Shown: piece by piece, positions 1 to 64,000 of the stretch
Layout: each line of letters starts with the position of its first letter
How positions within the stretch are numbered: the first letter of the stretch is position 1
Assembly: GCF_004766055.1 (NCBI RefSeq)
Contig: NZ_SPQR01000002.1
Location: 62,001 to 126,000 of the forward strand
Source of the DNA: Desulfosporosinus sp. Sb-LF
GTDB taxonomy: Bacteria > Bacillota > Desulfitobacteriia > Desulfitobacteriales > Desulfitobacteriaceae
DNA: 64,000 nucleotides
Direction: 5' to 3'
The notes under the pieces: model-generated
Seen by the model: only the letters and a program-made list of their open reading frames with translations
What the model was told of the DNA's origin: nothing
Databases searched by the model: none
Position numbers and translations under genes: made by a program

Positions 1-442
1 GTTCCCGGGCTATGTCCATAATCTCATCCATTTCACAAGGATGACCGGCCACATGCACTGGAATAATCGCCTTGGTACGGGGGGTTATCTTTTTACGAAT
101 TTCGTTTACATCAATGTTCATGGTAATAGGATCGATGTCTGCGAAGACCGGTGTTGCCCCAGTATGAATGATCACATTCGCTGAAGCCGCAAAGGTCATC
201 GGTGTCGTGATCACTTCATCTCCTTCACCCAGTCCGGCAGCGACCAGTGAGAGGTGTAACCCTGCTGTACAAGAGTTCACAGCAATTGCATGTTTAGCTC
301 CGACATACTCTGCAAACTTTGTTTCAAACAGATTGGTTTTAGGTCCTTTTGCAATCCAATTTGATTTAAGACTATCCACCACTTCGGCTATGTCGTCCTC
401 TTCAATGAGAGGCAACCCGTAGGTTAAGAATTCTTTACGCAT
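1..442 (-). CDS. DegT/DnrJ/EryC1/StrS sugar aminotransferase, N-terminal part (runs off window)
   Basis: PLP-dependent transaminase of the nucleotide-sugar type. Only the first ~147 residues are inside the window; the C-terminal part, including the PLP lysine, lies beyond base 1. The translation starts MRKEFLTYGLPLIEEDDI and continues with NSCTAGLHLSL and GDEVITTPMTFAAS, the fold-type I hallmarks of this family. The ATG at 442 has an AAAGGAG site just upstream. It is the promoter-distal member of the polysaccharide cluster and a second paralogue beside the complete aminotransferase at 9091-10197. With the PglF-type dehydratase at 13944-15815 it could make a 4-amino-4,6-dideoxy sugar (PglE/PseC-like role); that pairing is inferred. 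Confidence 0.9.
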   Translation of the reverse strand, partial: MRKEFLTYGLPLIEEDDIAEVVDSLKSNWIAKGPKTNLFETKFAEYVGAKHAIAVNSCTAGLHLSLVAAGLGEGDEVITTPMTFAASANVIIHTGATPVFADIDPITMNIDVNEIRKKITPRTKAIIPVHVAGHPCEMDEIMDIARE

Positions 443-497
443 AAGATTATATACTCCTTTCAAACATTCAGATGCTACTACTCTTGCTTCGAAGCCT

Positions 498-1601
498 TCA
501 ATTATGAGAATGGAGCACTCGTTCATAGACAAGTTCCATTTGGGTTACATTTTTTTGCCAGTCATAGTGTTTAAGCACATGCGATCTTCCGCGTTGACCC
601 ATCGTATCCCTCAGGGTGGGATTTTCGATTAGACGCTCCATAACCTTGCCTAACTCGGAGATATTTTCGGAAGGGAAAAGAAAACCGGTTTCGCCCTCTA
701 CGATAACCTCCGTTAGTCCTCCAACTCTGCTGGCAATCACCGGTCGGGCACAGGCCGATCCTTCTACCGCAGTCACGCCAAAACTTTCTTCACGGGAAGG
801 GACAACCACCACATCGACACTTCGATAGAAATCAGCGACGTTCGTATTGGGAAGTCGCCCCAACCACTCAACATATTCGTTAACACACAACTTTTTTGAT
901 AAATCCTCCAGTGTGTTTCGTTCTGGACCGTCCCCGGCGATCCGAAGAAGTGTCTGAGGAAAACGATCATGTACCAGGGCAAATGCCTTTATCAAAAGAT
1001 CTAACCCATACACTTGATGAAGGCCTTTAGCTACTCCGAACACAACGGGAGCCTCTAGTCCACCGCTTTTCGGATAGGCGCACTCCCCAGGGCCATTTTC
1101 CCCTTGCGAGGGAGAAAAACGAGTCATATCTACTCCAAACGGAATGATTTCAACGGCTTGTTCGGTACCAATATAACGGTGCATTTCCTGTGCCATAATG
1201 TTGCTGCTCGAACACAATACGTCCGCATGACCCAGAATCCATTTTAACAGACTTTGATGTAAAAAAGAAATTCGGGGGAAAGAAAAAATGTCACTGCCCC
1301 AGGCGGAAATGACGAGCGGATGCCTACGAGCCAAGGCTCCGAGCAGTCCAAAGCTCGTCGCGTAGTGGGCATGGATCAAATCCGGTCGAATCTCTTTGAT
1401 CTTTTTCCTTACCCATGCCTGACGTAATATCGCATCCGCCTTTCCTCCGGCCAAACGGGGAATCACATGAACCTTGACATGAGGAAATTCAGCGGGCAGA
1501 AAACTTAGGATATCTATCTCCCACCCTCGTTCTGACAGAGCAATGGCCCATTTCTCTGTGTGAGTGCTGGCTGCATTGGCTAATAAGCAAAGTTTAGCCA
1601 T
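498..1601 (-). CDS. Glycosyltransferase family 4 protein
   Basis: A 367-residue GT-B retaining glycosyltransferase that would add a sugar to a lipid-linked surface glycan at the cytoplasmic face of the membrane. The N-terminal acceptor domain includes ADVLCSSS. The C-terminal donor domain has the GT4 region PSREESFGVTAVEGSACARP, with the expected E-x7-E spacing, followed by ASRVGGLTEVI. There is no membrane segment. Its ATG overlaps the stop of the upstream ligase gene (ATGGCTAA), so the two are probably translationally coupled; GGAGG lies 6 nt upstream. The donor sugar cannot be deduced. Confidence 0.92.
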   Translation of the reverse strand: MAKLCLLANAASTHTEKWAIALSERGWEIDILSFLPAEFPHVKVHVIPRLAGGKADAILRQAWVRKKIKEIRPDLIHAHYATSFGLLGALARRHPLVISAWGSDIFSFPRISFLHQSLLKWILGHADVLCSSSNIMAQEMHRYIGTEQAVEIIPFGVDMTRFSPSQGENGPGECAYPKSGGLEAPVVFGVAKGLHQVYGLDLLIKAFALVHDRFPQTLLRIAGDGPERNTLEDLSKKLCVNEYVEWLGRLPNTNVADFYRSVDVVVVPSREESFGVTAVEGSACARPVIASRVGGLTEVIVEGETGFLFPSENISELGKVMERLIENPTLRDTMGQRGRSHVLKHYDWQKNVTQMELVYERVLHSHN

Positions 1602-2841
1602 CCCAGTCCTCCCCCCATGGCTTCCACTGAATAGCTAGGCTCAATCCCCAAAAGGCCCAAACCATAGGGTCTTCAAAAAACCGACCTTCCCCCTGGGAAC
1701 TGAGCCAAACTACGAACACACTAATCAACACTACTTGTGCAAAAGCGTTCATTTGATTCGTCACTCGCAAATTCATACCCGTTAAAAGAAGAAGAAAAGA
1801 AGCCATGCCGATAACCCCTAAAATCCCCATCTCAGCAGCCACCGTAACCAGGCTGGTATGTGATCGAGTGACTGCATCACTCCAAGGCACAAGATAATGG
1901 TACGGATTTTCCAAGGCCCACTGAAAGTTTCCCAACCCGACTCCCGTCAGTGGGTGTTCGATAAACATAGCCCAACCGCCCTTTAGCAGGTGTTGACGCT
2001 GTCCAAGCGCACCGATACCCGTGAAGAGTGTTTCAAATCGGGCACGAATACTAGGGATTATGATAAGAACAGCTAATCCCAACGTCCCAATCCCCAGCAT
2101 ACTCCAACGCGTTCTCCCGTGTTCTGCAGCTCCGATAGCCAATATAATGAGCCCTAAGAGTAAAATGATCCAGCCTGTTCGCGAAAAAGTAACCCCCAAG
2201 GCCACTACTTGGATAATAAGTGATAGGGCTATCCCTATCCTCAAATACCATTCACGCCTTAGGAGAAGGACTAACGTTCCTAGGATAGAGACGTCAAGAT
2301 AACGGGCGAAAATATTGGGATCCATAAAGGTTGCATTCACCCTCCGTACTCCAAGGATATTGATGCCTCCTCCCCAGATCCATTGACCGCTCAGGTATTG
2401 TATCAGCCCTATAACCGCAGTAAGGGTGGCCATTACAAAGATCACCTTAAATATGCGTTCGAAAACTACCTTTCGGTCCGCGCCCAAAGCCATGCTAACT
2501 CCGACAGCGAAGAGAAGAACTAAGCGCATCCCTTCTACCATTGTTGTCCGTGGTTGCAGGGACGTTGTCAGTGAAACAAGGATTGCGATAAACAAAGGAA
2601 TAACAGCCCAGATTAATGGGGCCCCCACCATTCGTCGAAACGTCTTTCTGATCCCTCCCTGGGCAAATTGCCATGCTCCCCAGGCAATTAAAATAACCAT
2701 ACCAATACGTAGAAAGGTCAAGGTAGTTTGCGTTTCCGAACCACTTTGATATGGGGGAAACAATACTTTGCTGATATCCCAAGGCACCAGGGCAAAAAAC
2801 AGGGGAATAATCCAACCTCCCCACTTTTTCACACCCGTCAC
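1594..2841 (-). CDS. O-antigen ligase/polymerase-like membrane protein (first of two)
   Basis: A 415-residue protein with about 11-12 hydrophobic segments and a large loop. It includes the Wzy_C/WaaL-type signature region HPLTGVGLGNFQWALE followed by SHTSLVTVAAEMGILG, as in O-antigen ligases and polymerases. It probably polymerises repeat units or ligates finished glycan at the outer face. The chosen GTG start (2841) has GGAGAGG upstream; a second GTG three codons in is possible. It overlaps the next glycosyltransferase by 8 bp. A second related protein is encoded at 5408-6889, so one may act as polymerase and the other as ligase; the sequence does not say which. Confidence 0.88.
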   Translation of the reverse strand: MTGVKKWGGWIIPLFFALVPWDISKVLFPPYQSGSETQTTLTFLRIGMVILIAWGAWQFAQGGIRKTFRRMVGAPLIWAVIPLFIAILVSLTTSLQPRTTMVEGMRLVLLFAVGVSMALGADRKVVFERIFKVIFVMATLTAVIGLIQYLSGQWIWGGGINILGVRRVNATFMDPNIFARYLDVSILGTLVLLLRREWYLRIGIALSLIIQVVALGVTFSRTGWIILLLGLIILAIGAAEHGRTRWSMLGIGTLGLAVLIIIPSIRARFETLFTGIGALGQRQHLLKGGWAMFIEHPLTGVGLGNFQWALENPYHYLVPWSDAVTRSHTSLVTVAAEMGILGVIGMASFLLLLTGMNLRVTNQMNAFAQVVLISVFVVWLSSQGEGRFFEDPMVWAFWGLSLAIQWKPWGEDWDG

Positions 2842-2890
2842 TTCCTCTCCAATTTGAAACTGCTTTTAATGGTGACTCGCTTCGAATGGA

Positions 2891-4099
2891 CTATTTAAGT
2901 TCCTGAAGCCATCGGCTAACAATTTTATCCCAGGAATAATGTTCTTCGACATAACGCCGTCCATTTTCACCCATAGACCTTCCCTGGTCACTTAGTTCAT
3001 AAAGGGAACGGATCGCTTGAGCCATCTCTTTCGGATTTTCTGGTTCAACCGTAAGTCCTGCTCCGGCCTTTTGGATTAGTTCTACAGCTTCCCCTTCTCC
3101 GCTATAGATCACTGGAACTGCACAGCCCATCGCAGGAAACATTTTTGACGGACGAGCCCCTTCAAAGAGCTTTAGCTTCTTTAGCGGAATGATACTCGCG
3201 GCAGCTAAGGATAAATAGCGCGGCATGTCTGTAACCGGTTGAAAGCCAAGGAATTGCACGTTCGTCAACTTCATCTCTGCAGCCATCGCCTCGAGTTTCG
3301 GTTTTTCAGTCCCGTCTCCTAGAAAGAGAAAATGATACTGTGGCTCGGAACCCAAAAGCTTTGCCGCCTCTAATAATGTTTCAAGTCCCTGGGCATAACC
3401 CATCGTGCCTGTATAGACCAACACAAATTTGCCCGAAAGCCCCAACTTTTCTTTCAAATCCTCATCTGGAGGTAGTAAGCGAAAAAGTTCAAGGTTGACC
3501 CCATTCGGTAAAAAGGAGATCTTCTTGGCCGGTATTCCCCGTTTTAACCAAGTATCCCGAATTCCTAACGTCACCGCAGAAAGTTTCCAGGAACGATTGT
3601 AGAGCCAAGTTTCTAAGGCTTCTGTCATACGAATCATTGTCTTATTGGTAACCAGGCCTAGTGCAACGGCAGATTCAGGCCAGAGGTCTGAGACATTAAA
3701 CACAAGATGGGCCCGTTTGATCCAACTTCCAAGTACGGCGGTCATCCCCAAAAATAGTGGGGGTGATTCTACGAAAAGGACATCACAGGGGCCTGCCTTT
3801 AAAATTCCCCATAACGAAGAAAAGGTAAATGAAAAGTAATTTAACAGGCGTTTCCAAAAATGTCCCCGTTGCACGGGATAAACCCATGTCCGGTAGACAG
3901 GTAATCCTTCGACTTCATCCTTCATAGACCAGTATCCTCGATACTTCGGCGGAATAACCCCGGAGGGATGATTAGGAAATGCAGTGACGACGACAACCTC
4001 ATGCCCCTGTCGCTGTAAGCCTTTCGCCAGTTCTTTGAGCCGCACCTGGGCAGCCCCTGTTTCCGGGGGGAAATATTGGGTCAAGATCAAAAACCGCAT
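2891..4099 (-). CDS. Glycosyltransferase family 4 protein, WbuB/WcaI-like
   Basis: A 402-residue GT-B glycosyltransferase. The N-terminus (MRFLILTQYFPPETGAAQVR) and the TAFPNHPSG motif are typical of the WbuB/WcaI group, which often transfers an acetamido sugar onto a lipid-linked intermediate. The donor-binding domain contains YTGTMGYAQGLETLLEA and a PLKKLKLFEGARPSK segment in place of the classical EG-E region. The ATG is preceded by AAAGGAGGG at good spacing. A degenerate copy of an intergenic repeat (4133-4283) lies directly upstream, so this gene may begin its own transcript. The specificity is unknown. Confidence 0.92.
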   Translation of the reverse strand: MRFLILTQYFPPETGAAQVRLKELAKGLQRQGHEVVVVTAFPNHPSGVIPPKYRGYWSMKDEVEGLPVYRTWVYPVQRGHFWKRLLNYFSFTFSSLWGILKAGPCDVLFVESPPLFLGMTAVLGSWIKRAHLVFNVSDLWPESAVALGLVTNKTMIRMTEALETWLYNRSWKLSAVTLGIRDTWLKRGIPAKKISFLPNGVNLELFRLLPPDEDLKEKLGLSGKFVLVYTGTMGYAQGLETLLEAAKLLGSEPQYHFLFLGDGTEKPKLEAMAAEMKLTNVQFLGFQPVTDMPRYLSLAAASIIPLKKLKLFEGARPSKMFPAMGCAVPVIYSGEGEAVELIQKAGAGLTVEPENPKEMAQAIRSLYELSDQGRSMGENGRRYVEEHYSWDKIVSRWLQELK

Positions 4100-4132
4100 T
4101 ATTTGCCCTCCTTTCCTTTTTAGTTAAGAGTC

Positions 4133-4283
4133 GGTTTCTTAGCACGTTCGCACACGTTCCATTGCTATTCTCTTGTCGCTAAGGCTAAAACGCAAAACCT
4201 CTGGGCTTCTGCACTCATTGGCGCAATTCCGCTAAAGTGCTCTCTAAGCAGAGAAACTTCCTCTGGCTTGGGTCGACGGGAGG
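4133..4283. repeat. Intergenic repeat, copy A (shorter, degenerate)
   Basis: This stretch matches the reverse complement of 30955-31147 over most of its length. Shared blocks include TTTCTTAGC, CGTTCCATTGCTATTC, GCTAAAACGC, AACCTCTGGGCT, TAAAGTGCTCTCTAAGC and GAAACTTCCTCTGGCT. Copy A lacks about 40 bp present in the middle of copy B, and its terminal inverted repeats are partly decayed. It fills most of the gap between the WbuB-like glycosyltransferase and the epimerase gene. It encodes nothing obvious. Confidence 0.8.
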
Positions 4284-4349
4284 TGGAACGACGTTATTGG
4301 AAAATATGGGGGGCAATTCATAATTGCCCCGCTTTCTTCGACTTGGTTC

Positions 4350-5405
4350 TTATTGTTTTAGTATGGTTAAAAATTGCTCTGCGGAATGACCATCTCCGAA
4401 GATATCTGGGTGACTTTCAGGCGGATTAAATGACTCTACTGCGTCTAGAATTTTCCCTTCATCTGCGCCGGTTAGGCGGTTCCAACCCACTTCAACCGTT
4501 TCGACCCACTCTGTTTCATCCCGCATCGTGATACAAGGTACGCCGGCAAAGTAGGCCTCTTTCTGAACCCCACCGGAATCGGTAACTAGCTTTAAGGCGT
4601 GCGCTTCAAGGGTAATCATGTCGAGATAACCGACGGGTTCGATAACCTTAACCTGCTCTAGAAGGGAATTAAGCCCCATCTGTTGTGCAATTTTTCGGGT
4701 TCGCGGATGTAGTGGTAGGACGACGGGTAGGGAAATTCGAGATACGGCTTTAAGAATTTGTGTCAATCGTGCTGGGTCATCGGTATTTTCTGCACGATGA
4801 ATGGTACAGAGGATAAAGGATTTGGATGTTAATCCAAGTTTTCTCATAATATTGGATTTTTCCTTAGCCAGCTCGAGGTTATAAAGGAAGGCATCGAACA
4901 TGACATCTCCGTTTTTATAGACTCCCTCCGTAATCCCCTCTGCTGTCAGGTTCTTGACAGCTGTTTCAGTGGGACAGAAAAGCCAACGGGAGAGATGGTC
5001 TGTTAGCACACGGTTAATCTCTTCCGGCATTCTGCGATTGAAACTTCGGAGTCCCGCTTCAATATGAATCACTGGGATATGTAGTTTCGATGCGGCCAAG
5101 GCCCCCGCCAATGTGGAGTTCGTGTCTCCATAGACCAAAAGAGCATCTGGAATTTCATTTATTAGTACTTCCTCAACCTGTTCTAGAATTGCCCCAGTTT
5201 GCGCGCCATGCCGTCCTGATCCGATTCCCAAATTAAAATCGGGTCGTGGAATATGCAATTCCTCAAAAAAAATATCGGACATGTTGGGATCATAGTGTTG
5301 CCCCGTATGGATCAGAATTTCCTGATGCTGAGTTCTTAATACCCGGGAGACCGCTGCAGCTTTTATAAATTGGGGTCTTGCCCCTATGACCGTTGCTATT
5401 TTCAT
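4350..5405 (-). CDS. wecB: Non-hydrolysing UDP-GlcNAc 2-epimerase family, probably WbpI-type
   Basis: A 351-residue cytosolic epimerase that inverts C2 of a UDP-HexNAc. Seen: IGARPQFIKAAAV, HTGQHYD, YGDTNSTLAGALAA, HIEAGLRSFN, MPEEINR, HRAENTDD and TDSGGVQKEA, the full family signature. The length, the FFEELHIPRPD segment and the cluster context fit the WbpI/WlbD subgroup, which acts on UDP-GlcNAc(3NAc)A rather than plain UDP-GlcNAc. The WbpA-, WbpB-, WbpE- and WbpD-like genes are all within 9 kb. The assignment to WecB or WbpI substrate is inferred. The ATG lies 2 nt after the stop of the upstream ligase gene, with AAAGGAT upstream. Confidence 0.92.
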   Translation of the reverse strand: MKIATVIGARPQFIKAAAVSRVLRTQHQEILIHTGQHYDPNMSDIFFEELHIPRPDFNLGIGSGRHGAQTGAILEQVEEVLINEIPDALLVYGDTNSTLAGALAASKLHIPVIHIEAGLRSFNRRMPEEINRVLTDHLSRWLFCPTETAVKNLTAEGITEGVYKNGDVMFDAFLYNLELAKEKSNIMRKLGLTSKSFILCTIHRAENTDDPARLTQILKAVSRISLPVVLPLHPRTRKIAQQMGLNSLLEQVKVIEPVGYLDMITLEAHALKLVTDSGGVQKEAYFAGVPCITMRDETEWVETVEVGWNRLTGADEGKILDAVESFNPPESHPDIFGDGHSAEQFLTILKQ

Positions 5406-5407
5406 AG

Positions 5408-6889
5408 TTATAAACTATCCTTTCCGATTTTCTCGTTAGTTAGACGAGAGACTGAGACAAGCATTGCCCAGAGTATCCAGAGTAAAGGTTCCTCATATAA
5501 ACGTCCTTCCCCTTGTGCGCTGACGAAGATCGCAATAACCCCGGCCACTGTACTGGTACTTAAAAAGCGTAGGCGTTCATGGCTTACTAGGCGAGAAATA
5601 TCCCACCCTCTTTGGATTGTCTTACCAAAAAGGAAATATAGCATGGTGAATCCGAGAAAACCCGTTTCTGCTAAAACGGTAAGTATCGCAGTATGGGACA
5701 AAGAGACATAAAAGGTGGAGTAGGGATTAAAGTAGGGATAGATTGTGGTAAATGAGAACCCAAACGCTCCCACTCCAACGCCGAACAGTGGATGATCCCT
5801 AACCATGGCTATTCCGGATCGCCACAAGTATTCTCGAATACCTCCTGAAGCACTTAACAAACCTGTGCGTAAGCTTTCAAAACGAGCCATGATGACAGGA
5901 TTCAAAACGGCTGCGGCAATAATAGCAAGCACCATTAGAACCAGTGCGGAAAGCGTTAATTTACGGCGTGGGATTAAGACCACAAAGATAACTGTGGAAA
6001 CTGCCAAAGCTAGAATTCCACCACGTGATCCTGTGATTCCCAAGCCCGCTCCTTGCAAGAGAATAGCTACGAGCGGTAAAAGGCGTTTCTTCCAGAAGGC
6101 ACGCCGTTCAAGTTCTGCAACAGAAAATAAGAAGGTGACAACGAGAAAACGACCCAGAATATTGGGATCAGCGAATGTGGCGTTGGCGCGACGGTTAATA
6201 ACGACAGCTGGCGTGGCACTGAAAAAGAAATGCCCCGTGAAATACTCTCCAATGGCAATCAAACCGAGAACACTTCCTACCCCAATCAGGGTATATCCCA
6301 AACGCTGCAAGTCCTTCTCATCTCGGATATAGGCTACAGCAAAATAGAACGTGATGAGCAAGGAAAACAACCGTACAGTTTCAGTTAATGAATGTTTGGG
6401 AGAAACGGAAAAAACTGTCGATAGTAGGTAAACGCCTAAAAGCAAGATAGGTAGCCAAAGTAGGGCGTCCTTCTTAACTCTTATCCACACCCGGATTTTA
6501 TCCTTTGCAAGCTTTCGGCCCTGCCAGAGATCACTTAACCAACGAAGAGAAATCGCGAGCTGGGCGATGCGGAAGAAATCTAAAATGGAGACGTTGTACC
6601 CAGCAACCCGCTCAGACAAGCTATAAGCTGGAATAAACTCTTTCGAAACCTCCAGAGGTACAGTGACGACTAGGACAACTGGTAGCCATCTAGGATGTTT
6701 GACAGCGACCCAGACAAGTCCCCATAAATAGCCCAAGGTTATCAAGGTCGAGGGATAATAAATCCATCGAACAACCATATAAACCCATAATAGAGTGACA
6801 AGGACTTCGAGAATTACAAGCAAATGGTTTTCTCTGTCCTTGCAACTGCCTCCCTTTGCTCTCGTCTCTTTCATATCTGTTGTCTTCAT
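5408..6889 (-). CDS. O-antigen ligase/polymerase-like membrane protein (second)
   Basis: A 493-residue multi-pass membrane protein with about 11-12 segments. The large loop region reads HPLFGVGVGAFGFSF and later LSHTAILTVLAETGFLG, parallel to the protein at 1594-2841. Both also share a RRANATFADPNILGRF or RRVNATFMDPNIFARY motif in the middle. I chose the ATG at 6889, 2 nt after the flippase stop and preceded by GGAGGAAGGG; a start 30 bp further upstream would lie inside the flippase gene. Role: polymerisation or ligation of surface glycan. The two copies suggest a division of labour. Confidence 0.88.
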   Translation of the reverse strand: MKTTDMKETRAKGGSCKDRENHLLVILEVLVTLLWVYMVVRWIYYPSTLITLGYLWGLVWVAVKHPRWLPVVLVVTVPLEVSKEFIPAYSLSERVAGYNVSILDFFRIAQLAISLRWLSDLWQGRKLAKDKIRVWIRVKKDALLWLPILLLGVYLLSTVFSVSPKHSLTETVRLFSLLITFYFAVAYIRDEKDLQRLGYTLIGVGSVLGLIAIGEYFTGHFFFSATPAVVINRRANATFADPNILGRFLVVTFLFSVAELERRAFWKKRLLPLVAILLQGAGLGITGSRGGILALAVSTVIFVVLIPRRKLTLSALVLMVLAIIAAAVLNPVIMARFESLRTGLLSASGGIREYLWRSGIAMVRDHPLFGVGVGAFGFSFTTIYPYFNPYSTFYVSLSHTAILTVLAETGFLGFTMLYFLFGKTIQRGWDISRLVSHERLRFLSTSTVAGVIAIFVSAQGEGRLYEEPLLWILWAMLVSVSRLTNEKIGKDSL

Positions 6890-6891
6890 CT

Positions 6892-8217
6892 TTACCCTTC
6901 CTCCCTCCTCGATGCCCATTTAAAGCGAGCTTTCTTAACAAATAACATCATCTCTCTAGTATCCTCCCAGGTAAAAATCAAGACAGTTCTCAAGCTTTCT
7001 CCGCTTTCACGACGATAAAAGACGTAATTCAGAGCAAAGAGGGATAGATATACCAAACTTGAAGCGATGGACGCTCCCAGTATGCCCCAAAGTGGAATGA
7101 GTGTGAAATCAAGGATCACTGTCAATCCGACCGTAATACCTGAGGAGATACTAGTATAAATGGGTTTTCCTCGGGCCATTAAGTCACCCGAAAGCACAGA
7201 AGACCCGCTGAGTGCGACAATTCCGGGCAGTAGTAAAAGCAAGGGATAAAAAGACGCACTAAATCGAGCTCCAAAGAAGAGAAGTATTAGGGGGTAAGCA
7301 ATTAAGGCCATCCCTAGCGCTGCAAGCAAGGTGAGCAATAGGGTTAACCGAGTTACTTTCGGTGTCATAGAGAAGGTCAGGCTATCTTTTCCTGAAGCCA
7401 GTTTTGGAATAAGCGCCGTATTAACGGCATTGCCCATATACCCAACCATTTCGGCGAGGGTCACCGCGGTGGCGTAAAGGCCCACCTGAGTCAACGGTAA
7501 AAAGCCAGTGATAATAAAAAGATCGAGGCGATAGTTAATGACCATCATAACATTGGCTAAGTAAGACTTAGCTCCGTAGCTCAGAGTTTGGCGTATGTAA
7601 GAGGTGCTAAACGTTTGAAAACGCCAACGAACAATCTTCGCCATATCTGGGAGCATGTAAAGTGTGGTCAAAATATTCCCGACTACCCAGATTCCAAAAC
7701 CCGTGGTCACGGTTAGACGATGCATTGCCGCTGCCACCGCGACCCCAAAAGAGAGCACGATGAATTGAACCATCAAGGCTAGGTTATATTTCCCAATTGA
7801 ATCCATTCCCCAAAGCACGCTCAACCAGTACAGATTAAGCAATCCGAACGGAATTGCCAGAAGAATAAGTCGAAGTTGCACTGGCGTTACTGCCTGCATA
7901 TAACCATTCCTCAAGAAGAGGTAACTTATTCCGACGCCTAGCACCATTACTCCGCCCAAGATAATAGCCATGGCTAGTGAACTTCCCACAGCTTTTTTTC
8001 CATCTTCAGGATTTTTGGCGATATAGTATGTATTGGCATAATTTAATCCCAAACTGCTCAGTGGAACAAGTACTGTAGGAATCTGAACAAGAAAGGCATA
8101 CAATCCCTTGCCGGCAGGTCCCAATACTCGGGTAATGATGATTTGGCTCCCCATGGAAAGCAGAACTCGAGCAATTGTTCCAAAAAGTGTTAAAAAACTA
8201 TTTCGAATAAAGCTCAT
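6892..8217 (-). CDS. Polysaccharide flippase (Wzx/MOP superfamily)
   Basis: A 441-residue membrane protein with about 12-14 helices, starting MSFIRNSFLTLFGTIAR and containing SQIIITRVLGPAGKGLYAFL, the usual opening of Wzx/RfbX-type lipid-linked oligosaccharide flippases. It would move undecaprenyl-PP-linked repeat units to the outer leaflet. The ATG overlaps the stop of the upstream gene (ATGA at 8214-8217) and its stop nearly abuts the ligase gene, so the three are one operon. The internal SGSSVLSGDLMARGKP stretch is also typical of the family. The substrate is unknown. Confidence 0.92.
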   Translation of the reverse strand: MSFIRNSFLTLFGTIARVLLSMGSQIIITRVLGPAGKGLYAFLVQIPTVLVPLSSLGLNYANTYYIAKNPEDGKKAVGSSLAMAIILGGVMVLGVGISYLFLRNGYMQAVTPVQLRLILLAIPFGLLNLYWLSVLWGMDSIGKYNLALMVQFIVLSFGVAVAAAMHRLTVTTGFGIWVVGNILTTLYMLPDMAKIVRWRFQTFSTSYIRQTLSYGAKSYLANVMMVINYRLDLFIITGFLPLTQVGLYATAVTLAEMVGYMGNAVNTALIPKLASGKDSLTFSMTPKVTRLTLLLTLLAALGMALIAYPLILLFFGARFSASFYPLLLLLPGIVALSGSSVLSGDLMARGKPIYTSISSGITVGLTVILDFTLIPLWGILGASIASSLVYLSLFALNYVFYRRESGESLRTVLIFTWEDTREMMLFVKKARFKWASRREEG

Positions 8218-9101
8218 GGGTTTACTCCATTTGCTGGTTTGTCCACCAGAGCGGCCGGATCTACGGTTGGACTTACAATGGTAATACTGGAAGGGAATAC
8301 GGAGGAATAGTGAACTTCAACGACATTTCCAAGCTTCACTTGAGCCCTTTGCTCTTTCGTAAGATAAAACGTCCAAGTGTATTTTGCATTTGGGCCAGGA
8401 GACACCGTGATATACGAAGGATATTTGTCAAAGTCAAAATCACGTTCCAATTCTAATCCTTTGACCATCGTCGTTAACCAGAGATCACTTATATAGCCCT
8501 TAGCCACTTTTTGGGTATTGGCAACTAGTTCAACATGACTCTCCCCTGAAGAGTGATAGTCTACGTGGACACTATTTAGCGTCCTAAGACTTGCCAACTG
8601 AGTGGCGTCTACAATAAAACGTTGGACGGTATCGTCCTTCAAGGAGTGAACTACACAGTAAAATTCTTCATTGTTTTTCGGAGAAATACGTTCTAAGGAA
8701 ATGATCTCTCCATCCATCGTTTTTTCCTCTGGAAAGACGGGTGTGACGGCTGAAGCGTAATTATCCACCCCTACCCATTCTACCCTTTGTCCAGGGGTCG
8801 GGGTGGTTAATGGGGTGATAAAGGAAATTAGACTATCTCTACCCTTAGAGGTTTCAACAATGTAAACCGTTCCAACGAAGAAGTAATGTTTTACATCAAT
8901 TAGCTGTCCCTGACTGATCTTCAATTCTCCGTTAACAAAGCGGGTAGCTCCACTTTGTGCTTTTCGGATCTCAGTTTCCGTAAATGGCCCTTTGACTTGC
9001 GCGTATGCCATAAAGATCCCCAGCAGTACTACTATAAAGAAGCCAATCAGGATAAAATTACTCGGGCGAAACACCCCTAATTTCCTGACTTTATTTTCCA
9101 C
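8214..9101 (-). CDS. Unknown membrane-anchored protein in the polysaccharide operon
   Basis: Not recognised. About 295 residues: one hydrophobic segment near the N-terminus (residues ~14-36, IGFFIVVLLGIFMAYA) and a long soluble part rich in beta-strand-like alternation, probably outside the cell. I chose the GTG at 9101 because GAAGGGG lies 6 nt upstream; a TTG at 9116 is also possible. The start overlaps the aminotransferase gene by 11 bp and the stop overlaps the flippase start, so it is co-translated with glycan export genes. It has none of the coiled-coil or proline-rich features of Wzz. A role in glycan assembly or attachment is only a guess from position. Confidence 0.75.
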   Translation of the reverse strand: MENKVRKLGVFRPSNFILIGFFIVVLLGIFMAYAQVKGPFTETEIRKAQSGATRFVNGELKISQGQLIDVKHYFFVGTVYIVETSKGRDSLISFITPLTTPTPGQRVEWVGVDNYASAVTPVFPEEKTMDGEIISLERISPKNNEEFYCVVHSLKDDTVQRFIVDATQLASLRTLNSVHVDYHSSGESHVELVANTQKVAKGYISDLWLTTMVKGLELERDFDFDKYPSYITVSPGPNAKYTWTFYLTKEQRAQVKLGNVVEVHYSSVFPSSITIVSPTVDPAALVDKPANGVNP

Positions 9102-10197
9102 GATGTACCCCTTCAATTACACGGATAATTTCTTCTTGCTCTGCCCGAGACAGTTCTGGATAACAAGGAATTGCGAGGGCTTCTTGACAGGCCTTCTCCG
9201 CAACGGGGAAGTCACCCTCATGATAACCTAAGTTATCGAAGGCGTGCTGTAAATGTAAGGGGACTGGATAATATATGGCACTAGCGATGCCCGCCTCATT
9301 GAGGGCTTCCATAAGCTCTTTTCGACGCGAGGAGCGCAGTACGTAAAGATGATAGATGGGTTTGGCCGACGGGTCACGACCGGGTAGTTTGATCGGTGAA
9401 TCTTTCAATAATTCATCATAAACCTTAGCCTTTTCTCGGCGACCTTCATTCCAAGTGTCCAAATAACGTAGCTTGACCCTAAGAATTGCCGCTTGCATTT
9501 CATCCAAACGACTATTATAGCCGATTTCATCGTGATAATATTTTATTTTACATCCATGAAATCGGAGCATCCGAAGTTGTGAGGCTAGGTCTTTATCATT
9601 AGTGACGATCATTCCGCCATCACCATAAGCCCCTAAGTTCTTCGTCGGAAAGAAGCTAAACGTTGCGGCATGTCCGATGGAACCAGCTTTCTTGCCCTGA
9701 TACTCTGCCCCAATGGCTTGGGCCGCGTCTTCTATAACTTTTAAGTCGTAGCGCGCAGCAATTTCCATGATTCTCTCAACATCCAGCATTTGACCGAAAA
9801 TATGTACCGGGATAATCGCTTTCGTGCGAGAGGTTATCTTCTTCTCTAGCAGTGCAGGGTCCATGTTAAGAGTTATCGGGTCAACATCCACAAATACAGG
9901 GGTTGCCCCAACTTGCGCGATCGTCTCTGCCGACGCGAAAAACGTAAACGGCGTCGTGATCACCTCGTCCCCCGGTCCGATGCCGAAGGCCTTAAGCGTG
10001 AGTACCAACGCATCAGTACCATTGCCTACCGCTACAGCTTCCTCCGTCCCGCAATAAGCCGCGATTTCCTTTTCTAATGTCTTCATTTGTGGACCCAAAA
10101 TAAATACAGAGGAATCCAGCACATCAAAGATGGCCCGATCAATCTCTTCTTTTATCGTTAAATATTGGGCTTTAAGATCTAACAGCGGAATACGCAT
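9091..10197 (-). CDS. DegT/DnrJ/EryC1/StrS aminotransferase, WbpE-like
   Basis: A complete 368-residue PLP-dependent nucleotide-sugar aminotransferase. Seen: GNGTDALVLTLKAF near the cofactor phosphate site, GDEVITTPFTFFASAE, IEDAAQAIGAEYQG and FSFFPTKNLGAYGDGG, with the Schiff-base lysine in PTK. In the WbpB/WbpE pair this enzyme converts the UDP-3-keto-GlcNAcA intermediate to the 3-amino sugar using glutamate. The neighbours, an acetyltransferase and a Gfo/Idh dehydrogenase immediately upstream, support that over a 4-aminotransferase role. The ATG start at 10197 sits 25 bp downstream of the acetyltransferase stop. Confidence 0.92.
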   Translation of the reverse strand: MRIPLLDLKAQYLTIKEEIDRAIFDVLDSSVFILGPQMKTLEKEIAAYCGTEEAVAVGNGTDALVLTLKAFGIGPGDEVITTPFTFFASAETIAQVGATPVFVDVDPITLNMDPALLEKKITSRTKAIIPVHIFGQMLDVERIMEIAARYDLKVIEDAAQAIGAEYQGKKAGSIGHAATFSFFPTKNLGAYGDGGMIVTNDKDLASQLRMLRFHGCKIKYYHDEIGYNSRLDEMQAAILRVKLRYLDTWNEGRREKAKVYDELLKDSPIKLPGRDPSAKPIYHLYVLRSSRRKELMEALNEAGIASAIYYPVPLHLQHAFDNLGYHEGDFPVAEKACQEALAIPCYPELSRAEQEEIIRVIEGVHRGK

Positions 10198-10222
10198 AGT
10201 TAATCTTCCCTTTCGTTACGAA

Positions 10223-11086
10223 TTATTTTTGCAGGAGTTCATCCCCTGGAACCTCTCGAACATCCTTAGCCGGAAACCCTTTAATCACACGTTTTTCCCC
10301 CGTGCTCTTAGTAACCAAAGCTCCCGCAGCCACAAATGTTTCTGGTGCAACATCGACACCTGGCAAAAGGATTACCCCTCCGCCGATTCGGGCTCCCCTC
10401 CGAATTGTCGCGCCCTTGATAGACTTGAACCGCTTTTCGGTGCGACCCATGAAGTTATCATTGGTCGTTGTCACCATGGGAGCTATAAACACTCGCTCTT
10501 CGATTTCCATATAGGCCGTAATATATGAGCCTGTCTGGATTTTAGTAAAAGCGCCTATTTTTGTGTCATTTTCAACCGCTACTCCACTACCAATAACAAC
10601 GCTCTCGCCAATCGAGCATCTCTCCCGTACCACAGCTCCATCACCAACGAAGGCCTTATCAGCGTAGCTTGTCCCAGCATAGAGGACTGCAGAGCACCCG
10701 ATTGTGTAGCCATTTCCTATCCTGAGAGGAGGCAAATCTGCTTGCGCCTTCACCGTACTTGTCGCAGCCGCTTTAGGCAAACGCCCGATCGAAGAGTTGC
10801 TACCAATAAAGCCATCCTCTCCAAGCTCTGCTTTTGAGTAAATCGTAGTGTGATCCCCTATGCGAGTGCGAGCCCCTATGGTTCCCCCAGTCCCGACTGT
10901 AACATAGTTGCCAAGATCGCATCCGGCTCCAATGCTAGCTCCTTCGCCGAGAACACACCCAACTCCCAAGACTACATTTTCACCCAGCACGACATTTTCA
11001 CTGATCACACAAAACGGCCCGACCGTTACGCTTGAAGGTACGGTGGCACTGGCGAAGATTTGGCGTGGCATGTTGTTTTCTGTCAT
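10223..11086 (-). CDS. Left-handed beta-helix acetyltransferase, WbpD-like, possibly with a second helix region
   Basis: A 287-residue protein made almost wholly of hexapeptide repeats ([LIV]-G-x4), e.g. VVLGENVVLGVGCVLGEGAS and later GDGAVVRERCSIGESVVIG. The C-terminal half (APMVTTTNDNF, RRGARIGGGVILLPGV, FVAAGALVTKS) matches the WbpD/WlbB group, which N-acetylates the 3-amino group of UDP-GlcNAc(3NH2)A with acetyl-CoA. At 287 residues it is longer than WbpD-type enzymes (about 190-200), with an extra N-terminal run of repeats. The ATG at 11086 has GAGGT upstream. Its position between the WbpB- and WbpE-like genes fits the pathway. Confidence 0.88.
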   Translation of the reverse strand: MTENNMPRQIFASATVPSSVTVGPFCVISENVVLGENVVLGVGCVLGEGASIGAGCDLGNYVTVGTGGTIGARTRIGDHTTIYSKAELGEDGFIGSNSSIGRLPKAAATSTVKAQADLPPLRIGNGYTIGCSAVLYAGTSYADKAFVGDGAVVRERCSIGESVVIGSGVAVENDTKIGAFTKIQTGSYITAYMEIEERVFIAPMVTTTNDNFMGRTEKRFKSIKGATIRRGARIGGGVILLPGVDVAPETFVAAGALVTKSTGEKRVIKGFPAKDVREVPGDELLQK

Positions 11087-11144
11087 TGATTCTACCTCTT
11101 TTCAGGAGAGTCGAGTTACAGCCGCTCCGTCCCTCCGCTCGCAG

Positions 11145-11197
11145 ACCAAACTAAGGCAAACCTGCTGGATAAAAGTGTCGGTTGGCCTAAGTTTGGT
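11145..11197. repeat. Imperfect long inverted repeat
   Basis: The arms ACCAAACTAAGGCAAACC (11145-11162) and GGTTGGCCTAAGTTTGGT (11180-11197) pair at 16 of 18 positions around a 17-nt loop. It lies in the gap between the Gfo/Idh gene (stop 11248) and the acetyltransferase start (11086). There is no T-run, so it looks more like a mRNA-processing or REP-type structure than an intrinsic terminator. Confidence 0.6.
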
Positions 11198-11247
11198 GGA
11201 CTACTCACGTTAGAGGGCGCACTTGTCGTAAATCAAAATCTCCCCCG

Positions 11248-12294
11248 TTATTCTACCACCATCGGGAACACGACCGGTTCCTTCGTCTCCTGGCACTTGT
11301 AAATCGCCAAAATGATTTCCAACGCTTTTCGTCCTTCTTCCCCTGGAATAGCTGGTTCTCTATCTTCTCGAATTGCTTGAATTAGATCCAGTATGAGTTC
11401 CCTGTGCCCAAAGCCGTAGACCGTAGGGGGATCCCCTTCCTGGCTGTCGAAGATCGCCTTTTTCTCTTCTACACTATCCGGTAATTCCCAGACCTCGATT
11501 CGATTGACGGCGATCCCACCGACGATGACCGAGCCTGTCTCTCCAAAGACGTTCAAGGTCTCTTCGATATTTTTAGGATAGATGGTTGAAGCTGCCTCAA
11601 TGATGCCGATGGCGCCGCTTTTAAACTTGATAACAGCTGCACCCATGTCTTCCATTTCAATTTTGCGCATAAAGGTCGCTGTATATCCAAAAACAGATTC
11701 TACTGGCCCAAATGTCCATTGAAGAAGGTCAATGTTATGAATGGATTGATTCATAAGGACCCCACCGTCTTGGAGTTTTGTCCCGCGCCAAGGTGCTTGA
11801 GTGTAATAATTATCGTTCCGATTCCAACGCACAGAAGCTTGTCCATGGGTCAACTTACCAAAACGGCCATCTTCTAAGGCCTTGCGAAGAAGTTTAATCG
11901 AATCATTAAAGCGGTTTTGATGAATAACGGCTAATTTAACCCCTGCTTTGCTGCAGGCAGCAATCATAGCATCTGCAGTTTTCAAGGTCATGGCCATAGG
12001 TTTTTCCACTAGGATATGCTTACCTGCCTCAGCTGCAGCAATCCCAATTTCGGCATGTAAACCACTTGGAGTCGCTATTGTAATAACATCAATGTCATCC
12101 CTTTTCAGCATTTCCAAATAATCCGTATAGGGCTCTGCACCGTATTTATCAGCAAAGGCCTGGGCCTGCTCCGGTACAACATCACATACGGCGACTAGCT
12201 CTGCTTCTGGAAGCGCCATAATGGACTCAGCATGTTTCGGGGCAATTCGCCCACATCCTATAATCCCAAATCGAATCTTTTTCTCTTCCATCAT
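11248..12294 (-). CDS. Gfo/Idh/MocA oxidoreductase, WbpB/WlbA-like UDP-sugar 3-dehydrogenase
   Basis: A 348-residue NAD-dependent oxidoreductase. The Rossmann motif GIIGCGRIAPKHAES is at the N-terminus, followed by ATPSGLHAEIGIAAAEAGKH and the EKPMA motif that carries the family's conserved lysine, then HQNRFNDSIKLL. The length and these motifs fit WlbA/WbpB, which oxidises C3 of UDP-GlcNAcA to a 3-keto sugar for the adjacent aminotransferase. It is probably transcribed from its own promoter, because a strong hairpin (12443-12486) separates it from the upstream dehydrogenase gene. A close relative with another sugar substrate cannot be excluded. Confidence 0.9.
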   Translation of the reverse strand: MMEEKKIRFGIIGCGRIAPKHAESIMALPEAELVAVCDVVPEQAQAFADKYGAEPYTDYLEMLKRDDIDVITIATPSGLHAEIGIAAAEAGKHILVEKPMAMTLKTADAMIAACSKAGVKLAVIHQNRFNDSIKLLRKALEDGRFGKLTHGQASVRWNRNDNYYTQAPWRGTKLQDGGVLMNQSIHNIDLLQWTFGPVESVFGYTATFMRKIEMEDMGAAVIKFKSGAIGIIEAASTIYPKNIEETLNVFGETGSVIVGGIAVNRIEVWELPDSVEEKKAIFDSQEGDPPTVYGFGHRELILDLIQAIREDREPAIPGEEGRKALEIILAIYKCQETKEPVVFPMVVE

Positions 12295-12442
12295 AATACA
12301 ACAGCTCTTTTCTTTGCGTTATTATTTCACTGCAATAGTCCCTTGACCATGCAATTCGTGGTTGTCTATGGTTGACGATGATGACATTGACTTGATGTCG
12401 ATAAACATCTACTTGGTCAAATGGAGGGCATATAGTTTATTT

Positions 12443-12486
12443 ATATAGGTTTAAGGGGAATCTGTCGATTCCCCTTAAACCTATAT
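12443..12486 (-). terminator. Perfect 20-bp inverted repeat with 4-nt loop
   Basis: The arms at 12443-12462 (ATATAGGTTTAAGGGG...) and 12467-12486 are exact reverse complements with loop TGTC. It lies 86 bp beyond the stop of the UDP-sugar dehydrogenase gene and before the Gfo/Idh gene, so it most likely ends the capD-wbpA transcript. The bases after it on the minus strand are AT-rich but not a clean T-run. Confidence 0.7.
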
Positions 12487-12571
12487 CGCGTATAATCTCT
12501 CCCGTATCGTTCAATAGTGCTTGACCCGCAATTGGAGTTTTTGCAGCAGAATCATATCCCTAATTAAAATA

Positions 12572-13927
12572 TTAGATTTTCAGGATCTTCTCACGGTTTT
12601 CTTGAACCTCTTTCGTGGCATTACGAGTATCCACCACAAGTTTGGCCTTTCCAACCACTCGTTCATAATCAACCGCAGTATGATCTGTTAAGATCAACAC
12701 ACCATCTGCACCCGTAAGCGCCTCATCAGTTAATGGAACGCTCTCTAGGTGGAGAGTACTTCCGCCGTGCGGCTCGATGACTGGAATATAAGGGTCATGA
12801 TACGTGATCTTAGCGCCCTGTTTGCGCAAAAGTTCGATGATTTTCAAAGCAGGTGACTCACGCATGTCGTCAATATCTTTTTTGTAAGCTACTCCAAGGA
12901 GCAAGATTTCGGCGTCTTTCAAACTTTTATTCACATTATTCAAAGCTCTAACCACTTTATTGACAACATAATAGGACACTTCTACATTAACTTCGCCAGC
13001 AAGTTCTATAAAGCGGGTATGGAAGTCGTATTCACGCGCTTTCCAAGTCAGGTAGAATGGATCGATGGGAATACAGTGACCACCGACGCCAGGCCCTGGA
13101 TAAAACGTTTGAATACCAAACGGTTTTGTTCCAGCCGCTTCAACAACTTCCCAAATATCAATTCCCATGCGATCGCAGAGCATCATCAATTCGTTCACCA
13201 TCGCTATGTTAACCGCCCGATAAGTATTTTCAAAGACTTTTGTCAACTCGGCAGCAGCAGGTGAAGACACAGGAACAACATTGGCAATGGTTTGAACGTA
13301 AAGTGTGTAGGCAATCTCCAAGCAAATGGGGGTCATACCTCCAACCACTTTAGAGGTGTTTTTTGTACTAAAACGTTTATTACCCGGATCTACACGTTCC
13401 GGAGAGAACGCGAGGAAGAAATCTTTACCTACCTTAAGTCCCGTCTTTTCCAAGAGAGGAAGAATGACCTCTTCCGTAGTTCCGGGATAGGTTGTACTCT
13501 CTAAGGTAATGATCTGTCCTGGTCGAAGGCTTTTCACAATCTCCTCTGTCGAAGCTTGGATGTACGAAATATCTGGATCACGGGTAATTGTCAAGGGAGT
13601 AGGCACGCAGATGATCACGACATCACATTCAGCTAAACGAGTAAAATCCGTGGTCGCTACGAGCAATCCCTCGTGCACTAAATTTTGGAGATCCTCGTCT
13701 TTGACATCCCCGATATAGTTGTCAGCAGCATTAACCTTATCAACGCGGGCTGGGTTTATATCAAAACCAAGGACTGGAAATCCCACTTTACCCTTTTCAA
13801 CAGCTAAAGGGAGTCCTACATACCCTAAACCAATTACTCCAATTTGTGCAACGTGTTTCTCGATTTTCTCTTTAAGGGTCTGAGCAACAACATCGTCACA
13901 AGTAATAACGTTCTTTACGGTGATCAT
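12572..13927 (-). CDS. Nucleotide-sugar dehydrogenase, WbpA-like (UDP-GlcNAc/UDP-ManNAc 6-dehydrogenase)
   Basis: A 451-residue cytosolic enzyme that oxidises C6 of a UDP-HexNAc to the uronic acid with two NAD+. Seen: IGVIGLGYVGLPLAVEKGK (Rossmann motif), CVPTPLT, ESTTYPGTTEE, SPERVDPGN, KVFENTYRAVNIAMVNE and GPGVGGHCIPIDPFYL, which contains the catalytic cysteine. The C-terminal domain has LGVAYKKDIDDMRESPA. The GPGVGGHCIPIDP form is shared by WbpA- and WecC-type enzymes. The context of 3-keto dehydrogenase, aminotransferase and acetyltransferase genes supports WbpA. The ATG has AGGAGG upstream, 16 bp after the stop of the capD-like gene. Confidence 0.93.
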   Translation of the reverse strand: MITVKNVITCDDVVAQTLKEKIEKHVAQIGVIGLGYVGLPLAVEKGKVGFPVLGFDINPARVDKVNAADNYIGDVKDEDLQNLVHEGLLVATTDFTRLAECDVVIICVPTPLTITRDPDISYIQASTEEIVKSLRPGQIITLESTTYPGTTEEVILPLLEKTGLKVGKDFFLAFSPERVDPGNKRFSTKNTSKVVGGMTPICLEIAYTLYVQTIANVVPVSSPAAAELTKVFENTYRAVNIAMVNELMMLCDRMGIDIWEVVEAAGTKPFGIQTFYPGPGVGGHCIPIDPFYLTWKAREYDFHTRFIELAGEVNVEVSYYVVNKVVRALNNVNKSLKDAEILLLGVAYKKDIDDMRESPALKIIELLRKQGAKITYHDPYIPVIEPHGGSTLHLESVPLTDEALTGADGVLILTDHTAVDYERVVGKAKLVVDTRNATKEVQENREKILKI

Positions 13928-13943
13928 CTTATTTATTTCCTCC

Positions 13944-15815
13944 TTAATGATTGGCTAAAGCCTTAGGCGTTTTCTTGCGAAAGGTCGGTATAACCGTTTG
14001 CAACAATTCAATAACTTCATCTCTCTTTAAGTAACTACCCCGTTCTCGAACAATATGTGTCAGTTCTTCAAGACGTTCAACGTCAATCACGTTGGGTTTA
14101 GCTACAAAAATCCGGCTGTGCTTCGTTGAGGTTGTTCCTTCTTCCGCGGTTAATAATTCTTCAAAGAGTTTTTCGCCCGGTCGAATTCCCGTGAATTGTA
14201 TCTTAATATCAACATCAGGCTCGAAACCCGAAAGCCGAATTAAGTCTTTGGCTAGATCCACAATTTTTACAGGTTTCCCCATATCCAAGATAAATATTTC
14301 TCCGCCCTTCGCCATAGCCCCCGCTTGAATGACTAACTGGGCTGCTTCTGGTATCGTCATAAAATACCGCACCATATCAGGATGGGTGACCGTTACTGGT
14401 CCACCTTGAGCTATTTGTCTCTTAAACGTAGGGATAACACTCCCTCTACTCCCTAAGACATTTCCAAACCTTACCGCTACAAACTTTGTTTGTGAACGAC
14501 GATCAAGACTTTGGATAAGCATTTCCACCGTTCGTTTGGTTGCCCCCATGACACTTGTAGGGTTAACTGCCTTATCTGTAGAGATAGAAACAAACGTTTT
14601 TACCTTGACTTTATCCGCCGCTTCAGACAGATTCTGTGTCCCAATGACATTGTTTTTTAATGCTTCTTCGGGATTGCGTTCCATTAGCGGAACATGTTTA
14701 TGCGCCGCTGCGTGGAAAACAACGCCCGGCTTGTATCGTTCAAAGATTAGAAACACTTTCTCTCGATCTTTGATATCCACTATTTCTGTAATGTAGTCGA
14801 TTCTGGGATACTCAGACCTTAATTCCTGTTCGATGTCAAAAATACTATTTTCGCCATGCCCAAGTAAAACAAGCTTCTCCGGATTAAACTTCGCAATCTG
14901 ACGGCTAATTTCCGAGCCAATGGAACCACCTGCTCCAGTAATAAAGACTGTTTCACCTGTCACATATCCTGCTACTTCTTCCAGGTCAACGGAAACAGGG
15001 TCTCGTCCTAGTAAATCTTCGACTTGAACCTGTCTTATAGCATTGACATTAATATCTCCACTAATGATGTCATAGACACCAGGCATAATCTTTAACTCAA
15101 CCCCGGATTTCTCACAGATTTGAACTATTTCCCGCACAGATTCACCTGAAGCTGAAGGCATAGCAATAATAACTTCATCCACATTATGCCCTTTTGCAAT
15201 GCGCGCGATATCCTTACGCGTACCCAAAACCGGGATTCCAAGTAAATGCAATTTCTGCTTTGCACGATCATCATCGATAAAACCAATCGGTCGTCCATCC
15301 CGATAATTGCGATTTTTTAACTCTCGCGCTGCTAACACGCCTGCATCACCAGCTCCAACAATAAGTACTTGCTTTTGCGATCCTGGAACATGCCTAACAA
15401 ACGTATTTTCTTGTACGATCCGCCAAATAAATCGTGAGCCCCCCACTAAAAACACCATAGCGAGCCATAAAAGTACAGCAGCAGTATGTGGTAGTCTAAA
15501 CGGGAGTGTCGCTGCTTTAGCCAGGCCATAGAAATAAACCACAGCGACTGTTCCGCCTGTTCCGACGGTTACAGCGTAAATAATGGAAACTAATTCCCCT
15601 GTACTGGCATATTGCCAAAGCCGATTATATAATCCAAAAACGTAAAAAACCGTAATATAAAGGATGGTTGAGGCTACTGCTGTATGATAATACGTTTGAT
15701 AATATTCTAATGGAATACCTCCTTCGAATCGGAGATAAAAACTGCCGAAAGCTGCTAAGTTGATTAACATAACATCAATCAGCATAAGAATTAGTATTCG
15801 TTTGCGTAATGACAC
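13944..15815 (-). CDS. Membrane nucleotide-sugar 4,6-dehydratase, CapD/WbpM/PglF type
   Basis: About 623 residues. The N-terminus has four membrane helices, followed by a CoA-binding-like Rossmann region (VLIVGAGDAGVLAARELKNR) and a C-terminal SDR domain (VFITGAGGSIGSEISRQ, HAAAHKHVPLMERNPEEA, STDKAVNPTSVMGATKR, VRFGNVLGSRGSVIPTF). Such proteins convert UDP-GlcNAc to the UDP-4-keto-6-deoxy sugar. I prefer the GTG at 15815 because AAAGGGG lies 8 nt upstream; a TTG at 15860 would add 15 residues without a ribosome site. The partial aminotransferase at 1-442 is a candidate for the next step. Confidence 0.92.
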   Translation of the reverse strand: MSLRKRILILMLIDVMLINLAAFGSFYLRFEGGIPLEYYQTYYHTAVASTILYITVFYVFGLYNRLWQYASTGELVSIIYAVTVGTGGTVAVVYFYGLAKAATLPFRLPHTAAVLLWLAMVFLVGGSRFIWRIVQENTFVRHVPGSQKQVLIVGAGDAGVLAARELKNRNYRDGRPIGFIDDDRAKQKLHLLGIPVLGTRKDIARIAKGHNVDEVIIAMPSASGESVREIVQICEKSGVELKIMPGVYDIISGDINVNAIRQVQVEDLLGRDPVSVDLEEVAGYVTGETVFITGAGGSIGSEISRQIAKFNPEKLVLLGHGENSIFDIEQELRSEYPRIDYITEIVDIKDREKVFLIFERYKPGVVFHAAAHKHVPLMERNPEEALKNNVIGTQNLSEAADKVKVKTFVSISTDKAVNPTSVMGATKRTVEMLIQSLDRRSQTKFVAVRFGNVLGSRGSVIPTFKRQIAQGGPVTVTHPDMVRYFMTIPEAAQLVIQAGAMAKGGEIFILDMGKPVKIVDLAKDLIRLSGFEPDVDIKIQFTGIRPGEKLFEELLTAEEGTTSTKHSRIFVAKPNVIDVERLEELTHIVRERGSYLKRDEVIELLQTVIPTFRKKTPKALANH

Positions 15816-15924
15816 TTGCTCAGCCCCTTTAAAATAACCTGCGTAAACTTTATCGTTCAAAGTTTACTACAATTTACGTGCCTTTACAACCATTCTATCG
15901 AATAGAGACATTAACTGTCGTATT

Positions 15925-17055
15925 CTATTGGATCTTCTTATTCGTCGGCAACTTGACCCGATGACCAATAACGTAATAGCTAATAGGAAGATAACTGATG
16001 AGTCTCACCGCCAAATAACTTATGATCAGTGTCACGGAAAATACGAGTGGGTAAAAAATCCAGTTGCTATAACCTATAGAATGGTTTCTTAAAATTCTAA
16101 TTGCATACTGGTTAAAAAAGATGTGAATAAGGTATATTCCAAAGGAGTAATCTCCTAATTTGTAAATAGCCTTTTCTAAACTATTCCGTTTCCCCACCAG
16201 ATTCCTTGCTAGGTTAAACAAAAGCAAAAAGGTTGAAATTCTAAGAATCGGGAAAATGAGTTCCGCGCCCATTAAAAAATAAGCAGGGATTTCATTGTAT
16301 CGATAGCCCATTTTTAAACCAATAATTATAAAAAAGCTTACCCCTATGGTTAAAACTAACGATATTGTTAAGAAGATAGGGGTTAAACCCTTCAATGAGT
16401 TCCTTAATCGCTCAAAGTGGTTAGAGCTATACATCCCCATTCCGAAATAAAACAGATAAGCGATGAAGTTAATTTTCAAAACTCCGAAATAATTGGTATG
16501 TAGCCCTTCCATCCAAAGAGTTTGAAGTATCAAAAAAACGGCTAACAAGAGCTCTACCCTATTTTGCTGTTTAAAAAAATTATATATTCTAAGGATCAGT
16601 GGGTAGACAATATAAAATTGAATTATGATTGAGAAAAACCATAAGTGGTAGGATGCATCGGAATGCAAGATATTTTTAAATAAGAGAGCGCCATTTTCTT
16701 TGATTAGGTTACTTTGCATCACTTCCCAATTGTTAAAGACAGTATAAGCCACTGAAAAAATGAGGTATTGAGGAACAATCGAGCGCACTCTCTTTTGATA
16801 AAACTCGCTTAATAAGAAATTAGACGAATAATTCCTGGTTAACACAAAACCGGAAATGAAGACAAATAAGGGCACAGCAAACTGAGAAAATATGTCTGTC
16901 CATAAATTTACTAAAACTAAGGTATTAAAGCGTGGTATTTCTGTAAAATAGCCAGACGTATGGATAGCAATGACTGCTAAGACACCAAAGCCTCTTAATA
17001 AATGAATTTCCTTAATTGGGCTCAATTTCGCCTGACTGATCCTATTCATATCCAT
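15925..17055 (-). CDS. Acyltransferase family 3 membrane protein (OafA/WecH type)
   Basis: A 376-residue multi-pass protein with about 10 helices. The opening IKEIHLLRGFGVLAVIAIHT contains the conserved arginine and histidine of acyltransferase-3, and PLFVFISGFVL and SYHLWFFSIIIQFYIVYPL are typical later motifs. It would O-acetylate or otherwise acylate a surface sugar. Codon use is AT-richer than in the upstream glycan genes, as in the next two genes, which suggests a separately acquired block. The ATG at 17055 has a weak GAAGGG upstream; an in-frame ATG two codons in is possible. Confidence 0.88.
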   Translation of the reverse strand: MDMNRISQAKLSPIKEIHLLRGFGVLAVIAIHTSGYFTEIPRFNTLVLVNLWTDIFSQFAVPLFVFISGFVLTRNYSSNFLLSEFYQKRVRSIVPQYLIFSVAYTVFNNWEVMQSNLIKENGALLFKNILHSDASYHLWFFSIIIQFYIVYPLILRIYNFFKQQNRVELLLAVFLILQTLWMEGLHTNYFGVLKINFIAYLFYFGMGMYSSNHFERLRNSLKGLTPIFLTISLVLTIGVSFFIIIGLKMGYRYNEIPAYFLMGAELIFPILRISTFLLLFNLARNLVGKRNSLEKAIYKLGDYSFGIYLIHIFFNQYAIRILRNHSIGYSNWIFYPLVFSVTLIISYLAVRLISYLPISYYVIGHRVKLPTNKKIQ

Positions 17056-17167
17056 ACATAATACTATTCCCTTCTTCTAAGAACCCACTATCATATCTAA
17101 ATACCCTTAAGAGCAGCTAACCCTTGCTCGAATGCAAGTAGGATCTATATCTATGCTTTGGCTAGTT

Positions 17168-18346
17168 TTAATTATGTTCTTTAAGTTTCTCCACAAAATC
17201 AATTGTTTTTTTATTATTCTGCAACCACGTGACTCTTTCGGAATTGATTTCCTTTATTGCTTGGTTAACAGTCTCTGGTTTTAAGAGTCGACCAAAATCC
17301 TTCGGTATCGAAGCGACATCGTGATTTAGCAAACGATCAACTATTAATTCACCCGTCTTTTCTGTGTAGTGAGAGTTGTCCCAATAGTATTGCATAGTAT
17401 TACTGATTGTTTCTGTCGTAATGCTATTGTATCCCGAAAAGTCCCATACTGGAGTTATCGCTGAAATATCTCTCTTCCACTGCTCAAATTGTCCCCAAAG
17501 CCCAGACGTCCTAATTGCTTCCCATTGGGTAGCATGAGACGGGGAAATAAAGACTTTTACATCAATTTTTCTTTCTTTGCACAACTCAATCATAGTCCGA
17601 ACATCTTGGAGCCGCTGAGCTGAATACTTATAGTTGTAATAAAACTCACCAGAATTGATGTAGACCTTCAATTCCCGTTCAAATGCTTCTTTGCCATCAA
17701 CCCCTAATATGTGAAACTGCTTAATTCCACTTGCACTAATATGTCCATTTGGAAATATCAGCGGTTCAGGAAGTTTATTATTTAGGTTAAACTTAATTGT
17801 ATTTAGAGAAGCCTGAACCCCATCCTGAGAAAAAAGAATATTCGTAAAATCGCTCCAATTAATATGATCTTTTCCTAGCCTATCTAAGGTGAAATCTTTC
17901 CGCCCCGTATTATGTTCGTTAAATGAATAAAAGTCTAGTCCGATAATAACCTGTTGTATATCCGACTGATTTGCCAAAGCATGCCTTAAATAGGCCAACT
18001 CTTCCTCGGTATTGGCGGCACTAAAGCCAGCATTATAAGCCTTTTGTCCAGTGATTTTTTCATAGTAATCAGGATTCAGACCAAAGAAAGTCCGTGAAGA
18101 CCCCAATAATACTACCTTCGGTTTTAAATCAATGATATCTTCAGCTTTAAATAGGCGTTGATGATTATATTTCTCGATTTTTTGATTGTTTAAGCTAAAA
18201 TTAGTCAACTTCCAGATTCCATATGGATCGATCAACATATTACTGAGTCCAATTGAACCCACTAAAACAAGAGGAATTAACAAAACAACGATGTTAAACC
18301 TTCGATACTTTGTTCCTCTACCCTTCATTTTCTGGTTTTTGTTCAT
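17168..18346 (-). CDS. SGNH-hydrolase-like membrane-anchored protein paired with MBOAT
   Basis: A 392-residue protein with one N-terminal membrane helix (FNIVVLLIPLVLVGSIGL) and a soluble outer domain. VVLLGSSRTFFGLNP looks like SGNH block I with its serine, and the C-terminal DNSHYTEKTG has the DxxH arrangement of block V. The gene lies 18 bp behind the MBOAT gene. In alginate and related acetylation systems, MBOAT channels work with an SGNH-type partner that places the acetyl group, so this is probably the extracellular O-acetyltransferase or esterase. The exact family is not recognised. Confidence 0.78.
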   Translation of the reverse strand: MNKNQKMKGRGTKYRRFNIVVLLIPLVLVGSIGLSNMLIDPYGIWKLTNFSLNNQKIEKYNHQRLFKAEDIIDLKPKVVLLGSSRTFFGLNPDYYEKITGQKAYNAGFSAANTEEELAYLRHALANQSDIQQVIIGLDFYSFNEHNTGRKDFTLDRLGKDHINWSDFTNILFSQDGVQASLNTIKFNLNNKLPEPLIFPNGHISASGIKQFHILGVDGKEAFERELKVYINSGEFYYNYKYSAQRLQDVRTMIELCKERKIDVKVFISPSHATQWEAIRTSGLWGQFEQWKRDISAITPVWDFSGYNSITTETISNTMQYYWDNSHYTEKTGELIVDRLLNHDVASIPKDFGRLLKPETVNQAIKEINSERVTWLQNNKKTIDFVEKLKEHN

Positions 18347-18364
18347 TCCACCTTACCCATTTCT

Positions 18365-19795
18365 CTAAAATTGAAAGTATAGAAATTCAGCGACATGCCC
18401 CAACTGGAGCAGGCATATTGTAAACAAGAACCCTCCTAAAAGGGCCCAGCGCAAGGAAGGGCGGAATCGCGTTGTATGAATTTCTGGCACATTAGGCATT
18501 AATACTACAAATAACACTAGTCCAAGCAAAACGAGTAGCTCCTTACCTCCCCCGGGCAATAATGGTAGTTTTCCAAAATTCAAACTAAATCCCAGTACAG
18601 ATCCGTTGACTCCTGGCAAAACAATTCCATTGAAACCAACCATTCCAAGCACAATGCTCTTAGCGGTGTGCATTGAGTTTGCCCTAAAAAAGACCCAGGC
18701 AACCACCACTGCCACAAAGGTTATGGACCAAGCTAACAACTTTGGCAGTTGAATCTTGAGCTTACGCCACAGATGGTTTATAACGAGAAATGTTCCATGT
18801 AATCCGCCCCAAATAATAAATGTCCAGCCTGCACCGTGCCAGATGCCGCCCAACAACATAGTGAGCCATAAATTCAAAAATCTTCGAATTTCACCTCGGC
18901 GATTGCCGCCAAGGGGAATGTAGAGATAGTTTCTTAAGAAAGTGGATAAGGATATGTGCCAACGTCTCCAAAATTCGATAATAGAAACGGACTTATAGGG
19001 AGAAAGGAAATTTACAGGTAAATTAATATTGAACATTTTGCCTAATCCTAAGGCCATTTCGGAATACCCAGAGAAATCAAAATACAATTGCAGGGTATAA
19101 GCCAATGCACCAGCCCATGCCTCCAAGAACGAACTATGGTCTGGCTGGGCAAATACTGGTGTAACCCAAGCCGATAAATGGTCAGCAATGATTACTTTCT
19201 TGCTTAGACCAATAACGAAAATGCTTAATCCTATTGCTAGGTTCTTATGGGAAAAAATCCGGCTACGTAAGCTCTTAAACTGGGGAATGATGTCCTTGTG
19301 GTAGAGAATCGGTCCAGCAATCAAGTGGGGAAAGAAGGTAACAAAAAGGCTGTAAGTGAGCAAATCGCAACCTTTAGTCTCACCGCGATAGGCATCCACC
19401 ACGAAAGCAATCTGAGTAAATGTAAAAAAGGACAGTCCCAAAGGGAGCATTATTTCGGGAACATTGAGCCCTGTGTGAAAAAAATTATTTAAATTACTGA
19501 CAATAAAACCAGTGTATTTAAAATAGCCCAATGTCATTAGATCGACCGCAACAGTGACAATCAATAACGATTTGCTACGTCGGACCTGCAAGAGTCTGGT
19601 CACTATAAAGTTAAATATCATTGAGCTAATCAAAACCGGTAGATTTCGCACATCCCAATAAGCATAGAAAAAGATAGAAGCTATTACTAATGCCCCTGTT
19701 GCTAGCGGTAGAAGACGCCAACGGGCTAACACAAAAAAGACTACCATAGTAGTCGGCAAAAACAAGAAAATAAACGAGTAGGAATTAAACAGCAT
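18365..19795 (-). CDS. MBOAT family O-acyltransferase (AlgI/DltB/PatA-like)
   Basis: A 476-residue polytopic protein. WRRWHISLSTFLRNYLYIPL and the later GGIWHGAGWTFIIWGGLHG are the MBOAT hallmarks, the second holding the conserved membrane histidine. It passes acyl groups across the membrane for O-acylation of a surface polymer. It starts the low-GC pair with the SGNH-like gene and is preceded by a short AT-rich gap. With the acyltransferase-3 gene further down, this gives the locus two independent acylation systems. Confidence 0.92.
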   Translation of the reverse strand: MLFNSYSFIFLFLPTTMVVFFVLARWRLLPLATGALVIASIFFYAYWDVRNLPVLISSMIFNFIVTRLLQVRRSKSLLIVTVAVDLMTLGYFKYTGFIVSNLNNFFHTGLNVPEIMLPLGLSFFTFTQIAFVVDAYRGETKGCDLLTYSLFVTFFPHLIAGPILYHKDIIPQFKSLRSRIFSHKNLAIGLSIFVIGLSKKVIIADHLSAWVTPVFAQPDHSSFLEAWAGALAYTLQLYFDFSGYSEMALGLGKMFNINLPVNFLSPYKSVSIIEFWRRWHISLSTFLRNYLYIPLGGNRRGEIRRFLNLWLTMLLGGIWHGAGWTFIIWGGLHGTFLVINHLWRKLKIQLPKLLAWSITFVAVVVAWVFFRANSMHTAKSIVLGMVGFNGIVLPGVNGSVLGFSLNFGKLPLLPGGGKELLVLLGLVLFVVLMPNVPEIHTTRFRPSLRWALLGGFLFTICLLQLGHVAEFLYFQF

Positions 19796-19917
19796 AATCT
19801 AGCTCACCTTTATTAATATCTCACTTTCAATTTAGTATATCATGATTTAAGGACAACTAATAGTAAGGTCTTCGTCTAGCTTGGAGTGCTTGTGCACCTG
19901 TCTCTTATACGAAGAAA

Positions 19918-19948
19918 AGGACTACCATATCACATTTATGGTAGTCCT
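19918..19948 (-). terminator. Intrinsic terminator of the 19957-20607 gene
   Basis: The 11-bp arms AGGACTACCAT and ATGGTAGTCCT pair around a 9-nt loop. On the minus strand they are followed by TTTTCTTC. The hairpin starts 9 bp beyond the stop codon. Confidence 0.8.
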
Positions 19949-19956
19949 CCAAACAA

Positions 19957-20607
19957 CTACTGGATCACACTCTCTCCAGTAATCAACCAACGCGAATTTT
20001 GTTTTAATAGATTAACGCGCATATGCACGATTTGTTCATGCTCTTCTCCGACTGGGGCGGAATCAGTCAAGTTATAATCCTTAGCGGTATATCGATAATT
20101 AACCTGAAGTGTTGCGGTATTATCATCGGCGCTTTCAATATCAACCTGGTCAAAGGTTATTTGACTAACATCTAATCCTATGCCTTGAACCAAAAACTCT
20201 TCCGCTCGCCTAGCATGCTTTTCAAACAAGTCCCCAGTATAGGCTTTGGACAATTTGGTTCTAAAGGTGGCCATATCCGCGGACTTCCAGGCTCCAAAAA
20301 ACATCCCAATATCTTGCTTATAGTCTGTAATAATTTGTTGTGCTACCAGATTTGTCGTCGGATCTAGTTTACCTTTATTTAAGGTGGCGTTATTATCACT
20401 AATACCTCCTGCCGTGTTTAGGGTTGGAGAGGTTTTTGCTGAATCACTAATCGCCCCAGATACCGTTTGGATCTTGTCCTGGCCCCGCAGTTTGGAAATA
20501 AAAGACGCTGGGGAACTTGAATTCGTGAGCAAAGACATACCTAGGGTCCCCACCAGTACGCCAAGACCTAAGGCTAAAGCCCCAAATAAATAATTCATTT
20601 TACGCAT
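19957..20607 (-). CDS. Unknown secreted or membrane-anchored protein, NTF2-like C-terminus possible
   Basis: Not recognised. About 216 residues with an N-terminal hydrophobic segment (LFGALALGLGVLVGTLGMSL) and a low-complexity linker of Ser, Thr and Asn. The C-terminal ~110 residues (DYKQDIGMFFGAWKSADMAT ... VNYRYTAKDYNL ... SRWLITGESVIQ) alternate helix and strands like a small NTF2/Tim44-type domain; that is a visual impression only. I chose the ATG at 20607, about 12 nt after AAGGAG; a TTG three codons upstream is too close to the ribosome site. It has its own terminator and a long leader region, so it is a single-gene unit. Confidence 0.75.
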   Translation of the reverse strand: MRKMNYLFGALALGLGVLVGTLGMSLLTNSSSPASFISKLRGQDKIQTVSGAISDSAKTSPTLNTAGGISDNNATLNKGKLDPTTNLVAQQIITDYKQDIGMFFGAWKSADMATFRTKLSKAYTGDLFEKHARRAEEFLVQGIGLDVSQITFDQVDIESADDNTATLQVNYRYTAKDYNLTDSAPVGEEHEQIVHMRVNLLKQNSRWLITGESVIQ

Positions 20608-21169
20608 AAGTACCAAAATCTCCTTCTTGTGGATTTTAGTACTAGTCTGACCAGTAAAAAGGGAGTTTAGACATAGAACCAGCGCTAATTTGCATTCATA
20701 AGTATGTTGACTTGGTCACTAAAAAGCGCAAGGTCTGTCCCTTTAGGGCAGACCTTGCGCTTTTATTCAATTTTTACGACTGAAATATGCAACAACTAAC
20801 TTCAGTTTTCAACCTTGTAAAACAAGGTTACAGTCTAATGAAATAAGTTGTTTATTCAATTATGAAAAAGATTACTTACTATCTTATAAAATCATTCCTT
20901 TGAATTTAAATTAGCTCTTCACGTGAATATCGCAACTACATCCTGCGCTTTACAAATTGTTATGTGATTATAACAAATTTATATCAAGTTCGGGTTCATG
21001 CTCTGATTAAGCACTGTTCAAGCCTAATGTGTCATTTATTCTAAAATCCAAACAATAAGAGCCATTGTGCACCCGGGATATAATTCGGTGTTTTTGTTGT
21101 CATCTACATTACTCTGACTAAGCTACAATTCATTCTTACTTCCATTGCTTGATCTGATGGCTTAAATTA
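20608..21169. other. 562-bp AT-rich gap with one strong hairpin
   Basis: No supportable gene. It holds a 16-bp-arm hairpin at 20722-20764 and a small one (AACCTTG/CAAGGTT) near 20811-20829. The rest is AT-rich with short open frames only. The distance between the 21170 stop and the hairpin (about 400 bp) is long for a simple 3' untranslated region, so a small RNA is possible. Confidence 0.5.
20722..20764. terminator. Bidirectional-looking intrinsic terminator
   Basis: AAAAGCGCAAGGTCTG pairs perfectly with CAGACCTTGCGCTTTT, with a second short pairing (CCCT/AGGG) in the loop. T-rich sequence follows on both strands. It could end a transcript coming from the 21170-21919 gene or an unannotated small RNA. 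Confidence 0.75.
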
Positions 21170-21919
21170 TTACCGCTTGGTTGCAAATGGCGTCGCACCG
21201 TAGATCTTTGAATTTACATCATTACGCATGATATGCGCATCTAAATCATGAATTCCTTGGTGGAATTGTTCGATTCTCGCTTTATCCTTCGAATCGAAGG
21301 CATCCATTCCTGTATTTAACAGAACATCTAAGTAATTGGTAAAGGCGACTGCTTTGGAGGCATTCGCTTCATTTTTGAGTTGCTTGTCCAATAGTGTTTT
21401 ATGGAACAAGATATATTTCTTAATATCCTGTTCATTCAACTGTGGACCAGCTGCTGGCCCGAAGAGATACCCATCTACATATTCGTGGATATTCCACGCG
21501 GTGCCGAACGCTAATGTTTTGGTATCATTACTTAATGCGTTCTCACCGAAGAACGTGGAGATAGACGGTGCCAGGTCTATCAATTTGGTGTCCGGTTCCC
21601 TATATTTACTCTTGGAGCCGGTATCACTTTGCGGAGGCGTAGTTATCGTACTGGGTTCTGTCGTTGTTGGTGTGGCATTTCCTGGTGGAGCTTTACTGTC
21701 TGGCAACGTGCTCTTGGCACCATCAATTGCCTTCGTGCCGTCCGTTGCATTAGTGCCATTGACGACTGGGGATTGAATGACTACCTGGTCAGTGATGGAG
21801 CTTTGTTGCCTAAAAACTTTCCAGACACTGGGGCCATATACCCCCGCAGCAACAACAGCACCAGCTAGAACCAACGTTCCTGCTAAGGTTGCAATCCTCT
21901 TTTTGTCCATTGGTCTCAT
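21170..21919 (-). CDS. Unknown membrane-anchored protein with low-complexity linker
   Basis: Not recognised. 249 residues: an N-terminal membrane anchor (IATLAGTLVLAGAVVAAGVY), then ~70 residues rich in Thr, Pro, Ser, Ala and Asp (GTNATDGTKAIDGAK, TPTTTEPSTITTPP), then a compact helical domain of ~130 residues. AAGGAGGG sits upstream of the ATG at 21919. The layout resembles an extracellular domain on a flexible stalk. The neighbouring 19957-20607 protein has the same anchor-linker-domain layout, so the two may act together at the envelope; no function can be assigned. Confidence 0.78.
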   Translation of the reverse strand: MRPMDKKRIATLAGTLVLAGAVVAAGVYGPSVWKVFRQQSSITDQVVIQSPVVNGTNATDGTKAIDGAKSTLPDSKAPPGNATPTTTEPSTITTPPQSDTGSKSKYREPDTKLIDLAPSISTFFGENALSNDTKTLAFGTAWNIHEYVDGYLFGPAAGPQLNEQDIKKYILFHKTLLDKQLKNEANASKAVAFTNYLDVLLNTGMDAFDSKDKARIEQFHQGIHDLDAHIMRNDVNSKIYGATPFATKR

Positions 21920-22117
21920 TGGTCTCTTCCCTCCTTAAATCTTTTTTGTCTTGGTACGTTAGTATTTTACCAATTTTCAGGAGAGAAGCGTGTCACTTTT
22001 GCTGTAGAGCTAGGCCCATTTTCCGTCCTCTGTTTCGGATAAATGCCAAAAGGTTCCTTCTGGTCTATAAATTTCGCGAAAATTAAGCAGCATTATCCAC
22101 AATAATCCCCAGTCTGT

Positions 22118-23005
22118 CTATTCATCAATTTCCGATCTTAGAACTAAATCCCGCAAATAATTCATGAGATCCTCTGAAATGTCCCCTCGACGCAGTGCAT
22201 ACTCGATGGTCGCTTCCACAAAACCCAGTTTATCTCCGACATCATACCTCCGACCTTCGAATTCATAGGCCAGAATTTCCTGATAGCGACCCAGCTCCTT
22301 AATCCCATCTGTGAGCTGAATCTCTCCACCCTTGCCCGGTTCAAGAATGCTCAAAATATCAAAAATCTCCGGATTTAGGATATATCGGCCCATAATGGCT
22401 AAGCGAGTTTTCGGTGCATCCTCTGACCGAGGTTTTTCTATCATATCCTTAGCTCGATAAAGCCGATCCGCAAACTTTTCGCCATCGACAATACCATATT
22501 TAGACGTATCCTCAAGCGGAACTTCTTGGACCCCTACCATGCTTGCTCCATAACGCTCATATTGATTCATCATTTGCCCCAGCGCAGGCACTTCTGAATA
22601 GATAACATCATCCCCTAGAAGAACTGCAAAGGGTTCGTTTCCTATAAATTTCCGGGCACTATAGATTGCATGCCCCAAGCCTAGCGCTTCTTTTTGACGC
22701 ACATAATATATATCTGCCATCCTTGCGACATCCTGCACCAAATCCAAAAGCTCATCCTTCGCGTGCTTTTCCAAAAACGCCTCTAATTCCATAGAGCGGT
22801 CAAAGTGGTCTTCAATAGCCCGTTTATTCCGTCCTGTAACAATAATAATATCTTCAATTCCAGATCGAATGGCCTCTTCCACAATGTATTGAATCGTTGG
22901 TTTATCCACAATGGGCAGCATTTCTTTTGGTTGAGCCTTTGTTGCTGGCAAAAAACGGGTTCCCAGCCCGGCTGCCGGTATCACTGCTTTACGAATTTTA
23001 CGCAT
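22118..23005 (-). CDS. galU: UTP-glucose-1-phosphate uridylyltransferase
   Basis: A 295-residue enzyme making UDP-glucose from UTP and glucose-1-phosphate, the entry point to many surface glycans. Seen: [26 protein letters not shown] (nucleotide loop), [29 protein letters not shown] and GEIQLTDGI. The length is normal for bacterial GalU. The ATG is preceded by AAGGAGAG at good spacing. Its place at the promoter-proximal side of the polysaccharide locus fits precursor supply, though long gaps on both sides suggest it has its own promoter. Confidence 0.96.
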
Positions 23006-23158
23006 TCTTCAGCTCTCCTTTTTAACAACAATCATTTACCCCTTATATATATCACCAATACCTCTTATGTATATCTACGAACAACCCTACTAATTCTTTT
23101 TTTCTTATCGTTGTAAGTGAACTAGCTACACCAACTAGAATAATCCCTATAGAATTGG

Positions 23159-23184
23159 AAAACGAGGGTGCGAAGCCTCGTTTT
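23159..23184 (-). terminator. Intrinsic terminator behind the chemotaxis receptor gene
   Basis: AAAACGAGG and CCTCGTTTT pair around an 8-nt loop, with T-runs on both strands. It starts 29 bp beyond the stop at 23213. Confidence 0.8.
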
Positions 23185-23212
23185 TTAAAAGTCCTTAATT
23201 TTAAAATTCTTA

Positions 23213-24934
23213 CTATAATTTGAAATAACCGATTAAGTCTTTTAAATTTCTTGCCAATTCATTTAAGCTTTCAGCCGAGGCAAACAATTCCTCGACTGAA
23301 GCGTTTTGTTGTTCTGCCGCTGCGGCCGTAGTTTGGGTACCTGCGGAGGTGGATTCGGCCTTATTTACAACCATTTGCATGCCAGCCTTTATATGTTCTC
23401 CATCCTGTTGTACTTTCCGTACAGTCTTTTCTATATCCTGAGCTAACTCAGCACTTTCTTCTACTGAGCCAAGAATTACTGTGAATTGGGTAGAAATCTC
23501 CTTTAAGTAGGAACTTCCTTTGTTCACACTATCTACGCTCGTTTTCATTCCTTGATGGGCGCTCCGAGAAGCCTGTTGCATTTCCTGTACTCGCTGAGAA
23601 ATATCGACTAAGCTTGTTTGGACTTGTTCTGCAAGTTTACGCACTTCTTCTGCCACCACTGCAAACCCACGGCCGTTTTCCCCTGCACGTGCCGCTTCGA
23701 TGGCAGCGTTTAAGGCTAAAAGGTTTGTTTGTTGCGCAATGCTATCAATTATTTGTACCGTCTGGGCGATCTCCTCTGACTTTTCATCCACATCTCCAAT
23801 TACTTGGCTTAGGCTGTGAACCTGACTTTCTATTTCGTTCATTTGCTGAACCACTTGTCCCAAGGCAATATTTCCATTGCGCGAAAGCTCAGCGGAACGC
23901 CCAGATGCAAGACTTACTTTTTCAGCATGCCGTTCTGTTTGATTCAGTTGATCTATTACTTGAGTCATCCGTTCATGGTTTTCCGTCATTTCTGTGACTG
24001 AAATTTCTGCGTCAGTAGCTATATCGCTTGCCGATGTAGCCACTTGTTCAGCGGCCCGAGCGGATTGTTCCGCACCTAAACGCATCTCTTGGGCCGTTTT
24101 AGCTAAATCGTTAGCCATTTCCGCTACCTTCGTCATGGTATCTCTCAGAGAAAACACCATATCTCCAAAGGACTTTTGCAGTTCAAATTCTTCATGGTTC
24201 CAAACTTTCCAAGGAGCTTTTTTCTTGCGGGCTATGTCTCCTAACGCAATTTCGTTGGCATTTTGCAGTAAATGATTCATCATCTTAGTGAGGGATCGAC
24301 TTAAGGCCCAGCCGATAAAAATGCTGACTATAACATCAATTACAACAAGAATAATAGAAATAGAGGATGATTTTTTGAAAATCAAACTCATTTTTGTCAT
24401 GCTGTTGGTATCTACCTTCTCCAATTTGGTATCAACCATCTTTTGGAGCATATCCCCAGCTAACTGATTCTTCGTTCCTGCTATCCCGAACATATTGGCT
24501 TTAGCCTCGTCCACTCGGCCTAAATCTGAAGCTTTAATTGTAACTTGAGCCGCCTCTAAATAATCTTTCCAAGCGGCTTTAAACTTTTTCCAAGAGTCAT
24601 CCTCTTCTACCGATCTTGCAATGGTTTCGTATGCAGCCATATGTTCTTCTAATTGGGTCTCTTGTTGATTGGCTTGAGCCACAAACTTCTGAAATTCTTC
24701 AGACGTACGCGCGCTGACCGCCAATGCTACATTCGTTCGATAGGCCTGGGCATGAAAATGCATTTCCGAGAGCAGGTTCATGGGAACGACATCCTGTTTA
24801 TAGACCTGATCCGAGGTATTGTGCATTTGAGACATTCCATAAATCCCAATTGCACCCACGACGCCCGCCGCTAAAGCAATAAATAGCATTAATGCCGTTA
24901 CTTGGAATCCAAGTCTCCGTTTTTTTAGACCCAA
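23213..24934 (-). CDS. Methyl-accepting chemotaxis protein
   Basis: About 573 residues. An N-terminal membrane helix, a ~150-residue four-helix-bundle type sensor domain ([20 protein letters not shown]...), a second helix ([20 protein letters not shown]), a HAMP-like linker and a cytoplasmic coiled coil with the conserved tip [20 protein letters not shown]. It would signal through CheA/CheW. I chose the TTG at 24934 because GAGGAG lies 8 nt upstream; the GTG at 24943 overlaps that site. There are no chemotaxis genes nearby, so it is a stand-alone receptor. The ligand is unknown. Confidence 0.93.
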
Positions 24935-25130
24935 TTCTGTCACTCCTCTTGTTGAATAAATCCGCCTTCTCTGTCTTCGCTGAATAATCTAAAATATATT
25001 AATTCTACACTACGAACGCATATCCTGTGTGAAATATTTCTTTTGAAAAATTTAATTTAGAACAAGGATTTTACTTAAAAAAGTCTGTTCCTGCAAGGTG
25101 TGGATAAACGTTAAGGTTAAGCATCATAAA

Positions 25131-25166
25131 CAAAACGCAAGAGCGATTAAATCGTCCTTGCGTTTG
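25131..25166 (-). terminator. Intrinsic terminator of clpP
   Basis: CAAAACGCAAG pairs with CTTGCGTTTG, with an inner CGAT/ATCG stem. It lies 17 bp beyond the clpP stop; T-rich sequence follows on the minus strand. Confidence 0.8.
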
Positions 25167-25182
25167 TGGTCTTACTCACTGT

Positions 25183-25800
25183 TTACTCTTTGCTTTCCTT
25201 AGCAAGTTCTACTTTTTCTAAGACTTGGTCCACAAGACCATATTCTTTGGCTTCTTCAGCCGTCATGTAATAGTCACGATCTGTGTCTTTTTCAACCCGC
25301 TCAAGTGGCTGTCCTGTTCTTTCCGAGAGAATTCTGTTCATCTTGGCCTTAGTTCTGAGCAACTGCCTTGCATGAATTTCGATTTCCGTCGCTTGTCCAG
25401 AGAGCCCGTGCCCACCGATTAACGGCTGATGAATTAAGACTTCTGAATTAGGCAAAGCGACCCGCTTCCCTTTCGCACCAGCAGCTAGAAGGAATGCTCC
25501 CATGCTGGCTGCCATCCCAATACAAATTGTCCGAACATCCGAACGGATGTATTGCATGGTATCATAGATGGCCATTCCGGCTGTGATTGAACCACCCGGA
25601 CTGTTGATGTACAGATTGATATCTTTTTCAGGATCTTCTGCTTCGAGGAAGAGCAATTGTGCAACTACAAGATTAGAAACATCATCGTCTATAGCTCCCC
25701 CGAGAAAAATAATACGGTCTTTGAGAAGCCGAGAATAAATATCGTAGGAACGTTCCCCACGATTTGTTTGTTCCACAACCATTGGGACGAGATAACCCAT
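25183..25800 (-). CDS. clpP: ATP-dependent Clp protease proteolytic subunit
   Basis: A 205-residue serine protease forming the tetradecameric core that degrades unfolded or tagged proteins with ClpX or ClpA/C. Seen: [34 protein letters not shown] with the nucleophile serine, LIHQPLIGG with the histidine and [11 protein letters not shown] with the aspartate. AGGAGGAATTATAA precedes the ATG. It stands alone, without tig or clpX, so it may be a second clpP copy in this genome. A terminator follows directly. Confidence 0.96.
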
Positions 25801-25931
25801 TTATAATTCCTCCTATTCCATCTTTATTAATGGTACTACGTTTAACTTAGTATATTCTTACCGAATGACTTTATTTTATTACAAAGGTCAGTTAAGGTCA
25901 AATGTTTTTCTTTTATTTCATAACAAAAGAA

Positions 25932-25953
25932 GAGAGCCCCCTCAGGAGCCCTC
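25932..25953 (-). terminator. Intrinsic terminator of the first small glycine-rich gene
   Basis: GAGGGCTCC and GGGGCTCTC (minus strand) form a 9-bp stem with two wobble pairs and loop TGAG, followed by TTCTTTTG. It is 15 bp past the stop at 25969. Confidence 0.7.
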
Positions 25954-25968
25954 CTTGCCAGATGATGT

Positions 25969-26091
25969 TTAAAAGATAACTCCCAAGGCAATAAGGATTA
26001 ATATTGCGATAGCAATAATTCCAACGCCAACACCCGTCCCAACAACAGGAGGAGCTACCGGACAACCACAACCTCCACCATATCCGTACAT
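25969..26091 (-). CDS. Tiny glycine-rich membrane protein, YjcZ-like sporulation type (40 aa)
   Basis: A 40-residue open frame with GGAGG about 10 nt before its ATG. The protein opens MYGYGGGCGCPVAPP, passes through GVGVG and ends in a single hydrophobic helix (IIAIAILILIALGVIF). This is the layout of the YjcZ/YhcO-type tiny proteins common in spore-formers and often found in the spore coat or membranes. A second gene of the same type follows at 26150-26254, and a terminator lies just downstream. The family label rests on pattern only; the open frame with ribosome site and terminator is clear. Confidence 0.85.
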   Translation of the reverse strand: MYGYGGGCGCPVAPPVVGTGVGVGIIAIAILILIALGVIF

Positions 26092-26149
26092 AATATTATA
26101 CCTCCTTCATTTTTTAGTCATCGACTATTTTGAATTCTGTCACGAGGGT

Positions 26150-26254
26150 TTAGAATACAATTCCCATTGCAATGAGGAGTAAAATTATTACAACCACTAT
26201 CGCAATGCCAGCTCCAACACCACCGCCACAAGCTGCACCAGCTCCGAATGCCAT
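26150..26254 (-). CDS. Tiny glycine-rich membrane protein, YjcZ-like sporulation type (34 aa)
   Basis: A 34-residue open frame: MAFGAGAACGGGVGAG followed by a single hydrophobic helix (IAIVVVIILLLIAMGIVF). GGGGGA lies 6 nt upstream of the ATG. It parallels the 40-residue gene 58 bp downstream on the same strand: a Gly/Ala/Cys-rich head and a C-terminal helix ending in G-I/V-V/I-F. The two are probably an old duplication expressed together during sporulation; the timing is inferred from the family, not from a visible sigma-E/K site. Confidence 0.83.
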   Translation of the reverse strand: MAFGAGAACGGGVGAGIAIVVVIILLLIAMGIVF

Positions 26255-26340
26255 ATTAAATCCCCCTTTCACTCTTCTGATACAGTATACGTTTTGCCCC
26301 TTAATTTGTTCCATATTATTCCAATTACTCCCACTGCGTA

Positions 26341-26381
26341 AAGAAGGATCGTTATCCCTATCTAGGGCAACGATCCTTCTT
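26341..26381 (-). terminator. Intrinsic terminator of the amt-PII operon
   Basis: AAGAAGGATCGTT and AACGATCCTTCTT are exact reverse complements, with an inner CCCTA/TAGGG stem. It lies 43 bp past the PII stop and before the small spore-type genes. Confidence 0.8.
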
Positions 26382-26423
26382 ACTCATTCATATCCTTTTT
26401 TTTACTCATCTTTAAATCAATTT

Positions 26424-26762
26424 CTATATCGCCTTTTCTCCACTATCCCCAGTTCTTATCGTATAACAATTTTCCACGTTGGACACAAAGATCTTTCCGT
26501 CTCCAATCTCGCCTGTTCGTGCTTCTTGCCTAATTACTTGGATTATCTCTTCTACGTATTGGTCCATAACAACAATTTCAATCTTAACCTTAGGGATGAG
26601 ATGGACTGTATACTCCACACCCCGATATATCTGCGTGTGCCCCTTTTGTTTGCCACACCCAATTACTTGAGTCACCGTCAAACCGTTGACACCGTGATTA
26701 CCTAACGCATCTTTCACATTGTCCAGCTTTCCTGGACGGATAATCGCCTCAATTTTCTTCAT
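26424..26762 (-). CDS. glnB: Nitrogen regulatory protein PII
   Basis: A 112-residue PII trimer subunit that senses ATP/ADP and 2-oxoglutarate. It starts MKKIEAIIRPGKLDNVKDAL. The T-loop reads YRGVEYTVHLIPK, retaining the tyrosine position modified in other bacteria, and the C-terminal signature TGEIGDGKIFV is intact. It follows amt by 118 bp on the same strand, so it is probably the GlnK-type partner that plugs the ammonium channel when nitrogen is plentiful. GGGAGGG precedes the ATG. Confidence 0.95.
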   Translation of the reverse strand: MKKIEAIIRPGKLDNVKDALGNHGVNGLTVTQVIGCGKQKGHTQIYRGVEYTVHLIPKVKIEIVVMDQYVEEIIQVIRQEARTGEIGDGKIFVSNVENCYTIRTGDSGEKAI

Positions 26763-26880
26763 TTAGAACCCTCCCACTCAGATTTAACCTTGGTACAATC
26801 AATTTTCACCTTGACTCAATTAACTCAGCTTAAACCCAATTAACCCTGAATAGCTCCAACTTAGTCTAAGAGTATAAAAC

Positions 26881-28110
26881 TTAAATGAAATCCGGATAAG
26901 CCTCTTCTCCATGCAAGGATAAATCCAAACCAGTTGCTTCCTCATCATCGCTAACACGAAGTTTCGTCACCAAGCTTACCGCTTTTAAAATTATGAACGT
27001 CCCTACCACGGCAAACACCACTGTGATCAAAACACTGAGAGCCTGAATCCCTAAGAGTGACATATTCCCGTAGAATAATCCATCCGCTCCAGCTGAATTA
27101 ATGGATTTTGTGGCAAAGATTCCGGTCGCCAAGGCTCCCCATGTCCCGCCAATTCCATGACATCCAAAAGCATCCAAAGCATCATCATACCCGAATTTCG
27201 CTTTCATTAGACTGATTCCATAATAGCAAACTACCCCACCGACAAAACCAATAAATATCGAAGAAAGCGGGGTCACAAATCCTGCGCCTGGTGTTATGGC
27301 CACTAAACCTGCGACTGCACCACTGGCAGCACCGAGCATCGTTGATTTTCCTCTGTGAATGCGTTCCACAACGGCCCAGGCTATAGCCGCTGCAGCTGCA
27401 GCAGTATTTGTATTCACAAAGGCCATACCAGCTAAACCATTCGCTCCTAAGGCACTTCCCGCATTAAACCCGAACCAACCAAACCATAGTAGTCCTGCTC
27501 CTAAGACGGTCATAGGTACCTGATGTGGTGCCATCGAGTCTTTACCTAGTCCTTTACGCTTTCCGAGCATCAGGGCCGCTACTAATCCAGAGTATCCCGA
27601 ACTAATATGCACTACATTTCCCCCTGCAAAGTCTAAGGCTCCGAGAGTTCTTAGGAAACCACCAACACCCCAGACCCAATGGGCCAATGGATCGTAAACA
27701 AAGGTTGCCCATAATAGTACGAAAGCAATAAATGCTGGAAAACGCATTCGTTCTGCAATGGAACCGCTTATCAAAGCGGGAGTGATAACAGCAAACATCA
27801 TTTGAAACGCCATAAAGACAATCGCCGGAATGGTCGCTGCGTAATCTGGATTAGGATCTATTCCTACTCCATTCAAACCCAACCAGTTTAAACTTCCAAT
27901 GATACCGTGAAAGTCTGGCCCAAAAGCTAAAGTATATCCTACAACAATCCACTGAAGTGACATAATACCAATAATGATCCAACTATGCATGAGGGTACTG
28001 AGTACATTCTTTTTACGTACCATCCCTCCATAAAAGAGCGCTAAACCCGGTGTCATCAGGAAAACCAGAGCTGTCGAAATCAAAATAAATCCTGTATCTC
28101 CCGTATCCAT
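26881..28110 (-). CDS. amt: Ammonium transporter Amt
   Basis: About 409 residues with 11 membrane helices; imports ammonium as a trimer. Seen: PGLALFYGGMVRKKNVLST, DPLAHWVWG, GGNVVHISSGYSGLVAAL and DALDAFGCHGIGGTWGALATG, including the paired pore histidines. I chose the ATG at 28110 because GGAGGA lies 7 nt before it; the ATG at 28116 overlaps that site. PII follows. The leader holds a complete intrinsic terminator (28137-28173) between the promoter and the ribosome site, which suggests control by antitermination. Confidence 0.95.
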   Translation of the reverse strand: MDTGDTGFILISTALVFLMTPGLALFYGGMVRKKNVLSTLMHSWIIIGIMSLQWIVVGYTLAFGPDFHGIIGSLNWLGLNGVGIDPNPDYAATIPAIVFMAFQMMFAVITPALISGSIAERMRFPAFIAFVLLWATFVYDPLAHWVWGVGGFLRTLGALDFAGGNVVHISSGYSGLVAALMLGKRKGLGKDSMAPHQVPMTVLGAGLLWFGWFGFNAGSALGANGLAGMAFVNTNTAAAAAAIAWAVVERIHRGKSTMLGAASGAVAGLVAITPGAGFVTPLSSIFIGFVGGVVCYYGISLMKAKFGYDDALDAFGCHGIGGTWGALATGIFATKSINSAGADGLFYGNMSLLGIQALSVLITVVFAVVGTFIILKAVSLVTKLRVSDDEEATGLDLSLHGEEAYPDFI

Positions 28111-28136
28111 AATCATTCCTCCTCTTAAATTAAAAA

Positions 28137-28173
28137 GCGCTTTGAGGTACTCTTTCGAGTAGTCTCAAAGCGC
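28137..28173 (-). terminator. Intrinsic terminator inside the amt leader (candidate attenuator)
   Basis: GCGCTTTGAG pairs with CTCAAAGCGC, extended by a TACTC/GAGTA inner stem, and is followed on the minus strand by TTTTT at 28136-28132. It ends 21 bp before the amt ATG, leaving no room for a promoter after it. Transcription into amt therefore has to pass this hairpin. It may also end read-through from the DUF445 pair. Confidence 0.8.
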
Positions 28174-28238
28174 CTTTGCTTTGCTGTAATCTCTTTTCTA
28201 ACCCATGGGTTTTCGGCTGTGCACACCTTATGTTTGGT

Positions 28239-28267
28239 ATTGTAGCACGGGAATTAACTGTCTGCAA
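28239..28267 (-). promoter_or_regulatory. Candidate sigma-A promoter of amt-PII
   Basis: On the minus strand TTGCAG (28262-28267) and TACAAT (28239-28244) are 17 bp apart. The predicted start is about 120 bp before the amt ATG and upstream of the leader hairpin. Confidence 0.55.
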
Positions 28268-28326
28268 TACTTTCTCTACTTGAATCCTGTATACCTTCCA
28301 TGAGTCCAAAAGTCCATATATCCACC

Positions 28327-29649
28327 CTAACGATACAGTTGCGTCATCACGGTCATTAAGGCCGGCCCGATATAGGGGGCATAGATTAAATCTAAGAATA
28401 AGAATAGGATTAACCCCACTACTCCGCCAATCATCGAACCATTGATCCGGATCCATTGAAGATCATTACCCGCCTTGTCCTCAATAAATTGATTGAGATC
28501 TTGATCCGTGTACGCTGAAAGCGTCTCTCTAACTATGTTTCCGATCAGATCATGTTCATTTTGAATCACTTTGCATAAGGTATCAACTATGAAGGAATTA
28601 ATCTTTTCTCGAAGTGCCGTATTTTCCTGAAGGCTGTCCCAATACCTTTCTACAAAAGGATGCAACGTTCGATGTAGTGCATTCGGCTCTGAGGAAGTTG
28701 CGGGAGAGACCACAACGTTTATTGCTTCCTGAATAAGCGTTTCTAAGAATTCCTCAAACAAAGGCTCGGCCAAGAGATCTTCTTTCCAACGCTCAACTTG
28801 TAAAGCAATTCGAATATCCTGGTCTGATTCGGCTAGTTTATTCAAAAGGGTGCTTTTCAGAGCTATACGTAAAGGATGTTTGGGCTCTTTGAATTTACGC
28901 AAGGTTAGAAGCAACTCCACTTGCAAGGCGTCGGCTGCATCATCAAGATTTAACCCATCAGACATTTCCACGAATCCCATTAAAGTACGAAATATTGACC
29001 CGCCATTGCCTAATTTCTCTTCTTTAATCTCCTCTAGATAATCCAAAATAGCCCGGCGTGTTTCCCCTTCTGCAGCTTTATCCCATAATCCTTCAGCTAA
29101 GCCATCTAGCCCTTCATCGATATATCCATGTTCTAGAGCCCACTCACACAAAGCAGGTACTTTCGACGACAGGTTCCACCCCTTGGCTTTGTCGCGAAGG
29201 AACACGGCGAGCTTCTCTGCTAGGTTGGCAGAATCCTGTTTCTCGACATAACGCCGCAGATAACCTGAAATCTCACCTGTTAGATAGGCTGACCCGCCTT
29301 GCTTTTCCACATATTGCTGGATACCCACAACGAAAGGAATCCCTTCGATTTTTTTACGAATCACATCCATTCGCAAAAGTTCTTTTTGAACCATAGATGC
29401 CACAGCTTCAATCACCTTTTCCCGGTTTCGGGGAATTAGTGCAGTATGATAGCCCCAACCAAGTGGCTTTTTGAAAATCGCAGTGACCGCAAACCAATCG
29501 GCAATTCCACCCACTAAGGCTGCTTCTGAGACGAAATAAAACAGCCTGATTCCAAAGTTATTAGGGTAATAATGTTCTAACAGTGCCGCAATCAAGAAAA
29601 AGAGGAAAACGGCTGCCAAGATCACATTTGCCTTTTTGTGATAATTCAT
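28327..29649 (-). CDS. DUF445 family membrane protein (downstream copy)
   Basis: A 440-residue protein with a membrane helix at each end and a long helical middle. The N-terminal VGGIADWFAVTAIFKKPLG and the C-terminal DKAGNDLQWIRINGSMIGG are the DUF445 signatures. The function of the family is not known. Its ATG overlaps the stop of the paralogue at 29646-30854 (ATGA). The middle regions of the two differ much more than their ends, which suggests they form a heteromeric membrane complex rather than being redundant. Confidence 0.9.
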   Translation of the reverse strand: MNYHKKANVILAAVFLFFLIAALLEHYYPNNFGIRLFYFVSEAALVGGIADWFAVTAIFKKPLGWGYHTALIPRNREKVIEAVASMVQKELLRMDVIRKKIEGIPFVVGIQQYVEKQGGSAYLTGEISGYLRRYVEKQDSANLAEKLAVFLRDKAKGWNLSSKVPALCEWALEHGYIDEGLDGLAEGLWDKAAEGETRRAILDYLEEIKEEKLGNGGSIFRTLMGFVEMSDGLNLDDAADALQVELLLTLRKFKEPKHPLRIALKSTLLNKLAESDQDIRIALQVERWKEDLLAEPLFEEFLETLIQEAINVVVSPATSSEPNALHRTLHPFVERYWDSLQENTALREKINSFIVDTLCKVIQNEHDLIGNIVRETLSAYTDQDLNQFIEDKAGNDLQWIRINGSMIGGVVGLILFLFLDLIYAPYIGPALMTVMTQLYR

Positions 29650-30854
29650 GAGCGTAACACCACCCCGAGTACGTAGATCAATACTCCGACCAATCCACCG
29701 ACGACTGATCCATTGATCCGAATCATTTGCAGGTCATTCCCGGCCTTGTCCTCTATCAATTCAACGAGCGTTTCATCTGTCAAAGGGTCTAACCCCTCAC
29801 GAACCATACGTCCAATCGCATTGTGGTGATAGGCAATCTGTTTTTCGAGAATTTGTTTGATCCCTTCATCCATCTTCTGCCTCAGATCAAGATTACGCTC
29901 TAGTTTTTCGAGGTAACCATCCCAATTGTCCTCTAAATTACTAAAAAACTTCTCAATTAAAGCTTGTATCTCGAATGCCTTTACAGTGCTCCCATTCAGG
30001 GCCTGGATGATAAAGGCATTGAGTCGTTCTTGGAGCGAAGAATTAGTTTTGAGTTCTAACGTTAAGCGGAGCAATGAATCCTTCAACCACCGCTCGACCG
30101 TACCATCCTGTAACGTTATTTTAACCTTTTCTTGGAGTCCTTTCGCCAGAATCTCAGGTGAGGGAAGGAACTTTCCGATAATTTTACGCGTGGGATTATT
30201 ATCCCCATATCGCATTAAGGCAGCCTCTATCATCTCCGTTAAAGCACCACTCACCAAAGGTTGGTCCATAAATTCATAAAATGTCCGGCAAATAACCGTC
30301 AGCGCCTGATCAACATCTCCATGTGCCAGGGAAAACTCGACTATTTCAGCAAGAGTTCGAGAGAGATTCAAGCTATGCACGTTTTCTTCAACTACGCTCC
30401 GAATCTGCTGTTTAAGCTTGTCCGGCTCAACATGGTGTTCGATATCCTCCGCGAGATTGGCAAGTAATAGACTCACAGCCTCACGAACGTCCTGCTCTGC
30501 AAATATCCGGATCAGCACTCCAGAAAGATTCCAGGCGGATAGTTTACGCTTAAGTACGTCTTGCGAAAGTAGTTCATGCTGTACCATATCAGCCAAAGCC
30601 GCATAAATCCGTTCCCTGTTCTGCGGAATAATCTCCGTCCGTAGCACCTTACCCGGTCGAATTCCCAGCGGACGCCGAAAGAGCGCGGTTACTGCAAACC
30701 AATCAGCAAGCCCCCCGATCATCCCAGCAGTGCAACCACTAGAGATGAGTCCACCTACAAAACTAGTATGAAATGGGTAACTTAACAAAAATCCAAGGGT
30801 AATTCCCCCAAGGGTTAGATTAGCACTCTGGGTATTATTTCTTTTCTTCACCAT
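29646..30854 (-). CDS. DUF445 family membrane protein (upstream copy)
   Basis: About 402 residues. GGLADWFAVTALFRRPLGI near the N-terminus and DKAGNDLQMIRINGSVVGG near the C-terminus mirror the downstream copy. The ends are membrane-embedded and the middle is predicted helical. I chose the ATG at 30854, 8 nt after AGGTGG; a GTG 12 bp upstream is possible. It is the first gene of the two-gene operon and lies 117 bp from a MITE-like repeat. No function can be given beyond a membrane role. Confidence 0.9.
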   Translation of the reverse strand: MVKKRNNTQSANLTLGGITLGFLLSYPFHTSFVGGLISSGCTAGMIGGLADWFAVTALFRRPLGIRPGKVLRTEIIPQNRERIYAALADMVQHELLSQDVLKRKLSAWNLSGVLIRIFAEQDVREAVSLLLANLAEDIEHHVEPDKLKQQIRSVVEENVHSLNLSRTLAEIVEFSLAHGDVDQALTVICRTFYEFMDQPLVSGALTEMIEAALMRYGDNNPTRKIIGKFLPSPEILAKGLQEKVKITLQDGTVERWLKDSLLRLTLELKTNSSLQERLNAFIIQALNGSTVKAFEIQALIEKFFSNLEDNWDGYLEKLERNLDLRQKMDEGIKQILEKQIAYHHNAIGRMVREGLDPLTDETLVELIEDKAGNDLQMIRINGSVVGGLVGVLIYVLGVVLRS

Positions 30855-30971
30855 TATTTCTTCCACCTACATCAAACATTAATAAATATCCATGCGCAAA
30901 CGCTTCAGAAAGCACGCAAACAGCGCCGCAGGACTCCAATTTGCTCATACATCCCCCGTCATCTCGAGCCA

Positions 30972-31148
30972 GAGGAAGTTTCTTAGCTTAGAGAGCACTT
31001 TAGTGGAATTGCGTCAATGAGAGCAGGCAATGAAGCGTTAAGAAACGCTAGAGGTTCACATGCAGAATAGCCCAGAGGTTTAGCGTTTTAGCTTCGTCGC
31101 CAAGCGAATAGCAATGGAACGTATGCGAACGGGCTAAGAAACTTCCTC
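30972..31148. repeat. MITE-like palindromic element, copy B, with 16-bp terminal inverted repeats
   Basis: A 177-bp block bounded by GAGGAAGTTTCTTAGC (30972-30987) and its exact reverse complement GCTAAGAAACTTCCTC (31133-31148). Inside is a further GCGTTAAGAAACGC palindrome. The reverse complement matches 4133-4283, which lacks about 40 bp. It fills most of the 312-bp gap between the DUF445 and MFS genes. It encodes nothing, so it is a non-autonomous element or a REP-type structured repeat. Confidence 0.8.
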
Positions 31149-31166
31149 CCTATTTTAGTCTATTTT

Positions 31167-32357
31167 CTATTCTTGTACCAGTGGAGGGCGTGCGTTCACT
31201 CTAATTTTACTCCCAAAGAATAAGACGATCAGCCCCAATAGGGCGGCTCCAGTGACATATGGCAAACCCATACCTATTCCAAAAAGGGCTCCGCCGGTCA
31301 CAGGACCCAATATTCTCCCTAAACTTGCAAAGGACTGAAAAAGGCCTAGGGAGGCACCTTGCCCTTGCGTACTTTGTTTCGTGACGAGACTGGAGCTTGT
31401 TGGAACCATCAAAGAATTACCTACCATGAAGATCACGGTGGACGCTACTAAAAAAAAGATGTTCTTATAATCCGCGGACAGGATGATAAGTAGAAGGCCC
31501 ACTGCACATAAGACTGCACCGGTGTTCACGAGCTTAGTATCTCCAAATTTCTTCACCAATTTGCCGATAAGTCCACCCTGAACAATCACAGCGAAAACAC
31601 CCAAAATGGCAAATGTGACCCCCATGTCCCGAGGACCGAAGCCCACCTTCGCTGCTGCTAGTAAAGCAAACGTACTCTCAAACATGGACATAGTAAAACT
31701 CAAGACAAAATTAAAAGCAAAAAGTGCAAACATAGGGTCTTGTAACACGGCTAAAGTAAGTCTAGGCCTTTTACGGCCCGAAAGGTTAGAGGTCGGTTGC
31801 TTCAGGGATTCCGGCAAGAATGCCCACGTGAACGGCAGAAGCAATAAAGCCAAACCTCCAGCCACAAAGAAAGGCAAAGAGAAACTGTAGTGACCGAGCA
31901 AGCCGCCTAGGGCTGGACCGAAGATCATGCCAAGTCCCATCGCTGCTCCAATCAATCCCATCCCCTTCGAGCGTTCCTCGCCTACTGTAATATCCGCTAA
32001 ATACGCCATCGCTGTCGGAAGCGTCGCCGATGAAACCATTCCAGACAAAGCACGAAGTCCAATCAGCAAATATAGGTTGTTTACCAACCCGAACATTAGA
32101 AAGGTTAGACCATACCCGCTCAACCCTATAAGAATAACCGGTCGTCTACCAATACGATCAGACAGTCTGCCCCAAAAGGGTGCGAAAAAGAACTGCATGA
32201 TGGAATAGGCGGACATAAAAATCCCTAGGGAAAGTGCTCCCCCGCCTAACTTATTCACAAAGAATGGAAGGATGGGAATCACGATACCAAATCCCACCAT
32301 GACCAAAAACTGTATAATTAGCAAGATCACCATTGGACCCATCGGTTTTCTCCGCAT
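31167..32357 (-). CDS. MFS multidrug transporter (Bmr/TetA-like)
   Basis: A 396-residue, 12-helix major facilitator. FFAPFWGRLSDRIGRRPVIL is the loop 2-3 signature (motif A) and MGLIGAAMGLGMIFGPALGG is motif C, typical of drug:H+ antiporters. I chose the ATG at 32357, 8 nt after AGGAG; upstream in-frame starts lack a ribosome site. It lies 62 bp behind the MarR gene on the same strand, so a MarR-controlled efflux operon is likely. The substrate is unknown. Confidence 0.9.
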   Translation of the reverse strand: MRRKPMGPMVILLIIQFLVMVGFGIVIPILPFFVNKLGGGALSLGIFMSAYSIMQFFFAPFWGRLSDRIGRRPVILIGLSGYGLTFLMFGLVNNLYLLIGLRALSGMVSSATLPTAMAYLADITVGEERSKGMGLIGAAMGLGMIFGPALGGLLGHYSFSLPFFVAGGLALLLLPFTWAFLPESLKQPTSNLSGRKRPRLTLAVLQDPMFALFAFNFVLSFTMSMFESTFALLAAAKVGFGPRDMGVTFAILGVFAVIVQGGLIGKLVKKFGDTKLVNTGAVLCAVGLLLIILSADYKNIFFLVASTVIFMVGNSLMVPTSSSLVTKQSTQGQGASLGLFQSFASLGRILGPVTGGALFGIGMGLPYVTGAALLGLIVLFFGSKIRVNARPPLVQE

Positions 32358-32419
32358 ATAAAAAACTCCTATTTCTCCGTTTTGTTTACCCCGTTGATTA
32401 ACAAAGGATTTCAAAGCAA

Positions 32420-32872
32420 TTATTTCTCATCTGATGCTAAACTATCCAGAACAGCGTTCAACTGTTCTAAGGCCTTATTAAATTCCGCCACTTGAAGGGC
32501 ATCCAGCTTTTTAAAGATCTGTATAAACTTTGTTTCTCTTTCCTTTTCAAAAGCATTTAAAGGCTCAATTCCCTGTGGAGAGAGTTGGATAAGGACCACT
32601 CGACGGTCTTCCTCGCTACGAGTTCGTGTGATGAGACCTAACTTATAAAGACGATCCACAAATCCAGTGACTGCTCCCAACGTAATCCCGAACTGTTGTG
32701 CAATATCAGAGGGTGTACAGGTTTCTCTACGTTCCAAATATTTCAGAAACATCATTTGGTGCATGGATAATTCGCTATGTTCAGGCATTAGGAAGCATTG
32801 GTACTTTTTCCAAACACTCCTAAATAGAAGGTCTGTCTCCTCCATGAGAGCAACTTCTTTTTCTTCGATCAC
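32420..32872 (-). CDS. MarR family transcriptional regulator
   Basis: A 150-residue winged-helix repressor. Seen: TPSDIAQQFGITLGAVTGFVDRLYKLG (recognition helix region) and TRSEEDRRVVLIQLSPQG (wing), with long helices at both ends for dimerisation. The start is a GTG at 32872, 9 nt after AAAGGAG. It precedes the MFS gene and probably represses both until a toxic ligand binds. I could not find a convincing palindromic operator in the upstream gap. Confidence 0.92.
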   Translation of the reverse strand: MIEEKEVALMEETDLLFRSVWKKYQCFLMPEHSELSMHQMMFLKYLERRETCTPSDIAQQFGITLGAVTGFVDRLYKLGLITRTRSEEDRRVVLIQLSPQGIEPLNAFEKERETKFIQIFKKLDALQVAEFNKALEQLNAVLDSLASDEK

Positions 32873-33164
32873 AGGTTATCACTCCTTTAAAATATACGCT
32901 ACTGTCGCTCCTGAATTTAGTTAGCTACTCACATAAAGGCCTCGCTTTTCCCTAATCGTAACTCTCGTGGTTAGGAACACTCCAAGGGTTCTTTGTAATT
33001 CGATTGTAAGCTCATGAAATAGTTTATGTCAATAAGTAATTGATTTCCTTTTTCATAAGTGCCCAGATTCATTGCTTTCTTCTTACTTATTTTTTCAAGT
33101 TCGTACGTAAATCTTGGAGAAGTGGGAAGTATAAAGCATATCTCTCAATAAAAGGAGGATTACT

Positions 33165-33677
33165 ATGTGCGACAACCCCTCAACCGATCATCTTTTTCAG
33201 CAGCTCGATGACTATATTGATAGCCTCCCCTATAAAAAAGAAGACCTAATTGTTATCCTCCATCAAGCTCAAGCACTCTTTGGATACCTCCCCGATAAAG
33301 TACAATGGCATATCGCTCAGAAACTGGACATTCCTTCCGCTAAAGTCTACGGCGTTGTAAGTTTTTATTCTTTTTTCACTATGAAACCTCGAGGTAAACA
33401 CGTTGCCAACGTTTGCATGGGCACGGCCTGTTTTGTGCGGGGCTCTGAGAAACTACAAGCAGAAGTCGAAAAACAACTGGGAATTAAAACGGGACAAACC
33501 ACGACTGATCATCTCTTTTCTTTGGATTCTGTGCGCTGCATTGGGGCCTGTGGCCTTGCCCCAGTCATGACGGTGGATGGAAAAGTTTATGGGCGCCTTA
33601 ACGATCCTAAGGAAGTTGAACATATCTTAGCGACCTACGAAACGGAGAATCAGATCTCAGAGACCGTCGTACATTAG
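33165..33677 (+). CDS. hydC: NuoE-like [2Fe-2S] subunit of bifurcating [FeFe]-hydrogenase (HydC/HndA)
   Basis: A 170-residue thioredoxin-fold ferredoxin. The cluster cysteines are seen as CMGTAC and CIGACG, with LLHQAQ-like helix ILHQAQALFGYLP and GVVSFYSFF ahead of them, as in NuoE and HndA. In trimeric hydrogenases it relays electrons to the flavin subunit. AAAGGAGG precedes the ATG. It starts a three-gene plus-strand operon with the NuoF-like and catalytic subunits (gaps of 80 and 23 bp). Confidence 0.94.
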   Translation: MCDNPSTDHLFQQLDDYIDSLPYKKEDLIVILHQAQALFGYLPDKVQWHIAQKLDIPSAKVYGVVSFYSFFTMKPRGKHVANVCMGTACFVRGSEKLQAEVEKQLGIKTGQTTTDHLFSLDSVRCIGACGLAPVMTVDGKVYGRLNDPKEVEHILATYETENQISETVVH

Positions 33678-33757
33678 AGCGTCTGAATAGGTCCCTGGTA
33701 CAGCACTCTTAAATCGCTTTAATACGTAAGACCGTCATTAAAGGAAGGGAAGCCATC

Positions 33758-35644
33758 ATGAAGCTCAAAAACACAGACGAACTAAATGCCCTAAAAATCC
33801 AAAACCTCGTTCTTCTTGAAAATCGGCGTGTACCTAATAACTCTGCTAATACTTCAGAATCGCAAGACAGACCAAGGCACGTTATGGTCTGTGGAGGAAC
33901 CGGTTGTCATGCCTCAAACAGTCCAGAAATAGCCAAACTTCTCATTCAAGAACTACAACGACGCGGATTATCTGATAAGGTTCAGGTTCTTCAAACGGGT
34001 TGCTTTGGTTTTTGCGAAAAGGGACCCATTCTTGAGATTCACCCCGATAATGTCCTCTATGTTGAAGTTTCAACCGAGGATGTAGCTGACATCGTCGAAG
34101 AACATTTCATTCAAGGGAAGCTAGTGGAACGCCTTCTCTATATCGATCCAAATACCGAAAAGCGTTTTGCGTCTGACCTCCCCTTTTACCATAGTCAGCT
34201 TCGCATTGCGCTACGAAATTGCAGCTATATTGCTCCTGAAGACATTCGTGAATATATCGCCGCCGACGGCTATCAAGCCTTATCTAAAGTCCTTTTCAAT
34301 ATGAGTCCAACCTCAGTCATAGAAGAGATTAAAAAAAGCGGACTCCGTGGGCGTGGTGGCGGAGGATTTCCTACAGGTACGAAGTGGGAATTAACACGTC
34401 AAAATGAGGCTAAACAACGATATATCATTTGCAATGCGGATGAAGGGGATCCAGGCGCCTTTATGGACCGCTCTATCTTAGAAGGCGACCCTCATAGCGT
34501 TTTGGAAGCCATGCTCATCGCGGGTTCTTCGATCGGAGCTTCCCACGGATTCATCTATATCCGAGCAGAATACCCTTTAGCCATTCATCGTTTAGAAATC
34601 GCAATTAAACAAGCCCGACAATACGGATTACTCGGGGAAAAGATCTTGGGCAGTGAATTTTGCTTTGACGTTGAGATAAAATACGGAGCCGGTGCCTTTG
34701 TCTGCGGGGAAGAGACCGCACTTATTCATTCCATAGAAGGAACCCGAGGAGAGCCTTCGGTTAAACCCCCCTTCCCTGCCCAACAAGGACTCTGGGGAAA
34801 ACCTACCTGTGTCAACAATGTGGAAACCTTGGCTAACATCCCCCCTATTATTTTAAAGGGCGCTGACTGGTATGCTGGAATCGGCACAGAAAAAAGCAAA
34901 GGGACCAAAGTGTTTGCTTTAGCTGGTAAGGTCAATAATGTTGGACTTGTGGAAGTCCCTATGGGGACAACCCTCCGAAAAATAATTTTTGACATTGGCG
35001 GAGGAATCAAACGCCACAAATCATTTAAAGCCGCGCAGACAGGAGGTCCTTCTGGCGGGTGTATTCCAGCCAAACACCTGGATACTCCCATTGATTATGA
35101 ATCCCTAATTGCCATCGGCTCTATGATGGGCTCCGGGGGGCTCATCGTCATGGATGAAGGGGATTGCATGGTCAATATCGCTAAGTTTTTCCTCGAGTTT
35201 ACGGTCGATGAATCCTGCGGGCGCTGTACCGCTTGCAGAGTGGGCACCAAACGTCTTCATGAAATTCTAACCAAAATCACGGAAGGCAAGGGGGCCTTAG
35301 ATGATTTAGATAAGCTCGAAAAACTGTGCAAGACGATCAAGGTCTCTTCCCTCTGCGGGCTTGGGCAAAGTGCACCCAATCCGATTCTTTCCACGATAGA
35401 GTATTTCCGAGACGAATATCTAGCCCATATCGTTGATAAAACCTGTCCAGCCGGGGTTTGCAAAAGCTTGCTTAGGTATCACATCACAGACAAATGCAAA
35501 GGATGTACACTTTGTGCCAAGCACTGCCCCGCCGGTTGCATCACAGGATCAACCAAAGATCGTCACATCATCGACCAAGAACGTTGCTTAAAATGCGGAG
35601 CATGCATGGAGAAATGCCATTTCGGTGCCATTAGTCATCATTAA
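33758..35644 (+). CDS. hydB: NuoF-like flavin subunit of bifurcating [FeFe]-hydrogenase (HydB/HndC)
   Basis: A 628-residue subunit carrying FMN and several Fe-S clusters. Domain order: an N-terminal [2Fe-2S] thioredoxin-like domain (CGGTGCHAS, CFGFC), the NuoF core with NAD-site GLRGRGGGGFPTGTKW and FMN-site GAGAFVCGEETAL, the SLBB region, the [4Fe-4S] motif ESCGRCTACRVG, and a C-terminal two-cluster ferredoxin (CKGCTLCAKHCPAG, CLKCGACMEKCH). This full layout is that of HydB/HndC, the site where NAD(P) and ferredoxin electrons meet. AAGGAAGGG precedes the ATG. Confidence 0.95.
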   Translation: MKLKNTDELNALKIQNLVLLENRRVPNNSANTSESQDRPRHVMVCGGTGCHASNSPEIAKLLIQELQRRGLSDKVQVLQTGCFGFCEKGPILEIHPDNVLYVEVSTEDVADIVEEHFIQGKLVERLLYIDPNTEKRFASDLPFYHSQLRIALRNCSYIAPEDIREYIAADGYQALSKVLFNMSPTSVIEEIKKSGLRGRGGGGFPTGTKWELTRQNEAKQRYIICNADEGDPGAFMDRSILEGDPHSVLEAMLIAGSSIGASHGFIYIRAEYPLAIHRLEIAIKQARQYGLLGEKILGSEFCFDVEIKYGAGAFVCGEETALIHSIEGTRGEPSVKPPFPAQQGLWGKPTCVNNVETLANIPPIILKGADWYAGIGTEKSKGTKVFALAGKVNNVGLVEVPMGTTLRKIIFDIGGGIKRHKSFKAAQTGGPSGGCIPAKHLDTPIDYESLIAIGSMMGSGGLIVMDEGDCMVNIAKFFLEFTVDESCGRCTACRVGTKRLHEILTKITEGKGALDDLDKLEKLCKTIKVSSLCGLGQSAPNPILSTIEYFRDEYLAHIVDKTCPAGVCKSLLRYHITDKCKGCTLCAKHCPAGCITGSTKDRHIIDQERCLKCGACMEKCHFGAISHH

Positions 35645-35667
35645 GCTACCCTGAAGGAGGACTCTGT

Positions 35668-37410
35668 ATGGATATTCAGCTTACCATCAACGACGTATCT
35701 GTTACTGTACCAGAAGGAATGTCCATCTTAGATGCAGCTCGCACCATAAACATCGATATTCCAACTTTATGCTATCTCAACCTTCACGAAATGAGACTCA
35801 ATAATCACATCGCTTCCTGCCGAGTCTGCTTGGTCGAAGTTGAGGGACGTCGTACTTTAGCCCCCTCCTGTTCAACCCCTGTCTCCAGTGGCATGGTCGT
35901 TAAAACGGATACGCTTCAAGCCATTCAGGCGAGACGGACCATGGTTGAACTCCTTCTTTCAGACCATCCCAAATCCTGTTTGACCTGTCCCAAAAATCTA
36001 GATTGTGACCTCCAGTCGCTTGCAGCGGATTTAGGCGTGCGTAACATCTCCTATGAAGGGGAAGAATCAGAGTTTGAAATCGATAAATCCAGTTTGGCAA
36101 TCATTCGTGACCCAAACAAATGTATTCGTTGCCGCCGCTGTGAAACGATGTGTGATGATGTTCAGACCGTGGGCGTTTACTCTGCCGTAGGGCGCGGTTT
36201 TGAAACTGTTGTCAAAACGGCCTTTGATCTACCGCTTCACGAGACGTCTTGTACGTTCTGTGGACAATGTTTAGCGGTCTGCCCCACTGGCGCCTTAATG
36301 GAATTAGACCAAGTTGATAAAGTGTGGAAGGCTCTCAACGATCCGACACGCTATGTTATTGTCGAAACGGCACCTGCTGTACGAGTCGCCCTCGGAGAAG
36401 GTTTTGGATTAGAACCAGGGACGATTGTCACGGGGAAAATGGTTGCAGCCCTGCGTAAACTTGGCTTCGACCGTGTCTTTGATACTGAGTTCGGGGCTGA
36501 TGTGACGATTATGGAGGAAGCAACGGAATTAATTCATCGCATAGAACACGGCGGTCGTCTGCCTATCCTCACCAGTTGTTGTCCGGCCTGGGTCAAGTTC
36601 TTTGAACACCAATTTCCAGATCTGCTAGACATCCCTTCAACCTGTAAATCTCCCCATCAAATGTTAGGGGTCTTAGCTAAAAGTTACTATGCGGAAAAGT
36701 ATGGGATTGATCCTAATAAAATAACCGTTGTCTCTATCATGCCATGTGTAGCCAAGAAATACGAAGCAGCCCGCCCTGAGTTAGGGCAAGACCCCGTCAC
36801 CCCGGATGTGGACATCGTCATCACTACCCGAGAACTTTCGCGCATGATTAGAGAAGCTGGCATTCATTTTGATCACCTCAAAGATGAAGAGTTTGATCAC
36901 CCCTTAGGAGAATCAACCGGTGCTGCCGTGGTTTTTGGAGCCACCGGCGGAGTAATCGAAGCGGCGTTGCGGACTGCCTACGAATGGCTGACTGGTCAAC
37001 CCTTAGAAAATGTCGAATTTGAATCTCTTAGGGGAATGGATGGGATAAAAGAAGCAGTCATCCCCATCGGCGGGCGAGACTTTCGGATTGCAGTCACACA
37101 CGGTCTAGGTAATGCTCGTACTATTTTAGAAAAGATACAAGCAGGGGATGCCCATTATGACGCGATCGAAATTATGGCTTGCCCAGGGGGATGCATTGGG
37201 GGTGGTGGACAGCCCTATCACCATGGCAACCTTGAAATTCTCAAGGCCCGAGCTGCTGCCATTTATCAAGAAGATCGCTCCAAACCCTTGCGCAAATCGC
37301 ATGAAAACCCAGCTGTCCTTGCTCTCTACAAGGATTTCATTGGCGAACCCTACGGAGAAAAGGCGCACAAATTACTTCATACCAGCTTTACGCAGCGGAG
37401 AAAGATATAA
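35668..37410 (+). CDS. hydA: [FeFe]-hydrogenase catalytic subunit (HydA/HndD)
   Basis: A 580-residue H2-forming or H2-consuming enzyme. The N-terminal [2Fe-2S] domain (CYLNLHEMRLNNHIASCRVC) is followed by the His-Cys3 cluster (DHPKSCLTCPKNLDC), two [4Fe-4S] clusters (CIRCRRCETMC, CTFCGQCLAVCP) and the H-cluster motifs TSCCPAWVKF, MPCVAKKYEA and MACPGGCIGGGGQP. A small-subunit-like domain is fused at the C-terminus. It has no twin-arginine signal, so it is cytosolic. With the two preceding genes it forms a group A3-type trimer that couples H2 with NAD(H) and ferredoxin. A terminator follows at once. Confidence 0.96.
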   Translation: MDIQLTINDVSVTVPEGMSILDAARTINIDIPTLCYLNLHEMRLNNHIASCRVCLVEVEGRRTLAPSCSTPVSSGMVVKTDTLQAIQARRTMVELLLSDHPKSCLTCPKNLDCDLQSLAADLGVRNISYEGEESEFEIDKSSLAIIRDPNKCIRCRRCETMCDDVQTVGVYSAVGRGFETVVKTAFDLPLHETSCTFCGQCLAVCPTGALMELDQVDKVWKALNDPTRYVIVETAPAVRVALGEGFGLEPGTIVTGKMVAALRKLGFDRVFDTEFGADVTIMEEATELIHRIEHGGRLPILTSCCPAWVKFFEHQFPDLLDIPSTCKSPHQMLGVLAKSYYAEKYGIDPNKITVVSIMPCVAKKYEAARPELGQDPVTPDVDIVITTRELSRMIREAGIHFDHLKDEEFDHPLGESTGAAVVFGATGGVIEAALRTAYEWLTGQPLENVEFESLRGMDGIKEAVIPIGGRDFRIAVTHGLGNARTILEKIQAGDAHYDAIEIMACPGGCIGGGGQPYHHGNLEILKARAAAIYQEDRSKPLRKSHENPAVLALYKDFIGEPYGEKAHKLLHTSFTQRRKI

Positions 37411-37416
37411 AATTAG

Positions 37417-37457
37417 CCCAAAAGACTACCCCTTTATTAAAGGGTAGTTTTTTGGGT
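37417..37457 (+). terminator. Terminator of the hydrogenase operon
   Basis: CCCAAAAGACTACCC and GGGTAGTTTTTTGGG pair, with an inner CTTT/AAAG stem and an internal T-run. It lies 7 bp beyond the hydA stop. Confidence 0.8.
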
Positions 37458-37611
37458 TATCCTATTTCTTATTTAGACCCTAGACTTCTCTTCAAGTGTT
37501 TATTTGTTATCATTTAGTCCTTAACAAATTAAAATGATTAAATGCAGATAGTTGCTTTGTGCAATGATGTGCTAAAATAGAGCAATAATAAGACTTTATG
37601 CGGAGGAAATG

Positions 37612-38364
37612 ATGCAACACGAATTCTCAAGAACTGAACTTCTGATAGGACACTTTGGTTTGGACAAGCTTCGCAAGAGCACGGTCATGATTTTCGGGGT
37701 CGGAGGGGTGGGATCCTTCACCGTGGAAGCGCTGGCTCGTGCAGGTGTCGGGCATTTAATCCTGGTAGACTTTGATGATATTTGTTTAACGAATATCAAC
37801 CGCCAATTACATGCCCTCCACTCCACCGTTGGCGAAGCCAAGGTCGAAGTCATGAAACGTCGGATTTTGGAGATTAATCCAAAGGCCAATGTGGAAACAA
37901 TTAAAGAGTTCTATACTTCCGCTGATGCGGACCGTTTACTTGAGCGTAAACTAGACTATATTGTCGATGCCATCGATACCGTTTCTAGTAAAGTAAATTT
38001 GGCGAAAGAATGTTTACTTCGCAAAATTCCCTTGATCTCTAGCATGGGGGCTGGAAACCGCCTGACAGCCGAGAACTACAGGGTAACAGACATTTCTAAG
38101 ACGAGTGGAGATCCGCTTGCCAAAGCCATGCGCAAACTACTTCGCAAAGAAGGAATTACCCAGGGAATTAAAGTGGTATCTTCCCCTGATCTTCCACTTC
38201 CTCCGCTCTCAACAGAAGCAGATTGTAAAAATAACTGTATCTGCCCAAGCGGGGATGCCCACTGTGCAGAAAAACGCCAAGTCCCAGGAAGTATTTCCTT
38301 TGTTCCACCCGTTGTTGGACTTCTGATAGCCGGGGAAGTCGTGCGGGATCTCTTACTGGAATAA
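37612..38364 (+). CDS. tcdA: tRNA threonylcarbamoyladenosine dehydratase (TcdA/CsdL-like)
   Basis: About 250 residues of the ThiF/MoeB/E1-like family. MIFGVGGVGSFTVEALARAGVGHLILVDFDDICLTNINRQ is the ATP-binding Rossmann region (given here as a known block), followed by VVDAID-type IVDAIDTVSSKVNLAKECL. The family dehydrates t6A37 to the cyclic form in ANN-decoding tRNAs. I chose the second ATG (37612), 5 nt after GGAGG. The C-terminal cysteines (DCKNNCICPSGD, HCAEKR) are typical of the Firmicute members. It is a single-gene unit with a terminator on its far side. Confidence 0.92.
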   Translation: MQHEFSRTELLIGHFGLDKLRKSTVMIFGVGGVGSFTVEALARAGVGHLILVDFDDICLTNINRQLHALHSTVGEAKVEVMKRRILEINPKANVETIKEFYTSADADRLLERKLDYIVDAIDTVSSKVNLAKECLLRKIPLISSMGAGNRLTAENYRVTDISKTSGDPLAKAMRKLLRKEGITQGIKVVSSPDLPLPPLSTEADCKNNCICPSGDAHCAEKRQVPGSISFVPPVVGLLIAGEVVRDLLLE

Positions 38365-38401
38365 GAAGTGGTGAATATCTCAACTTGGAGTTTCCAAAAT
38401 G

Positions 38402-38449
38402 AAAATAGTCTGTAACAAACTAAAAAACGAGTTTATTACAGACTATTTT
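38402..38449. terminator. Bidirectional terminator between tcdA and the DUF5317 gene
   Basis: AAAATAGTCTGTAA pairs with TTACAGACTATTTT, extended by AAACT/AGTTT. T-runs occur on both strands; the genes on either side converge here. Confidence 0.85.
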
Positions 38450-39026
38450 AGTTGTTTAAATTCATCCCAATGATTCGATGATTTGTTTTATCCAGCTTGT
38501 TGGTCATCGTCCTGAAAACCAGAAGAAAACTACCAATATCAATCAGCAAATCTCCGATACTAAACACTTGTTTTCTCAGCCCCAAGATATCCAAATAGAA
38601 GCGATCCGCCAAGAAGCTGAGGTGTGTCGCCACTGTCATCAACCCGTGAGTCCCTTGCCCCCCTAATAATGCATGACGACTGGTCTCTGGAAGAAATAAG
38701 GGGTCGACTGGCATGACTCCACCGTTTGTAGCAATTACGAGGGTATTAAGCAAAATTCCTAACGTGAGCCAATGCATTCCGGGTAGTAATATATTACGCA
38801 CAGCGAATATTAACAATAAAAAATAGGACACCGTATCGAGCACTGGACTGAACCAACTGAGACCTATCTCCGCTCCTCTAACAGCAGCCCAATAGACGCC
38901 ACTCTGTATCAATAAAGCCAAAGGGACCAACCAAAATTCCCGAAGGACCAGCTGGCTTAGCCGACTTAGTTTGCCCTTTCTCAGAAGGCTAAACGCCGCC
39001 CCAAGAATCAACGTTTCTATAAGCAT
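38448..39026 (-). CDS. DUF5317 family membrane protein
   Basis: A 192-residue protein with about five hydrophobic helices. ATNGGVMPVDP in the middle and FSIGDLLIDIGSFLLVF near the end are the recognisable DUF5317 features. The family has no known function; in Peptococcaceae-type genomes it often sits beside membrane HD-GYP proteins, as here (26 bp behind the HD-GYP stop). A shared role in cyclic-di-GMP signalling is inferred only from that linkage. AGAGGT precedes the ATG. Confidence 0.85.
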   Translation of the reverse strand: MLIETLILGAAFSLLRKGKLSRLSQLVLREFWLVPLALLIQSGVYWAAVRGAEIGLSWFSPVLDTVSYFLLLIFAVRNILLPGMHWLTLGILLNTLVIATNGGVMPVDPLFLPETSRHALLGGQGTHGLMTVATHLSFLADRFYLDILGLRKQVFSIGDLLIDIGSFLLVFRTMTNKLDKTNHRIIGMNLNN

Positions 39027-39052
39027 ACTCTACCTCTAAAATCTTAAAATAA

Positions 39053-40330
39053 CTAAGCGATCTGTATTCGTTCAGCACTAAGCATCTCTCTTGACGTTTC
39101 CTTTGTAACCACTTTACAAAAGACTTCAACCATTGCTGGATCTAATTGTGCTCCAGCAACTCTTTTAAGCTCTTTAATAGCTTCGTCATACGTATTCCCC
39201 TTGCGATAGCTACGGTCTGAAGTGATCGCATCATATGTGTCTGCTACGGCAATAATCCGTGAATCTAGTGGAATCTCTTCCCCTTTGATTCCATCTGGAT
39301 AGCCCTTCCCATCATAACGCTCGTGGTGATGGCGAACCACATTTCCGATATCGAACATAAATTTAATGCTTTTAATAATCTTTTGACCAATGATTGGATG
39401 ACTGCGAATTGATTCCCACTCTGAGTCCAGGAGTTTCCCCTCTTTGTTCAAGATTATCTCGCTAACCCCTATCTTTCCTACGTCATGCAAAACTGCTGCG
39501 TATTTGAGAAGTTCTATCTTGTCTTCACTCATTTCGATTGATTCGGCCATCATTACTGCCAGTTGCTCAACTCTAGAGGAGTGTCCGCTTGTGTACGTAT
39601 CTTTCGCTTCAAGTGCCTGAACCAAAGCTTGGACCGTGTTAAGGTAATTTTCTCTCATGTCCATGTAGAGTTGAAAAGAATGACGGGAAATTAATAATGG
39701 AATAAAGAGCAGGAAGAGCCCAACTGAACCGTAATTATTATAAATCAAAGCCATAAGCAAACCAAGAGGTGCCAAAGCAACAAAGTTTGGAATTGACCAG
39801 CGAATATTCCCCAGCCAAATGTGCCAAGGGGATTTGGTTTGTAATCCACCTAAGGCAATTGCCACCACTGTCATATTTGTTAGCATATAAGCCAATGCCG
39901 CCAAAAGATAAATAATAATGGCCTGAGGTTCGACGCTAAAACCTGTTCCTGTAGTCTTAAGTACCACGCCTGCTACGCCTAACGATACTACAAACTGTGA
40001 AGCATTAAACACCCTTTTGAAAAATGGTTCTCCCCGTACTTCCTTCCCAAAAACCAACATTCCGCCAATAAGGGCTACGGATGAAGAAACCCCTAAAGGG
40101 AAAAGAATGGCTACACTAAGGAACACAGCAAAGCCCACAGTCACAAATCCACCCCTGGGTAATGAAACTGGCAAAGATTCACTGGCAGCTGCAAGTAAGC
40201 CGAAAATCAGCAAATGAAAGATATCTTTTGAGGACCACTCCATTTGACATATTGCCCTAAGCCAAATTATTAAAGCTAATAGTGTCATTAAAATAAAAAG
40301 CCGGACAAAGGCCTTCGGCAGATTCTTCAT
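39053..40330 (-). CDS. Membrane HD-GYP domain protein (cyclic-di-GMP phosphodiesterase type)
   Basis: About 425 residues. The first ~220 form about seven membrane helices; the C-terminal HD-GYP domain shows AVLHDVGKIGVSEIIL, SHPIIGQKI and HHERYDGKGYPDG, with the metal ligands and the GYP motif intact, so c-di-GMP hydrolysis is plausible. I chose the ATG at 40330, 6 nt after GAGG; an ATG at 40342 and a TTG at 40399 are weaker. A 24-codon open frame with a better ribosome site lies immediately upstream (40371-40445). DUF5317 follows in the same operon. Confidence 0.9.
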   Translation of the reverse strand: MKNLPKAFVRLFILMTLLALIIWLRAICQMEWSSKDIFHLLIFGLLAAASESLPVSLPRGGFVTVGFAVFLSVAILFPLGVSSSVALIGGMLVFGKEVRGEPFFKRVFNASQFVVSLGVAGVVLKTTGTGFSVEPQAIIIYLLAALAYMLTNMTVVAIALGGLQTKSPWHIWLGNIRWSIPNFVALAPLGLLMALIYNNYGSVGLFLLFIPLLISRHSFQLYMDMRENYLNTVQALVQALEAKDTYTSGHSSRVEQLAVMMAESIEMSEDKIELLKYAAVLHDVGKIGVSEIILNKEGKLLDSEWESIRSHPIIGQKIIKSIKFMFDIGNVVRHHHERYDGKGYPDGIKGEEIPLDSRIIAVADTYDAITSDRSYRKGNTYDEAIKELKRVAGAQLDPAMVEVFCKVVTKETSREMLSAERIQIA

Positions 40331-40370
40331 TTCCCACCTCATATATGTTCTGGCCAACCAACTTTCACAA

Positions 40371-40445
40371 TCAGATTCTGTAGTTTGCGCCTCCGGCAAG
40401 AACGAGAGTAACGAGAACAGTGATAGCCTTAAATAATTTGCTCAT
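40371..40445 (-). CDS. Possible 24-residue hydrophobic peptide ahead of the HD-GYP gene
   Basis: A 24-codon open frame behind a near-perfect ribosome site (AAGGAGG, 7 nt before the ATG). The peptide opens MSKLFKAITVLVTLVLAGG and has the shape of a lysine-headed export signal or a tiny membrane peptide, ending after a short polar tail (ANYRI). The stop is 41 bp before the HD-GYP start. It may be a secreted signal, a leader peptide that couples translation, or a chance frame. The ribosome site is stronger than that of the HD-GYP gene itself. Confidence 0.5.
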   Translation of the reverse strand: MSKLFKAITVLVTLVLAGGANYRI

Positions 40446-40593
40446 ACGGTAAACCTCCTTGATTTTTTGTATCAAAGGGACAGTCTAACCGCTTCGCTCT
40501 TTCTTCGTTCCGCTGTTTTTCCGCTTCGCTATAGGGGATTAAAACAGGGTTACTCTAAATCTAATTGTGATATGGTCGGCCAAAGTCAGCACA

Positions 40594-41253
40594 TTATTTT
40601 TGGTTGTTTCTAAGAAATTTAAGTTTCCGATTAACCGCGTCAAGAGTTGCCTTAACCACGGCTTCTCGATCGTCGTTTCTGACTAAAGCACATCCTGTCA
40701 GGGATTGTTCACCTGAGGGTACAATCATAGTTATGGCTACCAAAGCAACTTGCTGCTTTGCTAAGTGTGTAATTCCAACATCCTCAGTGACGAAGTGAAA
40801 TTGATCCAAGGTTAGAGGCGCAAGTGCCTTAAGTGTTGCCTCAACGAATAGACGCAATTTATTATGAGATGAAGATGGTCCCTGTGCAACTCCCTCCATG
40901 AGCTTGTCACCTGTTAACAGCTCCACCTTAACTTCAGCCATCCCGTTAACGGTTCTAAGTGTTACTCCGACCAATTTAGGTCGCGTTGACTCGACGACCG
41001 CGAATGTTCCTTCCTCATTATCGTCCACTTGTGCTACGCTGATCTTCTTATGGTCAATTTGTAAATCGAATTGAGCAGCCAGACTTGACTCAACATCCCT
41101 GACGATCTGCTTAGGTGATCGTCCAGAGCCCGCCAGAATATGGACTTCTTCAATTTCTCCTTGATTATTAACGTTGATTCGAGCAGCTATCACTGATTTG
41201 ATTTGCCTAATGGCCTGCTCCCAGTCTTGAATTGAACAAGGCACCTCTGACAT
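40594..41253 (-). CDS. Conserved-looking protein of unknown function
   Basis: Not recognised with confidence. 219 residues, no membrane segment. The first third includes EIEEVHILAGSGRSPKQIVRDVESSL; the last third (LVAITMIV, LTGCALV, DDREAVVKATLDAVNRKL) alternates strand and helix as in dsRBD- or LeuA-regulatory-like folds, a visual impression only. TGAGGAG precedes the ATG at 41253. It stands upstream of the HD-GYP/DUF5317 operon on the same strand, about 150 bp from the small peptide frame. A regulatory or ligand-binding role is a guess. Confidence 0.75.
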   Translation of the reverse strand: MSEVPCSIQDWEQAIRQIKSVIAARINVNNQGEIEEVHILAGSGRSPKQIVRDVESSLAAQFDLQIDHKKISVAQVDDNEEGTFAVVESTRPKLVGVTLRTVNGMAEVKVELLTGDKLMEGVAQGPSSSHNKLRLFVEATLKALAPLTLDQFHFVTEDVGITHLAKQQVALVAITMIVPSGEQSLTGCALVRNDDREAVVKATLDAVNRKLKFLRNNQK

Positions 41254-41396
41254 GAAAACACTCCTCAGTAACCCAATTGCTATTTAACCCATTATGAGGT
41301 ATTTTCGACGTTCGGCGATGTATTCCTCCCTTCTTTCCGTCAATAGTGCCAAAACTTTCATCATTTTCTCTATTTCGAACACTAAAAATACCATTG

Positions 41397-41441
41397 AAAA
41401 AGGAAATAGACTACCTCTTGAAGGCAGTCTATTTCCTTTTT
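41397..41441. terminator. Intrinsic terminator of hcp
   Basis: AAAAGGAAATAGACT and AGTCTATTTCCTTTT are exact reverse complements around a 13-nt loop, with T-runs on both strands. It starts 25 bp beyond the hcp stop. Confidence 0.85.
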
Positions 41442-41465
41442 GTTAAATATTGGTTTGGTTCGCTA

Positions 41466-43109
41466 TTACGCCATGAACATTTTGATATCATCTTCTACGT
41501 TACTGATTCCAGCAATCCCGAAGTTATCAACCAAGACCTTAACGACATTCGGGGACAAGAAGCCTGGAAGTGTCGGTCCTAAGTGAATGTTTTTCACGCC
41601 CAAGTGCAGAAGGGCCAGTAAAACGATGACAGCCTTTTGCTCGTACCAAGCAATATTATAAGAGATCGGGAGTTGATTAATATCATCCAAGCCAAAAACT
41701 TCTTTGAGTTTCAAGGCGATCACAGCTAAGGAATAGGAGTCATTACATTGTCCGGCATCGAGAACTCTCGGAATCCCACCGATGTCCCCTAGGTTCAGTT
41801 TATTATATTTGTATTTTGCACACCCTGCAGTAAGAATTACAGCATCTTTGGGCAGCGCAGCCGCGAAATCAGTGTAATAGTCACGACTCTTCATGCGGCC
41901 ATCGCAACCTGCCATGACGAAGAAACGCTTAATAGCTCCAGTTTTTACAGCATCAACGACTTTGTCAGCGAGGGCTAGAACTTGATTGTGGGCGAAGCCC
42001 CCCACGATCTCACCCGTTTCGATTTCGGTCGGTGCTGGGCAACTTTTGGCATGTGCAATCAACGCAGTGAAATCCTTAGGCTTTCCATCTTTGCGATCAG
42101 CGATGTGCTTAACCCCTTCAAATCCAACAACACCTGTGGTATAAATGCGGTCTTTGTAGGAATCTTTTGGGGGAACAAGACAGTTAGTGGTCAAGAAAAT
42201 TGGCCCATTGAAGGAATCGAATTCTTTATCTTGTTTATACCAAGCATTTCCGTAGTTTCCGACAAAGTTATCATATTTCTTAAAGGCTGGGTAATAGTTG
42301 GCTGGGAGCATTTCACCATGCGTATAAACATCCACACCCGTCCCTGCAGTCTGAATGAGCAATTCTTCGAGGTCTTTTAGGTCGTGACCGCTGATAAGAA
42401 TAGCTGGGTTATTTCTGACCCCAATATTTACTTTGGTGAGTTCTGGATTACCGTAGGTCGTAGTGTTGGCTTTATCAAGTAAGGCCATCACATCAACTCC
42501 GTATTTACCTGCTTCTAAGACCAAACCAACCAGACCATCAGCAGCGAGAGTGTCATCCAGTGTAGCTGCTAGAGCCTTTTCGATAAACGCGAAAATACCT
42601 GCGTCTTTATACTCGAGAGTATATGCATGCTCTGCATAGGCAGCCATTCCTTTTAATCCGTAGGTGAGCAATTCTCTGAGTGAACGAACATCTTCATTTT
42701 CCGTTGTTAATATTCCGACAAGCGCCGCTTTCTCCTCAAACTCATCTGCAGAGGCCGTCCAAGTTGCTGCATCATTTAAGTTCTCTGGAATCGTGCCGCC
42801 CGCTTTAATGATTTCTTGTTTGAGTCCTTCGCGTAGGGTGAGACCTTCTTGGATTCGCTCTATGAAACGACTTCTGTCGAAGTTAGCGTTTGTGATCGTA
42901 GCAAAAAGACTTTCCATGATAAATTTATCAATATCCGGACGAACAATACTCATGCCACGTGCCTGAACCGCATAAACAGAAATTCCTTTTAATGTATAGA
43001 TTAGAAGGTCTTGCAATTTGGCAACGTTTTCGGTTTTTCCGCATACCCCTTTGATCGTGCATCCAGTTCCTTTGGCGGTTTCTTGACATTGATAACAAAA
43101 CATACTCAT
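41466..43109 (-). CDS. hcp: Hybrid cluster protein (hydroxylamine/NO-related reductase)
   Basis: A 547-residue cytosolic protein. The N-terminal [15 protein letters not shown] with CGK holds the cysteines of the first Fe-S cluster; [48 protein letters not shown] and [10 protein letters not shown] supply ligands of the hybrid cluster. The family reduces NO (and hydroxylamine in vitro) and protects anaerobes from nitrosative stress. No hcr reductase gene is adjacent. Two palindromes lie upstream, one a perfect CRP/FNR-type site, in line with HcpR/FNR control of hcp elsewhere. Confidence 0.96.
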
Positions 43110-43159
43110 GAATTGTTTCCCCCTAAATTTTATTTCAATTTTTTGTTGTGCTCAAGTTG

Positions 43160-43171
43160 ACTAAGCTTAGT
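43160..43171. promoter_or_regulatory. Perfect 12-bp palindrome upstream of hcp
   Basis: ACTAAGCTTAGT, 51 bp before the hcp ATG, inside the likely promoter region. It could be a repressor or activator site, but it does not match a consensus I know. Confidence 0.4.
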
Positions 43172-43216
43172 TTAAATCAAATCCGACCATTGGACCGTGA
43201 TTAGAAAGATTCTTTT

Positions 43217-43236
43217 GGTGTGAGATTAATCACACC
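43217..43236. promoter_or_regulatory. Perfect CRP/FNR-family type palindrome
   Basis: GGTGTGA-N6-TCACACC with exact 7-bp arms. It contains TGTGA-N6-TCACA, the consensus of CRP and of Bacillus-type Fnr. It lies 108 bp upstream of the hcp ATG and 210 bp upstream of the carbonic anhydrase gene. Confidence 0.7.
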
Positions 43237-43445
43237 CCAGCTTTTCTGAATACTATCTTCGCATTGCAGAGTTCGTTTGTTGAGATTAAAGTTCCCGATA
43301 CGTTCATAGCAGGCCTTGCTATTCTTCGTGGACATAATTTAGACATTTAAGACAGGTTTATGCCTATAGCTGGCATTTAAGCACATTCCTCAGTATAATT
43401 AAACTCGAAAAAAAGCTTTAACCTTGCTGATGGAGGGAAATAAAA

Positions 43446-43973
43446 ATGAAACATGATCCTAATATAGAACCTGAACTATCTAAGAGCGTATTCCTTGCTG
43501 ACGGATGCAAAGTAATGGGCGATGTAACCATTGATGAAGACTCCAGTGTATGGTATAACTCAGTCATTCGGGGTGATCTTGCTAAAATTAGTATTGGTAA
43601 ATGCTCAAACATTCAAGATCTAGTGGCTATTCATGTCAACGAGAACCAACCCGTAATTATTGAAGACTATGTAACGATTGGTCATTCTGCTATTCTTCAT
43701 GGATGTAAGGTTGGCAAAGGCTCGCTGGTCGGAATGGGCGCGATTATTCTTGATGGCACCGTTATTAATGAGGAAACTTCAATAGCAGCGGGAACCCTCG
43801 TTCCAGGAAATAAAACCTATCCCCCTCGCGTAATGCTGATGGGAGTACCTGCACGAGTGGTGAGAGAGCTTACTGAAACGGAGATAGTATCCATGCGCGC
43901 AACGGCGGAACGATATGTAAATAAAGCAAAGAAATCCCTCACACAGAGGAAAAGTGGAGGAGAAACGGAATAG
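43446..43973 (+). CDS. Gamma-carbonic anhydrase family protein
   Basis: A 175-residue left-handed beta-helix protein: SVWYNSVIRGDLAKISIGKCSNIQD with later HVNE, DYVTIGHSAILHGCKVG and GMGAIILDGTVI. The zinc-ligand histidines appear in GHSAILHGC, with the first in the AIHVN segment. The family interconverts CO2 and bicarbonate, though many YrdA/PaaY members have other or no measured activity. GGAGGG precedes the ATG. It is divergent from hcp and ends in a strong terminator. Confidence 0.92.
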   Translation: MKHDPNIEPELSKSVFLADGCKVMGDVTIDEDSSVWYNSVIRGDLAKISIGKCSNIQDLVAIHVNENQPVIIEDYVTIGHSAILHGCKVGKGSLVGMGAIILDGTVINEETSIAAGTLVPGNKTYPPRVMLMGVPARVVRELTETEIVSMRATAERYVNKAKKSLTQRKSGGETE

Positions 43974-44281
43974 TATTTAAATGAACAATTTGTTAAATGA
44001 TGATTCTTCAAAAAACTAAGGTATCGGCTTGCGTCGATGCCTTAGTTTTTTCATGCAACCCGCTAGCATATAACTGTCAAACGCCAGTTTTAGCATAATG
44101 CCGTTTTATCCAAACGATTAATTCAATTTATACTTTAAAATATTCTTGTTGTAACTTGAGTCTAAGATACTTCGGTGCACATATTAGGACGACCATGAGT
44201 AAAATACATTATTCAGGCGTAAGGACACGCTGACTTATTACCAAACAGTACTAAATGACAGAAGAATTGTGAGGGGTAAAA
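43974..44281. other. 308-bp gap between the carbonic anhydrase and peptidase genes
   Basis: Contains the terminator at 44010-44051. The rest is AT-rich leader or promoter sequence for the peptidase gene, with no clear promoter pair and no open frame behind a ribosome site. Confidence 0.5.
44010..44051. terminator. Intrinsic terminator of the carbonic anhydrase gene
   Basis: AAAAAACTAAGG and CCTTAGTTTTTT are exact reverse complements, with an inner TCG/CGA pairing. A T6 run ends the plus-strand hairpin. Confidence 0.85.
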
Positions 44282-45034
44282 ATGGCCAAAAGAGTTTATA
44301 AACTAAAACCAGACACGGAAGACCTTCGTGACAGAGTGTATAGAGCTACTGTCTATAAAACGAAAACGGTCCTGCCGAAGAGTGTAGACCTTCGGTCCGG
44401 CTGTTCACAAATTGTCGACCAGGGAGAGTTGGGAAGCTGTACGGCCAATGCCATTGCTAGCGGTCTGCGAGAATATTGGGAAAACAAGGTTGGATCGTTA
44501 ACCCTGCTAAGCCGCTTGTGGCTTTACTGGGAAGAAAGGTATCTAGAAGGAACCGTTAGTGAAGATGCAGGAGCTATTATTCGAGACGGCATGAAAATCC
44601 TTCAACAACTAGGCTGTGCACCAGAGGCAGATTGGCCTTACGACATTTCTAAATTTACGCAAACACCCCCTGTAAAAGCTACTACAGACGCAGCACAATT
44701 TAAAATTAATGAATACCATAGGGTGACAGACTTAACATCATTGAAGACTGCTTTGGCCGAAGGTTATCCAGTTGTGATCGGTATAAAGGTATTCGAAAGC
44801 TTTGAGTCCGACAAAGTAGCACAGAACGGGATTATCCCCCTTCCGAAACTCTGGGAGAAGTTCCTAGGAGGCCATGCGGTCTTAGCGGTAGGCTACAAAG
44901 ATGAAGTAAGGAAGGGTCAGGGCTATGTGATTTGCCGAAACTCCTGGGGCGAAAGCTGGGGAGATAAAGGCTATTTTTATCTCCCTTATGACTATTTTGC
45001 TAACTATGTAACGGATATGTGGACTGGAAAATAG
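44282..45034 (+). CDS. C1A (papain-like) cysteine peptidase without signal peptide
   Basis: A 250-residue protease. The catalytic cysteine is in DQGELGSCTANAIAS, the histidine in GGHAVLAVGYKD and the asparagine in CRNSWGESWGDKGYF. There is no signal peptide and no long propeptide: the mature domain begins within about 40 residues (YKLKPDTEDLRDRVY then LPKSVDLRSGC). It is therefore probably cytosolic and made nearly active. Similar short C1 peptidases occur in spore-formers and archaea. TGAGGGG precedes the ATG. Substrates are unknown. Confidence 0.92.
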   Translation: MAKRVYKLKPDTEDLRDRVYRATVYKTKTVLPKSVDLRSGCSQIVDQGELGSCTANAIASGLREYWENKVGSLTLLSRLWLYWEERYLEGTVSEDAGAIIRDGMKILQQLGCAPEADWPYDISKFTQTPPVKATTDAAQFKINEYHRVTDLTSLKTALAEGYPVVIGIKVFESFESDKVAQNGIIPLPKLWEKFLGGHAVLAVGYKDEVRKGQGYVICRNSWGESWGDKGYFYLPYDYFANYVTDMWTGK

Positions 45035-45079
45035 AATCATTATTGAAATATCCATTTTGATATTATTAATAGCTCCAAA

Positions 45080-45117
45080 GACAAAGGGACTTGCCTTAAT
45101 AAGCGAGTCCCTTTGTC
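45080..45117. terminator. Bidirectional terminator between the peptidase and HD-GYP genes
   Basis: GACAAAGGGACT and AGTCCCTTTGTC are exact reverse complements around a 14-nt loop, between two convergent genes. Confidence 0.8.
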
Positions 45118-45145
45118 TCCGATAAAAAACCCTAAGTCTTGATTA

Positions 45146-46495
45146 CTAAAGATCGATCAGTTTGATATTCTGATCTTGAATTTTGCCATTTTTATCGTTA
45201 AGTAAAGATATGAAGGCCGATACCAAAACAGGATCAAATTGAGTGCCCGCACATTTTTGCAATTCTTCTAATACTTGTTCAAACGTTCCTGCCGAACGAT
45301 AAGGACGACTGGAAGTAATCGCATCGACCGTATCGGCAATACTAACAAGACGAGCTAGAAATGGAATGTTTTCGCCACTTAAGCCGTCTGGGTAGCCTTT
45401 TCCATCGTAACGTTCATGATGATGTCTAATAATCGGCAAAATTTCTCTGGCAAAGTTTAACTTGGAACAAATGGTCTCACCCCGCTCTGGGTGAGACTTC
45501 ATGATTAACCATTCCTCTCTTGTTAAAGCGCTCGGCTTATTTAATATCGCATCCGGAATTCCAATCTTCCCAATATCGTGCAAAATTGCTGCGCGGTAAA
45601 TATTAACTTGATCAACCTTGCTTAAATCCAGGAACCTTGCAAGCTCTAGCGCATAATCTTTCACCCGTTCTGAATGTCCATGTGAATACGGATCTTTTGA
45701 TTCAAGAGCAAGTGTAAGTGTAAAAATAATGTTCTGGGATTCATCAAGTGCGGAGAGCGATTCATGGAGGTTATGATTAGTCGTAGTGAGCAGTTGATTG
45801 GCTTTTTCCAGCTCAGTTTTCTGATGTTCGATTGTTTTCCTGCTCAGAAAATCCTTGACTTTAGCATTATAAAGTATGATCGAAAGAAACCACGCAACCA
45901 CAGCAAGTATTGTACCATTAACGTAATGCCCTCTTAAAATTGCAGGATTTTTCTGGATAAATGTAATTCCTATTATAAATATTGAATAATTAGTCAAATA
46001 GACCCCCAGGCTAGTTAATGGTTTAAAATTATTCATTATGGCAATTGCAAATGCCCCAATAATAAATACTGTTATCTCACCATGAATACATTGATCGACA
46101 ATCGAGGTCAAGGCACAATCCAGAATAACGAAATATGCCAATAACAAAACAATTAATAGCTTACATCGTATTTGCTTAGGCTCTATATCTCTATATATGT
46201 GAAAAAAAGGTAATAATATCAGCATTATAAGAAAAAGTAGAAGGTGTGTATAAAAAAGATATTTATACCCTGGCAATAACGTCCACAGCCCTTTTTGCAT
46301 ATTAAGGCGGTCCGTAAAAAGAAGAACCATCGAAACCATAAATAATATAAAATTTAAATTTTTTGAACGATCGAAATTAGAATTTATAAGTTCTTGGTCA
46401 AATTTATTTTTTTCACTAATGGGAATATACCCAGACATACTTTTTGTTTGTACCAATGCTAATAGCTTGTTCTTCAAAGACATTTCATGCACCAT
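45146..46495 (-). CDS. HD-GYP protein with the same membrane sensor domain as the kinase at 51213-52589
   Basis: A 449-residue protein. Residues ~45-240 form about six membrane helices with GLWTLLPGYKYLFYTHLLL, IVDQCIHGEITVFIIGAFAIA and RGHYVNG. A short coiled coil follows, then the HD-GYP domain with AILHDIGKIGIPDAIL and HHERYDGKGYPDG, all metal ligands present. It should hydrolyse c-di-GMP on sensing a membrane or extracellular cue. The membrane part aligns by eye with that of the kinase on the other side of the NRPS gene. The ATG at 46495 has only a weak ribosome site; an in-frame ATG lies four codons in. Confidence 0.9.
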   Translation of the reverse strand: MVHEMSLKNKLLALVQTKSMSGYIPISEKNKFDQELINSNFDRSKNLNFILFMVSMVLLFTDRLNMQKGLWTLLPGYKYLFYTHLLLFLIMLILLPFFHIYRDIEPKQIRCKLLIVLLLAYFVILDCALTSIVDQCIHGEITVFIIGAFAIAIMNNFKPLTSLGVYLTNYSIFIIGITFIQKNPAILRGHYVNGTILAVVAWFLSIILYNAKVKDFLSRKTIEHQKTELEKANQLLTTTNHNLHESLSALDESQNIIFTLTLALESKDPYSHGHSERVKDYALELARFLDLSKVDQVNIYRAAILHDIGKIGIPDAILNKPSALTREEWLIMKSHPERGETICSKLNFAREILPIIRHHHERYDGKGYPDGLSGENIPFLARLVSIADTVDAITSSRPYRSAGTFEQVLEELQKCAGTQFDPVLVSAFISLLNDKNGKIQDQNIKLIDL

Positions 46496-46698
46496 AACTT
46501 TCGAATTTAGTTTGGCGGAAACCGACCCTGAGTATATAACTGATTAATCTACAAGATCTTAGCTTCAACCAAGAATATTCTTAAATTACATTTTACATGT
46601 CGAATTTACAAACTTCAATAGGTAAATAGCCCTATATTCAGCACTGCCACGATGTCACACGTTTTCTCCAAAACTTATAAGCGAAGGCAAAGCAAACT

Positions 46699-49600
46699 CT
46701 ATTTCATTCTGGCAGCAATATAATTTATTGACTCATTAATAAAGCCAACTTCATGCATATAACTTAGCACTTTGGAAAGATATTCAACATCTATCTCTGG
46801 CCAATCAAAACCTACCCGATTCAAATAGTTGATGGTAAAATTCGAATCTATAGTAATAGCATTACTTAAATTCAAGCTCTTATTAAGACTTAGATCGGAC
46901 ACAAGACCACTTAGTGTTTCCTTTCCTTCTTTTGTTACTGAGAGCTGTGCAATATAAGAATCAAATTCTATGTTAGATAGTGTTCGCACAGGAATATTTA
47001 GCGCCCTTAAAAAACTCAGGAGTTCGATTGCCTTAATCTTTTGATGATTAAATATATGGAACACCAAACCATTAGCCTGGTTAACCTTAATAATATTCAC
47101 AATACCTTTGGCGCAGTAGTCGACCGGCGTAAACTCGATACTTTGATCGAGGAAACTTTCAGGGATAACCCTTAACGCCACTAGAGACTTAATTCTACGA
47201 TAAAATGAATTTTGATCGATGTTGTGCTGAAACTTACCATCTTGGAAGCGTCCGGTTACGATACCAACCCTAAAGATAGATGCCCTTAACCCTCTAATTC
47301 CAGCTTTAAATACCTGGTTCTCCGCGGCAAATTTACTTCGTACATAGACGTTGGTTTTGTAATCCTGCCCAATAAAAAAGTCTTCTTCTCTAAAAACTGA
47401 ATTGACTTTGCTTTGGCCAACCACAAAATCTCCTGATATGCTGATCGTGGAAATGTGGTTCAACTTCTTGTCGAACCTCAAACAAAAATCGATTACTTCT
47501 CTAGTCCCTTGAACATTATTTTTCTCGAATTCACTGTAATTTCCATAGTGTTTGACCAACGCACTGCTGTGTATTACTGTCTGTACCTTTTGAGCAAGAT
47601 CATAATAGGAATTATCGTTTAACCCAAATTGCTCTAAGGAGATGTCCCCTTCAACCACGATAATTCTAGTTTTCAAAGGGACCGTAAGTGAGGGGAAATA
47701 GAAACTTATCAATTCGTCCAATCTTGCTTTAGCCTGATTTCCCCGTACCAGGCAATAGATTTCTTTATTTGTTTGAACGAGTAACTCCCAAAGTAGGTGT
47801 ATTCCCAAAAAGCCTGTCGCACCCGTCAAAAGCACATTACCTGTATCCATTGGTTTGATAATAATTTCTGTTGGCCTTATCCTGCTGGAGATATAAATCT
47901 CTTCTTCATTTCCTTTATCTTCTTGGACCCAACCAGAAATTTTAGAGGATAGTTGCCTAATGGTAGGACATTCATAGAAATCCTGGGCATTGAGTTTCCA
48001 TTCGTAAGATAAGGCACCAGACATGATTTCAAGGATTGTTAAAGAATCTCCCCCCAACGCGAAAAGGTTATCATCAATTCCAATTCGTTCTACTTCAAGA
48101 GCTTCTGCCCACAACATAGCTAGTTTCCATTCCAGATCATTTCCGGGAGCAACATACACATGGGTTAACTGACCCAAATCCATTTCACATAGTTCAGGTA
48201 AAGCGCGGCGATCGATCTTATCATTTGGAGTCAGCGGCATTGCCTTGAGCCAAGTAAACCAATTAGGAACCATGTAGTTTGGCAAAGTCTTTAACAGATG
48301 GCATCTCAAATCCTCATTGCTTGTTCCGCTTTCACCAGTTAAGTAAGCACATAGATGTTTCTTGCCCGCTTTGTCTTCTCTAACCGCTACAATTGCCTCT
48401 TTAACTGCGCTATGTGCTGATAGGCAGGCTTCAATTTCTTCAATCTCAATCCTGAAACCTCTGATCTTTACTTGATTATCATTTCGGCCCAAATATTCTA
48501 TTTCACCGTCGGGAAGCCATCGTCCCAAATCCCCTGTCCTGTACATTGTTTGGCCGGTAATAAATGGATTAGCCAAGAATCGCACTTTGGTCAATTCGGG
48601 GTTACCTAGATAGCCCAAGGAAACTCCATCCCCAGCGATATAGATTTCGCCTTCTGACTCGATAGATACAGGTGATAAATGCTCATCAAGGATATATACC
48701 TGTGTATTGGCGAAGGGTTTTCCGATCGTAATAATTTCGGAATTGGTCACATTTTTTATTGTTGACCACACCGTTGTTTCTGTTGGGCCATACAGATTAT
48801 AGATTTTGGCACTGGTAACATTTTTTAGACGGGATAACAATGTAGTTGGAAACTCCTCTCCCCCAATTAAAATGTGGGATAAACTATTTAGGCATTCCTG
48901 GCACTGTTGCTCATCCAATATTAGTTTCATTCTTGACGGTGTGGATTGTAAAACTTCAACTTGGTTTTTAGCAATAAGGTCAAAGAGATACTTGGGTATC
49001 GTTTGTTCTTTCTCATTAGCGATAATGACCTTCATTCCTTTGGTTAAGGGCAAAATAGTCTCTAAAAAGAAAATATCAAAGGAGATGGTTGTTATAGAAA
49101 CGATAGTTTTATTCTCAAGATAAATATTACAGGCGATACCGTTTATAAAATTGCACAAGGCACGGTGATGAACCATAACCCCTTTGGGTTTGCCAGTCGA
49201 CCCCGATGTGTAAATCACATAGGCTAAGTCATCAGCATCAACCTTATTATCTTTATCTAAATTAGCAGTTTCAGAAGTATAGGCAGTAGTATTACTCAAC
49301 GAAATATTAACAAGCTTACAATTTGCAGTTAATTTAATATCAGGATTGTCACTATCCGTAAGAATCAAGCGAGTATTACTCTGATGAAGCATATAGGCGA
49401 TTCTTTCACTAGGGTAGCCGGGGTCTATAGGCAAATAAGCTGCTCCGGCTTTAAGAATCGCTAGAATACCTATGATCATTTCCAAAGATCTATTGAGCAA
49501 CAACCCTACAATTGAATTCCGTGTCATCCCTTGGCTCTTGATATAACGGGCAAGTTGATTGGCCCTCTCGTTGAGTTCACGGTAAGTCAATCTTCTGTCA

Positions 49601-51021
49601 CCAAAAACTATAGCTATGTCATTGGGTGATTTCACAACCTGGTCTTCAAACAGTTCAGACACCGTCTTGGCTTCATACGGTAATTCAGTCTGATTAAACT
49701 CTATTAACAGCGTATTTAACTCGTCCTTAGAGAACATTTGTAGTTCTTTAAGCCTCCTACTTGGGTCTTGTAGCACATCTGTCAAGAGATTACACATGTT
49801 GCGGTGCATTTGATCGATGTCTTCCTCGCTGTAAACTTCAAACAAATAGTCATAATCCAATACTGGTAAGCCTGTGTCATCCCTGTCACTAATACATATC
49901 GACAGAGAGTTAGACTGAGCACCAGAGTAATTCCAGGTTCCCTCGTACTCAATCACTGAATCAAGCTTATTATTGTGATAATTCAACGCAACATCCACAA
50001 GCGTTCCAGAAAATTGATGCTTTTCACGGAAATCTTTTAATATACAGCTATGGGGATACCGTTGATTTCTCATAAATTTTTTTAACTCTCTGAATGACTC
50101 ATTAACAAAAGCAAGAAAATCAAGACTTGGCTCAACATATATTCTGGTAGGAATATTGTGCATAAACATCCCAACTGTGTTTTTTTCCATTTTGCCCGAC
50201 CGGTTTAAAATAGGGGTCTCAATCGCGATATCCTTCTTATTATTTTTCTTAGAAAGGTATAAGGCAAGAAGTGCGTAAAAGACACTAAACGCCGACACTT
50301 TATTCAACTCACAAAAACTGTGCAGTTTAGTACTCAGTGACTGGGATAGAGGATAACTTTTCCTTTTTCCAGCTAAGCTGATAAAACCTTTGTTATGTGT
50401 GACGGATATAAACTCAGGAACTGTCTCAAAAACATTCGACCAGAATTCCTTGTGCTTTTCAAAACGTTCGGAAGCCAGATAATCTAGTTCGCCATTAATA
50501 TGGTCAATAAAGGAAGGCTCCTTGATAGTTTCCGAATAAATACCGTTTATTAGTTTCCAATATTCTTTCAAAGTCTTTCTGATTACCAGAACGACTCCCC
50601 ATGCGTCAGTAGTCGTATGATGGAATTTGAAGAAACAGATATTTTTTTGCTCACCTAACTTAATCACAGCAAAGTAAAAAAGCTCGGAATCGATTAAGGC
50701 AAATGGGGTTTCTGCCATTTGCCTTTCCCATAGTCTATAGTCTAGTTCTCCATCTCCATAACTAAAATCCAGTATTTCATACGTCTTATGTACAAAGTCT
50801 GCAAAATATTGTTTTGGCGTCCCATCATGATCAACCAATCTAATGCGAAGAGCATCATTTTGTTCTATTACTAAATTAATGGCTTCATTCATTAAAGTAT
50901 AGTTGATTTCCTCGCGAATAATCGCAGTTGCCGATAAAACAGCTTGACTTGTACCTGGATATAAATTATCAGCAACCCAGATAGATTTCTGAGCGTTTGT
51001 TAAAGGATATAACTTGTTCAT
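46699..51021 (-). CDS. Single-module NRPS with terminal thioester reductase (C-A-PCP-R), glycine code
   Basis: 1440 residues, one complete module. C domain (~1-430) with FHHTTTDAW (HHxxxD kept, final G replaced by A). A domain (~450-960) with YVIYTSGSTGKPKGVM, NLYGPTETTVWST, YRTGDLGRWLPDGEIEYLGR and NDKIDRRALPE. PCP (~970-1045) with FALGGDSLTI, serine near 990. Reductase (~1055-1440) with LLTGATGFLG and YVRSK. The ten-residue pocket read by alignment to GrsA gives D-I-L-Q-L-G-L-V-W, which is the glycine code but for I to V. A starter-type C domain would load an acyl group, so the product may be an N-acyl-glycinal or N-acyl-ethanolamine. No phosphopantetheinyl transferase is in the window. AGGAGG precedes the ATG. 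Confidence 0.92.
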   Translation of the reverse strand: MNKLYPLTNAQKSIWVADNLYPGTSQAVLSATAIIREEINYTLMNEAINLVIEQNDALRIRLVDHDGTPKQYFADFVHKTYEILDFSYGDGELDYRLWERQMAETPFALIDSELFYFAVIKLGEQKNICFFKFHHTTTDAWGVVLVIRKTLKEYWKLINGIYSETIKEPSFIDHINGELDYLASERFEKHKEFWSNVFETVPEFISVTHNKGFISLAGKRKSYPLSQSLSTKLHSFCELNKVSAFSVFYALLALYLSKKNNKKDIAIETPILNRSGKMEKNTVGMFMHNIPTRIYVEPSLDFLAFVNESFRELKKFMRNQRYPHSCILKDFREKHQFSGTLVDVALNYHNNKLDSVIEYEGTWNYSGAQSNSLSICISDRDDTGLPVLDYDYLFEVYSEEDIDQMHRNMCNLLTDVLQDPSRRLKELQMFSKDELNTLLIEFNQTELPYEAKTVSELFEDQVVKSPNDIAIVFGDRRLTYRELNERANQLARYIKSQGMTRNSIVGLLLNRSLEMIIGILAILKAGAAYLPIDPGYPSERIAYMLHQSNTRLILTDSDNPDIKLTANCKLVNISLSNTTAYTSETANLDKDNKVDADDLAYVIYTSGSTGKPKGVMVHHRALCNFINGIACNIYLENKTIVSITTISFDIFFLETILPLTKGMKVIIANEKEQTIPKYLFDLIAKNQVEVLQSTPSRMKLILDEQQCQECLNSLSHILIGGEEFPTTLLSRLKNVTSAKIYNLYGPTETTVWSTIKNVTNSEIITIGKPFANTQVYILDEHLSPVSIESEGEIYIAGDGVSLGYLGNPELTKVRFLANPFITGQTMYRTGDLGRWLPDGEIEYLGRNDNQVKIRGFRIEIEEIEACLSAHSAVKEAIVAVREDKAGKKHLCAYLTGESGTSNEDLRCHLLKTLPNYMVPNWFTWLKAMPLTPNDKIDRRALPELCEMDLGQLTHVYVAPGNDLEWKLAMLWAEALEVERIGIDDNLFALGGDSLTILEIMSGALSYEWKLNAQDFYECPTIRQLSSKISGWVQEDKGNEEEIYISSRIRPTEIIIKPMDTGNVLLTGATGFLGIHLLWELLVQTNKEIYCLVRGNQAKARLDELISFYFPSLTVPLKTRIIVVEGDISLEQFGLNDNSYYDLAQKVQTVIHSSALVKHYGNYSEFEKNNVQGTREVIDFCLRFDKKLNHISTISISGDFVVGQSKVNSVFREEDFFIGQDYKTNVYVRSKFAAENQVFKAGIRGLRASIFRVGIVTGRFQDGKFQHNIDQNSFYRRIKSLVALRVIPESFLDQSIEFTPVDYCAKGIVNIIKVNQANGLVFHIFNHQKIKAIELLSFLRALNIPVRTLSNIEFDSYIAQLSVTKEGKETLSGLVSDLSLNKSLNLSNAITIDSNFTINYLNRVGFDWPEIDVEYLSKVLSYMHEVGFINESINYIAARMK

Positions 51022-51110
51022 GCTTATTACCTCCTATTGAAGTCAAACTCTTTTCCGGACCATCACAGTTGTCCTATTCGATGAGCCCTCTAAGCACTGT
51101 TGAAACAATT

Positions 51111-51134
51111 ATTATATCTATTCTGGAAAATAGA
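51111..51134 (-). promoter_or_regulatory. Candidate NRPS promoter with an operator-like palindrome
   Basis: On the minus strand TATAAT (51111-51116) is preceded directly by TCTATT-N6-AATAGA (51117-51134). The palindrome would lie in the spacer of the promoter. The -35 hexamer is poor, which would fit regulated expression. Confidence 0.4.
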
Positions 51135-51212
51135 ACCACTTTATTTGTTCCCTATAAAAGGCGAAAGATATAATCAAGTATTACGTAAATATGTAGAGTC
51201 CGTTGTTTTTAC

Positions 51213-52589
51213 TCAAGACAATTCAAAATATACATTAAACGTAGTGCCAATAGGACTAGTTTCAACATTAATCCTTCCGTTATGCCGCGAAACTATACCA
51301 TAACACACGGCTAATCCTAAACCCGTACCTTTTTCTTTCGTTGTAAAGAATGGTGTCCCTAACTTTTCAAGCACAAATTGTTCAATTCCCTTACCTTCAT
51401 CCGATACGGCTAAGGCTACTTCACTGTTAGTAGAAAACGTTCTTATTCTCAATTGCCCACCACCAGACATAGCTTCAAGTCCATTACGAACAAGGTTTAA
51501 TAATAGTTGGCGTATTTCCTGTATATTGAGTTGTAAATTTGGTACATTATTAAGCTCTACAGTCAGTAGATTATCGTTGGTTTGTGCGTCCGCTTGAACG
51601 AGTGGTAAAGTGGAAGTGACTATATCATTGATATTGTGCGATTCAAAAATAGTCGACTTTGTTCTACTGATGGAAAGAAACTCTGAAAGAATAGAATTCG
51701 CACGATCCAGTTCTTCTATCATGAGATCAAAATGCTCTCTATCCCTTGAATTTTGTTTGTGCCTAAGCAATTGCAAAAAACCTTTCACTGTTGTCATCGG
51801 ATTTCGGACTTCATGGCTAATACTAGCTGCCATTTCACCGATTAAGTTTAATCTATCAAGCTTCGCCATCTCTATTTCAGCTCGCTTGCGTTCCAAGATT
51901 TCCTGTGTAAGTGAGTCATTAGCAGTTTGTAATTCCTTCGTCCGCTCTGTAACTAAATCCTCTAGATGACACTTATGCAGCATATCCTGATGCTTGAGTT
52001 TATGGAGTACATTGGATAGAAAATATGATATTACAACTACTAAAGATGCGTTTACAAAGTGCCCATGGCGTATCACCAGATCCTTTTGACTAATAGTTAG
52101 TAAAATCATAAAAGCGACAAAGGATAATCCATATAAAAGTGCTGTAATTCTCGGTTTATAACTATACATTACAGCTATCATAAAGCTCCCTATAACATAA
52201 ACGGTGATTTGTCCATGAATCTTTTGATCTATCCAACCAGATGTTACAGCTGTAAGAGTTAGTATAAAAAGGGAAAAAACAATCACGTGAAATTTATGAT
52301 ATCGCGTAATGCCTTTTGCGGTGGGGACAATAATTCTGTAGGAAACCAGACTATAAAAGAGTGTAACAAAGCCTAGAATCACATGAGAATAAAACAAATA
52401 CTTATAACCATCTGAAATAATCCAGAGCCCTTCGACCTTGTTGATATGGTCAACAAAGAGAAGGATGATACTTGCCAAAAACAAAATGACCGAAAATTTT
52501 CTAGTACGGTTATAATTTTCGTAAGTTAGAATCTGCTCAATTGCGTATTCGTAGTTCTCTGTTATATGTTGTGATTGAAAGAATCCCAT
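51213..52589 (-). CDS. Orphan sensor histidine kinase with shared membrane sensor domain, sporulation-kinase-like
   Basis: A 458-residue kinase. Residues ~30-215 form about six helices with GLWIISDGYKYLFYSHVIL, WIDQKIHGQITVYVIGSFMIA and RHGHFVNA, matching the HD-GYP protein at 45146-46495. A coiled coil leads to the HisKA segment SHEVRNPMTTVKGFLQLL (histidine near residue 260) and an HATPase domain with NLVRNGLEAM, DEGKGI and GTGLGLAVCYGI. The HisKA form resembles KinA/KinB/KinE sporulation kinases. No response regulator is adjacent, so Spo0A or Spo0F is a plausible partner (inferred). It precedes the NRPS gene by about 190 bp. Confidence 0.92.
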   Translation of the reverse strand: MGFFQSQHITENYEYAIEQILTYENYNRTRKFSVILFLASIILLFVDHINKVEGLWIISDGYKYLFYSHVILGFVTLFYSLVSYRIIVPTAKGITRYHKFHVIVFSLFILTLTAVTSGWIDQKIHGQITVYVIGSFMIAVMYSYKPRITALLYGLSFVAFMILLTISQKDLVIRHGHFVNASLVVVISYFLSNVLHKLKHQDMLHKCHLEDLVTERTKELQTANDSLTQEILERKRAEIEMAKLDRLNLIGEMAASISHEVRNPMTTVKGFLQLLRHKQNSRDREHFDLMIEELDRANSILSEFLSISRTKSTIFESHNINDIVTSTLPLVQADAQTNDNLLTVELNNVPNLQLNIQEIRQLLLNLVRNGLEAMSGGGQLRIRTFSTNSEVALAVSDEGKGIEQFVLEKLGTPFFTTKEKGTGLGLAVCYGIVSRHNGRINVETSPIGTTFNVYFELS

Positions 52590-52615
52590 AGTATGACACT
52601 CCCATTATCTCAAAA

Positions 52616-52624
52616 ATCGACAAA
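52616..52624 (-). promoter_or_regulatory. Spo0A-box-like sequence before the kinase gene
   Basis: On the minus strand TTTGTCGAT differs from the 0A-box TTTGTCGAA at one base. It lies 27 bp upstream of the kinase ATG. A single site of nine bases can occur by chance. Confidence 0.3.
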
Positions 52625-52723
52625 TGTATTATCTGTTAATTCAGTTAAAAACATCTCTTATCTGACAATATTCCACAGAAGCTGTGATTTTCCTTCTTTA
52701 ACCTAATTGAATACATAATAAAA

Positions 52724-52741
52724 ACAGCCCTTTCGGACTGT
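52724..52741 (-). terminator. Intrinsic terminator of the MFS gene
   Basis: On the minus strand ACAGTCC and GGGCTGT (one wobble pair) with loop GAAA, followed by TTTTATT. It lies 54 bp beyond the MFS stop. Confidence 0.75.
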
Positions 52742-52794
52742 CTAATCGACATAATGTTAGCGGAGAACGTTACCTACTACAGAATACCAAACTT

Positions 52795-53997
52795 CTAGTT
52801 ATTCAAAACAGAAGGATCAGACTGGGTTCGCAGTAATTCTTTCTTTTGTGTTAGAACAAAATATTGAAGGCCAGCAATAATAATTAACACGACTCCAATC
52901 TCATAAATGCTGCCATAGCCTGCAATGCCTGCGACAGTCCCTAAGATATACGCACCAAGTGCCATTCCGGCATCCATCGAGTTAAAGAATAAGGAGTTAG
53001 CGATTCCTACCCGATGAGGCTCCACTGAACTAATGATTTGTGTTTGAAATACAGGTGTTACCGAACCATACCCGATACCAATAATAGCTCCGGCCAGTAA
53101 GATCATGGCACTCGAGTGAGCTTGGCTCAACAAAAACATTCCTAAAGCAAAAAGAAGCAAGCAAGGATATATGATAACTTTTGCACCCCATTGATCAGAC
53201 CAGCGTCCTGTAAACGGGCGAGAAATTAGAATGAATACGGCATAAATAATAAAGAAATAACTGGCTGCCGATACTAAGCCTAAACCCTTTGCATACAAAG
53301 GTAAAAAGGCTGAAATACCTGAATAGGCACATGCTAAAATGAATGTTGCAAAGGCAAATGGTGCAGCCTTTTTATCAAATAGGTCATTCCACGAAAATTC
53401 ACCTTTCTCTGACGAACTATTTACTCCTGAGTCTTGAGGAATTCGTATGACCAGAGCAAGAACAATATTTACAGCCGAAATAACCATACAAGTGATGAAA
53501 GCGATATTGTAAGCATCTATATTTGCAAAATTAAGCCCAATATATGGTCCAAACACCATAGCCAGGCACATAGCTAATGAGAAATAGCTTAATCCTTCTC
53601 CACGTCTTGAAGCTGGAATGAGTTCAGCACAGATCGTTCCTTTCACCGTGGTGATAATGCCAAACGTTATCCCATGGAGAACACGCAAAATGAGTAATAC
53701 CCCAATATTTGTAGCGAAAGGATAAAGCATCGTGGCAATGAAAAAAGCAACAGCCGAATAAATGAGAATCTTTTTCTGAGAATATTTGCTCACCCACTCT
53801 CCCGCAAAAGGGCGAATAAGAATAGCTGCCAATAAAAATACGGTAAACACTAAGCCAACTTTATCCGTGCCTAAATGAAGAGTGCCTACCAGATACAACG
53901 GGAGAACTGTAATTAATACATAAAAGGCTAAAAAAATAAAAAAGCTAATGCCCGTTATGCTAATAAAGTCCTTAGTCCATAACTTTTCTTTGTTCAA
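52795..53997 (-). CDS. MFS transporter, divergent from a LysR regulator
   Basis: A 400-residue, 12-helix transporter. RPFAGEWVSKYSQKKILIYS and later SRPFTGRWSDQWGAKVIIYP are the two motif-A loops, and AMVFGPYIGLNFAN stands at the motif-C position. It resembles YfcJ/YhhS-type exporters. The start is a TTG at 53997, 9 nt after GGAG. The intergenic region with the LysR gene carries repeated half-sites (54056-54096), so LysR control is likely. It could export the product of the nearby NRPS, but that rests only on position. Confidence 0.9.
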   Translation of the reverse strand: MNKEKLWTKDFISITGISFFIFLAFYVLITVLPLYLVGTLHLGTDKVGLVFTVFLLAAILIRPFAGEWVSKYSQKKILIYSAVAFFIATMLYPFATNIGVLLILRVLHGITFGIITTVKGTICAELIPASRRGEGLSYFSLAMCLAMVFGPYIGLNFANIDAYNIAFITCMVISAVNIVLALVIRIPQDSGVNSSSEKGEFSWNDLFDKKAAPFAFATFILACAYSGISAFLPLYAKGLGLVSAASYFFIIYAVFILISRPFTGRWSDQWGAKVIIYPCLLLFALGMFLLSQAHSSAMILLAGAIIGIGYGSVTPVFQTQIISSVEPHRVGIANSLFFNSMDAGMALGAYILGTVAGIAGYGSIYEIGVVLIIIAGLQYFVLTQKKELLRTQSDPSVLNN

Positions 53998-54055
53998 ACT
54001 TAATCACTCCAACTACAATTTATTTTACACAACTTTTTTATTATACGCCTTTCAA

Positions 54056-54096
54056 CTATGCACAGCTAATTGTCTTTTGCATAGTTTTAATGCATA
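54056..54096. promoter_or_regulatory. Repeated inverted half-sites, probable LysR operator
   Basis: CTATGCA (54056-54062), TGCATAG (54078-54084) and ATGCATA (54090-54096). The first two form an inverted pair with 15 bp between; the second and third give TGCAT-N7-ATGCA. They sit in the 135-bp gap between the divergent MFS and LysR genes. Confidence 0.55.
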
Positions 54097-54132
54097 ATTG
54101 TAATATACGATTAACTTTCAGGAGTAATTATA

Positions 54133-55020
54133 ATGGATTGGCATCAGCTTAAATATTTTCAAACACTGGCAAATCTATGTAGTTTTACAAAGGCCTCCGT
54201 AGAATTAGTTCTTTCACAACCTGCCCTAAGTCGGTCGATCTCCCGACTGGAAGAAGAGGTAGGGGTTCCATTGTTTGAACGAAAAAGTCGTGGTGTAGCC
54301 TTAAACCGGTATGGGGAAATTTTTCTAAAACATGCAAATCGAGCTTTGTGGGAAATAGCCGAAGCAAAGCAAGAAATCAGCAATATGGTAGATCCCTTTC
54401 ACGGCACCCTCTTACTTGGGTTCATTCAGCCGCTAGGATCAAGTTTTGTACCCAATTTGATTAGCGCATTTCAAAAACAGGTACCTGGAATACGATTCCA
54501 ATTAACCCAAGATACTACGAAGAAAATCGTGAGCCAGATAGAATCTGCAGAAGTAGATATCGGCTTCTGTTCGACGCAAGAACCTATCGAAACTATAAGT
54601 TCTTTCCTCATTATGAACCAAGAGTTATTTCTAATTGTTCACAAAGACCACCGACTTGCTGACAGAAAGCAAGTCGATTTGTGTGAGGTAGCCAGTGATC
54701 CATTTGTACTATATAAACCTGAAACTGCACTGCATGATGTGATTGAGAAGCTTTGCCTTGACGCTGGGTTCCAACCGATAATGTCTTTCGAAGCTTTTGA
54801 AGAGAGGACCGTCGCTGGACTTGTCGGAGCGAAGTTTGGCGTTGCACTTATTCCATTTATGCCAGGACTTGATCTGGAAAAAGTTTCACTGATTCGCGTC
54901 TGTAAACCTCATTGCATCATCGGAATTCAAATGGTTTGGAGAACGGATGGATACATGTCGCCTGCCGTAACACAATTTAAGTCCTTTGTAGAAAACAGTG
55001 ATCTATCTAAACACATATAA
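54133..55020 (+). CDS. LysR family transcriptional regulator
   Basis: A 295-residue regulator. The N-terminal winged helix reads LKYFQTLANLCSFTKASVEL with SQPALSRSISRLEEEVGVPLFERKSRGV split over the recognition helix and wing, then NRYGEIFLKHA. A periplasmic-binding-protein-like effector domain follows (GTLLLGFIQPLGSSFVP). CAGGAG precedes the ATG. It is divergent from the MFS gene, the usual layout for LysR activators and their target. The effector is unknown. Confidence 0.93.
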   Translation: MDWHQLKYFQTLANLCSFTKASVELVLSQPALSRSISRLEEEVGVPLFERKSRGVALNRYGEIFLKHANRALWEIAEAKQEISNMVDPFHGTLLLGFIQPLGSSFVPNLISAFQKQVPGIRFQLTQDTTKKIVSQIESAEVDIGFCSTQEPIETISSFLIMNQELFLIVHKDHRLADRKQVDLCEVASDPFVLYKPETALHDVIEKLCLDAGFQPIMSFEAFEERTVAGLVGAKFGVALIPFMPGLDLEKVSLIRVCKPHCIIGIQMVWRTDGYMSPAVTQFKSFVENSDLSKHI

Positions 55021-55035
55021 AAGAGCTAACTAAAA

Positions 55036-55071
55036 AAACAACCACCCTAAGTGAACTTAAGGTGGTTGTTT
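55036..55071. terminator. Bidirectional terminator between lysR and mqnD
   Basis: AAACAACCACC and GGTGGTTGTTT are exact reverse complements with an inner TAAGT/ACTTA stem. The two flanking genes converge. Confidence 0.85.
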
Positions 55072-55087
55072 CAATGTTCCCATCGTT

Positions 55088-55930
55088 CTATCGTTTCAGT
55101 GCTGCCAAATCAAACTCTGGCACTAGCCCTTCTTGCATGGCTCGACTAAGTAAGGCAGTTATTGCCTCATACCCTTTTTCGCCAAGATTCTCGGAAAACT
55201 CATTCACATAAAGATTGATATGTGCGTTTGCTACCTCACTGGACAACTCTTGAGCATGTTGAAGTATATATTCCTGGGACGCCTTTGGATTTGCCCAAGC
55301 ATAGTTAAGTGAAGCCCTAATCCAAGCTGAGACGGTACCCAAATCCATAGAACGACGAGCAATAATCGCGCCCAGGGGAATCGGCAAATGGGTATCAGAC
55401 TCCCACCAGCTTCCTAAATCGGCTAAGAGCCTTAGATCATACGCCGGGTAAGTGAAGCGTGCCTCGTGAATTACAAGCCCCGCGTCGATTGCCCCATCGC
55501 GTACCGCTGGCATAATCTCTTGGAAGGGCATCACCACAATTTCACCTACGCCTCCTGGCACCTGTTGAGCTGCCCACAGCCTAAATAGCAAGTAGGCGGT
55601 GGATCGTTCACTAGGTACAGCCACCCGTCGTCCAGCCAGTACCGCCGGTCCCTTATCCGCAGCTACTTTATTTGAGGTCAATACCAGGGGGCCACAGCCT
55701 CTACCCAACGCGCCCCCACAAGGTAGCAACGCATAGTCTGATAACACCCATGGTAGTGCCGCGTACGAAATTTTCACCACATCCGGCCCGCTCGAGCTGG
55801 CTGCCAAACCATTCGTGATATCGATATCTGCATAGGTTACGTCAAGCTTTGGTGCCCCGGGAATGAGTCCGTGTACCCAAGCGTGGAAAATAAACGTGTC
55901 ATTAGGACAAGGTGAAAACGCAATTTTCAT
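55088..55930 (-). CDS. mqnD: 1,4-dihydroxy-6-naphthoate synthase (futalosine pathway)
   Basis: A 280-residue protein of the MqnA/MqnD periplasmic-binding-like fold, here cytosolic. KIAFSPCPNDTFIFHAWVHG, DITNGLAASSSGPDVVKISY, VAVPSERSTAYLLFRLW and DAGLVIHEARFTY match MqnD, which turns cyclic dehypoxanthinylfutalosine into 1,4-dihydroxy-6-naphthoate. Its ATG overlaps the mqnB stop (ATGA). It is the third gene after ubiX and mqnB. The other futalosine genes (mqnA, mqnC, mqnE) are outside the window. Confidence 0.94.
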   Translation of the reverse strand: MKIAFSPCPNDTFIFHAWVHGLIPGAPKLDVTYADIDITNGLAASSSGPDVVKISYAALPWVLSDYALLPCGGALGRGCGPLVLTSNKVAADKGPAVLAGRRVAVPSERSTAYLLFRLWAAQQVPGGVGEIVVMPFQEIMPAVRDGAIDAGLVIHEARFTYPAYDLRLLADLGSWWESDTHLPIPLGAIIARRSMDLGTVSAWIRASLNYAWANPKASQEYILQHAQELSSEVANAHINLYVNEFSENLGEKGYEAITALLSRAMQEGLVPEFDLAALKR

Positions 55931-56580
55931 AGCAAATCCTCCAATACTGAGAAAGTTTTTTCCAAGACGTCCAAAGCCTCTTTAATACGCCACGCGTTCT
56001 TATCACGTGGTCCGACCTGGTTTGAGATAGCCCGAATTTCCAAAGCAGGCACTCCATAAATATAGGCAGCAAGAGCGACTCCATACCCTTCCATCCCCTC
56101 GGCGGCAACGCCTGGCACCCGCCTGGACCTTTCTGCAGCACTGACAGCCGTACCAGTCGCCGTAGATACCGTGATTATTGGACCGTTAATAACTGGCAGC
56201 TTCGCCGCACGCAAAGCACCGGTCACCCGATTCAATAGGTTAATATCTACCTGAACCTTGGTGGAACCAAAGCCTAGCTCATCAAAACTACTAAACCCCT
56301 CCGGGGTCTCCACCCCTAGGTCTGCAGCAACAATTTCATCTGCGACCACGAGGGTTCCGACCTCCGCTCTGTCAGAAAAGCCCCCAGCGATACCCGTACT
56401 TATAACCAATCCGTATACATTTGTCGCCAATACCTTCGCTGTGTTCGCTGCGGCAGCCACGGGACCTACACCCGCCACCAAGACATCGATTGTTTGATTA
56501 GTCTGTAACCCACGCAGCACAGCATCCTTTTCTGCTGACACAGCAGTTACGATGAGAATGCGGTTTTTATCGGAAAGCAT
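55927..56580 (-). CDS. mqnB: Futalosine hydrolase
   Basis: About 217 residues of the nucleoside phosphorylase/MTA nucleosidase fold: ILIVTAVSAEKDAVLRGL, LVAGVGPVAAAANTAKVLA, STGIAGGF and AEGMEGYGVALAAYIYGVP, then EIRAISNQVGPRDK, which includes the conserved catalytic-site segment. It removes the base from futalosine in menaquinone synthesis. I chose the ATG at 56580, 7 nt after GGGGGA and just past the ubiX stop; upstream starts lie inside ubiX. It is coupled to mqnD by an ATGA overlap. Confidence 0.92.
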   Translation of the reverse strand: MLSDKNRILIVTAVSAEKDAVLRGLQTNQTIDVLVAGVGPVAAAANTAKVLATNVYGLVISTGIAGGFSDRAEVGTLVVADEIVAADLGVETPEGFSSFDELGFGSTKVQVDINLLNRVTGALRAAKLPVINGPIITVSTATGTAVSAAERSRRVPGVAAEGMEGYGVALAAYIYGVPALEIRAISNQVGPRDKNAWRIKEALDVLEKTFSVLEDLL

Positions 56581-56581
56581 A

Positions 56582-57145
56582 TTATTGTCCCCCATTCCAC
56601 CGCTTAACTCCAGCATACTCAATTCCAAATTGGTCCAGTATTTTCATAACATGATGATTTATCAAGTCTTCTATACTCTGAGGATGATTATAAAAAGCCG
56701 GCATTGGCGGAACCATTTTAACCCCAATTCTTGATAACTTCAGCATATTTTCTATATGGATAGGGCTTAGCGGAGTCTCTCTAGGACTCAATATTAGGCT
56801 TCTTCCTTCTTTGATCATTACCCCCGCTGTTCTTGAAATGAGATTATCATCATACCCATGAGCTATTGAACTTAGTGTTTTCATACTACAAGGCACAATA
56901 ACCATGCCATCCGTAATAAAGGATCCGCTCGAGATTTTTGCCCCTAAGTTCTTATTCTCATAGACCACAGTCGCTAAACTCTCTATATCCTCTAAGGAAT
57001 CATTCGTTTCTATTTCCAAATTCTCCTTAGCCCAGTCACTCATTATAAGATGAGTCTTCACCATACCTGTGTCTTTTAAGGTTCTCAGCAAATTCATCGC
57101 GTATATTGTTCCCGTTGCCCCAGTAACCCCAACAACAATTTCCAT
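56582..57145 (-). CDS. ubiX: UbiX-type flavin prenyltransferase
   Basis: A 187-residue homolog of UbiX: VGVTGATGTIYAMNLLRTL at the FMN site, PCSMKTLSSIAHGYDDNLISR and SPRETPLSPIHIENMLKL. It would make prenylated FMN for a UbiD-type decarboxylase, here probably the one that decarboxylates 1,4-dihydroxy-6-naphthoate in the futalosine route. No ubiD-like gene is in the window. It leads the ubiX-mqnB-mqnD operon. AAGGAG precedes the ATG. Confidence 0.93.
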   Translation of the reverse strand: MEIVVGVTGATGTIYAMNLLRTLKDTGMVKTHLIMSDWAKENLEIETNDSLEDIESLATVVYENKNLGAKISSGSFITDGMVIVPCSMKTLSSIAHGYDDNLISRTAGVMIKEGRSLILSPRETPLSPIHIENMLKLSRIGVKMVPPMPAFYNHPQSIEDLINHHVMKILDQFGIEYAGVKRWNGGQ

Positions 57146-57231
57146 GTTTCATCTCCTTCCCGTATGAATCGTTTATTTCCTCATCTATTACCCACATCCG
57201 CTGAAGATGACTTATTCTTCGATATAGGGTA

Positions 57232-57264
57232 ACGGCAATAGTTATATTATATCCCTATTGCCGT
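57232..57264 (-). promoter_or_regulatory. Palindromic operator over the -10 box of ubiX-mqnB-mqnD
   Basis: ACGGCAATAG (57232-57241) and CTATTGCCGT (57255-57264) are exact reverse complements around 13 bp that include TATAAT on the minus strand. It lies 87 bp upstream of the ubiX ATG. A near-identical element precedes the FUSC gene at 58451-58480. Confidence 0.6.
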
Positions 57265-57348
57265 TTTTCCTCTATATCCGGAACATCTTTATAATAACTG
57301 CTTAAAGAAATGCCTGTTTTTGAATAATGCTTGTGATAACAATATACA

Positions 57349-57379
57349 TAGCTAGAAGTTCAAATCGAACTTCTAGCTA
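57349..57379 (-). terminator. Hairpin behind the FUSC gene
   Basis: TAGCTAGAAGTTC and GAACTTCTAGCTA are exact 13-bp arms with loop AAATC. It lies 55 bp past the FUSC stop. There is no clear T-run, so termination may be weak. Confidence 0.55.
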
Positions 57380-57433
57380 ATCAAATACTCTCAACTTTTC
57401 TCGTAAAGCAACATTGAGGTTATAGTGAATAGC

Positions 57434-58426
57434 CTAGTCTATACGCAAACACCCACTTGCCGCTTTCGTAATTTCTTCAACCCAATGAAGTAATTCTAAC
57501 AAATATCCTTTATTTGAACCTGCATAATTTTGTTCGGTTTCAATGCTGTCATGAATTAACTTCATTAGTACAGTTGTCTCTAGATAAATGGATGGCGCAA
57601 CTAAAGCCTTTGGATCCATAATTAACGAGAGTAAATAAAAGCTTTGCGACAAAAGCTTTGTAAGATCACGCTCAAGTCCAGCTGAAAATGGTCTTATCCA
57701 TCCTTTTCTGAGTGCTAGGATCTGTTCTACTGCGAAGCTCATACGTTCTAAACGATTCATCGGCTCTACATAAACTAATCTAAACGTTTCGTCGACTTTC
57801 CCCCACAAATTCACTCTTCGAGATAGGGTTACTAACTTTTTAGAGTGTTTTATGCTTTCCTTTAGATCTTGGATTGCCTCTTTATCAACCGACTTTTCGG
57901 AATCAAGGAGCGCCCGGAAAGCTAACCTGTAAATTTTGATCACCTGATCACGTGACTTATCGAAAGCATTTTCAACCTCATCTTTGTACTTTGGAGGGAA
58001 AACGAGCCAATTAACCAAAAAGGCAATGAGAATACCAAGGGCAGTATCTGCTAAACGGTTGAATGCATAATTCAAAGGGTCTCCCTCTATGTTAAGTGTG
58101 ATCGCGATAAAAACAATACTTGCTATATTCATGGCTTCGTTCCAACGCATATGGTTGAGTACAACAAACGTGACGACAACCCCGAGTCCAATCCATAACG
58201 GATTATTGATAGCAACTAAGGCAAAAAGATATCCGAACGCCGCTCCTACTAAGGTGCCTTTTAATCGGTTCACACCCTGTTTAAAAGAATCAGCCAGGGT
58301 TGCTTGTAAAGCAATTACAGCTGCGATTGCGGAGTAAAACGGATATTCCAAATGCAGGAGATGCGCAATAAGGACACATAAACAAACGGCAATTCCTGTT
58401 TTTACAATTCGCCAACCAAACTTCAT
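57434..58426 (-). CDS. FUSC/aromatic acid exporter family membrane protein
   Basis: A 330-residue protein with about six N-terminal helices (IVKTGIAVCLCVLIAHLLHL, RLKGTLVGAAFGYLFALVA, NRLADTALGILIAFLVNWLV) and a helical cytosolic C-terminus. This is the layout of the Firmicute aromatic acid exporter family related to AaeB/YccS. It would export aromatic carboxylates or similar anions. GGGAGG precedes the ATG. The shared operator with the menaquinone operon suggests a tie to aromatic intermediates; that is inferred. Confidence 0.88.
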   Translation of the reverse strand: MKFGWRIVKTGIAVCLCVLIAHLLHLEYPFYSAIAAVIALQATLADSFKQGVNRLKGTLVGAAFGYLFALVAINNPLWIGLGVVVTFVVLNHMRWNEAMNIASIVFIAITLNIEGDPLNYAFNRLADTALGILIAFLVNWLVFPPKYKDEVENAFDKSRDQVIKIYRLAFRALLDSEKSVDKEAIQDLKESIKHSKKLVTLSRRVNLWGKVDETFRLVYVEPMNRLERMSFAVEQILALRKGWIRPFSAGLERDLTKLLSQSFYLLSLIMDPKALVAPSIYLETTVLMKLIHDSIETEQNYAGSNKGYLLELLHWVEEITKAASGCLRID

Positions 58427-58450
58427 ATTTTTCCTCCCTCTACTAAAAAT

Positions 58451-58480
58451 GGCAATAGGTATATTATACCCTCTATCGCC
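58451..58480 (-). promoter_or_regulatory. Palindromic operator over the -10 box of the FUSC gene
   Basis: GGCAATAG (58451-58458) and CTATCGCC (58473-58480) pair with one mismatch around 14 bp containing TATAAT on the minus strand, with a possible ATGGCA 16 bp before the box. It lies 25 bp upstream of the FUSC ATG and matches 57232-57264 almost base for base. Confidence 0.6.
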
Positions 58481-58793
58481 GTTTTGCCATTACCTCAATG
58501 TTAATAACCTTATGTAGTTGGATTCCCATCTGTAACCAGCGTTCTGGATAACGATTTATTTGTCCAATTCATTCTACTCCGAAAGTGCACCTCCATCGTC
58601 CTTCTCAAAAGTAATGGAACGTCTAAGTTTAAAGCTAAAAGCCTTGAGGTTTGTACAAAAGTGTGTACCTCAAGGCTTTTATCATTTATTTTATAAAAAT
58701 TGGTGGTTTAGATTGACAAGGCGTAGCATACTTTTCCAATCCTACGCCAGAAAAATGTTTCCATTGTGAAAACCTATGAACCGTTGGCTGGAG
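58481..58793. other. Gap between the FUSC promoter and the RND gene
   Basis: Holds the terminator at 58637-58680. The other open frames here lack ribosome sites and are not supported. Confidence 0.5.
58637..58680. terminator. Terminator of the RND efflux operon
   Basis: AAAAGCCTTGAGGT and ACCTCAAGGCTTTT are exact reverse complements, with T-runs on both strands. It lies 114 bp beyond the RND permease stop. Confidence 0.8.
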
Positions 58794-61700
58794 TTAAGTT
58801 GGCAAATCAAGCTTCTTTATACTATCTTTTGGCCAGAAAAATTGTTTAAGTTTTCCCTTCAGTCTGTTAAAGCCTAAAAAGAGAATTGGAATAATAATTA
58901 AAGTAAAAACAGTCGATGAAATTAGGCCTCCGATTAAGACCCAGGCCATGCCTACCCGTTGTTCCGACCCTTCACTGATGGCCAAGGCAGTGGGCAACAT
59001 CCCGAAAATCATGGTCAGGGAAGTCATGGCAATTGGCCGGAGACGGGTCAAACCGGCTTCAATAACTGCATCCCGAGGGGTTTTGCCCCGCTCAATGAGA
59101 GTCAATGTATAATCCAGCAGCAATGTTCCGTTCTTGGCTACTAGCCCATCCATCATGATAAATCCAATCATTGAGTATAGATTGAGGGTATTCTTGGTGA
59201 TGGCCAACGCAATTAAAGCACCAATGAAACCTAGCGGTAAAGAGAATAAGCGAATGAAAGGTGTTAAAAATGATTCATACAAAACTACCAAAACCATATA
59301 AACTAGAGTAATGGAAAGCAGCATGGCTGAAATCATTTGCGTGAAGGTATCATTCATGGACTGGGCCTGGCCGGAAAACCGGACGGTATACATGGGATCA
59401 ATGCCTGCAGCCTTAATCTTCGCATTGACCTCACTCGTAAACTCTTGAAGGGGACGACCATTTAGATTGCAGGAAACAGTAATAGTTCTCTGCTTATCCT
59501 CCCGGCGGATAGATCTAGGACCCACACTTTGCTTGAAATCCACCAGATTGCCCAGGGCGATGGTCTGTCCTCCTGAATTGATGGGAATCCGGCGTAAATC
59601 CTCAACGGGTATCTTATTGCCGTCTTTAAAGCGGACGTTGATATTTATGTCCAGACCCTGGTCCACAAATGTTCCGGCTGTGGCTCCAGTGATTCCCGTC
59701 TGCAATGACTTGTTGACATCCGCCATGGCTACTCCGAAGTATTTAACCCGATCCCGGTTGATGACAGCTTCAATTTGGGGCTGACCAACCCGCCAATTGC
59801 TGTTCACATCCTTGGACCCCTGAGTCTGGTTAAGGATATCTACGACTTGATTCGATATTGCTACGAGCTTGTCATTATCCGGACCCAATACCTGAATTTG
59901 GACGTTGCCGCCGCCACCGCCTGGGCCGCCGCCCATGCCAGGCATTCCTGCAATTGAGGCACTGGCCACGCTTATTCTAACGGTACCAGGAGGAAACTGT
60001 TTCATGGACCAAGCACGTGCCTCGTCAGAAACCTGAACAACGGTACGTTTTCTAGCCTTTTTGTCCTTCAGCTGCACATTGACCGATCCCGAGTTGGATG
60101 ATGCTCTCGATCGGTAATTATCCAATTCCGGAATAGCTTTTACATACTGTTCAATCTTAAGCAGACCCGCATCAGTCTGTTCAAAAGGAGTACCTACGGG
60201 AAGCTCCAAGTTAATGGAAAAGCTTCCTTCATCCGATTGGGGCATGTATTCAATGCCCACCACCTGAAGAGGAATAAGGCTTACTGACCCTATAAACACA
60301 AGTAAAGCAACAGCTAAAATCTTCTTTGGATGCCTCAATGCCCCACGCAAGGTTTTTTCGTAAAAATCTTTAATCTTGAAACCCAAGGCGTCTACGTAGT
60401 CGAACATACGGAAGTGTTTTTTGTTTAAACCCGTCTTGTAAAACTTTGAAGATAACATCGGGGTTACAGTAAATGAAACAAAGAGAGAAAAAAGAGTGGC
60501 AAAAACGACCGTTAAACCAAACTGTCGGAAAAACTGTCCCACCATGCCATTCATGAAAGCAATCGGTAAAAAGACCACCACATCGCACAGGGTAATGGCA
60601 ATGGCGGCCATGCCAATTTCCATCCGACCTTCCAAAGCGGCTTTTTCCGAGGATTTTCCCATATGCATGTGCCGGTGGATGTTTTCCAATACAACAATAG
60701 AGTCGTCAACTAGAATCCCGATACATAGGGCCATGGCCATCAGAGACATGATATTGAAAGTAAATCCGGCCACGTATATAGCAAAAAGGGTGGCCACCAG
60801 GGAGGTTGGGATGGCGATGAGAACTGTAACCATGGAGCGCCGCTCTTTCAAGAAGAAGTACAGAGCCAAGGCTACGGTGAACATGCCTTCAAAAATGCTT
60901 TCCATCGTATTATTTAAGGATTTATTCACATAGGCAGAGGCGTCATAGGAAACATAAAAGTTATAATCAGGGTAATCTTTTTTCAACTGCTCGATTTCCT
61001 GTCTTAAACCTGCTCCGACTTTAACCACGCTGGCATCGCTCTGCTTGAAAACTTGAATCCCAACCTGGTCCTCTCCGTTAATACGATTGCTGGACTGGAC
61101 ACTACTGATCTGCCGATTAACTGTGGCGATATTTTTTAATGGAACAGTCCCACCGGCGGAAGTGGCTATGGTCAGGTTGGCGATCTCATCAACACTCTTA
61201 AACTCACCCGTAACCGTCAGATCATAATCCTTTTCCAGATTCAACTTGCCGGCGGGTGAGTTGGTGTTTTCGGCCCCAATCTTACTGATTATGCTATTGA
61301 GGGAAACCCCATAGTATACGAGCTTATCCTTGTCGACTTCTACGGCGATTTCTTCCTGTCTACCTCCGGAAATGGAGACATCAGCTACTCCAGTAATCGT
61401 TTGCAGGCGATCCTTGATCGTATTAGTGGCCATATTGTACGTCGTGACCTTAGAGTAGGATGAACTCATCCCCAGAAACATCACAGGCTGGTCATTGATG
61501 TCCCGCTTTTCGACCTGGATATTCTTGACACTATCAGGCAAGTGGTCTTTAATGCTCTCTATTTTCTTGCTAACATCCATGGTGGCTTGATCAACATTGG
61601 CACTGAGGTCAAACTGCAGAACAACAAAACCCGAGCCTTGATTACACGTGGAGCTTAACGTTTTTAATTTGGAGGTGGAAGAAATAACATCCTCTATCGG

Positions 61701-61895
61701 TTTAATTACCTGTTTCTCAACCTCTTCGGCGCTAGCTCCCGGGTAGTCTGCCTGTACAGTGATAACAGGTGTATTTATGGCGGGAAGCAAATCTACCCCA
61801 ATGCGGTTATAGCTGTAGAGTCCGAGAACCACAAAGAACATGATAATCATGGTGATCCCGGCGGGACGTTTGATAGAAAATCCAGTAATATTCAT
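58794..61895 (-). CDS. RND family efflux permease (HAE1/AcrB-like)
   Basis: A 1033-residue, 12-helix proton-driven pump with two large outer loops. Seen: RPAGITMIIMFFVVLGLYSY at the N-terminus, DYPGASAEEVEKQVIKPIE, GILVDDSIVVLENIHRHM (helix 4 proton-relay aspartates) and the second-half GFIMMDGLVAKNGTLLLDY. It resembles SwrC-type Firmicute RND pumps, which work without an outer membrane. The second porter loop carries a glycine-rich insert (PGMGGGPGGGGGN). It follows the adaptor gene by 11 bp. The substrate is unknown. Confidence 0.94.
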   Translation of the reverse strand: MNITGFSIKRPAGITMIIMFFVVLGLYSYNRIGVDLLPAINTPVITVQADYPGASAEEVEKQVIKPIEDVISSTSKLKTLSSTCNQGSGFVVLQFDLSANVDQATMDVSKKIESIKDHLPDSVKNIQVEKRDINDQPVMFLGMSSSYSKVTTYNMATNTIKDRLQTITGVADVSISGGRQEEIAVEVDKDKLVYYGVSLNSIISKIGAENTNSPAGKLNLEKDYDLTVTGEFKSVDEIANLTIATSAGGTVPLKNIATVNRQISSVQSSNRINGEDQVGIQVFKQSDASVVKVGAGLRQEIEQLKKDYPDYNFYVSYDASAYVNKSLNNTMESIFEGMFTVALALYFFLKERRSMVTVLIAIPTSLVATLFAIYVAGFTFNIMSLMAMALCIGILVDDSIVVLENIHRHMHMGKSSEKAALEGRMEIGMAAIAITLCDVVVFLPIAFMNGMVGQFFRQFGLTVVFATLFSLFVSFTVTPMLSSKFYKTGLNKKHFRMFDYVDALGFKIKDFYEKTLRGALRHPKKILAVALLVFIGSVSLIPLQVVGIEYMPQSDEGSFSINLELPVGTPFEQTDAGLLKIEQYVKAIPELDNYRSRASSNSGSVNVQLKDKKARKRTVVQVSDEARAWSMKQFPPGTVRISVASASIAGMPGMGGGPGGGGGNVQIQVLGPDNDKLVAISNQVVDILNQTQGSKDVNSNWRVGQPQIEAVINRDRVKYFGVAMADVNKSLQTGITGATAGTFVDQGLDININVRFKDGNKIPVEDLRRIPINSGGQTIALGNLVDFKQSVGPRSIRREDKQRTITVSCNLNGRPLQEFTSEVNAKIKAAGIDPMYTVRFSGQAQSMNDTFTQMISAMLLSITLVYMVLVVLYESFLTPFIRLFSLPLGFIGALIALAITKNTLNLYSMIGFIMMDGLVAKNGTLLLDYTLTLIERGKTPRDAVIEAGLTRLRPIAMTSLTMIFGMLPTALAISEGSEQRVGMAWVLIGGLISSTVFTLIIIPILFLGFNRLKGKLKQFFWPKDSIKKLDLPT

Positions 61896-61906
61896 GGTAT
61901 TATATC

Positions 61907-62971
61907 CTACTTCCCTTCAGCTTTAATGCTTACAGACTTACCGTCCTTTAGGGTTTGTAACCCGCTGGTTATTAGGATATCCCCCGAATTAAGCCCCTCA
62001 GTGATTTCCACCATTCCATTCAAGTCTATCCCTGTCTTGACAGGGCGCTCCGCTGCTTTGTCCACGTTAACTACGTAGACTACTTTTTTGTCGCCCTTAT
62101 CAACTATGGCAGCTTTCGGAACGGAGATTACCGCCTCCAGCCTGTTATACTTCAGTTTTATCTCGGCAAACATTCCTGGTTTTAATACCCGTTTCTGATT
62201 ATCAACCTCCACCCACATAGGATAGGTTTTATCTTTATCACTAGCGTAGGGGCTAATCTTGGCTACGATTCCCTTGTATGTTTGATTGGATATGGCAGGA
62301 ACAACAATATCGACTGCCTGCCCGACCTTAACGTAATTAACCTCGTCTTCCATTAAGCTGGCGTTAACTAGCACTTTATCTATATTTACTATGGTATATG
62401 CCGCCGTACTGCTTGAAACGGTTTCTCCCAAGCCGACATTTTTTGCGGTTACGATTCCATTAATAGGGGACCTAACCTGGGCGTTAGCTAGGTCGTTTTC
62501 GTTCTGCTGCATGGTAAGAAGATAAGTATTATATGTATTTAGAGCTGTATCGAATTCAGATTTTGAAATAGCTCCGGAATCCAAAAGCGTTTTCTTCTGG
62601 TCCGAATTGCGCTTGGCGTCATCAAGCAGAATGCGTGTTTTTTCAATTTGAAGGGCTGAATCACTGCTTTCCAGTGCCATCAGAACTTCTCCGGCGCTAA
62701 CTTCCTGTCCCACATCCTTTTGAACTGATTCAACCCGACCAGCTGATTTAGGCGACACTGTAATCTCTTCACTGGGAAGAATCTTCCCGACGACGGATAT
62801 GGTATTGGTTAAAGCTGATTTATTCACTTTAATAACTGAAACACTCTGGGCCTGACCCTGTCCGTTGGCATTTGCTTGGGTAGGCTGGCTTGTAGCTGTA
62901 GATTTATTACAACCAACAATATTAATTAATAGCATGAAAATTAGGACTAATAATAGGATTATTTTCCTCAC
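61907..62971 (-). CDS. RND pump membrane-fusion lipoprotein (HlyD/AcrA family)
   Basis: About 354 residues. A lipoprotein signal ends in the lipobox LINIVGC. VSPKSAGRVESVQKDVGQEVSAGEVL is the first half-lipoyl motif, a short coiled-coil hairpin follows (SALQIEKTRILLDDAKRN ... NENDLANAQVRSPINGIVT), then beta-barrel and membrane-proximal domains. It anchors to the outer face of the membrane and contacts the permease. I chose the GTG at 62971; a GTG at 62983 is possible, with AAGGAGAGG upstream of both. No TolC-like gene is present, as expected for a monoderm. Confidence 0.92.
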   Translation of the reverse strand: MRKIILLLVLIFMLLINIVGCNKSTATSQPTQANANGQGQAQSVSVIKVNKSALTNTISVVGKILPSEEITVSPKSAGRVESVQKDVGQEVSAGEVLMALESSDSALQIEKTRILLDDAKRNSDQKKTLLDSGAISKSEFDTALNTYNTYLLTMQQNENDLANAQVRSPINGIVTAKNVGLGETVSSSTAAYTIVNIDKVLVNASLMEDEVNYVKVGQAVDIVVPAISNQTYKGIVAKISPYASDKDKTYPMWVEVDNQKRVLKPGMFAEIKLKYNRLEAVISVPKAAIVDKGDKKVVYVVNVDKAAERPVKTGIDLNGMVEITEGLNSGDILITSGLQTLKDGKSVSIKAEGK

Positions 62972-63220
62972 GACAGCAATCACCTCTCCTTATTCATATA
63001 TACCGAAATAAAGTTTATTCTAAAATTCACCTCCAATCAAGGCCCAAATATCCAGTATTATTTAAGCACATAACTTTTCAGGTTAATCTTATACTCTAAT
63101 CCTTTAAACTACCTTTAGAAATAGCGAAACTATCTCTAACCGATTCCAGGGAAGCCTTCTCACTGGTATCCCGACATAACGGAAAATGTAAAGAATTTGC
63201 ACATATTGTAATGCTACAAA

Positions 63221-63240
63221 AAGAGCCCCAAAGGACTCTC
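63221..63240 (-). terminator. Intrinsic terminator of an unidentified minus-strand transcript
   Basis: GAGAGTCC and GGGCTCTT (minus strand) with loop TTTG and a following TTTG run after CTCTT. It lies about 270 bp past the NlpC/P60 stop, beyond another hairpin. Confidence 0.6.
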
Positions 63241-63460
63241 TTATCGCCTATGTATGGCGGAGGCAAACTTACATTGCTGGAAACCCAACATTGAAGCAGT
63301 GATTCCTGTTCAATTGACCTGTTAAAATTTGTTATTTTGCTATGAATTTAGCAGTTCTAATATATTGCTCTAACTATATTTAGACAGTTGATCAAGTTTG
63401 TAATTACCGGAACGAAAAGTACAAATGAAGAGGGTAATTAAGGGCTACAATATTTCGCAA

Positions 63461-63496
63461 ATAGCCAGCATTCTATCGATAAGGACGCTGGGCTAT
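63461..63496 (-). terminator. Hairpin behind the NlpC/P60 gene
   Basis: ATAGCC-AGC pairs with GCTGGGCTAT with one bulged G. It begins 14 bp past the stop. T-run weak (TATTTGCG). Confidence 0.55.
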
Positions 63497-63509
63497 GATC
63501 TGGCATTTA

Positions 63510-64000
63510 TTAAGGTTTTTCCAGTTGCTTGGCTGTGGTAAGCTCATCCAGCCACTGGTTTCCATTGTACCGCATTAAGGATAGATCATTAACCACTACA
63601 CTTCGCACCCGGACCGTTTCCAGTTCACCATCCCCAGTTTTATAGCGATCATATCCGCCCAGAGCATTGATCACATAATAACGCCCACCTTCTTCTCCCA
63701 CGTAAAGCATCTCATGACCGGAAAAGTATAGTACAGCTCCCGGCATGATCTGATTCATAAGGGTCGCTCTCTCAACTCGATCATGATTATTAAAGCTAAT
63801 CGTCTTCCCAGTAGAAATCTCTTGGGCATCGGTATTGCGTGCCAGTCGGAAACCAAAACAGCGATATAACTCCATGACCAGTGAAGAACAATCACGGCCA
63901 TTCAGCATACCTCCCCAGCAATAACGATCTCCTTGCATTTTGAAGGCCTGGCGAATGATATTAGCCCGAGTATAAGGTAAATAACCTTCAGCAACTTCAT
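63510..64000 (-). CDS. NlpC/P60 cell-wall peptidase, C-terminal part (runs off window)
   Basis: The last ~163 residues of a peptidoglycan hydrolase; the frame stays open to base 64000 (upstream residues read EVAEGYLPYTRANIIRQAFK), so the start is outside the window. WGGMLNGRDCSSLVMELYRCF holds the catalytic cysteine and FSGHEMLYVGEEGG the histidine of the NlpC/P60 fold. The upstream segment resembles those of SH3-domain-bearing members that cleave D-Glu-diaminopimelate bonds. The internal ATG at 63938 is not the start. Confidence 0.9.
   Translation of the reverse strand, partial: EVAEGYLPYTRANIIRQAFKMQGDRYCWGGMLNGRDCSSLVMELYRCFGFRLARNTDAQEISTGKTISFNNHDRVERATLMNQIMPGAVLYFSGHEMLYVGEEGGRYYVINALGGYDRYKTGDGELETVRVRSVVVNDLSLMRYNGNQWLDELTTAKQLEKP

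Follow-up and report, generated by a model that had tools for sequence, protein, structure and literature searches.

Why should the gene of a one-module non-ribosomal peptide synthetase (NRPS) lie between two signalling genes that carry the same membrane domain and differ in their outputs? This question is raised by a locus of Desulfosporosinus sp. Sb-LF, situated in a window (the whole stretch of DNA that was analysed) of 64,000 nucleotides. On its minus strand, a sensor histidine kinase (HK), an NRPS with the domain order C-A-T-R and an HD-GYP phosphodiesterase follow one another, with intergenic gaps of 191 bp (HK–NRPS) and 203 bp (NRPS–HD-GYP) computed from the gene coordinates. The initial annotation had placed the NRPS between an HD-GYP gene (45146–46495) and a histidine kinase gene (51213–52589) on one strand, and this layout was borne out with each coordinate exact. 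The locus is probably an undescribed bacterial communication circuit, present in spore-forming sulfate reducers and many related bacteria; searches of an open-licence library for such a system listed no title or abstract opening that covers the combination of NRPS, HK and HD-GYP, which is weak evidence of absence. We give a probability of roughly 55% to the reading that it is a synthase-plus-two-receptors signalling module, in which the predicted product would be read by six-helix membrane (6TM) domains and would switch a KinB-like kinase and a c-di-GMP phosphodiesterase in parallel. The features concerned are listed below.

51213–52589, minus strand: sensor histidine kinase, 458 aa, 6TM + HisKA + HATPase_c (Pfam; H-box and G2 box present)
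51981–52538, minus strand: 6TM sensor domain of the HK, residues 18–203 (alignment; AlphaFold2 pLDDT 95.8, pTM 0.90)
46699–51021, minus strand: one-module NRPS of 1440 aa with C-A-T-R order and a putative glycine-type A-domain code, DILQLGLVWK (Pfam, NCBIfam)
49708–51015, minus strand: condensation (C) domain, residues 3–438, motif HHTTTDAW (Pfam)
48199–49650, minus strand: adenylation (A) domain, residues 458–941 (Pfam AMP-binding)
47947–48126, minus strand: carrier (T) domain, residues 966–1025, GGDSL (Pfam PP-binding)
46738–47838, minus strand: thioester reductase (R) domain, residues 1062–1428, GATGFLG and YxxxK intact (TIGR01746 above cut-off; PF07993)
45146–46495, minus strand: 6TM-HD-GYP phosphodiesterase, 449 aa, HDIGK and HHERYDGKGYP intact (Pfam HD_5/HD)
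45851–46399, minus strand: 6TM sensor domain of the HD-GYP protein, residues 33–215 (alignment; AlphaFold2 pLDDT 93.6, pTM 0.88)
45227–45709, minus strand: HD-GYP catalytic domain, residues 263–423 (PF13487, 1.3e-40)
52670–52694, minus strand: sigma-H-like promoter AGGAAAATCACAGCTTCTGTGGAAT, start 105 bp upstream of the HK (pattern match)
46598–46604, plus strand: TGTCGAA (0A-box core) in the NRPS/HD-GYP gap, ~105 bp upstream of the HD-GYP start and on the opposite strand (word match)

A membrane domain common to the kinase and the phosphodiesterase

The proposal that the two signalling proteins have a common N-terminal domain proved correct. BLASTP aligned the two regions with 37% identity and 61% positives over 215 aa (E 1e-39), a six-helix membrane domain is present on both proteins, and all the sequence words previously listed as shared fall in alignment columns that are identical between them. 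Aligned globally, the two domains scored 344, whereas 500 shuffles averaged 19.6 and never exceeded 54. A profile of the domain found these two copies only in the Sb-LF genome (E<=0.001). One scan with it gave 83 matches, of which the strongest 58 (E below 1e-42) were all retrieved with their flanks; 24 of the 25 weaker ones were not, and three of these 24, read as short loci, are GGDEF proteins. Relatives outside the order are mostly found on GGDEF proteins (diguanylate cyclases). The domain brought no Pfam family up to its cut-off; among the 25 of 33 families listed for 42 members at E<=1, DUF4118 was the most frequent weak match (6/42 members, best E 6e-4), scoring 17.8 bits on the window HK against a cut-off of 28.4. 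The domain resembles MASE-type sensors in being an N-terminal multi-helix membrane domain of c-di-GMP proteins with distant relatives on GGDEF proteins, but differs from them in that no Pfam MASE family matched these 42 members among the 25 of 33 families listed.

Run against PDB sequences, the domain profile yielded no match, and Foldseek alone returned nothing significant from the PDB for the HK 6TM model (E 1.5 or worse). When the Foldseek candidates were looked at again with VIA, AC8, AC9 and ImcA ranked first for both 6TM models, with best Z values of 12.5–13.9, and the best unrelated entries of this ranking had Z 9.3 and 8.5. Helical bundles can reach Z ~13 by chance. The individual matches were those of the HK model to AC9 (Z 13.9, 167 aa, rmsd 3.1) and ImcA (Z 12.5, 176 aa, rmsd 3.3) and of the HD-GYP model to AC8 (Z 12.8, 169 aa) and ImcA (Z 12.7, 175 aa). 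The value for Rv1625c against the 6TM model was Z 8.2. According to two reports, fatty acids and anandamide elicit responses from mammalian adenylyl cyclase (AC) membrane domains, and C18:1 acids do so from Rv1625c (PMC11606603, PMC12505454). The predicted fold appears similar to that of these domains, whose ligands, as described there, include fatty acids and anandamide; the differences lie in an identity of ~10%, in the other outputs, and in the presence here of an adjoining synthase for the presumed ligand.

Linkage with the synthetase

Recurrent linkage with an NRPS across genera had been set beforehand as the test of the association, and it was found: 10 genera, which belong to two families, have a 6TM HK and/or HD-GYP gene next to a C-A-T-R NRPS or to a piece of one cut by a contig end, and the gene order varies. 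In 73 genomes of the order, a 6TM gene was located within 6 kb in 27/40 NRPS loci versus 0/40 arbitrary 19.9-kb regions, an HK in 26/40 versus 3/40, an HD-GYP in 29/40 versus 1/40, and any of the three in 36 of the 40 NRPS loci; because the linked loci share descent, the Fisher values for these counts are not independent tests. The 40 loci represent 39 NRPS genes and include contig-cut pieces: L182 and L183 were counted as a single gene spread over two contigs, the contigs of L023, L086 and L180 are short, L088 is split, L087 holds a longer NRPS (2957 aa), and L187 entered through a domain match, not an NRPS match. For L066 and L080, what was counted as HD-GYP is a piece of 167 aa and of 111 aa, respectively, neither of which has the 6TM domain. 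Multi-module matches in G003 and G031 (not C-A-T-R) and the G017 C257 fragment were left out of the count, as was the L189 6TM-HK, whose domain is cut by a contig end, from the 6TM tree.

In the tree, a 100/99 branch sets the class I NRPSs apart, yet they show at least four gene arrangements; 24 of their 27 rows have a 6TM neighbour. Among the retrieved genes, 6TM-HD-GYPs are NRPS-linked in 19 of 19 cases. Further, related NRPSs whose HK and HD-GYP neighbours are of another kind and carry a different sensor occur at 8 loci in the order and in 7 of the 14 regions examined outside it. The partnership of the NRPS with HK and HD-GYP survives a change of sensor.

The synthetase and its predicted product

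The window NRPS gives Pfam matches to Condensation, AMP-binding, PP-binding and NAD_binding_4, and has the C-A-T-R domain order with its catalytic motifs. Its A-domain code agrees at 8/10 positions, set by motif anchors, with the published glycine code DILQLGMIWK, which three relatives match exactly. The predicted product is an N-acyl-glycinal or an N-acylethanolamine. An AMP-ligase adjoins the NRPS in 6 loci, with an acyl carrier of 80–83 aa in 4 of them, and no ligase neighbours the NRPS of the window. An AcpS-sized PPTase is the only PPTase match in the window genome, and the same holds for 8 of the 18 other class I genomes scanned. The initial annotation had proposed that the NRPS makes a small diffusible or membrane-lipid signal; the A-domain code, together with the ligase and carrier neighbours of some relatives, favours a lipid-amide product, and the interpretation as a whole is supported in part. 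By the criterion used, the R domain is absent in 5 of 7 NRPSs that lie beside HK and HD-GYP outside the order, so the type of product is not constant.

Outputs and promoters

The kinase may resemble sporulation kinases (KinB, 3d36) in its core (7.5e-36 against 3d36, sporulation kinase B), in that no response regulator gene was recognised beside it, and in its sigma-H-like promoter. It differs from them in its membrane sensor; phosphotransfer to Spo0A is putative, and ZraS is equally close (3.2e-36). The NCBIfam models KinD and AtoS match the HK below their cut-offs. The HD-GYP protein carries the signatures HDxGK at 306 and HHE..DGxGYP at 358, and the Sb-LF genome has four matches to Spo0A_C and 27 to GGDEF, 26 of them above cut-off.

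The promoter call relies on the sigma-H consensus. The same pattern is found upstream of other 6TM-HKs, and many class I loci have sigma-H-like and 0A-box-like promoters. For the NRPS of the window, neither a strict sigma-H-like site nor a 0A box was found within 300 bp. For the 0A box, the published motif definition was used (PMC3485338). TGTCGAA occurs 9 times in the window versus 7.5 expected, which is chance level, and the single box by the HD-GYP gene is weak alone. The 0A-box reading is confounded because TGTCGAA overlaps the sigma-H-like -10 element in several HD-GYP promoters and because a single clade supplies 8 of the 13 HD-GYP boxes; with clades as the unit of counting and a limit of 150 bp, TGTCGAA occurs in 6/13 and two other words reach 7. 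Separate scans gave no excess of sigma-70 promoters (22 sites versus 26.7 in shuffles) and a chance level of terminator-like sites (4 versus 4.2).

A proposed circuit and its alternatives

In the proposed mechanism, the C domain would join an acyl group to glycine held on the A and T domains, and the R domain would release an N-acyl-glycinal, or an N-acylethanolamine if it reduces twice, in either case a small, membrane-soluble lipid amide. This compound would accumulate, and the 6TM domains, in which most conserved polar residues belong to the predicted outer half, would detect it within the membrane. Binding would switch in parallel the KinB-like kinase, probably feeding Spo0A, and the c-di-GMP phosphodiesterase. 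Through their sigma-H-like and 0A-box-like promoters the genes would belong to the transition-to-sporulation programme, and these promoters could make the circuit a closed loop.

The Rpf/DSF system (RpfF-RpfC-RpfG) brings together in one locus a signal synthase, a membrane histidine kinase and an HD-GYP phosphodiesterase, and the window locus would do the same. It differs in that the synthase is an NRPS, in which Pfam finds no hydratase family, and not a crotonase-type enoyl-CoA hydratase (RpfF), and in that the class I HD-GYP has its own membrane sensor and lacks a receiver, the window protein having no Response_reg match in Pfam. The three class II HD-GYPs that were annotated (L082, L084, L226) carry a receiver and come closer to RpfG. 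By analogy, the logic of the module can be seen, with the balance tipped slightly in favour, as a Gram-positive counterpart of Rpf/DSF (synthase, HK and HD-GYP) built from unrelated parts. The sigma-H-like promoters, the KinB-like kinase core and the genomic Spo0A suggest that this Rpf-like circuit is linked to sporulation. CqsA/CqsS-type systems, likened here by description, combine a lipid-like autoinducer with a 6TM domain on a histidine kinase, as is proposed for the present locus, but their synthase is unrelated and the present locus would add a second receptor with HD-GYP output. PMC4821796 reports a fusion of CqsS to the catalytic domain of a soluble class III cyclase. In valdiazen/ham and Pvf an NRPS product is used as a signal, as is proposed here; their hosts are different, and the abstract openings mention no HK/HD-GYP receptor pair.

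The strongest competitor, unlikely in our estimate yet ahead of the other alternatives, is one-way control: the 6TM domains would sense free fatty acid, membrane state or redox, and the HK and HD-GYP would merely regulate an NRPS whose product does another job, for instance protease inhibition by an aldehyde or service as a membrane lipid. This would suit the 19 solo 6TM-HKs without an NRPS neighbour (some on short contigs: L188, L193, L194), several of which belong to NRPS-free genomes; the 6TM domain occurs without any NRPS match (E<=1e-120) in G008, G009, G015, G043, G050 and G013, the last of which is 67% complete. It would also suit L099 (G002), a kinase kept alone in a neighbourhood that elsewhere holds HK, HD-GYP and NRPS, the distant relatives on GGDEF proteins, and the reported response of the Rv1625c 6TM domain to ordinary C18:1 fatty acids. 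However, a c-di-GMP-degrading enzyme would be an unusual cluster-specific regulator, yet the HD-GYP is kept through sensor change and rearrangement. Besides the NRPS and HK/HD-GYP group, moreover, no protein cluster extends over more than 12 loci, out of 42 that were clustered, and the cluster that reaches 12 consists of mixed ABC ATPases, two of those loci lacking an NRPS.

It is improbable that the sensors serve self-protection, guarding the cell against a reactive aldehyde of its own making or against the resulting membrane damage, rather than communicating. Aldehyde release is predicted from the R domain, and two class II NRPSs have, read by eye, an apparently different terminal domain that we take to resemble acyl-ACP reductase (no family matched that of L227), both of which agree with protection. 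Two class II NRPSs, however, end in an apparent thioesterase (also read by eye), which would give no aldehyde, and the promoters found at many class I loci suggest that timing is developmental. Vertical inheritance of a neighbourhood whose NRPS and sensors are functionally untied, compatible with the restriction of all class I cases found to one order and with the long synteny shared by seven class I loci, is very improbable given that arrangement, strand and kinase type vary between subclades of one NRPS group and that, in class II and outside the order, a comparable position is filled by another HK/HD-GYP pair.

Returning to the signalling module, a far-reaching version, which we regard as doubtful, would have a dedicated NRPS supply spore-forming anaerobes with endocannabinoid-like N-acylethanolamines (or N-acyl-glycinals). 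A 6TM receptor with the mammalian adenylyl-cyclase membrane fold would detect these directly in the membrane and drive a sporulation kinase together with a c-di-GMP phosphodiesterase, within a broad Bacillota family of lipid-amide quorum systems whose receptor module was exchanged at least once.

Significance

Because the putative synthase adjoins its two candidate receptors, whose outputs are simple to assay, the ligand question is directly testable. If the signalling reading is true, the locus would provide a natural ligand–receptor pair for the adenylyl-cyclase-type membrane fold, whose ligands were long unknown, and a function for a group of one-module NRPSs without known product. It would also mean that Gram-positive anaerobes possess an Rpf-like circuit tying a lipid amide to c-di-GMP and sporulation.

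A membrane domain shared by two signalling proteins

The initial annotation had placed an NRPS gene between a histidine kinase (HK) and an HD-GYP protein with a common N-terminal domain, and its coordinates proved exact for all three genes, which share the minus strand and run HK, NRPS, HD-GYP:

51213-52589, minus strand: HK (HisKA + HATPase_c)
46699-51021, minus strand: NRPS (Condensation, AMP-binding, PP-binding, thioester reductase)
45146-46495, minus strand: HD-GYP protein, the third gene after HK and NRPS

The common domain was confirmed as well (37% identity over 215 aa; score 344 against a shuffle maximum of 54). This six-helix membrane domain, hereafter 6TM, reached the cut-off of no family in a Pfam search. 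The named contigs that bear it are mostly from Desulfosporosinus, and the locus also occurs in Paradesulfitobacterium and a Gracilibacter MAG. Another membrane HD-GYP protein, with a MASE9 domain, is encoded about 5 kb from the locus (39053-40399, minus strand); its N-terminal domain is unmatched by the 6TM profile. A papain-family (Peptidase_C1) cysteine protease gene adjoins the HD-GYP gene on the opposite strand (44282-45034, plus strand).

Recurrence of the linkage in the order

Among the 73 genomes of the order Desulfitobacteriales in the set, 40 contain matches to the 6TM profile and 34 an NRPS at E<=1e-120. The initial annotation proposed recurrent 6TM/NRPS linkage as a test, and the regions fetched around the NRPS genes bear it out: 27 of 40 loci have a 6TM gene no more than 6 kb from the NRPS, compared with none of 40 arbitrary 19.9-kb regions with round coordinates from ten of the same genomes. 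The 40 loci represent 39 genes, L182 and L183 being regarded as pieces, on two contigs, of a single gene. Within the same 6 kb, an HK was found in 26/40 loci, an HD-GYP in 29/40 and any of the three in 36/40; among the control regions, three had an HK and one an HD-GYP. The Fisher p values (6TM 1.6e-11, HK 9e-8, HD-GYP 2e-11) are optimistic owing to relatedness. None of the three was found in four loci: L078, L085, L180, where the contig measures only 5.7 kb, and L182; L183, the second contig of the L182 gene, carries a 6TM-HD-GYP. Two HD-GYP scores come from fragments, a 167-aa piece in L066 and, in L080, solely a 111-aa remnant. This remnant lies alongside an NRPS interrupted by a stop codon (L080:7777-12098, genome G007), apparently a decaying copy of the module.

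NRPSs with 6TM partners (class I) fall on one side of a branch with 100/99 support in the tree. Of the 27 rows on that side, 24 have a 6TM neighbour and the other three are L078, L080 and L182. Class I shows many ARRANGEMENTS, one NRPS group.

Gene arrangements of class I by genome
HK-NRPS-HD-GYP in line: the window, G014
HK-NRPS: G001, G002, G020, G040, G042
NRPS-HD-GYP: G052, G017, G068, G071, G036, G070, G006, G066; G061 across contigs
Longer HK (~590 aa) facing HD-GYP, NRPS divergent: G003, G007, G011, G016, G018, G019, G022; G051 on a short contig
Kinase of 604-646 aa, then NRPS: G030 (C-terminal part of the kinase reads as a receiver), G032

In G034 the contig end cuts the 6TM gene. A wider synteny unites the seven divergent loci found on longer contigs, and L099 (G002) has the same neighbourhood but the kinase alone. 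Linkage by output type was assessed in the 58 strongest of the 83 domain matches in the order, each retrieved together with its flanks. All 19 6TM-HD-GYPs are NRPS-linked, and the tree also places a truncated one (L086) with them; among the 6TM-HKs, 17 are linked and 19 are solo, and two further 6TM genes are cut (L189, L196). The solo kinases (L090, L091, L093, L095-L103, L188, L190-L195), which have no NRPS neighbour in the stretch fetched, are candidate receptor solos.

Structure and relatives of the 6TM domain

Both window domains were modelled with high confidence (pLDDT 95.8 and 93.6), each with six long helices arranged alike. A second look (VIA) at structural matches put AC9 (Z 13.9) and ImcA (Z 12.5) on top for the first model, with the best unrelated row at 9.3, and AC8 (Z 12.8) and ImcA (Z 12.7) for the second, with the best unrelated row at 8.5. 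Recovery of the AC and ImcA families by two separate models counts for more than one match, though helical bundles reach such Z by chance. When an N-in topology is assigned by hand from the order of the helices, conservation is higher in the columns of the outer half (0.62 vs 0.55, p 0.01), and the polar or aromatic positions of highest conservation are mostly in that half (D30, N33, W39, Y45, H52, D104, Q105, T112, Q151, 161, N163). Distant relatives occur on GGDEF proteins of Spirochaetales, Bacteroidetes and the window's phylum (L144, L145, L147, L151, L153, L155-L176). 6TM is a widespread sensor domain, and for its close form no Pfam match was found here. Three papers report that domains of this kind respond to fatty acids and anandamide (PMC11606603), C18:1 acids (PMC12505454) and, for the CqsS domain, CAI-1 (PMC4821796).

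Predicted product of the NRPS

The carrier, reductase and nucleotide-binding motifs of the window NRPS are intact. Its A-domain code was read as DILQLGLVWK; DIMQFGMVWK is found in ten class I relatives, a serine-type code in L084, and a few have DISQL/DIAQL variants. Three relatives (L086, L023, L141) have DILQLGMIWK, reported as a glycine code (PMC12283262). There is no gene for an upstream module, and the acyl group accepted by the C domain is therefore presumably free or bound to a carrier. In L078, L080 and L081 the NRPS directly adjoins genes for an AMP-ligase and an 83-aa acyl carrier (DDLGADSLD); a ligase with an 80-aa carrier is found in L182 and a ligase in L184 and L185; neither ligase nor carrier lies alongside the window NRPS. 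The product is predicted to be an N-acyl-glycinal, or an N-acylethanolamine after a second reduction. Against this prediction counts the finding that the sole ACPS-family match is AcpS-sized in the window genome (123-aa ORF, G000:C5:60224-60469) and in 8 of 18 other class I genomes scanned (ORFs of 123-154 aa; G001, G002, G006, G011, G020, G042, G052, G071). An aldehyde product could inhibit papain-family proteases such as the one encoded beside the locus.

Outputs and promoters

The nearest PDB matches of the HK kinase core are ZraS (3.2e-36) and sporulation kinase B (7.5e-36), and the window genome has four Spo0A_C and 27 GGDEF matches. An element like the sigma-H consensus (AGGAWW, 15-16 bases, GAAT) was sought up to 300 bp upstream; it precedes the window HK at -105. 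Counting related and shared divergent promoters more than once, it was found for 8/17 linked 6TM-HKs, 12/19 solo 6TM-HKs, 6/20 6TM-HD-GYPs, 1/25 class I NRPSs, 3/14 class II NRPSs (the class with other sensors, see below) and 19/681 control genes. TGTCGAA, given as the 0A-box core in PMC3485338, occurs over the same distance, with the same multiple counting, for 13/20 6TM-HD-GYPs (the window's included), 9/25 class I NRPSs and 2/18 other linked 6TM genes, against 28/681 controls, 1/19 solo HKs and 0/14 class II NRPSs. Its enrichment by clade is modest (6/13), and across the window alone its frequency is at chance. The two motifs overlap in several HD-GYP promoters, where either may be the one meant.

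The ligand and the wider family

We lean towards the NRPS product as the ligand of the 6TM domains. This is the most economical reading, for no simpler use suggests itself for a domain that appears on two different outputs next to a single small-molecule synthase. The strongest fact against it is the presence of solo 6TM-HKs in five genomes without the NRPS (G008, G009, G015, G043, G050); these kinases can be eavesdroppers or sensors of something else. Among known systems, Rpf/DSF and CqsA/CqsS would be similar to the locus in their working, but the features compared with Rpf/DSF place it outside that system.

The same partners recur with other sensors. In eight loci of the order without 6TM (L082, L083, L084, L087, L088, L177, L178, L179), the neighbourhood of the class II NRPS includes an HK and an HD-GYP, both of other make; those annotated are HKs with HAMP (L082) or HisKA_7TM (L084, L087) and receiver-DUF3369-HD-GYP proteins (L082, L084). 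A PPTase gene adjoins the NRPS in L082 and L085, and its protein cluster is also found near the NRPS in L083, L087 and L088. L084:7881-12230 is the second NRPS of G030, beside a 7TM kinase and a receiver-DUF3369-HD-GYP; G030 also has class I, so both classes coexist in one genome.

Of 398 phylum genomes sampled, 25 gave a match to the NRPS at E<=1e-140, and 20 of these 25 do not belong to the order. Fourteen regions from 13 of these 20 were inspected, one-module matches being preferred, and seven have both HK and HD-GYP neighbours (L222, L223, L226-L230), the HK being of HisKA_7TM type in all six annotated cases. By the R-domain criterion used here, only two of the seven NRPSs have a reductase (L222, L223); the terminal domain is of another kind in L226 and L227 and reads as a thioesterase in L228 and L229, and L230 is multimodular. 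In the class II NRPSs L226:7637-11977 and L227:6805-11139 the terminal domain (~400 aa, no Pfam name in L227) resembles an acyl-ACP reductase by eye and might release an aldehyde by a second route. L224 combines an R-type NRPS with an HK only, and the remaining six regions have neither partner directly adjacent (in L234 an HK lies a few genes off). The safest conclusion is that an NRPS of this type with an HK and an HD-GYP enzyme very probably forms a recurrent functional unit (probability about 0.85). That all three are retained with different sensor domains speaks for a connection between the NRPS product, c-di-GMP turnover and kinase signalling.
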